Of a stretch of 46,158 nucleotides of DNA, positions 1 through 46,158 are shown piece by piece. This DNA comes from an uncultured Mucispirillum sp. Lineage in GTDB: Bacteria; Chrysiogenota; Deferribacteres; Deferribacterales; Mucispirillaceae. Position numbers and translations under genes: made by a program. The stretch is from positions 1-46,158 of the forward strand of contig CALVEY010000018.1 of assembly GCA_944326705.1 (NCBI GenBank). The letters run 5' to 3'. The first letter of the stretch is position 1, and each line of letters begins with the position of its first letter. Below the pieces are notes generated by a model that saw nothing but the letters and a program-made list of their open reading frames with translations, had not been told where the DNA came from and did no database searches.

Positions 1-269
1 TAGAATTGTATATAAAGTTGATAATAATATATTATATATTATTTCATGTAAAGGTCATTATGATTAATGATTTTAAATTATATTTATAAAAATACTTGAA
101 AAGTAACTTAATGTATTGTATATTATATTATGTGTTGCAGGACATAACATTTTAAAATTTTAAGGAAGGAACAAAAACTGCAATACTTAATTTTTAGATG
201 ACTGCTTATATAATTTATAAGTAAACCCCGTAAATGGACGGTGACCTAAATATATTTATGGAGGAAGTG
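1..269. other. AT-rich leader upstream of the integrase
   Basis: I see no gene here. The stretch is very AT-rich, with a purine-rich AAGGAAGG near 172-179 that resembles a ribosome binding site but is followed only by an eight-codon frame (ATG at 198). It probably holds the integrase promoter and may be part of an integrated element extending left of the window. No terminator or clear repeat was recognised. Confidence 0.4.
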
Positions 270-1583
270 ATGGTCACCACACGTGTCAAAGGTTCCACTA
301 TTTTTTTAAGAGTTAGCTACTATATAGAAGGTATAGCTAAGAATGTAGAAGTGTCTTCAAATTTTAAATGCAGCGGCAAGGGCAGTAGTGCATGTCGTTG
401 CGAAGGGCATAAAAATGCTATTGGTTTAGCTAATGCTGTTTCAACAGCGATTAATGATGGTTCGTTTGTTTTTGAGAAATTTTTTCCAACATCTCTACGA
501 GCATGCAAAAAATCTTCTACTGGTTTATCTGCTTCAAAATCATCAACAAGCAGTGCGAATAAAAGTGTGTTTGGCTTTGTAGCTGATACAATAACTGCTG
601 ATGATATTACAACTATTCTTAATGATAACTTTGCAAATTTTACTGATATCTGGTTTCAAAATGCTGATTTAACGAAAAGCACTAAACTTGGATATAAGAA
701 TATTATTAAAAATTATCTTAAACCGGCATTTGGAAGTATGTCATTAAAAGATATTAAGCTTTCCCACATACAAAGTTTTCAGAATAAACTTATTAACAAA
801 TGCAGTAATAAGTATGTTAATAATATTATTGGCTGTTTGTCATCTATTATGACTTATGCTGTGCAAAATGATATAATTGATAAAAACCCTTGTTCGCAAA
901 TCAAAAAGCAGAAAGTAAAATTAGTTACAGTAATGCCATACAGCAGTGAGGACATAGATAAAATATTAGAATATTCAACAGAATATTATCCAAACTGGAC
1001 TCTGTTTTTTGCTTTGGGACTGTTTGAAGGTTTACGAACTGGCGAAATATTTGCTCTTACATGGAATGATTTTAAACTACTTGATGAGCATAATAATCTA
1101 ATTCAATTAAAATCTAAAAAAGCTCTTGAAAGAGCTTTAAATGATGAGGCAGGAGGTAAATTATGTATTGAAATATCTAAAACTATCACATCAGGGGAGT
1201 TAAAAAACAGCACAAAAACAGATAGAACAAGAATACTTCCTATTCAATCAGTATTAAAGCTATACATAAGAGAGCATTTAGATAAATTTTATAATAACAA
1301 AATAGATTATCTTTTTTATAATAAAAGTGGAGAGTATTATAAAAGATACCCTTCAGCTGCCAGGAAGTGGAATAAAATTTTAGAAGCATGTAATATAGAG
1401 CACAGGCAGCTTTATAAAAACAGGCATAATTTTGCAATAAATTTTTTAAAGGCAGGTGCATCATATAACCAGACTGCCCGCATGCTTGGTCATACATCTT
1501 CTGCTATGGTGATAAACAGGTATGGAAATTATCAGGAGGATTTATCTAATATGGATTTTTTAACTAATCAAAAAGATGAGTGA
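270..1583 (+). CDS. Tyrosine recombinase / phage-type integrase
   Basis: Site-specific recombinase that would cut and rejoin DNA at an attachment site through a phosphotyrosine intermediate. From the ATG at 270 it is 437 aa. That start has GGAGG at 260-264 and is preferred over in-frame ATGs at 234 and 258. The N-terminal part looks like an arm-DNA-binding region, the middle (about 120-215) like the SAM-like core-binding domain, and the C-terminal part is the catalytic domain. Visible catalytic pieces are the Arg in GLRTGEIFALTW, the YKNRHNF box (the YxxRH form common in tRNA-targeting phage integrases, in place of HxxR), the His of MLGHTSS, and the likely nucleophile in INRYGNY near the end. 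It lies about 500 bp from the 3' end of tRNA-Ser, with a tRNA 3'-end copy between. That is the usual position for an island integrase next to its target. No excisionase or cargo is visible; the rest of the element would lie to the left. Confidence 0.9.
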   Translation: MVTTRVKGSTIFLRVSYYIEGIAKNVEVSSNFKCSGKGSSACRCEGHKNAIGLANAVSTAINDGSFVFEKFFPTSLRACKKSSTGLSASKSSTSSANKSVFGFVADTITADDITTILNDNFANFTDIWFQNADLTKSTKLGYKNIIKNYLKPAFGSMSLKDIKLSHIQSFQNKLINKCSNKYVNNIIGCLSSIMTYAVQNDIIDKNPCSQIKKQKVKLVTVMPYSSEDIDKILEYSTEYYPNWTLFFALGLFEGLRTGEIFALTWNDFKLLDEHNNLIQLKSKKALERALNDEAGGKLCIEISKTITSGELKNSTKTDRTRILPIQSVLKLYIREHLDKFYNNKIDYLFYNKSGEYYKRYPSAARKWNKILEACNIEHRQLYKNRHNFAINFLKAGASYNQTARMLGHTSSAMVINRYGNYQEDLSNMDFLTNQKDE

Positions 1584-1718
1584 GTATTTTCCATGAAGTG
1601 TAATAGAGTGTTATAAAGCCATGAAATAACGGTTAATTTTTAGTGCTCATGGGAAAATTATGGGAAAATGAAAAATTGTAAAATTTGTAAATTATTGATA
1701 TATAATAGAGAATAAGAG

Positions 1719-1736
1719 CGGAAAGAGAGAGATTCG
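1719..1736. repeat. Attachment-site-like copy of the tRNA-Ser 3' end
   Basis: The 18 bases here match 2084-2101, the last 18 nt of the tRNA-Ser gene, at 17 of 18 positions (A at 1730 against G at 2095). tRNA 3' ends are classical integration sites for tyrosine recombinases, and the integrase ends 136 bp away. I infer an att site between the element on the left and the structured repeats on the right. It is also the 5' boundary of structured repeat A. Confidence 0.65.
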
Positions 1737-1852
1737 CCTTCCAAAGTAAATTGTCCTAATTTACTTTTCCAGGCCTGCCATTTCACTGTCGCAGACATCC
1801 TGTCTGCTGTTCTTCGCTGCTCGCTCAGCGTTCAATGGCTTCAAATCCCTCT
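1719..1852. repeat. Structured repeat A (first of two tandem multi-helix elements)
   Basis: This folds by hand into nested helices. An outer stem pairs 1727-1736 with 1842-1851 (8 of 10 pairs). A hairpin pairs 1743-1752 with 1758-1767 around loop GTCCT. A stem pairs GCCATT 1777-1782 with AATGGC 1834-1839 and encloses hairpin GCAGAC/GTCTGC (1791-1796/1802-1807, loop ATCCT) and hairpin CGCTG/CAGCG (1815-1819/1826-1830). Repeat B has the same plan with compensatory changes. On the minus strand the loops read AGGAC and AGGAT. No protein-coding content is credible. Whether it acts as RNA or DNA is unknown. Confidence 0.7.
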
Positions 1853-1860
1853 GTAAATAC

Positions 1861-1893
1861 AAAAAAAAGGAACAGTTTTTGCTGTTGTTCTTT
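1861..1893 (-). terminator. Possible intrinsic terminator between repeats B and A
   Basis: Read on the minus strand, a short hairpin (AACAG at 1871-1875 pairing with CTGTT at 1882-1886) is followed by eight U from 1868 down to 1861. The stem is weak (5 bp, alternative pairings possible), but the U-run is good. It would end transcription coming through repeat B on the minus strand. Confidence 0.45.
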
Positions 1894-1906
1894 CATATAT
1901 ATAAAC

Positions 1907-2031
1907 GAGAGGGATTCGCCTTCCAAAATAATTTGTCCTAAATTATTTTTTCAGGCCAGGCTTTTTTCTTTCGCAAGCGTCCTGCTTGCTTTTCCTCCCG
2001 ATTTGGTCGGCGAAAAAAGCCTTCGAATCCC
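1907..2031. repeat. Structured repeat B (second tandem multi-helix element)
   Basis: Same architecture as repeat A, 182 bp further on. The outer stem GGGATTCG 1911-1918 pairs with CGAATCCC 2024-2031 (8 bp). A hairpin pairs 1925-1934 with 1940-1949 around loop GTCCT. A 10-bp stem pairs 1959-1968 with 2012-2021 and encloses GCAAGC/GCTTGC (1973-1978/1984-1989, loop GTCCT) and CCGA/TCGG (1998-2001/2007-2010). Its left end repeats the tRNA-Ser T-arm bases (GAGAGGGATTCG at 1907-1918). Stems differ in sequence from repeat A but stay paired, while loops and the CCTTCCAAA and CAGGCC linkers are conserved. Confidence 0.72.
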
Positions 2032-2045
2032 ACTAATATTTATAA

Positions 2046-2074
2046 AATAAAAAAACAGCTATAAAGGCTGTTAT
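2046..2074 (-). terminator. Intrinsic terminator of tRNA-Ser
   Basis: On the minus strand, AACAGC (2072-2067) pairs with GCTGTT (2059-2054) around a 7-nt loop and is followed by a U-rich tract. It lies directly 3' of the tRNA-Ser gene and separates it from repeat B. Confidence 0.65.
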
Positions 2075-2083
2075 TTTATTTTA

Positions 2084-2170
2084 CGGAAAGAGAGGGATTC
2101 GAACCCTCGGTGAGTTGCCCCACACACGCTTTCCAGGCGTGCCCCTTAAACCAGACTCGGACACCTTTCC
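2084..2170 (-). tRNA. tRNA-Ser(GGA)
   Basis: Reads UCC/UCU serine codons. The minus strand gives an 87-nt cloverleaf: 7-bp acceptor stem starting GGAAAGG at 2170, anticodon stem CACGC/GCGTG around loop CTGGAAA (anticodon GGA), the long variable arm expected of tRNA-Ser, and T-arm GAGGG-TTCGAAT-CCCTC. The discriminator base is G, as usual for serine, and CCA is not encoded. Its 3' end faces the integrase and is the presumed attachment target. Confidence 0.95.
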
Positions 2171-2253
2171 ATTATATTATTATATTATTTTAGAAGTATA
2201 TATGTATAAAAGAATAAGAAAAAAATCAAGCAGTAATTTATATATAAGTTAAA

Positions 2254-2550
2254 TTAATTGATTTTACGATGTTTATATAAATATTCATCTATTACTGCTA
2301 CAATTGATGAAAGTCTTGTTAAATTTTTATTTAAATCTTCATATACACCTGTATAGTCATGGCTTTCTGCCATAAATCCAATGCGTGAAAATTCATCACC
2401 TAAATGTTCTAATTCATCAAGCACCTGCTGTTCAAATCCGCAGCCGCTTTCATATATTATTTTAAAAAGTCCATGTGCTTTATAAAGGCAGTCCAGCACA
2501 TAGTCAAGTTTTCCTATATCGCTTAAGTTATTGAAATCATTTATATCCAT
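2254..2550 (-). CDS. Hypothetical 98-aa helical protein
   Basis: I do not recognise a family. The 98-aa product is acidic and looks largely helical, without a signal peptide or membrane segment, so probably cytoplasmic. A good ribosome binding site (AGGTGG, about 5 nt before the ATG on the minus strand) supports the start at 2550. It begins 17 bp after the end of the upstream small gene at 2568-2822, so the two are probably co-transcribed. One cysteine (in ESGCGFEQQ) and no known metal motif are visible. Its 3' end lies 83 bp from the tRNA-Ser gene, with only AT-rich sequence between. Confidence 0.65.
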   Translation of the reverse strand: MDINDFNNLSDIGKLDYVLDCLYKAHGLFKIIYESGCGFEQQVLDELEHLGDEFSRIGFMAESHDYTGVYEDLNKNLTRLSSIVAVIDEYLYKHRKIN

Positions 2551-2567
2551 AATACCACCTGCTAAGC

Positions 2568-2822
2568 TTATGCTTTACCCACTCTTTCTAATATATTAGT
2601 GTCTAACTTAGCTTTTTCTTTACTTTTTACTGCCTGCTCAATAGATTTTTCCATAGCTAATTCTGCCTTGCGTCTTTCTGCCTGCAGCTCAGCATATTTC
2701 CTGCGTCTTTCCTGCACTGCTTCAAAAGCTGCCATTTTTCTTTCATAGTTACGCAAGTCAACCATAATAGCCATATATGCAGCAACACCAAGTATAGCCA
2801 TTAAAATATCAACTTTATCCAT
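2568..2822 (-). CDS. Hypothetical 84-aa membrane-anchored coiled-coil protein
   Basis: No family recognised. The N-terminal stretch ILMAILGVAAYMAIMVDL (about residues 6-23) looks like one membrane anchor. It is followed by a highly charged Lys/Glu/Arg/Ala helix of some 50 residues (ERRRKYAELQAERRKAELAM region) that should form a coiled coil on the cytoplasmic side. The start is supported by AGGTGAGG a few bases upstream on the minus strand. It is the first gene of a probable two-gene unit with the 98-aa protein. The 3042-3800 gene diverges from it across a 219-bp AT-rich gap that presumably holds both promoters. Confidence 0.65.
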   Translation of the reverse strand: MDKVDILMAILGVAAYMAIMVDLRNYERKMAAFEAVQERRRKYAELQAERRKAELAMEKSIEQAVKSKEKAKLDTNILERVGKA

Positions 2823-3041
2823 AAATATTCCTCACCTATACAGTAATCAGTATGCTTAATGCACACAGTTTTACTATATACATATATACTAGCTATCGGC
2901 AGTAATTTATTTTACTTAATAGATAATTATTAATAAAGTTAATATAATTTATAAATAAATATTTATCAAGTTATAAAAAACTGTTGCAAACAAAAATAAT
3001 ATAGTAAATAATGTATATATATAAAATCGATGGAGTATGGT

Positions 3042-3800
3042 ATGAAAAAATATGTAATTTCCTTAATGCTTACATTATTAGTATTTTCTGGCTGTGATGC
3101 TCTTGGTATTAAACAGGCAGATAATTCTTCTAGTGATAATGTATCACAAAATGAAGATACTGCATCATCAGTATCCCTTGATAACCAGATAAGCGCTTCA
3201 AATGGTCAGCAGGCAGCTTCAGAAGAAATATTAAACCTTCAAAAAGAGATAGATGAGCTTGTAAGCACTGTTAATGCAAAAGATGTTGCATTAACTGAGC
3301 TTGAAAATAAATTAAAACTTTTAGAAGATGAAAAACAGCAGACAGCTGCAAAAGCTGCATCAGTAGAAGCAGAACTGGCTGATTTAAAAGACACTATCAG
3401 CACAAACAACCAGTATCGCAATATTGCAATAATTGTAGCACTTGTATCACTTCTTCTTAATATTCTGCTTGCCTATCTTCTTATAAGGGCACGCATTAGA
3501 AACAAAAGAGCGGCTTTACCGCCTGCAAAAGAAGATGCACAGGCTGATAATGATGCAAAAGAAAATGCTGAAGAACGAATTTTCCACTATGCAGGTAAAA
3601 ATATAGAAATAGAAATAACTAAAGATAATAATGACAGTAATGACACTACTGAAGAAAACTTATCAGAAAAAAAAGATGATGCACCTGCAGAAAAGCCTGC
3701 TAAAAAAAGAGGCAGACCAAAAGCTGCTGAAAAATCTGCAGATACTGCTGAAAAACCAGCATCAAAACGCGGCAGACCAAAAAAAGATAAACCAGAATAA
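3042..3800 (+). CDS. Lipoprotein with coiled coil, transmembrane helix and AT-hook tail
   Basis: From the ATG at 3042 (GGAG at 3032-3035) the product is 252 aa. It opens with a signal sequence and lipobox (LLVFSGC), then a Ser/Asn/Gln-rich linker and a coiled coil (about 60-120). A strongly hydrophobic helix follows (NIAIIVALVSLLLNILLAYL, about 128-148), then a basic stretch RARIRNKR and an acidic, Lys/Ala-rich tail. The tail ends with two near-copies of KPA(K/S)KRGRPK, 20 residues apart, each with the RGRP core of an AT-hook. Seen: the motifs. Inferred: by the positive-inside rule the tail is cytoplasmic, so it could touch AT-rich DNA while the N-terminus is anchored outside. No family name is assigned; a plain low-complexity tail is the alternative. 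Confidence 0.75.
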   Translation: MKKYVISLMLTLLVFSGCDALGIKQADNSSSDNVSQNEDTASSVSLDNQISASNGQQAASEEILNLQKEIDELVSTVNAKDVALTELENKLKLLEDEKQQTAAKAASVEAELADLKDTISTNNQYRNIAIIVALVSLLLNILLAYLLIRARIRNKRAALPPAKEDAQADNDAKENAEERIFHYAGKNIEIEITKDNNDSNDTTEENLSEKKDDAPAEKPAKKRGRPKAAEKSADTAEKPASKRGRPKKDKPE

Positions 3801-3812
3801 TATATAATAATT

Positions 3813-3850
3813 AAAAAGCCCCTTTTGTAAAAAAGCAAAAGGGGTTTTTA
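3813..3850. terminator. Intrinsic terminator, probably bidirectional
   Basis: AAGCCCCTTTTG (3816-3827) pairs with CAAAAGGGGTTT (3836-3847) and is followed by T. The A-run before the stem gives U on the other strand too. It ends the AT-hook lipoprotein transcript. Confidence 0.85.
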
Positions 3851-3950
3851 ATAAAAAGGGAGTATATGTCAAAAGTAGAATAATTTTCGTGTTACAAATT
3901 ATATAATATGTGTTACAAAAAAGTCAATAGAAAATAATCAGGAGAATAAT

Positions 3951-4646
3951 ATGGAAAGAGTTATATATGCAGTTGGGCTTGGTCCTGGCGATTATGAAAT
4001 GATTACATTAAAAGCAAAAAGAGTGCTTGAAGAAAGCGATATTATTTTTTTAAGCGGCGGCAAAGTATTTAACGGCTTAGATGAAGTAAAAAAGCTGCTT
4101 GATAACATTAACTGCGGCAGCAAACTGAAATATTATGAATACCCTGAAAATAAAAATGACAGGCAGGCTCATATTAAACTGTTTGCAGAAGAAACTGTTA
4201 AATATTTAGAAAAGGGTATGAAAGTAAGCTATGTGACTATGGGTGATATGACTGTTTATTCATCTTTTCCAGATATCTATAAAGAGCTTGCAAAGCATAA
4301 TGTAGTATTAAAGGCTGTAACAGGTATTTCATCTTTTTTTGCGCCGGCTTCCCTTACAGGTAATTCTATTGTAGACTGGAAAGACAAGGCTGCAATTATC
4401 CCATGTCCAGAAGATTATAAGGAAATAGAAAATCTGCTTGATACCTTTGCAACTGTCATAATTATGAAAATATCAGATAATGGAAAAGTTTTAAAAACAT
4501 ATTTAGATAAATGCGAAAATAAGCCGTCTACTGCTTATGCAGTTTTTTATGCATATACAGAAAAACAGAAAATATATGATTTAACAAAAGAATTTCCTAA
4601 TGATACAGAAAAATTTTTTATGAGTGTAGTAATGATAAAAAAATAA
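3951..4646 (+). CDS. Precorrin-2 / cobalt-factor II C20-methyltransferase-like protein
   Basis: Tetrapyrrole methylase family: transfers a methyl group from S-adenosylmethionine to a corrin-type ring during cobalamin synthesis. The 231-aa length suits CbiL/CobI. Visible family signatures are the N-terminal YAVGLGPGDYEMITLKAKR (the GxGPGD SAM-binding loop), TMGDMTVYSSF (the GDxT region typical of CbiL), VTGISSFFAP, and the later IIPCPED and VIIMKIS strands. AGGAG precedes the ATG. No other cobalamin gene lies in the window, so it is an orphan here and the exact methylation position is inferred from motif style only. A diphthine-synthase or uroporphyrinogen methylase assignment is less likely. 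Confidence 0.75.
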   Translation: MERVIYAVGLGPGDYEMITLKAKRVLEESDIIFLSGGKVFNGLDEVKKLLDNINCGSKLKYYEYPENKNDRQAHIKLFAEETVKYLEKGMKVSYVTMGDMTVYSSFPDIYKELAKHNVVLKAVTGISSFFAPASLTGNSIVDWKDKAAIIPCPEDYKEIENLLDTFATVIIMKISDNGKVLKTYLDKCENKPSTAYAVFYAYTEKQKIYDLTKEFPNDTEKFFMSVVMIKK

Positions 4647-4667
4647 TCATTTTTTAAAATAATTCTT

Positions 4668-4695
4668 TTGCTTTTTTTGAAATAATCACTATAAT
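4668..4695 (+). promoter_or_regulatory. Probable sigma-70 promoter for the ABC transporter operon
   Basis: TTGCTT at 4668-4673 and a consensus TATAAT at 4690-4695, separated by 16 bp, lie about 30 bp before the permease start. The -10 is perfect; the -35 is partial. Confidence 0.55.
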
Positions 4696-4725
4696 ACTGA
4701 TAATTATTTTTTAATTAGGTGGCTG

Positions 4726-5454
4726 ATGGAAAATTATTTAAATCTGCTTTATAATATATTTATTGTTGATGATAGATATATGCTTTTAGTAAACGGCTTA
4801 ATTTTCACTCTCGGTGTTACATTTGTTGCTGCCGTTATTGGTATTATTTTAGGTATGCTTTTATCTATTATGATGATTGCAGATTTAAGACCATTTAAAA
4901 GTATAAAATCTCAAAAATTAGCCTTTTTAAGAAATTTTAATCCTGTTGCAAAAATAGCTCTTGTATATATTACTGTTATAAGAGGCACCCCAACAGTTGT
5001 TCAGCTTTTTATTTTAGCTAATGTAATTTTTATAGGCAGTCTAAAAAATACACCGATATTTGTTACAGCAAGTCTGGCATTTGGTTTAAATTCAGCAGCA
5101 TATGTAGCTGAAATTATAAGAGCAGGTATTCAAGGGCTTGATAAAGGTCAGTTAGAAGCAGCAAGGGCACTTGGTATGTCATATAAGCTTTCTATGAGAG
5201 TTGTAGTTATTCCGCAGGCTGTAAAAAAAATTATGCCGGCACTTGTAAGCGAATTTATAGTGCTTTTAAAAGAAACATCAGTTGTAAGCATGATAGGTGG
5301 TGTAGATTTAACTTTTGCTGCAAAAAGTATTATTTCAGTTACATACAGAGCTGCAGAGCCTTGGATTGTTGTAGCTTTAATTTACCTTGCTTTGATAACT
5401 ATATTTACATATTTTATGCGTAAAATAGAAAAGAGGTTAAGAGAAAGTGATTAA
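4726..5454 (+). CDS. Polar amino acid ABC transporter permease (HisM/GlnP family)
   Basis: Inner-membrane permease subunit that forms the channel for a polar amino acid or similar solute. The 242-aa protein has about five hydrophobic helices. The diagnostic EAA loop is [20 protein letters not shown] (about 145-164), which contacts the ATPase; the conserved [12 protein letters not shown] and LLKETS segments follow. AGGTGG lies just before the ATG at 4726. It overlaps the ATPase gene by 8 bp, so the two are translationally coupled. No periplasmic binding protein is encoded next to the pair; it must be elsewhere or shared. Substrate cannot be read from the sequence. Confidence 0.9.
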
Positions 5455-6175
5455 AATAAGTAACCTTCATAAAAGTTTTGGCGACCTTCATGTATTAAAA
5501 GGTATTGATTTACAAGTAAATCAAGGGGATATTATAGCAATTATCGGTCCTTCCGGCAGCGGTAAGTCTACACTTCTGCACTGCATAAATAAACTTGAAG
5601 AACCAACAGTTGGCCATATTTTTATTGATAATGAAGATATAATGAGCCCAGAATGTAATATAAATGCTGTCAGGCAGAAAGTGGGAATGGTATTCCAGCA
5701 CTTTAATCTTTTCCCTCATAAAAAAGTTATAGAAAATATAACTCTTGCACCTATTCTTGTAAAAAAAGTGCCAGAGATGTATGCATTACAAATGGCAGAA
5801 AAGCTGCTTAAAAAAGTAGGGCTTGAAGAAAAGGCTGATGTATACCCAAGTAAACTTTCAGGCGGGCAGAAACAGCGTATAGCAATAGCAAGAGCTTTAG
5901 CAATGGAGCCTGAAGTTATACTTTTTGATGAGCCAACAAGTGCTCTTGACCCAGAAATGATTAAAGAAGTGCTTGATGTTATGAAAGATTTAGCAAAAGA
6001 AGGGATGACAATGCTGATAGTCACTCATGAAATGGGATTTGCAAAAAATGTTGCAAACAGGCTTCTTTTTATGGATGGTGGTAAAATCGTAGAAGATACT
6101 GACCCAAAAACATTTTTTGAAAACCCAAAAAGTGAGCGTGCAAAGGAGTTCTTAGATAAAGTATTAAATAAGTAA
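5447..6175 (+). CDS. Polar amino acid ABC transporter ATP-binding protein (GlnQ/HisP family)
   Basis: Cytoplasmic ATPase that drives the adjacent permease. The 242-aa protein has Walker [10 protein letters not shown] (about 33-41), Q-loop [10 protein letters not shown], signature [16 protein letters not shown], Walker [14 protein letters not shown] and the switch histidine in [16 protein letters not shown] after the Q-loop and the 240-aa length are typical of the polar amino acid subfamily. The start is a GTG at 5447 inside the end of the permease gene. The hybrid kinase gene begins 28 bp after its stop, so the three may share a transcript. Confidence 0.93.
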
Positions 6176-6203
6176 AACGGCTGAGCTTTATTTGAGGAAA
6201 ATC

Positions 6204-8723
6204 ATGGATGTTGAAAATAAGCATAGCAAATATAAGTTATATTATCGTATTATATTTGTAGTAGTATTTATTGTTTTAGTTGCAAGTGGTATCATTTACA
6301 CCCAGTATAGATTTAAGCAGAATGCGTATGCGCTTGGTGTGGAGGCAGTTTCCGGCTTTTCTGCTAAAGCAGAATATACTATTAACGCTTACCATGTTGC
6401 TATTGATTTTGCATCTACCTATGTAGAAAATTTAATTAGAAATAATGCAGATAGTGAAAAAATCTTTAAATGGCTTATAGTCTTTAACAATAACCTGTCA
6501 AAAAATGTTTCTAATAATGCTACCCATTCATATATTATTTTTGATGATAATTTTTTCTGTTCAAGTCACCGTCATACCGAAATGGATAAAATGCCAATAA
6601 AAAATATCTGGTATCAGGAAGCATTAAATGCTGAATTTGATAAAACATTTTTTACAAGTCTTTATAAAGATGAGGCAACAAATGAGTATGTATTTACTAT
6701 TTATAAAAAAATAAAGGTAGATGATAAAGTAGTTATTATTGCTTCAGATATTATAGTAAATACTTTAAAAAAAGAATGGTTTAAAGATACATCAAAACTT
6801 GATAAAAATGTTTATATACTTACTAATTTTAATGGAGATGTAGTATTTACTACATTTGATATGGATAAAGTAGTAGACCAGCAGTACAGGTTTTATAATG
6901 TTATAAAAGAAATTAAAAAAAGAGATACAAGAATAGGTTTAATAGAAGATAAATTTAGTTTATCACCAAGATTTGCTCTTTTTTATCTGTATGATAAAAA
7001 CAATCATTTTGTTTCCATGGTAGCAGTTCCATTAAGTGTAATGAATGGCTCTGTAAACAGCTTATATTTATCTTATGCAGCAATAATTATAATAATGGCT
7101 TTACTTGTAGGCTTTTTATATATTAAAGAAAAAAACAGCATAGAAAAAATAATTCTTTCAAATGATATAATAAATATTGTAGGCAGTGCATATTATTTAA
7201 TATTCAGCATAAATATTAAAAAAGACAGGTATACTGTTATAAAAAGTAATGAAGAAGTGGAAAGGTATGTACCTGCAGAAGGCAAATACAGCGACCTTCA
7301 TAAACTGCTTGCTATGATAGTAGAAAAAGGGGCTCAGCTTGATTTTAACAGCAGTTTTTCCATAGAAAATATAAGAAAGCTTACAGAAGAAGATAAGGTA
7401 GACTTTGGCGGTGATTTCCAGCGCATACTAATGGAGGGCTTTAAATGGATTAATATAAGGCTGCTTTATGATAAATCTATACAAAAAGATTATGCAGTAT
7501 TATGTTTTAAAGAACGCGATATTGAAAAAAAACGTGAACTTGAACATATTAAGCTTTTAGAAGAATCTGTTGAAGCAATGAAAGATGCAAGTGTATCTAA
7601 AAGTATGTTTTATTCAGGACTTTCCCATGATATGAGAACTCCTTTAAATGCAATAATTGGGCTTACAGATTTAGTTGAATACCATATTAAAGATGAAGAA
7701 AAAATAAAAGATTATATGGATAAAATGAAATTTGCAGGTAATCAGCTTATAACACTTATTGATAATTTTCTAGATTATTCTAAAAACGAGTATGAGCAAA
7801 TTGATAATGAAATAGTTAACTTTAATTTAAAAGAATATTTAAGCGAACTTGTAAATGTATTTAAGCTTGTAGCAAAAAATGATGGCAAAAAATTTATATA
7901 TAACTATAATGTTAAACATAATAATTTAAAAGGTAACACAGCAAAATTATACAGGATTATCACAAATCTTTTAGGCAACAGCTTTAAATACAGTGAGCAT
8001 GGAGATACTATTTCTTTAGAAGTGAAAGAAATACAAAATCAAGGCTGCCCTAAATATAAGTTTATTATTACAGATACCGGTATAGGTATGAGTGAAGAGT
8101 TTATCAATAAAGTATGTTCTCCTTATCAGAGAGAAAAACGGTTTGATACAAGTAAAGCAGGGGTTGGTTTAGGTATGGCAATAGTTCAAAACTATGTGCA
8201 GTATTTAAATGGAGATATGCAGATAGAAAGCCAGCTGAATAAAGGCACAACTATTACAATTACCCTTGCTTTTGAGTTAGCAGATGACTATATAAAAGAG
8301 GAAGAAGAAGTAGATAATAAAACTTATGATATATCAGGCTTTTCTATTCTTGTGGTAGAAGATAATAATGTAAATATGTATCTTGTAACAGAGCTTTTAT
8401 CTCTGCATAATGTAAAAGTAACACAGGCCTGGAATGGTAAGGAAGCAGTTGATATATTTTCATCTAATCCAGCAGGCACATTTGATGTTATACTTATGGA
8501 TTTACAAATGCCTGTAATGGATGGTATTGAGGCAGCAAAAACTATAAGAAAACTTGACAGGAAGGACGCTCAGGATATACCAATAATTGCTTTAAGTGCA
8601 AATGTTTACACAGAAGATGTTGCTGCTTCAAGTGCTGCAGGTATGAATGGACATTTAGTAAAGCCTATTAATTTTGATACTCTTTGCAAAACAGTTTATC
8701 ATGCAGCTAAAAAAATATTATAA
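6204..8723 (+). CDS. Hybrid sensor histidine kinase with extracytoplasmic sensor and receiver
   Basis: Membrane-bound kinase that should autophosphorylate on His and pass the phosphate to its own receiver, then probably to an Hpt partner not in this window. From the ATG at 6204 (GAGG upstream; an in-frame TTG at 6192 is less likely) it is 839 aa. Order: TM helix (about 15-35), extracytoplasmic dCACHE-like sensor (including NIWYQEALNA and a YKKIKVDDKVVIIASDI strand pair), second TM helix (about 285-308), linker, HisKA with GLSHDMRTPLNAIIG (His about 475), HATPase with NLLGNSFKYS, DTGIGMS and GVGLGMAIV, and a receiver with VVEDNNVN, phospho-acceptor Asp in MDLQMPVMDG (about 766) and LVKPIN. It lies just after the amino acid ABC genes, so sensing the transported solute is a reasonable inference. 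Confidence 0.92.
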   Translation: MDVENKHSKYKLYYRIIFVVVFIVLVASGIIYTQYRFKQNAYALGVEAVSGFSAKAEYTINAYHVAIDFASTYVENLIRNNADSEKIFKWLIVFNNNLSKNVSNNATHSYIIFDDNFFCSSHRHTEMDKMPIKNIWYQEALNAEFDKTFFTSLYKDEATNEYVFTIYKKIKVDDKVVIIASDIIVNTLKKEWFKDTSKLDKNVYILTNFNGDVVFTTFDMDKVVDQQYRFYNVIKEIKKRDTRIGLIEDKFSLSPRFALFYLYDKNNHFVSMVAVPLSVMNGSVNSLYLSYAAIIIIMALLVGFLYIKEKNSIEKIILSNDIINIVGSAYYLIFSINIKKDRYTVIKSNEEVERYVPAEGKYSDLHKLLAMIVEKGAQLDFNSSFSIENIRKLTEEDKVDFGGDFQRILMEGFKWINIRLLYDKSIQKDYAVLCFKERDIEKKRELEHIKLLEESVEAMKDASVSKSMFYSGLSHDMRTPLNAIIGLTDLVEYHIKDEEKIKDYMDKMKFAGNQLITLIDNFLDYSKNEYEQIDNEIVNFNLKEYLSELVNVFKLVAKNDGKKFIYNYNVKHNNLKGNTAKLYRIITNLLGNSFKYSEHGDTISLEVKEIQNQGCPKYKFIITDTGIGMSEEFINKVCSPYQREKRFDTSKAGVGLGMAIVQNYVQYLNGDMQIESQLNKGTTITITLAFELADDYIKEEEEVDNKTYDISGFSILVVEDNNVNMYLVTELLSLHNVKVTQAWNGKEAVDIFSSNPAGTFDVILMDLQMPVMDGIEAAKTIRKLDRKDAQDIPIIALSANVYTEDVAASSAAGMNGHLVKPINFDTLCKTVYHAAKKIL

Positions 8724-8731
8724 AAAAATAT

Positions 8732-8772
8732 TTGACAACATATAAAAAATATAGTAATAAGAATTATTACTA
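8732..8772 (+). promoter_or_regulatory. perR-rbr promoter with overlapping PerR/Fur-type palindrome
   Basis: A consensus -35 TTGACA (8732-8737) lies 17 bp before a -10-like TAATAA (8755-8760). Over the -10 sits a perfect inverted repeat: TAGTAATAA (8752-8760) and TTATTACTA (8764-8772) around GAA. PerR and Fur boxes are AT-rich palindromes of this size. Its position on the promoter of a PerR-like gene suggests autorepression relieved by peroxide. Confidence 0.75.
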
Positions 8773-8857
8773 ATATTGCTATAAAATAGTGCTGTATTTT
8801 AGGCATCTAATTATATGGTGGTTGAAAAGTAAATATAAACATACCTCTGGAGGTAAT

Positions 8858-9241
8858 ATGGCAATTTCTAAATATTCCCGCCAGCGTGAGCTTATCTACA
8901 AAACAGTAATGGAAAATAAAGTGCATCCTACAGCAGAGTTTGTTTACAATTACTTAAAAAAAGATAATCCACAGCTTAGTTTGGGAACAGTATACAGAAA
9001 TTTACAGCAGTTATCTGATAATGGTGAGATAAACAGGCTTTCTATACCAAACCAGCCAGACAGGTTTGATGGTATAACAGAAGAACATTATCACGCAGTA
9101 TGTGAAAAATGTGGCAAAATATATGATATACATATAAATGAAATGTTTGAAATTAACAGATTAGTTGCTGAGAAAACAGGGCTTGAAATAACAGGCCATG
9201 AAATAATATTTAAAACAATATGTCCCGTGTGCAAAAATTAG
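8858..9241 (+). CDS. perR: Fur-family peroxide-responsive regulator, PerR-like
   Basis: Metal-dependent DNA-binding repressor. From the ATG at 8858 (GGAGGT six bases upstream) it is 127 aa, a usual length; an upstream frame from 8789 has no comparable ribosome site. The N-terminal winged helix includes [13 protein letters not shown] and [13 protein letters not shown]. The metal-sensing region reads [19 protein letters not shown], with the FD Asp that distinguishes PerR from many Fur proteins, followed by HYH. Two CxxC pairs (CEKC and CPVC) should bind structural zinc. Rubrerythrin follows after 19 bp and cytochrome c peroxidase further on, which fits a peroxide-stress role. Classification as PerR rather than Fur or Zur rests on motif and context. 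Confidence 0.85.
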
Positions 9242-9260
9242 GGATAAAAGGAGTAAAAAT

Positions 9261-9800
9261 ATGGAATTAAAAGGTTCTAAAACTGAACAAAATCTTATGA
9301 CTGCATTTGCAGGTGAATCTCAAGCGCGTAATAAATATACATATTACGCAAGCAAAGCAAAAGCTGAAGGCTATAACCAAATAGCAGCTATTTTTGAAGA
9401 AACTGCAAATAATGAAAAAGAACATGCTAAAATATGGTTTAAACTTCTCCATGGTGGTCAAATACCTGCTACAGATGTTAACTTAAAAGACGCTGCAGAC
9501 GGCGAACACTATGAATGGACTGATATGTATGCAGGTTTTGCTGCAACAGCAAAAGAAGAAGGTTTTGCTAGAATTGCATATCTTTTTGAAGAAGTTGGTA
9601 AAATAGAAAAAGAACACGAAGCAAGATATTTAAAACTTCTTGAAAACGTAAAAGAGCAAAAAGTTTTCAAAAAAGCAGAAAAAGTTGTATGGCAGTGTGC
9701 TAACTGCGGTCACTTACACTTTGGTGAAACTGCATTAGAAGTTTGCCCAGTTTGCGAACATCCAAAAGCATTTTTCCAAATCAAAGCAGAAAACTATTAA
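9261..9800 (+). CDS. rbr: Rubrerythrin
   Basis: Cytoplasmic non-heme diiron peroxidase of anaerobes that reduces hydrogen peroxide to water using electrons through its rubredoxin domain. The 179-aa protein has the four-helix ferritin-like domain with [33 protein letters not shown] and [14 protein letters not shown], which supply the Glu/His iron ligands. It ends in a short rubredoxin-like domain with [10 protein letters not shown] and [16 protein letters not shown] ribosome site precedes the ATG. It is the second gene after perR, probably on the same transcript and under the same palindrome. A terminator follows. Confidence 0.96.
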
Positions 9801-9809
9801 TAAATCTTT

Positions 9810-9846
9810 GAGCAGCTTATAAAGGCTGCTCAATTTAATTTTTATG
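9810..9846 (+). terminator. Intrinsic terminator after rbr
   Basis: GAGCAGC (9810-9816) pairs with GCTGCTC (9825-9831) and is followed by an AATTTAATTTTT tract. It separates perR-rbr from ccp. Confidence 0.7.
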
Positions 9847-9861
9847 TAAAATTAAAAAGTT

Positions 9862-9890
9862 TTGTATTAGTGATTTGAAGTATGTAATAT
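9862..9890 (+). promoter_or_regulatory. Probable ccp promoter
   Basis: TTGTAT (9862-9867) and TAATAT (9885-9890) with 17-bp spacing lie about 35 bp before the peroxidase start and after the rbr terminator. No perfect palindrome like the one before perR is visible here. Confidence 0.5.
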
Positions 9891-9923
9891 GGGAGACCAT
9901 AAATATAAAATAAGGGGAATGCT

Positions 9924-11090
9924 ATGAAAAAAGTTTATCTTTTAGCAACAGTAATGATTTTTGCAGCAGCAATTGCAGGCTGTAAAAAAGGCGAGGAAGC
10001 ACCAGCAGCTCCAGCTGCAAACGCTCCACAAGCAGCAGCTCCAGCAGCACCAGCTACAGAACAAGCAGCAGTAGTAGTTGATGAATTAAAACCAACTGAA
10101 GATGCTCTTATTCTTGCAGCTAGAAAAAATTTTGAACCTATTCCTTTAAATGTGGAAGAAGGTTACAAACAATTAAAAAATAACAATCCAACACCTGAAA
10201 AATTTGAGCTTGGTAAAATGCTTTATTTTGAACCACGTATTTCTAAAAGCCAATTAATCAGCTGTAACACTTGCCACAACTTATCTTTTGGCGGCGATGA
10301 CTATCAACAAACTTCTATCGGCCACGGCTGGCAGAGAGGTCCTAGAAATGCTCCAACAGTATTAAACTCTGTTTACAATACTGCACAATTCTGGGATGGT
10401 AGAGCAGGTGACTTAAAAGAGCAGGCTAAAGGTCCACTTCAAGCAAGCGTTGAAATGGCAGCAACTCCTGAATATGTAGTTGAAGTATTAAAAAGTATCC
10501 CAGCTTATGTTGACCTTTTTAAAACTGCATTTCCGGGTGTTGAAGACCCTGTTACTTTTGATAATGTAGCAAGTGCAATTGAAGTATTTGAAGCAACATT
10601 ACTTACTCCAAATTCTAAATTTGACCAATTCTTAAGAGGCGACAGCAACGCTCTTAACGAAACTGAAAAAGCTGGCTTAAAAGTATACATGGAAAAAGGC
10701 TGTACTTCTTGCCACGCTGGTATTAACTTAACAAGTGATGGTTACTATCCATTCGGCTTAAAAGAAACTCCAGAAGAAAAATTATTAGCTGGTGACAAAG
10801 GCCGTTTTGGTATCAGCCAGGCTGAAGGCGATGAATTTGCATTCAAAGCTCCAACTTTAAGAAATATTGAATACACTGCTCCATATTTCCATTCTGGTTT
10901 AGTATGGGATTTAAGAGAAGCAGTTTCAGTTATGAGCTCAGCTCAATTAGGTATTGAATTAACTGATACAGAAATAGACCAAATAGTAGCATTCTTAAAA
11001 GCTACTACAGGTGAAATGCCAAAAGTAGAATATCCAATTCTTCCAGCTTCTACTATTAACACACCAAAACCAACATTTACTATTGACTAA
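9924..11090 (+). CDS. Diheme cytochrome c peroxidase, lipoprotein form
   Basis: Reduces hydrogen peroxide outside the cytoplasm with electrons from cytochromes c. The 388-aa protein starts with a signal sequence and lipobox (AAAIAGC, Cys about 20), then an Ala/Pro-rich flexible linker of some 35 residues. The MauG/CcpA-type domain follows, with two c-heme sites: CNTCH (in ISCNTCHNLSFGGDD) and CTSCH (in GCTSCHAGINL). Other family segments include GPRNAPTVLNSVYN, FWDGRAGDL and FKAPTLRNIEYTAPYFHSG. The usual form is soluble periplasmic; this one appears tethered to a membrane by lipid. Together with PerR and rubrerythrin it forms a peroxide-defence block. Confidence 0.94.
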   Translation: MKKVYLLATVMIFAAAIAGCKKGEEAPAAPAANAPQAAAPAAPATEQAAVVVDELKPTEDALILAARKNFEPIPLNVEEGYKQLKNNNPTPEKFELGKMLYFEPRISKSQLISCNTCHNLSFGGDDYQQTSIGHGWQRGPRNAPTVLNSVYNTAQFWDGRAGDLKEQAKGPLQASVEMAATPEYVVEVLKSIPAYVDLFKTAFPGVEDPVTFDNVASAIEVFEATLLTPNSKFDQFLRGDSNALNETEKAGLKVYMEKGCTSCHAGINLTSDGYYPFGLKETPEEKLLAGDKGRFGISQAEGDEFAFKAPTLRNIEYTAPYFHSGLVWDLREAVSVMSSAQLGIELTDTEIDQIVAFLKATTGEMPKVEYPILPASTINTPKPTFTID

Positions 11091-11108
11091 TAGTAATCAT
11101 TATATAAA

Positions 11109-11137
11109 TACCTGCTCTTACGGGCAGGTATTTTTTT
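11109..11137 (+). terminator. Intrinsic terminator after ccp
   Basis: TACCTGC (11109-11115) pairs with GCAGGTA (11124-11130), followed by seven T. Confidence 0.9.
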
Positions 11138-11272
11138 CGTTTTTTTTTAATAAAATCTGGAATTTTCTATTAAAATAATATATATTATAAGAAGTATATT
11201 TTAATCATTAAATTAATAGAACTATATGTATTTTAAAGTATCTAATATCTTATAGTTAATTCTGGAGGGTAT

Positions 11273-13258
11273 ATGAAAAAAATTCTATATGCACTTACTG
11301 CAGCACTACTGTTAATGTATGGCTGTGCAAATGAAAAAGATAATAATACATCAGCAGCAGCGGCACCTGATTTAAAAGATGATTTTTATGAATCAGTTAA
11401 TTATGACCAGTTATCATCATGGGTTATTTCTGCAGATGAATCATCTATCAGTCATTTTACTAAGATGATTGATACAAATTATGAAAGGCTGAATGGTCTT
11501 ATGCAGCAGGCAGTATCATCTAACCCTGTAAAAGAAACAAATAAAGATGAATATAATATAAAAGCACTGTATGAAACAGCTGTAGATTGGGAAACAAGAA
11601 ACACAAGTGGGTTTGGAGATTTACAGTCATATCTTGATAGAATAGATGAAGCTGTAACTATATATGATTTATTAAAAATCAATATGGAAATGAATAGAAC
11701 ATATGGTATTACACCTATTTTTAGTATTTCAGTAGGACCTGATTTAATAGATGCTAAAAAACATTCATATTATTTAGGAGTAAACTTTGCTCTTTCGAGA
11801 GAAAACTGGACATCAGAAAATGATTTATTTAGAAGTTCTTTTACAGAATTTTTAAAAAATTTATGGATTTTAAATGGCACACAGCAGCAGGAAGCAGAGC
11901 AGATTGTAAATAATGTAACAAATATGATGCTTGAAATTGCAAAAAAAGCTCTTACTATTAGCGAATCATCAAATCCTGAGAATTATAATCCATGTCCAAT
12001 GTCAGATATTCCAGCAAAATTAAATAACAGTATTAAATTAGATGATTTACTCAGGTATTATGAAGCTGGTGCTGGTGATACAGTATTTGTTACGGATACA
12101 GGTGCATTAAATAAACTTGCAGAATATTTCATTGAAGATAATTTACTGCTTCTGAAAAACTATATAAAATCATTAATTTATATACAGAGTTCAAATGTTG
12201 TTGGTTTGGAATCATATAAGGCGTATTTAGCTTATTCAGCTCAAATATCTGGCTCAACAGAAATTAAGTCTGTAGAAAAAAGTATCAATGAGCAGCTTCA
12301 AAATGAGCTGTTTTTTGAGCTTGGCAGAATGTATGCAGCAAAGTATGTTAGTGAAGAAATACAAACAAATATTAGAAATATGATTACTGAGATACAAAAT
12401 ATCTATAGGCAGCGTCTTAATAATCTTAGCTGGATGAGTGCAGAAACTAAAGCAGCAGCTCAAAATAAGCTTGATAAAATGAAAGTAATTGTTGGATATG
12501 ATAAAACAGGTGTATGGCCGCAGGACTTATATGAATTCTACTATACACCTAAAAATGAAGGTGGTATTTTTATAAACAATATACTTTCAGCAAAAAAAGC
12601 AAATGCAGATTATACATTTAAAATCAAAAATGAGCCTGTTAGGGACGATATAGTAGTAGAAGGTCCGCAGACAGTAAATGCATTTTATTCACCATCAAAT
12701 AATTCCATAATGATTTTAGCTGGTATTTTGCAGTCACCAATATATTCTACAGATGCAAGTCCAGAAGAAAATGCTGGCGGTATAGGTACAATAATTGCTC
12801 ATGAAATAACTCATGCTTTTGATAATAATGGTGCAAAATATGATGCAGATGGTAATTTTGCAAACTGGTGGCAGGAAAGTGATTTTCAGAAATTTAATGA
12901 GCTTACAGAAAAAGTTATAAACTACTATAATACTTATGAGATTAAAGGATATCCTATTAATGGTACACTTACATTAAGCGAAAATATAGCAGACCTTGGT
13001 GCAGTTTCATGTATTACAGAATATGCTTTAAAGAAAGAATATGATTTATCAAAAGTTTATACAGCATACGGCAAAATGTGGGCAACTAAAAAAACAGATG
13101 CAAGTGAAATAAGTGCAATATTAAATGATACGCATTCCCCTGCAAAAATAAGGGTAAATGCAGTCCTTTCTGCAATGGATAAGTTTTATGAAGTATTTGA
13201 TATACAGATAGGAAATGGAATGTATAAAGCACCAGAAGAAAGACCTTCAATATGGTAA
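11273..13258 (+). CDS. M13-family (neprilysin/PepO-like) zinc metallopeptidase, lipoprotein
   Basis: Zinc endopeptidase acting on peptides outside the cytoplasm. The 661-aa protein has a lipobox signal (LLLMYGC, Cys about 18). The large alpha-helical N-terminal domain is typical of M13 (DDFYESVNYDQL at the start of the fold). The catalytic part has VNAFYSPSNNSIMILAGIL, the zinc motif HEITH (His510, Glu511, His514) and ENIADLG (Glu570 the third ligand, Asp574). It ends in PSIW, as M13 enzymes characteristically end in a Trp motif. GGAGG precedes the ATG. The gene appears monocistronic between two terminators. Substrates are unknown; host or dietary peptides are possible. Confidence 0.94.
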   Translation: MKKILYALTAALLLMYGCANEKDNNTSAAAAPDLKDDFYESVNYDQLSSWVISADESSISHFTKMIDTNYERLNGLMQQAVSSNPVKETNKDEYNIKALYETAVDWETRNTSGFGDLQSYLDRIDEAVTIYDLLKINMEMNRTYGITPIFSISVGPDLIDAKKHSYYLGVNFALSRENWTSENDLFRSSFTEFLKNLWILNGTQQQEAEQIVNNVTNMMLEIAKKALTISESSNPENYNPCPMSDIPAKLNNSIKLDDLLRYYEAGAGDTVFVTDTGALNKLAEYFIEDNLLLLKNYIKSLIYIQSSNVVGLESYKAYLAYSAQISGSTEIKSVEKSINEQLQNELFFELGRMYAAKYVSEEIQTNIRNMITEIQNIYRQRLNNLSWMSAETKAAAQNKLDKMKVIVGYDKTGVWPQDLYEFYYTPKNEGGIFINNILSAKKANADYTFKIKNEPVRDDIVVEGPQTVNAFYSPSNNSIMILAGILQSPIYSTDASPEENAGGIGTIIAHEITHAFDNNGAKYDADGNFANWWQESDFQKFNELTEKVINYYNTYEIKGYPINGTLTLSENIADLGAVSCITEYALKKEYDLSKVYTAYGKMWATKKTDASEISAILNDTHSPAKIRVNAVLSAMDKFYEVFDIQIGNGMYKAPEERPSIW

Positions 13259-13277
13259 AATAAAGTATAATAAGAAA

Positions 13278-13307
13278 AAAGCTGGATTAAATATCCAGCT
13301 TTTTTTA
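13278..13307. terminator. Bidirectional terminator between the M13 peptidase and the converging 302-aa gene
   Basis: AGCTGGAT (13280-13287) pairs with ATCCAGCT (13293-13300), with A6 before and T-rich sequence after, so it works on both strands. Confidence 0.88.
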
Positions 13308-13344
13308 TGAATAAAGGAAGAAATTATTTTTAGGAAAAAACTAT

Positions 13345-14253
13345 CTAAATATGGTAATATGAAAGGCTGCTTTTTTTCATAGTGCTTGTAATAATCTGTG
13401 TCTGTTCATATACAGAAGGCACATTTGAAGCATATTCCTGCATAGCATTATAGGCTTCTATCATTTCTTTCTGATTTTCGGATACTGTTTTTGCTCTGCT
13501 GGCAGTTTCTGCATTTTTAACTGCATAAGTAAATAAAGCAGTATCTTTATTTTCATTAGCCATTAAAATATTATGAATAGATGCTGCAGAAAGGTCTGTA
13601 AGTTTCATATTTCCTTTATCTGAGAAAAATTCAGCAGAAGATAGTGGAAGCCCTGTATTTGACTGGTTAATAGTATATATGCTGTAATTTTTTTTGTTGC
13701 CATTTTCATCAAATACATTATTCCAGTAGCTTTCAGAATCAAATTTAGTGTTTTTGTATTCTGCATATTCATTTGCAGTTAAATTATCTTTTAAAAGATT
13801 TTTACCACGCTCTACAATATTTTTAGTATAAAAATATGCTTCAATATCTTTAATAGTAAGTTTTGCAAGCTTATCTGTATCAGTAAGCCCAATTTGCTCG
13901 CCCATTTCCACAAGCAGTCCCCAGGAAACATCGTCCATTTTCACTCCATCAGGCTTTGTTTTTTCCTGAGATTTTTTTACAATATCTGCCATATAAGTAT
14001 CATTTATTGCCTGAGCACCTGCTGAATTATCAGCATTAGATGAATTAGAATAATATGACTGTTCTTTTGCTTTCTGAGCAGAATTAGAAGAAATATCAAG
14101 TTTATATGACTGGAGATTATTTTTTGTTAGTTTTACAGTTTCTTTATCTGGTTTATTAATACTGCTGTGCAAGTCAGATGAGGTAATTTTATTTTTATTT
14201 GTATTATCCTGTATATTTGGAGTATTTAAGCTGCTGATATTATTTAATTCCAT
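13345..14253 (-). CDS. Hypothetical 302-aa Asn/Ser-rich protein
   Basis: No family recognised. The first 100 residues are rich in Asn, Ser, Lys and Thr and look disordered; no signal peptide or membrane helix is seen. Residues from about 100 onward look folded, with DDVSWGLLVEMGEQIG and IEAYFYTKNIVERGKNLLKD segments and a possible helical C-terminus. The segment KLDISSNSAQKAKEQ resembles the LSxxA-type stretches of flagellar regulators, but this is too weak to assign. The start is backed by AAGGGGG just upstream on the minus strand, which is itself inside a hairpin (14258-14293). It lies 52 bp after amtB on the same strand. Confidence 0.7.
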   Translation of the reverse strand: MELNNISSLNTPNIQDNTNKNKITSSDLHSSINKPDKETVKLTKNNLQSYKLDISSNSAQKAKEQSYYSNSSNADNSAGAQAINDTYMADIVKKSQEKTKPDGVKMDDVSWGLLVEMGEQIGLTDTDKLAKLTIKDIEAYFYTKNIVERGKNLLKDNLTANEYAEYKNTKFDSESYWNNVFDENGNKKNYSIYTINQSNTGLPLSSAEFFSDKGNMKLTDLSAASIHNILMANENKDTALFTYAVKNAETASRAKTVSENQKEMIEAYNAMQEYASNVPSVYEQTQIITSTMKKSSLSYYHI

Positions 14254-14257
14254 AAAA

Positions 14258-14293
14258 GCCCCCTTAGATTAATTATTAATCGTCTAAGAGGGC
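14258..14293 (-). promoter_or_regulatory. Hairpin enclosing the ribosome binding site of the 302-aa gene
   Basis: GCCCCCTTAGA (14258-14268) and TCTAAGAGGGC (14283-14293) form an 11-bp stem (one G-U in the RNA) with a 14-nt loop. On the minus-strand transcript the 3' arm contains the AAGGGGG ribosome site of the next gene. It may act as a weak amtB terminator, a translation switch, or both. Confidence 0.65.
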
Positions 14294-14305
14294 ATAAAAC
14301 TTTAA

Positions 14306-15592
14306 TTATATACCATATTTTTCGTTATGCTGGCTGATATCAAGTCCTATATCTTCGCTTTCTTCAGATACCCGCATAGGAATAAATTTATTAATAATGT
14401 AGTAAAGCAGATAACTTGCAGTGAAAGTATATATTACAGTAATTGCAAGAGCAGCAGCATGCATAAGAAATTCATGAGTGTTGCCGTCAAGAAGTCCATT
14501 TACAAATACACCTGTTAAAAGACTTCCCACCATTCCGCCTACGCCGTGAGTAGGGAATACATCTAATGCATCATCTATAGAGTTAGAAAAGGCATATACA
14601 GCTAAGTTACATATGAGAGCAGTTACAAAGCCTACAAAAAGACTTTCACTGGCAGTAACCATTCCTGCCATAGGTGTAATACCTACAAGACCAGCAACAG
14701 CGCCAACAGAAGCTGATACAGCACCTGGTTTTCTGCCCATAAGAGCATCAAAAGTAATCCATGTAATCATTGCAACAGCTGCTGCAGTATTAGTGTTTAA
14801 AAAGGCTTTAACAGCAACGCCGTTTACAGCTAATGATGAGCCTGCATTAAATCCAAACCAGCCAATCCATAAAAGTGCAGTTCCAAGCAGAACAAAAGGA
14901 ATATTTACTGGTATATTAGATGACTGTTTTCTTCTGCCAAGAAAAATTGCACCAGCAAGGGCTGCAACACCAGAAGATGTGTGCACTACAAGACCGCCAG
15001 CGAAGTCAGTTACGCCCCATGATTTAAATAGTCCTTCAGGGTGCCACAGCATGTGAGCAAGTGGAGAGTAAACTATTAAAGAAAATAGAGCAATAAATAT
15101 TAAATAAGCAGAAAAATGCACTCTCTCAGCAAAAGAACCAGTAATAAGTGCAGGAGTAAGTATTGCAAATTTCATTTGGAAAAGTGCAAAAATAGCAAGC
15201 GGTATTGTTGGAGAAAGGGCAGCATTAGTATTCCAGCCCACATTATCAAACATGAAAAATGTAGCAGGGCTGCCAATAATGCCGCCAATATCATCACCAA
15301 AAGCAAGGCTGAAACCAACAACAAGCCAAAGTATGCTGATTAGTCCCATAGCAATATAACTTTGAAGCATTGTAGAGATGATGTTTTTTGCTTTTACCAT
15401 ACCGCCGTAAAAAAAAGAAACACCAGGTGTCATTAAAAGAACTAAAATAGATGCAGTAATCATCCATGCAGTATCCGCAAAGTTAATATTCTCATCTATA
15501 CTGTTAAAAAGTTCCTGTTTTTCAGGAAAAAATAGTCCTGCTGCAGAAATAACAGCAGTAATAATAAAAAGTATAATCCATCTTGTTTTCAT
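14306..15592 (-). CDS. amtB: Ammonium transporter AmtB
   Basis: Inner-membrane ammonium/ammonia channel. The 428-aa protein has an N-terminal hydrophobic leader and about eleven further helices. Family hallmarks are TPGVSFFYGGMVKAKN, the first pore histidine in SPLAHMLW, WIGWFGFNAGSSLAVNG, and the second pore histidine in DVFPTHGVGGMVG. AAGGAGG precedes the ATG. AmtB genes usually sit beside glnK/glnB, but no PII gene is present here. A sigma-54-like promoter lies just upstream, fitting nitrogen control. The 302-aa unknown protein follows on the same strand. Confidence 0.95.
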   Translation of the reverse strand: MKTRWIILFIITAVISAAGLFFPEKQELFNSIDENINFADTAWMITASILVLLMTPGVSFFYGGMVKAKNIISTMLQSYIAMGLISILWLVVGFSLAFGDDIGGIIGSPATFFMFDNVGWNTNAALSPTIPLAIFALFQMKFAILTPALITGSFAERVHFSAYLIFIALFSLIVYSPLAHMLWHPEGLFKSWGVTDFAGGLVVHTSSGVAALAGAIFLGRRKQSSNIPVNIPFVLLGTALLWIGWFGFNAGSSLAVNGVAVKAFLNTNTAAAVAMITWITFDALMGRKPGAVSASVGAVAGLVGITPMAGMVTASESLFVGFVTALICNLAVYAFSNSIDDALDVFPTHGVGGMVGSLLTGVFVNGLLDGNTHEFLMHAAALAITVIYTFTASYLLYYIINKFIPMRVSEESEDIGLDISQHNEKYGI

Positions 15593-15620
15593 AGATTCCT
15601 CCTTGATGAAAAATATAAAA

Positions 15621-15635
15621 ACAAAGATTATGCCA
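15621..15635 (-). promoter_or_regulatory. Sigma-54-like promoter of amtB
   Basis: The minus strand reads TGGCAT-AATCT-TTGT, close to the -24/-12 consensus TGGCAC-N5-TTGC with the correct spacing; the -12 C is T here. It lies about 30 bp before the amtB start. amtB is sigma-54/NtrC-controlled in many bacteria. Confidence 0.5.
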
Positions 15636-15739
15636 ATTATATAATTATATAAAGTATTGATAAATAAGAAAATAGAATAAAATAAAGAATATAAATTTAT
15701 TACAATTTTGTAAAAAATAAAAAATAAGGAATAAAAATG

Positions 15740-15768
15740 TAAAGTTCATCCGCATTAAAGCGGATGAA
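15740..15768 (-). terminator. Terminator of the small membrane protein gene
   Basis: TTCATCCGC (15745-15753) pairs with GCGGATGAA (15760-15768). The minus-strand continuation is T-rich, though the run is interrupted. Confidence 0.6.
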
Positions 15769-15772
15769 GAAA

Positions 15773-15988
15773 TTAATATCTTGGACGGTTTCTTTCTTTA
15801 AAGTAAGAAAAGATAAGGAAAATAAGGAAAACGCCAGCAATAATGCCAAAAACTATAAATACAAGCAAATCTTTACCTTGTATGCCTTTTGATGACAAGT
15901 GTTTACTTGCTGCATCATAGGCAGGGGTCACTTGTGCATAAAAATTAATAAAAAAATTGTTTAATAAATTACTAAGCAGGGAAAACAT
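15773..15988 (-). CDS. Hypothetical 71-aa small membrane protein
   Basis: No family recognised. The ATG at 15988 has AGGAGGT upstream on the minus strand; longer in-frame extensions to 16099 lack a ribosome site and run into the promoter region. An amphipathic N-terminus (FSLLSNLLNNFFINF) is followed by a polar stretch, then one clear membrane helix (LLVFIVFGIIAGVFLIFLIF, about 43-62) and a short basic tail, ERNRPRY. It stands alone between amtB and the tRNA cluster. Confidence 0.6.
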   Translation of the reverse strand: MFSLLSNLLNNFFINFYAQVTPAYDAASKHLSSKGIQGKDLLVFIVFGIIAGVFLIFLIFSYFKERNRPRY

Positions 15989-16092
15989 CAACACCTCCTT
16001 AAAAAAGTATGTATCTATACCAATAAAATAATGGAATATCAATACTTTTATTACTAATCTACAAAAAAATAACACTAATTTAAAAAAATCTA

Positions 16093-16121
16093 TTGACAAA
16101 CGCTTAAATATTATGTAGATA
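16093..16121 (+). promoter_or_regulatory. Upstream promoter of the tRNA cluster (P1)
   Basis: TTGACA (16093-16098) and TAGATA (16116-16121) with 17-bp spacing. It is the first of two tandem promoters before tRNA-Thr(TGT). Confidence 0.55.
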
Positions 16122-16174
16122 TATCTTCGTCAAGACAAGTGAATGAAAAAAATAAAATTTTTGAAAAAAACTTC

Positions 16175-16203
16175 TTGACAAACATTTCAAAAAATATTAT
16201 AAA
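16175..16203 (+). promoter_or_regulatory. Main promoter of the tRNA cluster (P2)
   Basis: Consensus TTGACA (16175-16180) and TATAAA (16198-16203), 17-bp spacer, about 25 bp before tRNA-Thr(TGT). This is close to the sigma-70 ideal, as expected for stable RNA. Confidence 0.75.
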
Positions 16204-16228
16204 CTATTTCCGCTTAATAAAGCGATAT

Positions 16229-16301
16229 GCTGGTGTAGCTCAAACGGTAGAGCAGCTGACTTGTAATCAGCAGGTTGTGGGTTCAATTCCTATCACCAGC
16301 T
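16229..16301 (+). tRNA. tRNA-Thr(TGT)
   Basis: Cloverleaf with acceptor GCTGGTG/CACCAGC, anticodon loop CTTGTAA (anticodon TGT) and T-loop TTCAATT. CCA is not encoded. First of four tRNAs in the order Thr-Tyr-Gly-Thr, the same as in the E. coli thrU-tyrU-glyT-thrT cluster. Confidence 0.95.
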
Positions 16302-16343
16302 TTTTATAAATGACCCGCCTAATACTAGGCGGTGATTTTTTAC

Positions 16344-16428
16344 GGGGAGATACCCGAGTGGCCAAAGGGGGCGGGCTGTAAACCCGCTGGAATTTCCTTC
16401 GGAGGTTCGAATCCTCCTCTCCCCACCA
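16344..16428 (+). tRNA. tRNA-Tyr(GTA)
   Basis: Acceptor GGGGAGA/TCTCCCC, anticodon loop CTGTAAA (GTA), and the long variable arm expected of bacterial tRNA-Tyr. A genomic CCA follows the discriminator A at 16425. Confidence 0.95.
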
Positions 16429-16438
16429 TCTTTGTTAT

Positions 16439-16512
16439 GCGGGTGTAGCTCAGTTGGCTAGAGCATCAGCCTTCCAAGCTGAGGGTCGCGGGTTCGAATC
16501 CCGTCGCCCGCT
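16439..16512 (+). tRNA. tRNA-Gly(TCC)
   Basis: Acceptor GCGGGTG/CGCCCGC, anticodon loop CTTCCAA (TCC), T-arm CGGGTTCGAATCCCG. CCA is not encoded. Confidence 0.95.
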
Positions 16513-16551
16513 TATCAATTAAAAGCACATAAAACAAAACGGAAAGGAACT

Positions 16552-16625
16552 GCCCGAATGGCTCAGTCGGTTAGAGCGCGTCCTTGGTAAGGACGAGGTC
16601 CCCGGTTCAATTCCGGGTTCGGGCT
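16552..16625 (+). tRNA. tRNA-Thr(GGT)
   Basis: Acceptor GCCCGAA/TTCGGGC, anticodon loop TTGGTAA (GGT). Last tRNA of the cluster; in many bacteria tuf follows directly, but here it does not. Confidence 0.95.
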
Positions 16626-16689
16626 TTTAGTTGAATAAGTAGATATTGTGCAGAAATGTATAATATTTTAAAAAATATTAAAAAAATAC

Positions 16690-16718
16690 TTGCATTATTT
16701 TTAATGTGAGTGTATAAG
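16690..16718 (+). promoter_or_regulatory. Probable promoter of rpmG
   Basis: TTGCAT (16690-16695) and TATAAG (16713-16718), 17-bp spacer, in the place where tuf would be expected. Confidence 0.5.
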
Positions 16719-16730
16719 CATAAAAAATTA

Positions 16731-16780
16731 CCGCTCCAAATCGAGCGGGAGCCGGGAGCCTTAGATGGTGTGACGGCGCT
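16731..16780 (+). promoter_or_regulatory. Structured 5' leader of rpmG
   Basis: A G+C-rich island in AT-rich surroundings. The hairpin CCGCTC/GAGCGG (16731-16736/16743-16748) is followed by the tandem 7-mer GGGAGCC twice (16747-16760) and a GACGGCGC segment, then A8. It may be a regulatory leader or a remnant of a rearrangement that removed tuf. No known riboswitch recognised. Confidence 0.4.
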
Positions 16781-16802
16781 AAAAAAAAGAAGGTTTGGTT
16801 CA

Positions 16803-16952
16803 ATGAGAGAGATTGTCATTCTTGCTTGCAGCGAATGTAAGCGTCGTAATTACACTACTACTAAAAATAAGAAAACTATGACTGGCAAACTTGAAATCAA
16901 AAAATACTGCAAGTTTGACAAAAAACACACTCTGCATAAAGAAACTAAATAG
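16803..16952 (+). CDS. rpmG: Ribosomal protein L33
   Basis: Small protein of the large ribosomal subunit. The ATG at 16803 gives 49 aa, with AGAAGG upstream; the longer open frame from 16710 runs through the leader and is rejected. Family features are CSEC near the N-terminus, NYTTTKNKK and KHTLHKE. The zinc ribbon is incomplete: the usual second CxxC reads CKFD, so one of four ligands is missing. L33 proteins with and without zinc are both known. Position before tRNA-Trp and secE is the standard arrangement. Confidence 0.93.
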
Positions 16953-17125
16953 CAGAAATTGTTTTAAGTTTTTAGTGGTATCACCACATTAAGATTCCTA
17001 TTATGGAATAATGGTATAAGGCTGATAAGTAAATGCAGAATTTATACCACATATCTTTTGCAAAAGCGAAGATATAAAAATATGCTTTAAATGTCATCTT
17101 GGTGACATGAAGCTTTAGATGATAT
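16953..17125 (+). other. Hairpin-rich gap between rpmG and tRNA-Trp
   Basis: No gene. At least three hairpins can be drawn: GTGGT-ATC-ACCAC near 16976-16988; a long-range TGGTATAA/TTATACCA pairing (about 17010 with 17045); and ATGTCA/TGACAT (about 17092-17109), just before the tRNA. The structures suggest processing sites or a regulatory leader for the tRNA-secE-nusG transcript. Confidence 0.4.
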
Positions 17126-17201
17126 AGACCAATAGCTCAATTGGCAGAGCACCGGTCTCCAAAACCGGGGGTTGGGGGTTCAAATCCCTCTTGGTCTGCC
17201 A
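17126..17201 (+). tRNA. tRNA-Trp(CCA)
   Basis: Acceptor AGACCAA/TTGGTCT, anticodon loop CTCCAAA (CCA), genomic CCA at 17199-17201. It lies 23 bp before secE, the common bacterial arrangement. Confidence 0.95.
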
Positions 17202-17224
17202 TCAGCTTTAAGAGAGGACTTATT

Positions 17225-17413
17225 GTGAAAAGTTTTAATCCAGTATCATTTTACAATCAGGTCAGGGATGAGCTAAAAAAAGTCAACTGGCCTACAAAAG
17301 AAACTACTATATCAACCTCTATAGTTGTTGTAGTTGTAGTAGGCTTGATAACTGCATATTTAGGAATAGTTGATGCAATAGTATCAAGACTTGCAGGGCA
17401 GATAATAGGTTAA
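17225..17413 (+). CDS. secE: Protein translocase subunit SecE
   Basis: Small essential subunit of the SecYEG channel in the inner membrane. The start is GTG at 17225 (AGAGGA upstream), giving 62 aa; the longer frame beginning at 17141 runs through tRNA-Trp and is rejected. The conserved cytoplasmic amphipathic helix FYNQVRDELKKVNWPTKET is followed by one membrane helix (about 30-55). nusG starts 4 bp after the stop, so the two are coupled. Confidence 0.95.
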   Translation: MKSFNPVSFYNQVRDELKKVNWPTKETTISTSIVVVVVVGLITAYLGIVDAIVSRLAGQIIG

Positions 17414-17417
17414 TTCT

Positions 17418-17945
17418 ATGGCAAAACAATGGTATGTAGTTCACACATATTCTGGCTTTGAAAAGCATGTTAAAACTCTTTTAGAGAACAAAGTGCAGAC
17501 TCAAGGTTTAGAAGAAGAAATCGGGGAAGTGTTAATCCCTACAGAAGATGTGGTAGAGCTTAAAAACGGTAAACGTAAAGTTAGTAAGAAAAAAACATTT
17601 CCAGGCTATATATTAGTTAATATGGAAATGAATAAAAATTTATGGCATGTAGTTAAAAGTCTGCCGAAAGTTACAGGATTTGTTGGCGGCGTTGACCCAG
17701 TGCCTATATCAGAAACAGATGTTAATGCAATGCTTGCACTTGCTAAATCAGAAGCACCGCGTATTGCATCAACATATATTAAAAATGATGTGGTAGAAGT
17801 TATAGACGGGCCATTTCAAGGTTTTGATGGTGTTGTTGATGAAGTTACACCAGAAAAAGAGAAAGTACGCGTTATAGTTAGTATTTTCGGCCGTCAAACT
17901 CCTATTGAGCTTGATTATTTACAGGTTAAACGCAAAGATAAATAA
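17418..17945 (+). CDS. nusG: Transcription elongation/antitermination factor NusG
   Basis: Binds RNA polymerase and links it to Rho or ribosomes. The 175-aa protein has the NGN domain (WYVVHTYSGFEKHVKTLLE to PVPISE) and a C-terminal KOW domain (VIDGPFQGFDGVVDEV). It has no strong ribosome site of its own; translation is probably coupled to secE 4 bp upstream. Confidence 0.96.
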   Translation: MAKQWYVVHTYSGFEKHVKTLLENKVQTQGLEEEIGEVLIPTEDVVELKNGKRKVSKKKTFPGYILVNMEMNKNLWHVVKSLPKVTGFVGGVDPVPISETDVNAMLALAKSEAPRIASTYIKNDVVEVIDGPFQGFDGVVDEVTPEKEKVRVIVSIFGRQTPIELDYLQVKRKDK

Positions 17946-18000
17946 CCTGATAATTTTAAATTAAATTAGTCTTTAAGACGATAATTTTTAGAGGTGCCAA

Positions 18001-18426
18001 ATGGCAAAGAAGGTATTAGGGCAGATTAAACTGCTGATTGCTGCTGGTAAAGCAAATCCTTCACCACCAGTAGGGCCAGCACTTGGTCAACGTGGTGTAA
18101 ATATTATGGAGTTCTGTAAAGCATTTAATGCACAGACTCAGAATTTAGGTGATTCTTCTATACCTGTAATTATTACAGTATATGAGGACCGCAGCTTTAC
18201 ATTTATTACTAAAATGCCACCTGCAACTGAACTTATTAAAAAAGAAATGAAAGTTCAAAAAGGTTCTAGTAATGTTGGTAAAGCAAAACTTGGCGTTATA
18301 TCTCGTGAGAGCTTAAAACGCGTTGCAGAAATTAAAATGCCTGATCTCAATACCAAAGATATGGACCAAGCTATAAAAATTATAGCTGGCTCAGCTAAAA
18401 GTATGGGTTATGAGATTGAAGGCTAA
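18001..18426 (+). CDS. rplK: Ribosomal protein L11
   Basis: Large-subunit protein of the GTPase-associated centre, binding 23S rRNA. The 141-aa length is standard. Signatures are [35 protein letters not shown] and the C-terminal rRNA-binding domain ending [18 protein letters not shown] lies before the ATG. It opens the rplKA unit; the 55-bp leader after nusG contains a small GTCTT/AAGAC hairpin that could belong to L1 autoregulation. Confidence 0.97.
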
Positions 18427-18455
18427 TGTAGAAAACTGGCAAGAGGAGCACGGAA

Positions 18456-19145
18456 ATGTCCAGAAAAGGTAAAAAGTTCGCAGCAGCTTTTGGTTTAGTA
18501 GACCGCACTAAATTATATGATTTAGAAGAAGCTATTGCACTGTCACAAAAGGCAGCCTTTGCCAAGTTCGACGAAAGTGTTGATGCTGCAGTTAAATTAG
18601 GTGTAGACCCACGTCACTCTGACCAAATGGTTAGGGGTGCTGTAGTTCTTCCTAACGGAACAGGTAAAACTGTTCGTGTTGCAGTATTTGCAAAAGGCGA
18701 CAAGGCTAAGGAAGCTGAAGCAGCCGGCGCTGACATTGTTGGCGGCGATGAATTAGTCACTAAGGTTGAGGGTGGCTATATGGAATTTGATAAAGTTGTG
18801 GCAACTCCAGACATGATGGCTAAGGTGGGCAAACTTGGTAAAGTGTTAGGGCCACGCGGGCTTATGCCTAACCCAAAAGTAGGCACAGTTACAAATGATG
18901 TAACAAAAGCAGTTAAAGAATTAAAAGCTGGTATGGTGGAATTTAGAGTTGATAAAGCTGGTATTGTTCACGCACCTATCGGTAGAAAAAACTTTGAAAC
19001 TAGCAAACTTGTTGAAAATATGAGAACTCTTGTTGATGCACTTGTAAAAGCTAAACCTGCATCAAGCAAAGGTATATATTTAAGAGGCATTAATATTTCA
19101 ACAACTATGGGTCCTGGTGTTAAAGTTGACCCAAAAAATTTCTAA
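18456..19145 (+). CDS. rplA: Ribosomal protein L1
   Basis: Forms the L1 stalk at the ribosomal E site and in many bacteria represses its own operon. The 229-aa length is normal. Visible motifs are [56 protein letters not shown] and the C-terminal [16 protein letters not shown] precedes the ATG, 29 bp after rplK. Confidence 0.97.
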
Positions 19146-19199
19146 TTAACTTTTTATAAGGTTAGTTAGTTTAATTATTTGATTTATTACAACGAAAAA

Positions 19200-19290
19200 A
19201 AGCGGGTTGAAGAAACAGGGTCTGCCTTCGGTGTGCAGTATAAGGCCTGTGGAAACTTATCTTTATATATTCAACCGGCTCTGTAATTTA
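19200..19290 (+). ncRNA. L10 leader (ribosomal protein autoregulatory RNA)
   Basis: An outer stem GGTTGAA (19205-19211)/TTCAACC (19270-19276) encloses an arm ACAGG/CCTGT (19215-19219/19246-19250). Above it sits a CTGC/GCAG hairpin with a TTCG-containing loop, and GGAAAC is on the 3' side. Known L10 leaders have this build and lie directly before rplJ, where L10-(L12)4 binds to repress translation. Confidence 0.75.
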
Positions 19291-19303
19291 TGAGGTGATT
19301 ACC

Positions 19304-19843
19304 TTGAAAATGCGTAAAGAGCAGAAAATAGAACTTGTAAAAAGTATTACAGCTGAGATAAAAGAATCTGCTGGTGTAATTATCACAAATTACAAAGGTC
19401 TTACTTTTGACCAAATGGATGAAATCCGCAGAAGCTTTAAAGAAGCTGGTAATGACTACCGTGTTATTAAAAACACACTTCTCAAAAAAGCGTTAAACGC
19501 TGATAATATTACTGAGATTGACTACACACTTGTAGAGCCCACTGCACTTGTAGTAGTTAAAGAAGACTTTGCTGCGGCTGCCAAATTAGCAAAAAAATAT
19601 GCTAAAGATGCTGCAATGTCTAAATTTTTCGTTATTAAAGGTGGTTATTTTGATGGTATGGCACTTGACCAGAGCGGCATAGAAAAAATTGCTGAGCTGC
19701 CATCCAGAGAAGAACTTTTGGCGAAAGCTCTCGGCAGCATGAACGCGCCGATTACGAATTTCGTGTCCGTGCTTGCGAATATTCCGCGCGGTCTCGTAAA
19801 TGTGCTTAATGCATTAAAAACTAAAAAAGAAAACGAACAGTAG
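19304..19843 (+). CDS. rplJ: Ribosomal protein L10
   Basis: Base of the L12 stalk on the large subunit. TTG at 19304 is the preferred start (179 aa) because GAGGTG (19292-19297) sits at ideal spacing; ATG at 19310 is possible. Motifs are GVIITNYKGLTFDQM, YRVIKNTLLKKAL and a C-terminal helix that carries L12 dimers. The 3' end (about 19713-19797) has GC-rich codons (GCG, CCG, TCC, CGC) unlike the rest of the gene and its neighbours; the protein stays normal (SREELLAKALGSMNAPITNF). The L10 leader lies upstream. Confidence 0.95.
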   Translation: MKMRKEQKIELVKSITAEIKESAGVIITNYKGLTFDQMDEIRRSFKEAGNDYRVIKNTLLKKALNADNITEIDYTLVEPTALVVVKEDFAAAAKLAKKYAKDAAMSKFFVIKGGYFDGMALDQSGIEKIAELPSREELLAKALGSMNAPITNFVSVLANIPRGLVNVLNALKTKKENEQ

Positions 19844-19861
19844 TAAAATTGGAGGCTTAAA

Positions 19862-20242
19862 ATGGCTGTAACTAAAGATCAAGTTTTAGAATTTTTAAAA
19901 AATATGTCTGTAATTGAACTTGCAGACTTCGTAAAAGAATTAGAAGATGTATTCGGTGTTTCTGCAGCTGCACCAGTAGCAGTAGCAGCAGCTCCAGCAG
20001 CAGGCGCAGCAGCTCCAGCAGCAGCTGAAAAAACTGAATTTGATGTTATTTTAACTAACGGTGGCGCTCAAAAAGTGCAAGTTATTAAAGTAGTTCGTGA
20101 AATCACTGGCTTAGGCTTAAAAGAAGCTAAAGCATTAGTTGACGAAGCACCAAAACCAGTTAAAGAAGGTATTGCTAAAGCTGAAGCTGAAGAAATCGCT
20201 AAAAAACTTACAGAAGCAGGCGGTACAGCTGAAGTTAAATAA
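19862..20242 (+). CDS. rplL: Ribosomal protein L7/L12
   Basis: Stalk protein that recruits translation GTPases. The 126-aa protein has the N-terminal dimerisation domain, an Ala/Pro-rich hinge (about 38-58) and the C-terminal factor-binding domain with [25 protein letters not shown] lies upstream, 18 bp after rplJ. Codon use is strongly biased, as expected for a highly expressed gene. Confidence 0.97.
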
Positions 20243-20300
20243 TTAGCTTTAAAGCTGCTAACTTATTGTAAATAAAACACTTTATGTGTTAAAATATTGA

Positions 20301-20340
20301 GAGGGGGTCGCTCTGTATGGGCTTCCCCCTGTTTTGCTCA
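20301..20340 (+). terminator. Attenuator between rplL and rpoB
   Basis: AGGGGG (20302-20307) pairs with CCCCCT (20325-20330), followed by GTTTTG. A partial terminator here is known in E. coli and lowers rpoBC expression relative to rplJL; the same role is inferred. Confidence 0.65.
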
Positions 20341-20372
20341 AAAAATCACGAACCAGCGGTGGTGAGAAAAGG

Positions 20373-23300
20373 ATGCTTAATACAAAAAAACCAATAGAGC
20401 GTATCAATTTTTCTAAAATAAAGAAAGTAATTGATATACCAGACCTTATAGAGGTTCAAAAACAATCTTATGCTGAATTTCTTCAACAGGATGTTCCTGA
20501 AGATAAACGTAAGTTTCAAGGACTTGAAGAAGTTTTCCGTGAAATATTTCCTATAACAGATTTTAACGATACTTCTGTGCTTGAATATGTTAGCTATACT
20601 ATTGAAAAAGCTAAATATACTCCACGGGAGTCTATTGATAGAAATACAAACTATGCTGCACCATTAAAAGTAAAAGTTCGCCTTTCTACTCATGATGTTA
20701 ATGAAGAAACTGGCGAAAGAATAACTTTATCAGCTACAGAAAGTGATGTATATCTTTGCGATATTCCACTTATGACTGACAGAGGTACTTTTGTAATCAA
20801 TGGTGTTGAAAGGGTAATTGTAAGCCAGCTGCACAGGTCTCCTGGTATCTTTTTTGAAGATTTAACTGCTGGTAAAAGTGTTTCTGAAAAACACTTATAC
20901 AGTGCCCGCATTATCCCATACAGAGGTTCTTGGCTTGATTTTGAATTTGACTCTAAGAATGTAATGTATGTGCGTATTGATAAAAAGAAAAAAATCCCTG
21001 TAACAGTTTTATTAAAAGCTTTAGGCTTAACTAATCAGGATATATTAGATACATACTACCAAAAAGATAAAATAACTATTGAAGATGGCAGATTTTACAG
21101 AGAGTTTAATAAAGACCATGTAATTACTGACCATAAACTTACTTTAGGTATTAAAGACCCTGCAACTGATGAATACATTGTTAAACCAAATGTATCTATC
21201 ACAAAAGGTGCTTTCAAAAAAGTTATTAAATCAGGTCTTACAAAATATGAAATAGACCCAAAAGATTTAATAGATACTTATTTAGCTGAAGATATTATTG
21301 ATGCTGCTAATGGTGAAGTTATTGCAGAATCAAATACTGCAGTTACAGAAGAACTTTTAGAGCAGATTACAGGACTTTCTATAAAAGAATTTTCTATCCT
21401 TTTTATCAACAGGCAAACTTCTGATGCAGCTATCAGAGATATTATGGCTATTGATAAAATTAAAACTAAAGAAGAAGCTTTAATAGAAATTTATAAAAAA
21501 CTTCGTCCAGGTGAGCCTGCAACAGATGATACAGCAGCTGCACAGTTCCATAACCTTTTCTTTAATCCTAAGCGTTATGATTTATCTCGTGTTGGCCGTT
21601 TAAAAATCAATAAAAGGCTTAAAATTTCAGAAGAAATTGTTCCACTGGATAAAGTAATTCTTTCAAAAGAAGATATTGTTGAAACAGTAAGAGTTCTTAA
21701 TAATATCCGTCTTGGTGTTGAACATATAGATGATATTGACCACTTAGGCCACAGGCGTGTAAGGGCTGCCGGCGAACAGCTGCAAAACCATATACGCATT
21801 GGTCTTGCAAGAATGGAAAAAACTGTTAAAGAGCGTATGAGTATTCAAGATTTAGAAGACTCTACTCCACAGGATTTATTAAATGCGAAACCTCTTTCTG
21901 CATCAATTAAAGAGTTTTTTGGCAGTTATCAGCTTTCTCAGTTTATGGACCAAAACAACCCATTATCTGAGATTACACATAAACGCCGTCTTTCTGCATT
22001 AGGTCCTGGCGGTTTAAACAGGGATAGAGCTGGTTTTGAAGTGCGTGACGTTCACACTTCTCACTATGGCAGAATTTGTCCTATTGAAACACCTGAGGGT
22101 CCAAACATTGGTCTTATTACTTCTCTTACTACTTATGCTAAAATCAATGAATTTGGTTTTATTGAAACACCATACAGAAAAGTTGAAAATGGCAGAGTAA
22201 CAGATGAAGTTGTATATATGTATGCACTGCAGGAAGAAGACTATTATATTGCACAGGCTAACTCACCACTTGATGAAAACGGCTATTTTTTAACAGACGA
22301 TGTTGCCTGCCGTTATGCTGGTGAAAACTTAAATACTCCAAAAGAGCAGGTGCAGTTAATGGACGTTGCTCCAATGCAGATTGTATCAGTATCAACTGCT
22401 CTTATTCCTTTCTTAGAGCATGATGATGCTAACCGTGCATTAATGGGTTCAAACATGCAGCGTCAGGCAGTACCATTAATTAGAACTGATGCTCCAATAG
22501 TTGGAACAGGTTTAGAAAGAAAAGTTGCAGTGGACTCAGGTTCTGCATTAATATCACTTCATGATGGTGTAGTTGATTATGTAGATGCAGATACAATCAT
22601 TGTCCGCTATGTAAATAAAGACGGCTCTTTCGGTATAGATGTTCATGACTTAGTTAAATACCGCCGTTCTAACCAGGATACTTGTATTAACTATAATGCA
22701 GGCGTTGTTCTTGGGCAGAAAGTTAAAAAAGGCGATACATTAGCAGATGGTGCATCTACTGACAGAGGGGAACTGGCTCTTGGTAGAAATATTGTGGTAG
22801 CATTCATGCCTTGGATGGGTTACAACTATGAAGACTCTATCTTAGTGTCAGAAAAACTTGTTAAAGAAGATGCTTTCACTTCTATTCACATAGAAGTATT
22901 TGAAATAGATGCAAGAGATACAAAACTTGGTGCAGAAGAAATCACTAGAGATATACCAAATATTTCTGAAGAAGCATTAAGAAACTTAGATGAAAGTGGT
23001 ATTATTAGAATTGGTGCTAAAGTATCAGAAGGAGATATTCTTGTTGGTAAAGTAACACCAAAAGGTGAAACTCAGGCAACACCTGAAGAAAAACTGCTCC
23101 GTGCAATTTTCGGAGAAAAAGCAGGTGATGTTAAAGATGCATCATTAAGAGTGCCGCCTGGCATATCAGGAACAATCTTAGATGTTCAGGTTATGACTCG
23201 CCGTGATATTAACAAAGACCACAGAACTGAGTTAATAGAACAGCGCGAAGCAGAGCGTATTGCTGCTGCATACACAAGAGAAGTTTCTGCTATTGAAAAT

Positions 23301-24455
23301 GCTAGAAAAGACAGAGTTATTTCTCTGCTTGTTGGCAAAACATTAAAATCAGACTGTGCAGGCTTAGCAGCTGGAACAGTATTAACTGAAGAAAACCTTG
23401 CTCCTATAACTGCAAGGGAAATGGCAAAATTTGATATTGAAGGAAAAGCAGAATTTGATGCTGAATATGCTAAAGCTGATGCTGTATGCACACAAGGCAA
23501 AAAAGATGCTGAAGAAAAATTCCAGGATAAACGCAGAAAAATAGAAAAAGGCGATGAATTATCTGCTGGTGTATTAAAATCAGTAAGAGTATATGTTGCA
23601 ATCCGCAGGCGTTTATCTGTTGGTGATAAAATGGCAGGCCGCCACGGTAACAAAGGTATTGTTTCTCGTATATTACCAGAAGAAGATATGCCATACTTAC
23701 CAGACGGCACACCAGTAGAGATAGTGTTAAACCCACTTTCTGTGCCTTCTCGTATGAACATTGGACAGATTCTTGAAACACACTTAGGCTGGGCTGCTAA
23801 AAAACTTGGCAAACATGTTGCAACAGAAGTATTTAATGGAGCAAAAGAGGCAGACATTAAAAAAATGCTTACAGAGGCAGGCTTCCAAAGCGACGGCCAG
23901 ACAGTTTTATATGACGGAAGAACTGGTGAAAGATTTGACCAGGAAGTTACTGTTGGTGTAATGTATATGTTAAAACTGCACCACTTAGTAGATACAAAAA
24001 TCCACGCTCGTTCTACTGGTCCATACTCACTTGTTACTCAACAGCCACTTGGTGGTAAAGCTCAGTTTGGTGGCCAAAGACTTGGAGAGATGGAGGTTTG
24101 GGCATTAGAAGCTTATGGTGCTGCAAACATATTACAGGAAATGCTTACTGTTAAATCAGACGATGTGGAAGGAAGAACAGCAGTTTATGAATCTATCGTA
24201 AACGGTAACTTCAGCTTTACTCCTAATATGCCAGAGTCCTTTAACGTTCTTATTAAAGAGCTTCAAGGTCTTGTGCTTGATATTGAGCTGCTTACAGGTG
24301 ATGAGCTTATTACAAACGAACAGCTTAACAATATGAGCGCTGGTATAAAGGATGAAGATGTTCCAAGCAGTGATGATGTTGTTAGAAGCATCAGTCTTGA
24401 TTTAGACGGTGATGACGATGATGACGATGAACCTTTAGATGACAAAGGTGAATAG
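20373..24455 (+). CDS. rpoB: DNA-directed RNA polymerase subunit beta
   Basis: Beta subunit of core RNA polymerase. The ATG at 20373 (GGTGGTGAG upstream) gives 1360 aa; the TTG-led frame from 20334 overlaps the attenuator and is rejected. The rifampicin pocket reads [18 protein letters not shown] and [15 protein letters not shown] (about 515-550), with wild-type Asp, His and Ser at the main resistance positions, so rifampicin sensitivity is predicted. Catalytic and clamp segments such as [12 protein letters not shown] and [19 protein letters not shown] are intact. The C-terminus carries an acidic tail ([12 protein letters not shown]) that I would not expect in E. coli RpoB. Confidence 0.97.
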
Positions 24456-24466
24456 ATTAGAATATC

Positions 24467-24495
24467 CTGCAGAGTAATAAGCTCTGCAGCGAGTT
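24467..24495 (+). promoter_or_regulatory. Hairpin between rpoB and rpoC
   Basis: CTGCAGAG (24467-24474) pairs with CTCTGCAG (24482-24489), loop TAATAAG, followed by CGAGTTTT. It may be an RNA-processing or stability element; the T-run is too short for a strong terminator. Confidence 0.45.
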
Positions 24496-24541
24496 TTGGC
24501 AAATGCTTATAAACTTCAGTTAATGAGGTAAATTTAATATT

Positions 24542-27500
24542 ATGAAAAAAAGTATTAGAGAGAATAAGAGTTCAGTGTTTTTTGATGCTATACGCATAAA
24601 AATTGCATCTCCTGAGAAAATATTAAGCTGGTCATCAGGGGAAGTAACTAAACCTGAAACAATTAACTACAGAACTTTCAAACCTGAAAGAGACGGTCTT
24701 TTCTGTGCAAAAATATTTGGTCCTGTAAAAGACTGGGAATGTTTATGCGGTAAATATAAACGCATGAAACATAGGGGTATTGTCTGTGAAAAATGCGGTG
24801 TTGAAGTTATTCAATCAAAAGTGCGCCGTGTTCGTATGGGGCATATTGACTTAGCATCACCTGTATGTCATATTTGGTTTTTTAAAGGGACTCCATCACG
24901 CATAGGCTCTATTCTTGACTTATCTATTAAAGATATAGAAAGAGTAGTATATTTTGAGTCATATATTGTTACTGACCCAAAATCATCTAACTTAAAAGAA
25001 AGACAAATATTAACAGAAGAGCAGTATAGAAAAGCTGTTGAAGATTTTGGTGCAAATGGCTTTGTGGCTAAAATCGGTGCAGAAGGTATAAAAGACTTAC
25101 TGAAAAAAGTAGACCTTGATTTACTTTTAATAGAGCTTAAAAGCGAATTAAGAGAAACTAACAGTATGCAGAAACGCTTAAAACTTGCTAAAAGATTAAG
25201 AGTTGTTGAAGCATTCAGGAAATCAAACAACCGCCCAGAATGGATGGTGCTTGATGTTATCCCTGTTATACCGCCAGAATTACGCCCACTTGTACCACTT
25301 GACGGCGGCAGATTTGCTACAAGTGACTTAAACGACTTATACAGACGTGTTATCAACAGAAACAACCGTCTTAAAAAGCTTATGGAGTTAAATGCACCTG
25401 AAATTATTATCCGTAACGAAAAAAGGATGCTTCAGGAAGCAGTAGATGCTCTTTTTGATAACGGTAGAAGAGGCAGAATTATCCGTTCAAGCAACAAACG
25501 CCCATTAAAATCATTATCTGATATGATTAAAGGTAAAAATGGCCGCTTCCGTCAAAACCTTTTAGGTAAAAGGGTTGACTACTCTGGCCGTTCAGTTATT
25601 GTTGCAGGTCCACATTTAAAAATGCACCAGTGCGGTCTGCCTAAATTAATGGCATTAGAATTATTTAAACCATTTTTATACTATAAACTTGAAAAAGAAA
25701 GAGGCATAGCTTCTACAGTAAAACAGGCTAAAAGAATGGTAGAAGAACGCAGACAGGAAGTATGGGATGTATTAGAGGAAGTTATTAGAGAACACCCTGT
25801 ATTATTAAACCGTGCCCCTACACTGCACAGACTTGGTATTCAAGCATTTGAGCCACAGTTAATTGAAGGTAAAGCTATACAGCTTCACCCACTTGTGTGT
25901 ACTGCATTTAACGCCGACTTTGACGGTGACCAAATGGCAGTCCATGTGCCTTTATCATTCCAGGCACAGCTTGAAGCAAGAACGCTTATGCTTTCTGCTT
26001 ACAATATTTTATCACCTGCTAACGGACAGCCGCTTGCTATTCCTACACAGGATATGGTTTTAGGTATTTACTACTTAACTCGTCCATTAAAAAATGCTCT
26101 TGGCAGTGGCAAAGTATATTCTTCTCCAGAAGAAGTTGTTATTGCTATTGACCATGGTAAATTAAGCCTGCAGGCAGAAATTAAAGTTAGAATTGACGGC
26201 AAAATGTATGATACATCAGCTGGTCGTGTAATTCTTTATGGTATTGTTCCTGAAGGTATTGATTTTGAGCAGGTAAACAAAGTTTTAGGTAAAAAAGAGT
26301 TAGGAAAACTTGTTGACTACATTTATAAAAAATTAGGCAACTGGTATAGTGTAACATTCCTTGATAACTTAAAAGACTTAGGCTTTAAATACTCTACTAT
26401 TGCAGGATACTCAATCTGTATAGATGATATGATTATCCCTAAAGAGAAAAGTGAGCTTATTGCAGAAGCTTATGGTAAAGTTCAGGAAATTGAAAGACAC
26501 TATAGAGAGGAAGCAGCCCTTTCTAAAGGTGAGCGTTATAACCAGATAATCGACGTTTGGTCAAAAACTAACGAAAAAATTACTGATAAACTGATTAAAA
26601 CAATTGAAAACTTAGGCGGTGACGCTTCTAAGGAAAATAAAAGAGAAAAATATTATAACACTCTTTATGTCATGAGTGACTCAGGTGCAAGGGGTTCTAA
26701 AGCACAGATTGCTCAGCTTGCTGGTATGCGTGGTCTGATGGCTAAGCCATCTGGTGAGATTATTGAAACACCTATTGACTCTAACTTCCGTGAAGGTTTA
26801 ACAATGAGTCAATACTTTATTTCAACTCACGGTGCTCGTAAAGGTCTTGCCGATACTGCGTTAAAAACAGCAAACTCTGGTTACTTAACACGCCGTCTTG
26901 TTGATGTTGCTCAGGATTTAATTATCTCTGAAGAAGACTGCGGAACTATTAAAGGTATTGAAGTAGGTCCATTATTCCAAGGTGCATCAGTTGTTGAAAC
27001 TCTTGGGGAAAGGATTTACGGCAGATATACATTAGAAGATTTATTTGACTCATTAACTGATGAATTAATAGTTGAAGCAGATACATTTATTGATGAAGAA
27101 GTTATTGAAAAAATAGAAAAGGCTGGTATTGATAAAGTAATGGTTCGTTCTGCATTAACATGCGACAGTGAATTTGGTATATGCAGAAAATGCTACGGTT
27201 TAGATTTAGCTACACGCCGTATGATAGAGATAGGCGAGGCAGCAGGTACTATTGCAGCTCAGTCTATTGGTGAGCCAGGTACACAGCTTACAATGAGAAC
27301 ATTCCACATTGGTGGTATTGCGTCTGCTGGTGGTATAGAATCATCTATGAGCTCAAGAATGGGCGGTACTGTTGCATTTGAGGGTATGAAAACTCTCCGT
27401 AACAGAAAAAATGAAATCGTTGTTCTTAACAGAAACGGTTCTGTTATGATTAAAGACTCAATAGGCCGTGTATTAGAAAAATATACTCCAGGATACGGCA

Positions 27501-28597
27501 GCGTTATCCGTGTAGAAGAAGGGGATACTGTAACAAAAGGTCAGCTCTTATTTGACTGGGACCCACACGTATCTGTTATTATGACAGAGTTTGCAGGTAC
27601 AGTTGCTTATGGAGATTTAGTTGAAGGGGAAACTTTAAAAGAAGAAGTAGACCAGACAACAAATATTTCTCAAAAAGTTGTTGTTGCTAACTCTAAAGAA
27701 AAACGCAGACCTCGTATCTCTATTAAAGATGCAGATAACAAAACTGTTTATCGTTATGAGTTAACACCTGGTACTATTATTTCCTATAACGAAGGTGATG
27801 AAGTATATCCTGGTGATATTATTGCGAAAATCCCACGAGAAGCGCAAAAAACTAAAGATATTACTGTCGGTCTTCCTCGTGTTGCTGAGCTTTTTGAAGC
27901 AAGGAAACCAAAAGACCCTGCAATTATTGCAGAAATTGACGGTATAGTTAAAATAGAAAATGCTGTCCGCGGTATGAAAAAACTTACTATTGAAAACGAA
28001 AATACTGGGGATAAAAAAGTATACAGCATAAACACTATGCGTTACATCAATGCTCACGAAGGCGACTTTATCCGTGCTGGTGAAGCATTAATTGATGGTA
28101 ACATTAACCCACATGATATATTAGCTGTATTAGGTGAGGAAGCTCTTGCTAAATACTTAGTTGATGAAATACAGATAGTGTATAGAAAATCTGGGGTTAG
28201 CATTAACGATAAACATATAGAAGTAATTGTTCGTCAAATGCTTAAAAAAGTTATTATTGAAGACGCTGGCGATTCTGACTTTATGCCAAATGAAGAAGTA
28301 TATAAAAGCGAATTTAAAAAAGTTCAGCAGGAGCTTTTATCTGAAGGAAAAGAGCCACCAAAAGGCAGACCTATACTTCAAGGTATTACAAAAGCTGCAC
28401 TTAATACAGAAAGCTTTATTTCTGCAGCATCTTTCCAAGAAACTACAAGAGTTCTTACAGATGCAGCATGTTCTGGTAAAACAGACAGACTTCGCGGCTT
28501 AAAAGAAAATGTTATCATGGGTAAACTTATACCTGCGGGAACAGGTTCTAAACACATTATTGACGGTAAATTTAAATTTATCAGTCAAGACAATTAA
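24542..28597 (+). CDS. rpoC: DNA-directed RNA polymerase subunit beta'
   Basis: Catalytic subunit of RNA polymerase, 1351 aa. The N-terminal zinc site is [19 protein letters not shown], and the active-site Mg loop is [14 protein letters not shown] (about 457-470). The bridge/trigger-helix regions include [18 protein letters not shown] and [20 protein letters not shown]. The second zinc site is [11 protein letters not shown]. No large insertion is seen. GAGGT lies upstream of the ATG. Transcribed with rpoB; a strong terminator follows. Confidence 0.97.
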
Positions 28598-28616
28598 TAT
28601 AATTAATAATTATGAT

Positions 28617-28641
28617 AAAGGGGAGCTTAAGCTCCCTTTTT
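28617..28641 (+). terminator. Intrinsic terminator after rpoC
   Basis: GGGAGC (28621-28626) pairs with GCTCCC (28631-28636), followed by five T. It ends the rpl-rpo transcript. Confidence 0.9.
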
Positions 28642-28869
28642 GTTTTTATGTATAAAATATGTTTTATGTATAGATTTAATGGAATAATATATAATTAAAA
28701 TAAGTAGTTATTAGTTCTTATAAAAAAATGTCAATATAGAAACAGTATGATATAAAAAACAGATATATTAGTTAGATACAGTAAGTAAAAAACATTATTA
28801 ATTATTTTATATTTCTTTTTAAGTATATATATGATAAACTAACAAAATAAATATTTGGAGAAAGCGCTT

Positions 28870-30843
28870 TTGGAATTTAAAATATCATCAGAGTATAAAC
28901 CAGCAGGGGACCAGATAGAAGCTATTGAACAGATTGTATCATCATATAAATCTGGTGCAAAGCGTCAGGTATTATTAGGTGTTACAGGCTCAGGTAAAAC
29001 TTTTACTATGGCAAATGTTATAGAAAGGCTGCAGGTGCCTACCTTAATTATTGCCCACAACAAAACTCTTGCAGCTCAGCTTTATGGTGAATTTCTTAAA
29101 TTCTTTCCAGATAACGCTGTTGAATATTTTGTCAGCTATTATGACTATTATCAGCCGGAAGCATATATTCCCTCAAGCGATACTTATATAGAAAAAGATT
29201 CTGCAATTAATGAAGAGATAGAAAAACTTAGAAACAGAGCAACCCGCTCATTAATAGAAAGGCGGGATGTTATTATTGTTGCTTCAGTTTCATGTATATA
29301 TGGCCTTGGCTCACCAGAAACTTATGCTACTATGATACAGCACTTTGAATCGGGCAAAGATTATAATTTTGATGATGTATTAATGAAGCTTGTGCAGGTA
29401 AGGTATGAAAGAAATGATATAGACTTTCACAGGGGCGTATATAGAGTAAAAGGTGATACTATTGAAATCTTTCCAAGCCATGAAGATGAAACTGCATACA
29501 GATTAGAATTTTTTGGAGATACACTTGATAGAATCAGTGAATTTAATGCAATTACTGGCAAAACTATAAATGAACTTACAGAACTTTCTGTATATCCTAA
29601 CACTCACTATGTAACAAGTGCCATTACAATGGATAGTGTAATAGAGCAGATGAAAAAAGATTTACTTGAAAGGTGCTCTGAATTTGTAAGCCAAAATAAA
29701 CTTTTAGAAGAACAAAGGCTTACTCAAAGAACTATGTTTGATATAGAGATGCTTAAAGAAACAGGCTACTGCACAGGTATAGAAAACTATTCCAGATATT
29801 TTGACGGAAGAGCGCCAGGCTCCACACCTTATACATTAATAAGCTATCTGCCAAAAGATGCACTTGTTATCATAGATGAAAGCCATATTACAATACCGCA
29901 GGTGCGTGGAATGTATAACGGTGACAGGTCAAGAAAAATGACATTAGTTGACTTTGGTTTTCGCCTGCCTGTTGCTCTTGATAACAGACCTTTAAAATTT
30001 GACGAATTTGACAGCCGCGTAAATAATGTTTTATATGTAAGTGCCACTCCAGATAGATATGAAATAGAGCAGGCGCACGGAGTAATAGCTGAGCAGATTA
30101 TCAGACCAACAGGGCTTATGGACCCAGAAATAGAAGTGCGCCCTGCAAGAACTCAGGTAGATGATTTATATGCAGAAATATTAAAAGTAACAGCTGAAGG
30201 CGGCAGAGTGCTTGTTACCACCTTAACTAAACGAATGGCAGAAGAATTAACAAGATATTATAAAGATATGGGCATAAAGGTAGAATATCTTCACTCAGAA
30301 ATAGATACTATTCAAAGAATAAAAATAATAAAATCACTTCGCCTTGGCGAATTTGATGTGCTTGTAGGCATAAACCTTCTGCGTGAAGGTTTAGATATTC
30401 CTGAAGTAAAGCTTGTTGCTATACTTGATGCAGATAAGGAAGGTTTTTTACGCTCTACAAAATCACTTATCCAGACAATAGGCCGCGCAGCTAGAAATTC
30501 AGAAGGCAGAGCTATATTTTACGGCGATAAAATAAGCGGAGCAATGCAGCAGACAATAGATGAAACAAATAGACGCAGAGCAAAGCAGAAAGCATATAAT
30601 GAAGCCCACGGTATTACACCTGAAACAGTAAAAAGTGCAATAAGTGATATATTATCATCTATTTATGAAAAAGATTATTTTACTGTTGAAGTCAATGATA
30701 GTTTTGATGTAAAATTAAGCGGAAAAACAGATAAAGATATTGAAATGCTTGAAAAGAAAATGTATAAAGCAAGTGAAGATTTAGACTTTGAAACAGCTGC
30801 AAAATTAAGAGATTTAATATTTGAATTAAAAGCTAAAAAATAG
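28870..30843 (+). CDS. uvrB: Excinuclease ABC subunit B (UvrB)
   Basis: Damage-verifying helicase-like subunit of nucleotide excision repair. TTG at 28870 (GGAG at 28857-28860) gives 657 aa beginning [15 protein letters not shown], matching the family's N-terminus; TTG at 28855 is the alternative. Motifs are Walker [10 protein letters not shown], the damage-wedging beta-hairpin region with [24 protein letters not shown], the helicase C-terminal [11 protein letters not shown], and the C-terminal UVR motif ([20 protein letters not shown]) that binds UvrC. The PBP1A gene starts 17 bp later. Confidence 0.97.
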
Positions 30844-30860
30844 ATAATATGGAGTAAGTA

Positions 30861-33341
30861 ATGTCAGAAAATAAGTTAGATAATAATGAAAATAATATAC
30901 CATTACTGGCAGAAGAATTAAATAATATTGCAAATAATAATGACAATAATGACAATAATAATAAAAAACCAAAAAAACGCTCTAAACTGCGTATTATCTT
31001 ATATACACTAGGAGCTATGTTTGCTCTTGGAATAATAGGGCTTGTATCTATTATTATATATATTTATATACTAAGCCAGCAGCTTCCTTCAACTGATGAA
31101 TTCAGCAAATTTAAATATACTGAGCCAATGGTAGTATATGATGCAAAAGGCAACATTATTGCAGAACTTGGTGCAGAAAGACGATATCCTATATCTATTG
31201 ACCAAATGCCGCCTTATGTATATCAGGCAGTAGTTGCTGTAGAAGATGCAAGATTTTATGAGCACAGCGGTATAGACCCATGGGGTATTGCTCGTGCTAT
31301 GGTATCAAATATTAAAGCAGGTAAAATGATAGAGGGCGGCTCTACATTAACTCAGCAGCTTGTTAAAGTAATATATCTTTCGCCTGAAAGAAAATTAAAG
31401 CGTAAAATAAAAGAAGCAATTATTGCATACAGGCTTGATAAAGAATTAAGCAAAGAAAAAATATTAGAATTATACTTAAATCAGGTAAACTTTGGACGCG
31501 GTGCTTATGGTATTCAGGCAGCAGCAATCAACTATTTTGGCAAAACAGATGTTAAAGATTTAACTATTGCAGAAGCAGCTATGATTGCAGGTATTCCAAA
31601 AGGTCCATCAATTTATGCTCCACACTTAAATATGAAAAGAGCAGTTAACAGACGAAACCATGTATTAAAAAGAATGTTAGAAGTTAAATATATTACTCAG
31701 GAAGAATATGATGCGGCAGTAAATGAAACTGTAAAGCTGGCAGAAAGTATACCTTTAAGACTGCGCCATGCAGGCTATTTTATGGACTTTGTTCATAAAT
31801 ATATAGAAGAAGACTTAAAAATAGAAGATGCACAAAATAAAGGTATAAAAGTATTTACTACATTAAATTTAGACTATCAGATAGCAGCAGAAGATGCCTT
31901 AATTAAAAACTTAATGAGTATTGCAAAACGGGAAGGATATACTGGACCGCTTGGTAAAATCTTAATAGAAGATGATACCGATGTGGAGCAGGCTGAAGAT
32001 GTGACAGATAATGCAGTAGTAAGTGAAGAAAATGATAACAGCTCAGTAAAATATGTGCGCCTTGATAATGATGTGCCAAGCTACTTAAAAGAGTTAGGAT
32101 ACCAAAAAGCTGTTATTACAGAAGCTGCAAAAAATACTTTAAAAATCAAATTAAGTGATGGCTCAGAAGGCACTGTTAACTTTAAAGGCAATGACTGGAT
32201 AACAACTGCATCTAATGCAAAAGCAAAATCATTTTTAGATGTTTTTGCAGCAGATGATATGATATATGTTTCCCCTGTATTAAAAGATAATGTATCAACA
32301 GGGGTATATATGATTGAGCAAAACCCTGATTTAGAAGGAGCTGTTGTATCTATGAACCCACAGACTGGTGAAATATATGCAATGGCAGGCGGTATGTCAT
32401 ATTTTAAATCATTCTTTAACAGGGCAGTGCAGGCAAGAAGACAGGTGGGCAGTACATTTAAGCCTCTTGTTTATGCTGCAGCTTATGAAAGCGGATACTA
32501 TCCTATGAGTATTTTCTATGATACTCCAGTTATACAGGAAAGCGAAAAAGAAGGGGAAGAAGACTGGCGTCCAAAAAACTTTGACGGTCAGTTTATGGGT
32601 GAAATGACTCTTGAAAGAGCATTACAGGTATCAAATAACTCTGTAACTATTAAACTTGCACAGAAAATAGGTATTAAAAAAATTATTAGATATGCAAAAA
32701 TGTTTGGCTTTACAGGTGAAATTCCTGTTGATTTATCAGTAAGCCTTGGCAGTTTATCAGCCTCTCCATTAGAGCTTGCAACTGCATACTCTACTTTTGC
32801 AAACCAGGGTAAAAGACCTTCAAAACCATTTTTTGTTACACGGGTTGCAGATATAGATAACAAAACTTTATTTGAATTTCAGCAGCCTGAAATGACACAG
32901 GTGCTTGATGAAAAATCTGCATCTTTAATTACTGACAGCTTAGTAAGAGTTGTGGAAAAAGGCGGCGCATGGCGAAGCAGAAATGCAGTAAACAGAATGC
33001 TTGGCGGAAAAACAGGCACATCAAATGATTCTAAAGACGGCTGGTTTGCTGGTGTTCTTCCAAACCTTGTAACTGTTGCATGGGTTGGTTATGATGATTA
33101 CAGAAAAATGGGCGGCTATGCTGTTGGCGGCAATACTGCTCAGTTTGTATTTATAGATTACTTTAAAAGCATAAATGAAAAAGTGCCACTTTCTCTTTTT
33201 CCTGCACCTGTAAATGCAACTTATTTTAAAGTGAATAATGATACTCACGAAATAACTGACTCTATTACTGGAAACTTTGGATATTCTATTTATCCAGTAG
33301 ACAGCAGTAATAAACCAATTGTATACGATTTTAAAAAGTAG
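30861..33341 (+). CDS. mrcA: Class A penicillin-binding protein, PBP1A type
   Basis: Bifunctional peptidoglycan synthase in the inner membrane with its active domains in the periplasm. The 826-aa protein has an Asn/Asp/Lys-rich cytoplasmic tail (1-48) and one membrane helix (about 50-74). The GT51 glycosyltransferase has EDARFYEH (catalytic Glu about 128) and EGGSTLTQQLVK. An OB-like insert follows, then the transpeptidase with STFK (Ser about 531), SNN and KTGTS. Runs of AAT/GAC repeats encode the Asn/Asp tract near residues 25-35. The next gene starts at its stop codon. Confidence 0.95.
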   Translation: MSENKLDNNENNIPLLAEELNNIANNNDNNDNNNKKPKKRSKLRIILYTLGAMFALGIIGLVSIIIYIYILSQQLPSTDEFSKFKYTEPMVVYDAKGNIIAELGAERRYPISIDQMPPYVYQAVVAVEDARFYEHSGIDPWGIARAMVSNIKAGKMIEGGSTLTQQLVKVIYLSPERKLKRKIKEAIIAYRLDKELSKEKILELYLNQVNFGRGAYGIQAAAINYFGKTDVKDLTIAEAAMIAGIPKGPSIYAPHLNMKRAVNRRNHVLKRMLEVKYITQEEYDAAVNETVKLAESIPLRLRHAGYFMDFVHKYIEEDLKIEDAQNKGIKVFTTLNLDYQIAAEDALIKNLMSIAKREGYTGPLGKILIEDDTDVEQAEDVTDNAVVSEENDNSSVKYVRLDNDVPSYLKELGYQKAVITEAAKNTLKIKLSDGSEGTVNFKGNDWITTASNAKAKSFLDVFAADDMIYVSPVLKDNVSTGVYMIEQNPDLEGAVVSMNPQTGEIYAMAGGMSYFKSFFNRAVQARRQVGSTFKPLVYAAAYESGYYPMSIFYDTPVIQESEKEGEEDWRPKNFDGQFMGEMTLERALQVSNNSVTIKLAQKIGIKKIIRYAKMFGFTGEIPVDLSVSLGSLSASPLELATAYSTFANQGKRPSKPFFVTRVADIDNKTLFEFQQPEMTQVLDEKSASLITDSLVRVVEKGGAWRSRNAVNRMLGGKTGTSNDSKDGWFAGVLPNLVTVAWVGYDDYRKMGGYAVGGNTAQFVFIDYFKSINEKVPLSLFPAPVNATYFKVNNDTHEITDSITGNFGYSIYPVDSSNKPIVYDFKK

Positions 33342-33346
33342 TGCTT

Positions 33347-34369
33347 ATGGATAATGAAAATATAGAGAACATTAATCAAGAAAATTTGCAGGAGACAGCA
33401 GAAGAACAGCAGACTGCTAAATATAAAAGCAGAAGTATTGTAAATAACTCTGCAAAAATGAAAAAAATATATGATTTAGTAGAAGTTGTTGCCCCTATTG
33501 ATGTAAGTATACATATTACAGGGGAGGACGGTTGCGGTAAAGACAGGCTGGCAGAATATATCCACAGCCAAAGCGGCAGAACTGGCGATTTTGTAATAGT
33601 AAACCCTGTAGAATTAAATGATGTTGTGGGCTCTCTTGGTTTCAGCAAAGTATATGATTACTTTAAAAAGGCAGAAAAAGGCACAGTTTATATTTCAGAT
33701 ATTGCCTCAGCTAATGCAAAACTTCAAGAATATCTGCTTAATTCCATTATTAAAGTGGAGCAGGAATTAGGAATGTATTCCCCTCGCTTTATTTCTTCTA
33801 CTAATAGAAACTTAACAGAGCTTTCCCGCCAGCAAAGGTTTAACCAAAGGCTAAGGGACAGCTTTGCTATTATTATAAATATACCGCCATTAAGAGAAAG
33901 AAAGGAAGATATTGAGGATTTAATCAGAATAATAATGCGGGATTTAGGGTATTTTGGCAAAAAAAGTATCCCAATATCTGAAGAAGCGGAAGAAACTCTG
34001 CAAAGTTATGACTGGCCTGGAAATGTAAGGCAGTTAGTTAATACTATATATCATGCAGTAAACCATACAAGTAACGGCACTATAGTATTATCATCTTTGC
34101 CAAAAGATGTTAGAAGAAAGCAGGGCTTTATTGAAGCAGGCAGAAATACTCTTGATGAACTGTATAAATTTGCCCGTGGTTTATTAGAAAGCGGTATCCA
34201 TTCTGAAGCTATTAACCCTTATGAAGAATACTGCAAAGCTGTAGAAAGGCCCTTAATTCAAGCAGCTCTTGATATGACAAAAGGTAACAGGTCGCAGGCT
34301 GCTCAGCTTATCAGGATAAATAGAAACACGCTGCATAAAAAAATACAAACTTATGATATGGAAGATTAA
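33347..34369 (+). CDS. Degenerate NtrC-like AAA+ regulator with Fis-type HTH
   Basis: Resembles sigma-54 enhancer-binding proteins but is damaged at the key points. The ATG at 33347 gives 340 aa (GTG at 33341 shares a base with the PBP stop). There is no receiver domain. Walker A is GEDGCGKD in place of GESGTGKE. The loop with GAFTGA, which touches sigma-54, is missing, the segment going straight to GSLGFSKVYDYFKKAEKGTV. Walker B reads YISDI where LFLDEI is usual. The arginine-finger region (RLRDSFAIIINIPPLRERKEDI) and DWPGNVRQL are kept, as is a C-terminal Fis-type helix-turn-helix (NRSQAAQLIRINRNTLHKKI). It is therefore unlikely to activate sigma-54; a sigma-70 regulator or structural role is inferred. 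It lies in the PBP1A transcript. Confidence 0.8.
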   Translation: MDNENIENINQENLQETAEEQQTAKYKSRSIVNNSAKMKKIYDLVEVVAPIDVSIHITGEDGCGKDRLAEYIHSQSGRTGDFVIVNPVELNDVVGSLGFSKVYDYFKKAEKGTVYISDIASANAKLQEYLLNSIIKVEQELGMYSPRFISSTNRNLTELSRQQRFNQRLRDSFAIIINIPPLRERKEDIEDLIRIIMRDLGYFGKKSIPISEEAEETLQSYDWPGNVRQLVNTIYHAVNHTSNGTIVLSSLPKDVRRKQGFIEAGRNTLDELYKFARGLLESGIHSEAINPYEEYCKAVERPLIQAALDMTKGNRSQAAQLIRINRNTLHKKIQTYDMED

Positions 34370-34372
34370 TTA

Positions 34373-34807
34373 ATGAAATATATAAAACTAATACTAATTT
34401 TTACACTGCTTTTTCAAAGCATATATGCCTTTGCAGAAGATGACAGAGCAGTAATGGTCCTTGAAGTGAATAATATTGATACATCAACTGGTAATATTAT
34501 GATACACTTATGCAGAAATCAGCAGGAATTTTTAGGAAGTGTTCCTGTGCCTTATGCTTTTTTCTTCCCTGCAAAGAAAAACTCTGTTACTGCTAAAATC
34601 ACTATCCCTAAAGGCATGTATGCTGTAAAAGTTTTCCATGATGAAAATGAAAATAAAGTGCTTGATGTAAATGGAGTAAACCACCCTGTAGAAAAGTTTG
34701 GGTTTTCTAATAATTTTTTTGGCTCATATTCAGAACTTCCACCTTATGAAAAAGTGCTTATAAGTATTGAAAAGGCAGAAAATTTTGTTAGAATAAATTT
34801 AAGATAA
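34373..34807 (+). CDS. Secreted DUF2141-family protein
   Basis: A 144-aa exported protein of unknown function. The signal peptide is MKYIKLILIFTLLFQSIYAFA (cleavage about residue 21). The mature part has the pattern I associate with DUF2141: a beta strand VMVLEVNNID, then PKGMYAVKVFHDENENKVLD (a DxNxNxxxD calcium-like motif), then PVEKFGFSNN. It starts 3 bp after the regulator gene, so it is probably in the same transcript as uvrB, PBP1A and the regulator. A periplasmic or cell-envelope role is inferred from the neighbours only. Confidence 0.75.
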   Translation: MKYIKLILIFTLLFQSIYAFAEDDRAVMVLEVNNIDTSTGNIMIHLCRNQQEFLGSVPVPYAFFFPAKKNSVTAKITIPKGMYAVKVFHDENENKVLDVNGVNHPVEKFGFSNNFFGSYSELPPYEKVLISIEKAENFVRINLR

Positions 34808-34902
34808 AATATTAATTAAATTTTCCTCTTGTTTTATTTTATAAAAAGAGTATATTCAGACAAAAGAAGTCTTTTTTAAAAAGACTATAAGGAAGTGATA
34901 AA

Positions 34903-35877
34903 ATGAGTGAAATACAAAAGGAAACAAGTTCTTCTCGTTTACAGTTTTTCCCAGTTATGATGTTTGCTGTTATAATGGGATTTTCAGGTATTACTCTTGC
35001 ATATAAAAAAGCAAGCGAAGTTTTTTTACTGCCTGAAATAATTTATCAAACACTATCATATATTACTGCAACACTTGCTGTAATTATTGCATTAATATAT
35101 CTTGCAAAACTTTTTAAATATCCTAGTGAAGTGAAAAAAGAAATAAAACACCCAGTCAGAGTAAACTTTTTTGCAGCAATATCTATTTCTATGCTGCTTC
35201 TCTCTACAGTTTTTCATGATTATGAAAGTATTGCATTTCCACTTTTTGTAATAGGCACAGGGCTGCAGACATTTTTTACTTTTTATACTATAACATACTG
35301 GCTTAATAAAAATATAGAGCTTGCTCATTCAAACCCTGCATGGTTTATTCCTGTTGTGGGTAATATTATAGTACCTATTGCTGGGGAAGGGTTTGCAGAT
35401 ATTTATCTGCTTGATTTCTTTTTCTCTTTAGGTATTTTCTTTTGGATAATATTAACAGCTATTCTTTTTAACAGAATTATTTTCCATGGTATGCTTGCTC
35501 AGAAATTTTTACCAACACTTGCTATTTTTATAGCTCCGCCATCTGTTGGCATGTTAAGTTATCTAAAACTGCAGGGCGCTTATGATATGTTTGCAGTAAT
35601 CCTTTTTAATGTGGCTTTAACTTTTGGGTTAATTCTTTTAGCATTAATTAAAAATTTCTATAAAATTAAGTTTTTCATATCCTGGTGGGCATTTACATTC
35701 CCTATGGCAGCATTAACTATGGCTATTATTACTGTGTATGAAAAAACAAGTTTTGAATATTTAACATTTAAAGTGCTTGGCTATGCATCACTTATTATGA
35801 CATCTATTTTAATACTTATAGTATTAATTAGAACTATAATAGCTGTTAAAAATGGCGAAATATGTGTAGATGAGTAA
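34903..35877 (+). CDS. SLAC1/TehA-family anion channel or transporter
   Basis: Integral membrane protein of 324 aa with about ten hydrophobic helices, resembling the TDT family (TehA, SLAC1) that passes small anions or C4-dicarboxylates. Family-like segments are FFPVMMFAVIMGFSGITLAY at the N-terminus, HPVRVNFFAAISISMLLLS, NPAWFIPVVGNIIVPIAG, and SWWAFTFPMAALTMAII near the end. AAGGAAGTG precedes the ATG. A short AGTCTTTTT/AAAAAGACT dyad lies in the leader. It stands alone and a terminator follows. Substrate unknown; tellurite resistance should not be inferred. Confidence 0.82.
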   Translation: MSEIQKETSSSRLQFFPVMMFAVIMGFSGITLAYKKASEVFLLPEIIYQTLSYITATLAVIIALIYLAKLFKYPSEVKKEIKHPVRVNFFAAISISMLLLSTVFHDYESIAFPLFVIGTGLQTFFTFYTITYWLNKNIELAHSNPAWFIPVVGNIIVPIAGEGFADIYLLDFFFSLGIFFWIILTAILFNRIIFHGMLAQKFLPTLAIFIAPPSVGMLSYLKLQGAYDMFAVILFNVALTFGLILLALIKNFYKIKFFISWWAFTFPMAALTMAIITVYEKTSFEYLTFKVLGYASLIMTSILILIVLIRTIIAVKNGEICVDE

Positions 35878-35912
35878 AAGAGAGTATTTTTAAAATATAT
35901 TACCATAATTAT

Positions 35913-35944
35913 ACCTGATAAATATTTTTAACTATTTATCAGGT
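35913..35944. terminator. Hairpin terminator between the SLAC1-family gene and the LysR remnant
   Basis: ACCTGATAAATA (35913-35924) pairs perfectly with TATTTATCAGGT (35933-35944), 8-nt loop. The following T-runs are short on both strands, so its efficiency is uncertain. Confidence 0.6.
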
Positions 35945-35957
35945 GTAACTATATGGC

Positions 35958-36206
35958 TTAATTATCTAAAAAATTAATTTTGTCTTTTTTTATATTATCT
36001 AAAAACATATCTGCTGCTTTTGACAGGGTATGATTTTTTTTCCATACTAATATCAGCTCTGATTCTAAAACAGGATATAAAGGAATAAATGTAAAAGGAC
36101 TGTCAACACCTGTATATACAAGCTTATCAAGGGTAAATGCACAACCCATTTCTTCTTTAACTATAATAGAGCCATTATATACAAGATTTACTGTAATTTT
36201 GTCTTT
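35958..36206 (-). pseudogene. Truncated LysR-family regulator (C-terminal remnant)
   Basis: The minus strand encodes about 82 codons after a TAG at 36207-36209. The peptide contains VNLVYNGSIIVKEEMGCAF, LDKLVYTGVDSPFTFIPL and ELILVWKKNHTLSKAADMFL. This matches the end of a LysR substrate-binding domain, where a GYALTLDKL-type stretch, a PL..PLE segment and a VWKK..FSKAA segment are typical. The helix-turn-helix and the first 200 or so residues are absent, and no matching piece is seen nearby. An ATG at 36149 could start a 63-aa peptide, but it has no useful ribosome site. I read it as a decaying gene, with the divergent aldehyde dehydrogenase as its possible former target. Confidence 0.75.
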
Positions 36207-36218
36207 CTATCTAAATTC

Positions 36219-36250
36219 TTGATTATTTATTTATAATAATTTATAATCAA
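36219..36250. promoter_or_regulatory. Dyad upstream of the aldehyde dehydrogenase gene
   Basis: TTGATTAT (36219-36226) and ATAATCAA (36243-36250) form a perfect 8-bp inverted repeat with a 16-bp AT-rich centre. It lies between the LysR remnant and the divergent dehydrogenase, where a LysR operator would be expected. Confidence 0.45.
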
Positions 36251-36275
36251 TGGTTATATATATATGGAGTAAATC

Positions 36276-37640
36276 ATGAAGAATATAGTGCCTGCAATGC
36301 GGGAATATTTTAAAAGTGGGGAGACTTTAAGTATAAAATACAGGCTTGAGCAGTTAAAAGCCTTGAAAAAAACACTGCTTAAATATGACGAAGCACTTAT
36401 ACAGGCTTTATATGATGATTTAAATAAATCTTCCTTTGAAGCTGTTATGACAGAAACAGGAATAATTATGGAAGAATTAAATTATTATATAAAAAATCTT
36501 AAAAGACTAAGCTCTCCTAAAAAAGTAAAAGTTCCATTAACTTTGCAGCCGGGAAGAAGCCGTATCCATTATGAGCCTTACGGGGTAGTATTAATAATAT
36601 CTCCATGGAATTATCCAGTGCAGCTTACTTTATCCCCATTAATTGCAGCAATAGCAGCAGGCAACTGTGCAGTAGTCAAGCTTTCAGAATTTTCTGAAAA
36701 TACATCATTAATACTTTCTCAGATTATAAATGAAACATTTCAAAGAGAGTATATAAGAGTTGTAAGGGGTGATGCTGTTGCAGGAGCTGCCTTATTATTA
36801 GAAAAATTTGACTACATATTTTTTACAGGCAACCAAAATGTAGGTAAAATTGTAATGAAATCAGCAAGCAGCAACTTAACCCCTGTTACATTAGAGTTAG
36901 GGGGCAAAAGCCCATGTATTGTTGATTTAAGTGCAGATATAAAAGATACTGCTAAAAAAATAATATGGGGCAAAGTATTAAACGCAGGGCAAACTTGTGT
37001 TGCGCCAGATTATATTTTATGTCACTCAAGAGTAAAAAGTGAATTAATAGGGGCAATGATTGCAGAAAGCTCTATGCTTTTTGGTGCTCATTCATCAGAA
37101 CATGAAGAATTTCCAAAAATCATTTCAAAAAGACATTTTGAAAGGGCAGCCCGCCTTATAGACAGTTCAAAAGTAGTTTTTGGCGGTTTAACTGATATGC
37201 AGAAATTAAAAATAGATTTAACTATTATGGATAATGTAACATACAGCGACAGGGTTATGCAGGAAGAAATATTTGCTCCAATCCTGCCTGTAATAGAATA
37301 TACCAATATTGATGATGTAATATCTAATTTTAAAAGCCTTGAAAAACCGCTGGCATTATATGTTTTTACTCAGGATAAGGCATTTGAAAATAAAGTAATA
37401 AATAATATATCCTTTGGGGGCGGCGCAGTAAATGATGTAATAGTGCATATTACAAACAATAATGCACCTTTTGGCGGTGTAGGCACAAGCGGAATAGGCG
37501 CATACCATGGGAAATACAGCTTTGAAACATTTTCGCACCAAAAGCATATATATAAAAAATATTCTTTTTTTGATAATAAGTTACGGTTTTTTCCAAAAGG
37601 AAATAAAGAAAAATTAATAAGATTTTGGTTTTATAGATAA
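36276..37640 (+). CDS. Aldehyde dehydrogenase (class 3-like, NAD(P)-dependent)
   Basis: Oxidises an aldehyde to the acid in the cytoplasm. The 454-aa length and fold match the short ALDH3/YwdH-type enzymes. Motifs are PYGVVLIISPWNYPVQLTLSPL, FFTGNQNVGKIVMK (coenzyme loop), LELGGKSPC with the general-base Glu, and the nucleophile Cys in NAGQTCVAPDY. The C-terminal segment PFGGVGTSGIGAYHGKYSFETFSH is also characteristic. TGGAG lies upstream of the ATG. Substrate is not readable. No partner gene is adjacent except the LysR remnant. Confidence 0.93.
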   Translation: MKNIVPAMREYFKSGETLSIKYRLEQLKALKKTLLKYDEALIQALYDDLNKSSFEAVMTETGIIMEELNYYIKNLKRLSSPKKVKVPLTLQPGRSRIHYEPYGVVLIISPWNYPVQLTLSPLIAAIAAGNCAVVKLSEFSENTSLILSQIINETFQREYIRVVRGDAVAGAALLLEKFDYIFFTGNQNVGKIVMKSASSNLTPVTLELGGKSPCIVDLSADIKDTAKKIIWGKVLNAGQTCVAPDYILCHSRVKSELIGAMIAESSMLFGAHSSEHEEFPKIISKRHFERAARLIDSSKVVFGGLTDMQKLKIDLTIMDNVTYSDRVMQEEIFAPILPVIEYTNIDDVISNFKSLEKPLALYVFTQDKAFENKVINNISFGGGAVNDVIVHITNNNAPFGGVGTSGIGAYHGKYSFETFSHQKHIYKKYSFFDNKLRFFPKGNKEKLIRFWFYR

Positions 37641-37709
37641 ATTCCTGCTTTTCTTTATGGAAAAACTTGTGTAATATTACAATGCTTAAAAAATATAAAA
37701 GGACAGGTT

Positions 37710-37985
37710 ATGGACGCAAAAGAAATTAATCATATTGCTAAACTTGCTCGCTTAAAATTTGATGAAAGCGCAGTAGACAGCATGGCAAAAGACTTAAATG
37801 ATATTTTAAAATGGATGGATATTTTACAAAGTGCAGATACTTCTTCTGTTACAGGTGTAGAAGAGGCAGCACCATTAAGACAGCGTGAAGATAAAGTTAC
37901 TGTTGGCAATTTATCAGAAAAACTGATGAAAAACGCTCATGAGCCATATGAGCATTTTTTTACTGTTCCTAAGGTGGTGGAATAA
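37710..37985 (+). CDS. gatC: Glutamyl-tRNA(Gln)/aspartyl-tRNA(Asn) amidotransferase subunit C
   Basis: Small stabilising subunit of the GatCAB complex, which amidates misacylated Glu-tRNA(Gln) and Asp-tRNA(Asn). The 91-aa protein has the family pattern: N-terminal [29 protein letters not shown], and PLRQREDKV then [23 protein letters not shown] precedes the ATG. Its stop overlaps the gatA start (TAATG). Confidence 0.95.
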
Positions 37986-39445
37986 TGGCAGATTTAACAT
38001 CATTATCAATAGCAGAACTTTCAAAAGGGTTTAATAATAAAGAGTTTTCTTCAACAGAAGTAACAAAAGCATATATAGAAAATATGGAAAAAGGCAGAAA
38101 ATATAATGCCTTTATTACTGAAACTGCAGAGCATGCACTAAAACAGGCTCAAGAAAGTGATAAAAGAATAGTATCTGGCTCAAGACTTTCTGATTTAGAC
38201 GGCGTGCCACTTGGTATTAAAGACTTATTCTGCACAGAAGATATTAGAACTACTGCTGCAAGCAGAATATTAGAAAATTTTATCCCGCCTTATGAATCAA
38301 CAGTTACATCAAAACTTTTACAGGCAGGTGGCGTTTTCATTGGTAAAACTAACCTTGATGAATTTGCAATGGGCGGCGCTAACTTAACAAGTTATTTTGG
38401 TCAGACAATTAACCCTGTTAAAAGGCAGGACGGAACAGAAGTTGTAACAGGCGGCTCTTCTGGCGGCTCAGCTGCTGCTGTTGCTGCAGATATGTGTGCA
38501 GCTGCAACAGGCACAGATACAGGCGGCTCTATTCGTCAGCCTGCAGCATTCTGCGGTATTGTAGGTATTAAGCCAACTTACGGTAGATGCTCCCGCTATG
38601 GTATCATTGCTTATGCTTCATCACTTGACCAGGCAGGCCCTATGACTAAAACAGTAGAAGATGCTGCAATTATGCTTGAAAAAATGGCAGGCTTTGATGA
38701 ATTTGATTCTACAAGTGCAGATATTGCAGTGCCTTATTTTAAAGCATCACTTAAAAATGGTGTTAAAGGCTTAAAAATAGGTATGCCAAAAGAATTTTTA
38801 AATAATGACTTAAACTCTGAAATCGCTTCCGCATGGCAGGAAGGTAAAGAAATATTAGAAAAAGCAGGGGCAGAAGTAAAAGAAATATCTCTTCCTAATA
38901 TGAAATATGCACTTGCTACATACTATATTATTGCACCAGCTGAGGCATCATCTAATCTTGCAAGATATGACGGCGTTCGTTTTGGCTTAAGGGTGGACGG
39001 CTCTTCTCTTGATGAAATGTATGAAAATACAAGAAGTGCAGGCTTTGGGGCAGAAGTGCAAAGGCGTATTATGATAGGTACTTATGTGCTTTCTGCAGGA
39101 TATTATGATGCATACTATTTAAAAGCATTAAATGTGCGTAAACTGATTAGGCAGGATTATATTAATGCTTTTAAAGAAGTAGATGCAATACTTACACCAG
39201 TTGCACCTACAACAGCTTTTACAATAGAAGAAAGTAAAACTTTTGACCCAGTTACAAACTATCTGCAGGACGCTTTTACAGTTCCTGTAAACTTAGCAAA
39301 ACTTCCTGCAATATCAGTTCCTGTAAAAACAGCAGCAAACGGTCTGCCTATTGGTTTACAGCTTATTGGTAAAGATTTTGATGAAGAAACTCTTTTTAAA
39401 GGAGCTTATGTACTGGAACAAAATAATAGTTGGAGCAGAAAATAA
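37985..39445 (+). CDS. gatA: Glutamyl-tRNA(Gln) amidotransferase subunit A
   Basis: Amidase subunit that frees ammonia from glutamine. The 486-aa protein carries the Ser-cisSer-Lys triad context: Lys in [12 protein letters not shown] (about 79), then the Gly/Ser-rich amidase signature [19 protein letters not shown] and [17 protein letters not shown]. The C-terminus has [28 protein letters not shown] lies just before the ATG. Both junctions, gatC/gatA and gatA/gatB, are TAATG overlaps, so the three subunits are translationally coupled. Confidence 0.96.
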
Positions 39446-40911
39446 TGAGTTACATAATAAAAGGAAGAACATGCGACTATGAAGTAGTAATAGGGCTTGA
39501 AGTTCACTGCCAGGTTATATCAAATGCAAAACTGTTTTCTGGTGCAAGTGCAGCAAGCGGCGGCACACCTAATGACCATGTAGCATTTATTGATGCTGGT
39601 TTTCCTGGAATGCTTCCAGTTGTAAATAAATTTTGTGTAGAGCAGGCTGTAAAAACAGGCCTTGGCTTAAATGCAGTTATTAATAAAGAGTCTGTGTTTG
39701 CAAGAAAAAACTATTTTTATGCTGATTTGCCGCAGGGGTATCAGATAAGCCAGTTTGATAAACCAATAGTTGGCAATGGCTATCTTGAGATAGAGCTTGA
39801 AGACGGCTCAACTAAAAAAATAGGTATTGAAAGGCTTCATTTAGAGCAGGATGCAGGTAAATCAATACATGATATGCTTCCTGGTAAAAGCTGTATAGAT
39901 TTAAACCGCTCTGGTGTTGCATTAATGGAAATCGTATCAAAGCCAGATATGAGCTCACCTTATGAAGCTGGTGCATACCTTACTAAATTAAGAAGTATTG
40001 TCCGCTATCTTGAAACATGTGACGGCAATATGAATGAAGGCTCTATGCGTTGTGATGCCAATGTATCTGTAAGACCTGTTGGCTCAACAGAACTTAGAAC
40101 AAGATGCGAAATAAAAAATGTTAACTCTATCCGCTATCTTATGCAGGCTATTGAATATGAAGCAAACCGCCATGTAGATGCTTATGATAACGGGGAAGAA
40201 ATATATCAGGAAACAAGGCTTTTTAACGCTCATAAAAAAGAAACAAGAAGTATGCGCGGCAAAGAAAATGCAAATGATTACAGGTATTTTCCAGACCCAG
40301 ATTTAGCATTTCCTTTAATAGTTACTGATGAACTTCTTGAAAAAGTAAAAAACAGTATGCCTGAAATGCCAGATGAAAAATCTAAACGCTTTATGGCAGA
40401 TTATAAGTTAAGTGAAGATGATGCAAAAAGACTTGTATCAGAAAAATCTGTTGCAGAATATTTTGAAGAAGCTGTTAAAGAAAAAGGCAGTGATGCAAAA
40501 AAAGCTGCTGCATTAATACTTGTTGAGCTTGCTGCTATCATGGGCGAAAAACAGATAGAAAATATTAGAGATTTAAAAACTACTGCTTCCCGTCTGGGTA
40601 GAATTACTGCATTAGTAGAAGATGGCACAATAGGCTTAAGAATAGCTAAAGAGCTTTTACCTATGATTGAAGAAACTGATAAAGACCCTGAAACTATTAT
40701 TGAAGAAAAAGGCTTAAAACAAGTATCAGATACAAAAGAAATAGAAAAAATTATTGATAAAATTATTGCTGATAACCCTAAAAATGTAGAAGAATATAAA
40801 GCCGGCAAAGAAAAACTTTTTGGATTTTTTGTTGGTCAGGCTATGAAAGCTACTCAGGGTAAAGCTAACCCTGGTATAATCAATAATATTTTGAAAGAAA
40901 AGTTAAAATAA
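39445..40911 (+). CDS. gatB: Glutamyl-tRNA(Gln) amidotransferase subunit B
   Basis: tRNA-binding kinase/transferase subunit that activates the misacylated residue and accepts ammonia from GatA. ATG at 39445 overlaps the gatA stop and gives 488 aa beginning [21 protein letters not shown]. Signatures are [43 protein letters not shown] and [14 protein letters not shown]. The YqeY-like C-terminal tail (about 340-488) ends [17 protein letters not shown] terminator follows. Confidence 0.96.
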
Positions 40912-40935
40912 TGCTGTATATTCTGTAAAAATTGT

Positions 40936-40969
40936 AAGCCCTTAAAATGAAAATTTTAAGGGCTTTTTT
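40936..40969 (+). terminator. Intrinsic terminator after gatCAB
   Basis: AAGCCCTTAAAAT (40936-40948) pairs with ATTTTAAGGGCTT (40953-40965), and six T end the element. Confidence 0.9.
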
Positions 40970-41042
40970 ATTATATACAATATTATCAATATTTTACATA
41001 TGTCTATATCATAGAACAATTTTATAAAAATAAAAAATTTAG

Positions 41043-41070
41043 TGGACAAAATATCATATTGTGTTATAAT
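41043..41070 (+). promoter_or_regulatory. Promoter of the NIT-type chemoreceptor gene
   Basis: TGGACA (41043-41048) and a perfect TATAAT (41065-41070) with a 16-bp spacer, about 30 bp before the start. This is a sigma-70 form; no flagellar sigma-28 motif was recognised. Confidence 0.6.
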
Positions 41071-41101
41071 GTTGTGTAAAGAATTTCTAGGAGGCCGCAG
41101 T

Positions 41102-43147
41102 ATGAAACTGTTAAAAAAATTATTTGGCTGGTTCTTTATTATTCGAAATATCAGTATTAAGGTTAAAATTATCTTATTAGTATTTTTTCCAGCACTTGGT
41201 ATCATTTCTTTCTTTTCTTTCACTTTTTATGACACATACAACTACATGCACGCAAATACAGAATTAACTGGTATGATTCAAATTTCTGTTGAAGTATCAA
41301 AAGTTTCTCACCAGCTGCAGATAGAAAGGGGACTTACTGCAGGCTATATGACAGATAAATCTCCAACATCCAAAGAAGCAATAGATGCTCAGAGACTTAA
41401 CTCTGATGATGCCATAAATAACTTTTTCAGTTTTATCAATGCTACAAATATAAAAAAATATGACCCTGCTTATGTTGCGCAGATAAATAGTGCAGAAGAA
41501 CTTTTAAAAGGCTTAGTTGCATTTAGACAAAAAGCAGATAATTTTCAGGTAACAAATAAAGATGTTATTGCATACTATACTAAAACTATTTCCACATTAA
41601 TAGATTCTGTATTAATAGCATCAAATGTAAGCCCTGATAATAACATTACAAAAATATTAGGCGGCTATACTAACTTTATGTATGCTAAAGAAAATACAGG
41701 CCTTGAAAGAGCAAATGGTAATGTGCTTTTACGCTCTAAAACATTTAATGAAGAAACTTACAGGTCATTTTTATCTGTTATTGCAAAACAAGAAGTATAT
41801 TTATCATCATTTTTTGGTCAGCTGCCAAAAGATAATCAAAAAGCAAAAGATATTTTAGAAAACTATAATTTAACAATGGAAGAAACTGTTCCTATAATAG
41901 ATGGTTACAGGCAGGATATTATTCATAATGCTATCGACTGTAATTTTACTACTACTGGCGACCAGTGGTTTGAAGATATTACATACCATATAGATAACCT
42001 GCAGATTATTGAAGAAATTATTGCAGAGCTTGTAAATGATATTTTAATAGCAAATATTCATGCTGCAAAAATAAAACTGATATACATAACTGCATTTTTT
42101 GCTTTTGGTATGATTTTTAATATTATACTTGCAGTTGTTATTGCATCAGATTTAATCATAAGAATTAACAGAATTAAACAGTATTTAGCAGATGTATCTG
42201 ATAACAAAAACTTATCAGAAGAGTTATCTCTTGCATCAAAAGATGAGATTGGTCATATCGCATCATCTATTAATACATTTATAGCATCAATTAAACAGAT
42301 ACTTATTTCTCTGCAAAGCCAGAGTGAAGCTAATATGAATATTGCTGCAAAATTAGTAAGTGCATCAACAGCAGTAACTAATACACTTGCAAACAGTGAA
42401 AATTTAGCTCACAGCAATATTGATATAGGTATGGATATTGGTAAAATTTCTGAAGATAATATTGCAGAATCAAAACGAACTATGGATTTAATGGTAGAAA
42501 CTCAGAATGAACTTACTAATATGCAGCAGTTAATTAATACTTTAAGCCAGGAAGTTGAAAAAGAAAGTAAGGCAGAAAGTGAAATAGCAGGCAATATTAA
42601 TGAGCTTGTTCGTGAAGCTGAAGATATTAAAACTGTATTAACTGTTATAGATGAAATAGCAGACCAGACAAACTTACTTGCACTTAATGCAGCGATTGAG
42701 GCGGCACGTGCTGGTGAGCATGGCAGAGGGTTTGCAGTAGTTGCTGATGAAGTAAGAAAGCTTGCAGAAAAAACTCAGTCATCACTTGGTGAAATTAATA
42801 ATATTATTAATACAGTTCTGCAGGGTATTGTAAATGCAAGCAAAACTATTACATCAAATTCAGAAGAAATATATAAAATGGTGGAAACTGCAGATATTGT
42901 CCGCAGAAGTGCAGTTGAAATGGCTGCCAGCATGCAGGACGTTGCAAAAGTAGCAGAATCATCTATGGAAAGCTCTCATAATATTGATGGCAAATCTAAA
43001 GATATGATAGAAGGCCTTGGGGAAATTAATGGTGCTATTTCAGAAATCGGCCAGCAGATGACAAGTATGCACTCTTATGCTGATGAAATAGAAAACCATG
43101 TTACTGAATTAAGAAATGCATTATCAGTATTTAAGTTAAATAAATAA
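41102..43147 (+). CDS. Methyl-accepting chemotaxis protein with NIT-like sensor
   Basis: Membrane chemoreceptor. The ATG at 41102 (AGGAGG seven bases upstream) gives 681 aa; an upstream frame from 41042 covers the promoter and is rejected. Order: TM helix (about 20-43), extracytoplasmic helical sensor with [19 protein letters not shown], the pattern of nitrate/nitrite-sensing NIT domains, second TM helix (about 330-353), HAMP, and a long signalling helix hairpin. The conserved tip reads [20 protein letters not shown] with [16 protein letters not shown]. The ligand is inferred from the sensor type only. Monocistronic. Confidence 0.92.
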
Positions 43148-43313
43148 CATTAAAAAATAATGTATCTATAAGGATATTTATATTATAATACTGCTTAATA
43201 TATTAAAAAGTTAACCTTATCATTTTTATATAGAAAAAATTATAATAATAATGTATAATAGGGTTAAAATAATATAAAATTATTTAATGTTTTATGGTTA
43301 ATAAGGTGGTATT

Positions 43314-43721
43314 ATGATGAATAAAGATGTAAGAGAGTTTATTGAGCATAACCCTATACTTATGCTTGCAAATATAGGGTTAGATGGTCTGCCTAAAATT
43401 AGACCTATGATAACTCTAGGCATTTTTAAAGAAACATTGTGGTTTGCAGTAACTGAAAGCAAGATGGTATATCAAGAGCTGCAGAAAGATGATAATTTAG
43501 AATTATGCTCAGTAACTTTAAGCAGATGGATAAGAATAAAAGGGAAAGCTGTTTTTGAACATGATAAAGCTTTTATTACCCATATTTTAGAAAATTCTGA
43601 TATTATGGATAAGTTTTATAAAACCAAAAACGAAAAAAAAGAAGATGTAAGAGTTTTTTATATCCAGATAGAGCATGGAACTTTATCTGACTTTGAAAGA
43701 GATATAAAAATAGAATTTTAA
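43314..43721 (+). CDS. Pyridoxamine 5'-phosphate oxidase-like flavin-binding protein
   Basis: A 135-aa split-barrel protein, probably binding FMN or another flavin/heme cofactor. Family-like segments are VREFIEHNPILMLANIGLDG, PKIRPMITLGIF (the PxxRP strand), LWFAVTESKMVYQELQKDDN, and CSVTLSRWIRIKGKAVFEHD. The true PNP oxidase is longer, so vitamin B6 synthesis is not implied. AAGGTGG precedes the ATG (a second ATG follows directly). It lies between two chemoreceptor genes with about 166 bp before and 80 bp after. Confidence 0.8.
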   Translation: MMNKDVREFIEHNPILMLANIGLDGLPKIRPMITLGIFKETLWFAVTESKMVYQELQKDDNLELCSVTLSRWIRIKGKAVFEHDKAFITHILENSDIMDKFYKTKNEKKEDVRVFYIQIEHGTLSDFERDIKIEF

Positions 43722-43801
43722 TTTTAAAGATGTTTTTAGCTGTATTAGGAAACAGGTCTTAATATTATATAGGATATTACGTACAAAAAGCGGGGGTGTT
43801 T

Positions 43802-45802
43802 ATGCGTAAATTATCTAATCTAAAACTAAAAACGAAGGTAGTAATTAATGCAGCAGCTTTGATTATTGCTACATCTTTTTTAGCTTTTGTATCATTAATT
43901 GGTATTTATACTGTGCAGAATGCTGCAAAAGTAAGTGCCACATATTTTTCTGCTATTGTTGAAAGTGCTATTACAATTAATAATGATTTTATTGTAAGCA
44001 CTAATGACTATCAAACATATTTAAAAGATTCAAATGACAAAAATATTGCAAACTTTCAGGAACAGTTAAATGCAATCCATAGATATTTTAACGTGCTTAA
44101 AAGTGCTGTAGATAATGACAGCAGGGCAGAAATGATTGCTTTATCAATTCCAGATTTTGAAACAGAGCTTAATTCTTATGGAGACTCTTCAATAGCGCTG
44201 TTACAGCATCAGCAGGTAATATTAAAAAATCAGGAAGAAATCAATGCAAGAATAATGGTATTTTTAAAAGCAGCAACAGATTTTTTAAATTCAATATATA
44301 ATAATATTTTAACAGCAGAAGACCCGGAAGTTGAAAGACGCATACCACGAGTGCAGGAAATGGTAGCAGTAATTGACGGTATGAAAGATGCTGTGTATGA
44401 AGTAAATAAAGGTATCTATAGTGCAGATGCTGCAGCTAGAAAAGATACAGTTGCAAAAATGAGAAGTATTAAAGACACTGTAGAAAGACTTTATAACCAG
44501 ACAAAAGTAGCAGAAACAAAAAGGCTTGCAAAAATAGCATTAGATGAATCAGAAGAAATTCTTAAACTTACTACAAAAATATTTAGAGCATTAGATACTG
44601 GTGCTATGATAACTGAAACTCAGTTAAATGCAGAAACTAATGTGCGCAACTATATAAATGGTGTAAATACAATGGCTTCTGCTTTAATTAAAGACAGCAG
44701 TAATGAAATAGTATCTATTGCAGAAAGAACATTTATTTTAATCTTTATATCTATGGCAATCGGCTCACTTGTGTCATTATTTATTGTGTTATTTATGATA
44801 GTAGATATTATAAGGCCGCTTAACAGGTTTATTGAGCTTATTAAAAACTTAACTGAGGGCGATGGTGACTTAACTAAAAAAGTTAATGTTACAACAAAAG
44901 ATGAATTTGGAGTTTTAGCAGGATATATTAACTCATTTATTGCAAGTGTAAGAAATGTAATAAAAGAAGTGCAGCAGGTTTCTCATGAAGTAACATCTGC
45001 AAGTAATGAGCTTGCGTCAGTTGCAGAAGAGCTCCAGTCTACATTCCAGTCACAAACTGAGCAGATTACAGATATTTCTCATAATATGATTAATTTATCA
45101 AGTTTATCTGAAAGCGTATCAGGTAGTCTTTCTCAAAGCTCTGAAAGGCTGCAGAATACTACAAGTTTAACTCAGGCAGGTGCAGTATCTCTTGTAAGTA
45201 TTAAAAATGAAATGAAAGTAATCAGTGAAAATACAAGCCAGCTTGCTCAGACTATCAGCACACTTTCTGAAAGCTCTGAAGATATTGGCAGAATATTAAC
45301 TGTTATTAATGATATTGCAGACCAGACTAACTTACTGGCATTAAATGCAGCAATTGAAGCAGCAAGAGCAGGGGAAGCAGGCAGAGGCTTTGCAGTAGTT
45401 GCAGATGAAGTAAGAAAACTAGCAGAAAGAACATCTACTGCTACTCATGAAATATCTACAATTATACAGTCATTCCAGCAGGAAAGCGACAGTGCTGCAA
45501 AAAATATGAACACTACTTCCCAGTCTATTGATGAAGGCTCTAATAAAGTAGATAAAACATTAGAAGATTTTAAACATGTTGTAGATGGTATTTCTGAAGC
45601 TAACAGTGATATTGTAAATATCACAAATATGGTAGAAGAGCAGAATAATTCTATACAAGATGTTACAAATAATACTGGCAGTATTAGTGCAGGTATTGCA
45701 GAGTCAAATGTAGCTATTGGCGAAGTAACAAAAACAATAGACCATTTACAAGTTAAAACGACTAACTTAGAGCATATTTTAAGCCAGTTTAAAGTTGATT
45801 AA
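43802..45802 (+). CDS. Methyl-accepting chemotaxis protein with large helical sensor
   Basis: Membrane chemoreceptor. The ATG at 43802 (GGGGGTG upstream) gives 666 aa. TM helix 1 is about 15-38. A sensor of some 260 residues looks entirely helical, without a Cache signature, resembling four-helix or HBM-type sensors. TM helix 2 (about 300-325) is followed by HAMP ([20 protein letters not shown]) and the signalling domain with [20 protein letters not shown] and [16 protein letters not shown]. No C-terminal CheR-docking pentapeptide is visible. Ligand unknown. A terminator follows. Confidence 0.92.
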
Positions 45803-45827
45803 GATTAAAAATCAATAAGTGATTTGA

Positions 45828-45856
45828 CCCCTTGATATAAAAATCAAGGGGTTTTT
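45828..45856 (+). terminator. Intrinsic terminator after the second chemoreceptor gene
   Basis: CCCCTTGAT (45828-45836) pairs with ATCAAGGGG (45843-45851), followed by five T. Confidence 0.92.
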
Positions 45857-46158
45857 ATATGTACTAAAAGATTAGTAAAAGATATATTAAAGTTGATATT
45901 TATTCTATAATGTTTAATAAAATTCTAAATATTATTCAAATAAATTGTATATTCCTTAAAAATATAAATAAAGTAAGTGTTACCAAATAATACTTACTGT
46001 TTAATATTATAAAAATAAAGCCTAATAAACTTATTTATAGTTTATTAGGCTTAGGCTATATTTTATAGTATTAAGATGTAATTGAGCCTGTGAAAAAAAG
46101 TCTGTAAATTCAGTTTTCTATGATTATATTTTTACATATCCTGCTCTATGAATACCAG
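45857..46158. other. Gene-poor right edge
   Basis: No complete gene. A small dyad AGTAAGT/ACTTACT (45972-45978/45992-45998) precedes the minus-strand terminator. The last 35 bases could hold the end of a minus-strand gene (ten codons reading GIHRAGYVKI and a stop at 46124), but this is too short to identify. Confidence 0.4.
46005..46052 (-). terminator. Minus-strand terminator of a gene beyond the right edge
   Basis: AAGCCTAATAAAC (46018-46030) pairs with GTTTATTAGGCTT (46040-46052), a 13-bp perfect stem. On the minus strand it continues into TATTTTTAT. It implies a converging gene to the right. Confidence 0.7.

Follow-up and report, generated by a model that had tools for sequence, protein, structure and literature searches.

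Two tandem structured elements lie downstream of a tRNA-Ser(GGA) gene in the window, i.e. the whole 46,158-nt stretch of DNA analysed here, a contig from a 2.39-Mb genome of an uncultured Mucispirillum sp. As judged by sequence comparison and covariance modelling, both elements (units A and B) are members of a widespread, previously undescribed family found in several bacterial phyla. Mobile DNA of bacteria classically lands at tRNA genes, but the elements known from these sites bring integrases and kilobases of cargo. The units described here are cargo-free and folded, occupy tRNA sites in several phyla and are fitted individually to each tRNA. We consider it probable that they are non-autonomous mobile elements of tRNA and tmRNA 3′ ends, which are processed as a folded strand, insert in the T-loop and duplicate ~20 bp of their target. 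If mobile as inferred, they would represent a minimal sequence-matched inserter, and discovery of the enzyme would test a new mode of target recognition; if they are host RNAs instead, they would constitute a large undescribed class of tRNA-linked RNA.

Units A and B are ~127 nt each and lie on the same strand as the tRNA gene. Read along the minus strand from the 3′ end of tRNA-Ser(GGA), a hairpin spacer is followed by unit B (2033 to 1907), a second spacer and unit A (1851 to 1725). The hairpin next to the tRNA has arms of 17 nt (94% complementary) and a loop of 7 nt; a comparable hairpin also precedes units of relatives, and a sister genome carries the same locus (L122, L164). A sequence-only reading of the window had placed two tandem repeats in register with the tRNA 3′ end, and the coordinates bear this out: the direct repeat joins 1722–1852 to 1904–2034 (74% identity, spacing 182), and the GATTCG boundaries end at 1736, 1918 and 2101, the last within tRNA-Ser (2171 to 2083, minus strand). 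Each unit starts with an inverted copy of the T-arm, GGGATTTGAA in A and GGGATTCGAA in B, and in unit B the tail pairs with this 5′ arm to form the outer stem P1. When the broad covariance model (R2) was run on the window with all filters off, the best match after these two units reached 12.9 bits.

Table 1. Features of the tRNA-Ser(GGA) locus in the window.
Feature	Position	Strand	Basis or remark
Phage-type tyrosine recombinase	234..1583	+	PF00589 4e-16, PF14659 7.9e-14
A tail CGAATCTCTCTCTTTCCG	1719..1736	-	17/18 identical to tRNA-Ser 3′ end
Unit A, second structured element	1725..1851	-	R1 130 bits, R2 116.9 bits
A P5 hairpin, loop AGGAC	1743..1767	-	
A P4 hairpin GCAGACAGGATGTCTGC	1791..1807	-	
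A P3 region CGCTGAGCGAGCAGCGAA, variant P3 hairpin	1813..1830	-	sequence, alignments
A 5′ arm GAGGGATTTGAA	1840..1851	-	exact T-arm complement but for one change
Spacer hairpin between units B and A	1861..1890		sequence
Unit B, structured element adjoining tRNA	1907..2033	-	model R1 143.6 bits, R2 124.5 bits
B tail CGAATCCCTCTC	1907..1918	-	direct copy of tRNA-Ser 3′ end from C56; sequence and tail test
B P5 hairpin, loop AGGAC	1925..1949	-	
B P4 hairpin, loop AGGAC	1973..1989	-	
B P3 hairpin CCGACCAAATCGGGAGG	1994..2010	-	alignments
B 5′ arm GGGATTCGAA	2022..2031	-	exact reverse complement of tRNA-Ser T-arm TTCGAATCCC; sequence and own-versus-other tRNA test
Spacer hairpin between tRNA-Ser and unit B	2043..2083		inverted repeat with A/T tails; terminator-like on both strands
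tRNA-Ser(GGA), host gene	2083..2171	-	ARAGORN and Rfam tRNA
Copied target sequence, tRNA-Ser(GGA) 3′ end	2084-2101	-	

The ~125-nt core of a unit folds such that P1 closes a junction of P2, which contains hairpins P3 and P4, and P5. Both copies in the window fold far better than their shuffles (z of −4.3 to −6.0). The compensatory changes reported for them, at positions 4 and 8 of hairpin 1 and positions 4/5 of hairpin 2, are present in the sequence, as is the exchange of the inner stem GCCATT/AATGGC in A for GGCTTTTTTC/GAAAAAAGCC in B. For the first covariance model (R1), built from 12 Deferribacterota units, counts were taken from a plain MAFFT alignment: 92.6% of cells pair, and both sides have changed in 24 of 41 pairs, compared with 15.5 in shuffles; when partners were slid by one column, pairing fell to ~50%. 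An alignment of 66 units gave both-side changes in 41/41 pairs and a covariation score of 0.60 (0.16 when shuffled and ≤ 0.11 when slid), counts that lean towards the R1 structure because this alignment was fitted to it. The covariation that the sequence-only reading had proposed to look for is overwhelming. P3, the most conserved part, has the form CC GA CC GAAUA GG GA GG; in unit B, it comprises a tandem G.A step flanked by two short stems and a 5-nt loop, and across the family its cap is a pentaloop, once a GAAA tetraloop.

Non-canonical cells in the 66-unit alignment were strongly biased (G.A/A.G 286 versus T.C 6; G.T 57 versus A.C 27). From this bias, the folding strand is the tRNA-sense strand (minus in the window), which also fits the loops and the tandem G.A pairs, and the units consequently lie downstream of the tRNA in its reading direction. 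The hairpins first described with loops GTCCT and ATCCT are thus real, but had been read on the wrong strand; their loops are AGGAC and AGGAU. These alignments would be compatible with either RNA or single-stranded DNA as the folded strand and do not discriminate between the two. Compensatory change in every helix ruled out duplex arm-type integrase sites. It is hardly credible that the units are nothing more than tandemly duplicated tRNA-end fragments whose hairpins are incidental. Tandem units do have tRNA 3′ ends in common, and some arrays consist of identical repeats, but the cross-phylum alignment refutes this explanation, with homologous cores in several phyla and covariation in every pair, and single units occur with distinct flanks.

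A blastn search followed by R1 identified relatives in 16 of 51 Deferribacterota species, at tRNA-Ser(GGA), Ser(GCT), Leu(CAA), Leu(CAG), Arg, Phe and tmRNA. P3 was also compared, as a DNA pattern, with 84,980 genomes. Many of the matches were chance occurrences in protein-coding DNA, and approximately half of all matches (e.g. in Rhizobiales and Streptomyces) lay within genes and were set aside. The rest were clear units, found in Treponema and other Spirochaetes, in Deltaproteobacteria-type MAGs, and in MAGs or isolates labelled Omnitrophota, Armatimonadetes, Nitrospira, Clostridia and Dethiosulfatibacter. The Deferribacterota-only model scored units outside the phylum at up to 104 bits; this far exceeds what the 19-base pattern alone could give. 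A second model detected units in 31 of 60 sampled Treponemataceae species (≤ 12 per genome) and in 11 of 198 genomes from the phylum of a Deltaproteobacteria MAG (Desulfobacterota-type; ≤ 17 per genome, with up to six in a row), and none in three genomes with only coding P3 matches. Carriers hold 1–17 copies per genome, in arrays of up to six units.

Rfam 15 at gathering score returned tRNA, tmRNA and SRP RNA alone, and scans at lax thresholds gave no credible match to a unit. The sequence-only reading had known no named family for the two repeats, and had listed a lack of further copies, a lack of covariation and a match to a known family as outcomes that would speak against it; all three fail, as many more copies were found at tRNA and tmRNA 3′ ends, both sides of the pairs have changed together, and Rfam gave no match. 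Among 5.39 million open-access papers searched, none was found to describe the family; an earlier description in subscription journals or preprints is possible. Repeat surveys that discard tRNA-linked clusters would have missed the family, and the removal of such clusters from a systematic stem-loop repeat survey (PMC2267715) may be why it was missed.

Pattern or model searches, and not proximity to a tRNA, brought up most of the loci. An intact same-strand tRNA or tmRNA gene is located ≤ 600 nt upstream of 143 of 191 distinct units; 17 units have a same-strand tRNA downstream, in tRNA clusters, and no opposite-strand tRNA or tmRNA was seen beside any of the 191. Several of the remaining units stand behind truncated 3′ halves of tRNAs, a pattern that would result if an island arriving later had split the gene, and a few lineages have units dispersed away from intact tRNAs. 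The hosts also include Arg, Phe, Thr, Pro, Met, Glu, Gln, Asn, Ala, Val, Gly and Lys tRNAs; once the Arg to Lys hosts turned up, a limitation to long-arm tRNAs (Ser, Leu and tmRNA) was dropped. Two lineages with unit-like cores away from intact tRNAs were seen in Deltaproteobacteria-type MAGs (L101, L129, L134, L150, L181, L211 and, likewise, L146, L155, L201, L215). Both have a short T-arm-like sequence alongside (GGAGTTCGAATC or GGAGCGAGAATCC) that is complementary to their own 5′ arm.

Three points go beyond the sequence-only reading: the opposite strand proves to be the functional one, members occur in several phyla, and the outer stem fits a particular tRNA. The last point was assessed with 64 units that are first in line after their tRNA, using tRNAs of other amino acids as the control. 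The 5′ arm had a mean exact complement of 11.4 nt to the 3′ region of its own tRNA versus 6.0 nt for control tRNAs, a value that includes the 2–4 nt expected with any tRNA because the T-loop GTTC is universal. The arm value was reached in 0 of 10000 permutations; some of the arm excess, namely the AA of GAA, may reflect a conserved feature of the junction. Likewise, the tail had 16.1 nt in common with its own tRNA versus 5.3 nt with other tRNAs. In 61/64 units, the intact tRNA is a better match for the arm than is the tail of the unit itself; among 46 tails that could be measured, 26 begin their copy at C56, right after the T-loop TT. By sequence, P1 is evidently tailored to the host tRNA, with a 3′ strand that copies the tRNA 3′ end and a 5′ arm that complements the T-arm.

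Units at different tRNAs of one genome have cores that are 82–95% identical, while arms and tails fit each local tRNA. For example, an Arg(TCT) unit with GGATTCGAA and a Lys(CTT) unit with GGAGTCGAA in one genome (G156) have cores that are 89% identical, and the cores of Pro, Glu and Ser units in another (G307) are 82–90% identical. Within a genome, cores at different tRNAs had a mean identity of 0.585; across genomes, cores at the same tRNA had one of 0.509. Every tRNA that bears near-identical cores keeps its correct 3′ end; this favours an origin of the duplicated end in the target, as with a target-site duplication, over one in the element. At Leu(CAA), G001 carries two units and G005 carries one between the same flanks, and the difference is exactly one spacer-core-tail unit. 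The extra unit has a distinct spacer hairpin and core of its own, and so did not arise as a recent copy of the unit beside it; deletion between direct repeats could instead account for the difference. Gain or loss of units is thus precise to one unit, and one core has spread among the tRNAs of one genome. An apparent empty site at tmRNA (G001 versus G007), at first taken as proof of insertion, is ambiguous, since its flank is itself an integrase-bearing element able to use either copy.

The comparative data support the earlier proposal that small, cassette-like structured elements are added at the tRNA 3′ end. Starting from the observed fold, tRNA specificity and target-matched arm and tail, the favoured explanation as mobile elements would work as follows. 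An element would consist of a spacer, often a two-way terminator hairpin in Deferribacterota and Treponema, and the ~125-nt core, of which one strand folds. The 3′ strand of P1 would be the duplicated tRNA 3′ end, mostly starting after T55 in the T-loop, and its 5′ arm the reverse complement of the T-arm. Insertion after T55 would duplicate ~20 bp of target, leaving the tRNA whole; the terminator supplied by the element would keep the tRNA expressed, and reinsertion into the new copy of the tRNA end would build tandem arrays. An enzyme provided in trans would act on the folded strand, be it single-stranded DNA or RNA, and the 5′ arm may help to find or fit the target. Counting against this explanation, no enzyme is linked to the units, no insertion was directly observed, and a few lineages lie off intact tRNAs; in addition, long conservation could be a sign of host function. 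We tentatively entertain the possibility that insertion is guided by nucleic acid: the 5′ arm of the folded strand would pair as a guide with the T-arm across the T55/C56 junction, and a trans-acting enzyme would allow the non-coding ~170-nt element to re-aim between tRNA species. Upon such insertion, arm and tail would both come to match the target.

Clustering of the ORFs at 68 loci yielded host-gene synteny groups alone, without a recurrent neighbour, and no integrase family recurs beside units across taxa outside Mucispirillum. These results bear on the idea that the units are passive satellites, i.e. minimal att-bearing circles integrated in trans by phage-type integrases (attP × attB) at tRNA 3′ ends, their structure serving integrase binding or cassette excision. 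We regard this as rather unlikely. A ~20-bp duplication of the tRNA 3′ end from the T-loop matches a known integrase subsite, and Islander describes T-loop attachment sites and tandem islands, each of which, unlike the units, has its own integrase (PMC4383910). In the window, a tyrosine recombinase gene (Table 1) belongs to a separate integrated element that abuts unit A, joining at its tail; it is not an integron integrase (16.5 bits versus a cut-off of 265), and integrase-bearing ends of this kind are joined to tRNA-Ser(GCT) itself in sister genomes, or to tmRNA in relatives. Conservative integration, however, swaps in the 3′ end of the element, yet near-identical cores occur at different, correct-ended tRNAs, and the compensatory changes argue for strand folding rather than duplex sites. 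Unit tails function as spare attachment sites for integrase-bearing elements in the window (1–1736) and at the tmRNA of G007; in relatives (L285 versus L286), such elements sit directly at tRNA-Ser(GCT) or tmRNA instead of on a unit tail. As spare sites for phage-like elements, the tails influence where islands land.

It is very improbable that the units are attC sites moved as cassettes by an integron integrase. The topology is the same, with a folded, bounded site and tandem cassettes at one anchor, and integron integrases are present in some Treponemataceae. However, TIGR02249 scored above cut-off in 11/31 unit-positive versus 9/29 unit-negative Treponemataceae and in 0/14 Deferribacterota genomes, most of which carry units. 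Boundaries appear to track the local tRNA rather than a fixed core motif such as the RYYYAAC/GTTRRRY terminal boxes. Similarly, reverse transcriptase (PF00078) was found in 8/31 unit-positive versus 6/29 unit-negative Treponemataceae and in none of seven Mucispirillum genomes, six of them with units; a retroelement with a resident reverse transcriptase was dropped for this lack of association. Phage and plasmid records held no similar DNA by blastn, and phage or plasmid cargo was dropped on these negatives; pattern scans of viral contigs gave one match and four matches, unit-like in two only.

An alternative without mobility, which we judge improbable, is that the units act as host or trans-acting RNA, i.e. 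as a tRNA trailer such as a CsrA-binding sponge with GGA loops, or a switch whose 5′ arm pairs with either T-arm or tail. CsrB repeats have GGA hairpin loops to which the unit loops may be likened. GGA is present in most hairpin loops of the units (65/90 in the P4 zone and 54/95 in the P5 zone; 119/185 in all), GNRA-like loops and tandem G.A pairs suit RNA, and three mutually exclusive T-arm copies look switch-like. Set against this are recurrent ACGA loops (15/185), which lack the GGA needed by CsrA, and a sponge would account for neither the tRNA-matched stem nor the spread within genomes. Moreover, the interval between tRNA and unit in Deferribacterota and Treponema is taken up by a terminator-like hairpin, leaving too little room for a promoter. 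An RNA role is disfavoured in these two groups, and less so in those taxa where the spacer is just 8–25 nt. The common but non-universal GGA loops would leave a CsrA-type protein in play.

How do the units compare with known systems? Like REP/BIME, BOX (with its modular inserts) and bacterial MITEs, they are short, non-coding, geneless, multi-copy and rich in stem-loops, with a self-complementary strand. They differ in being bound to tRNA/tmRNA 3′ ends in one orientation, with a ~20-bp target duplication, a tRNA-matched arm and tail, few copies (1–17) and one fold across phyla. Integron attC cassettes have in common with them a folded single-strand site and head-to-tail stacking at one anchor, whereas the units lack a cargo gene and any link to IntI, and their boundary sequence varies by tRNA. 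With islands, phages and satellites targeted to tRNAs by tyrosine integrases, they have in common the T-loop/3′-end site, tandem arrays and a tRNA 3′-end direct repeat at both borders. In contrast, the units are < 200 bp, have a conserved folded core and no integrase (that in the window belongs to an element found alone elsewhere), and pass between tRNA species, each of which keeps its own 3′ end. Group II introns, other retroelements and IS110 bridge-RNA elements likewise combine a structured core with a target-complementary stretch, but the units have one short guide-like arm and a long target duplication; they neither encode nor are associated with a reverse transcriptase, and no splicing signals were identified.

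Related modules were also observed. The genome of the window contains dispersed intergenic structured repeats (L093/L302, L094/L301, L096/L303, L097, L098, L296, L297, L298, L299, L300) built on the P3 module, in the order stem, CCGACYGAATARGGAGG, short A-rich bulge and stem, with GCGAGYGTTTTTTRCGAGGA preceding. None of these repeats was seen at a tRNA or had an Rfam match; their P3 module is also inserted in some tRNA units (L010, L013, L014). In L011, L013, L021 and L022 (genomes G001, G005 and G007), a 117-nt multi-hairpin insert replaces the AGGAC loop of P4 and is 97–100% identical across genomes as well as across units at Ser(GGA) and Ser(GCT). Its own loops are ATCCT, so the insert resembles a folded piece of similar kind in inverted orientation. 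Finally, HicA-like and Fic-like toxin-type frames, recognized by eye from the sequence, lie just past the last unit in L010 and L011.
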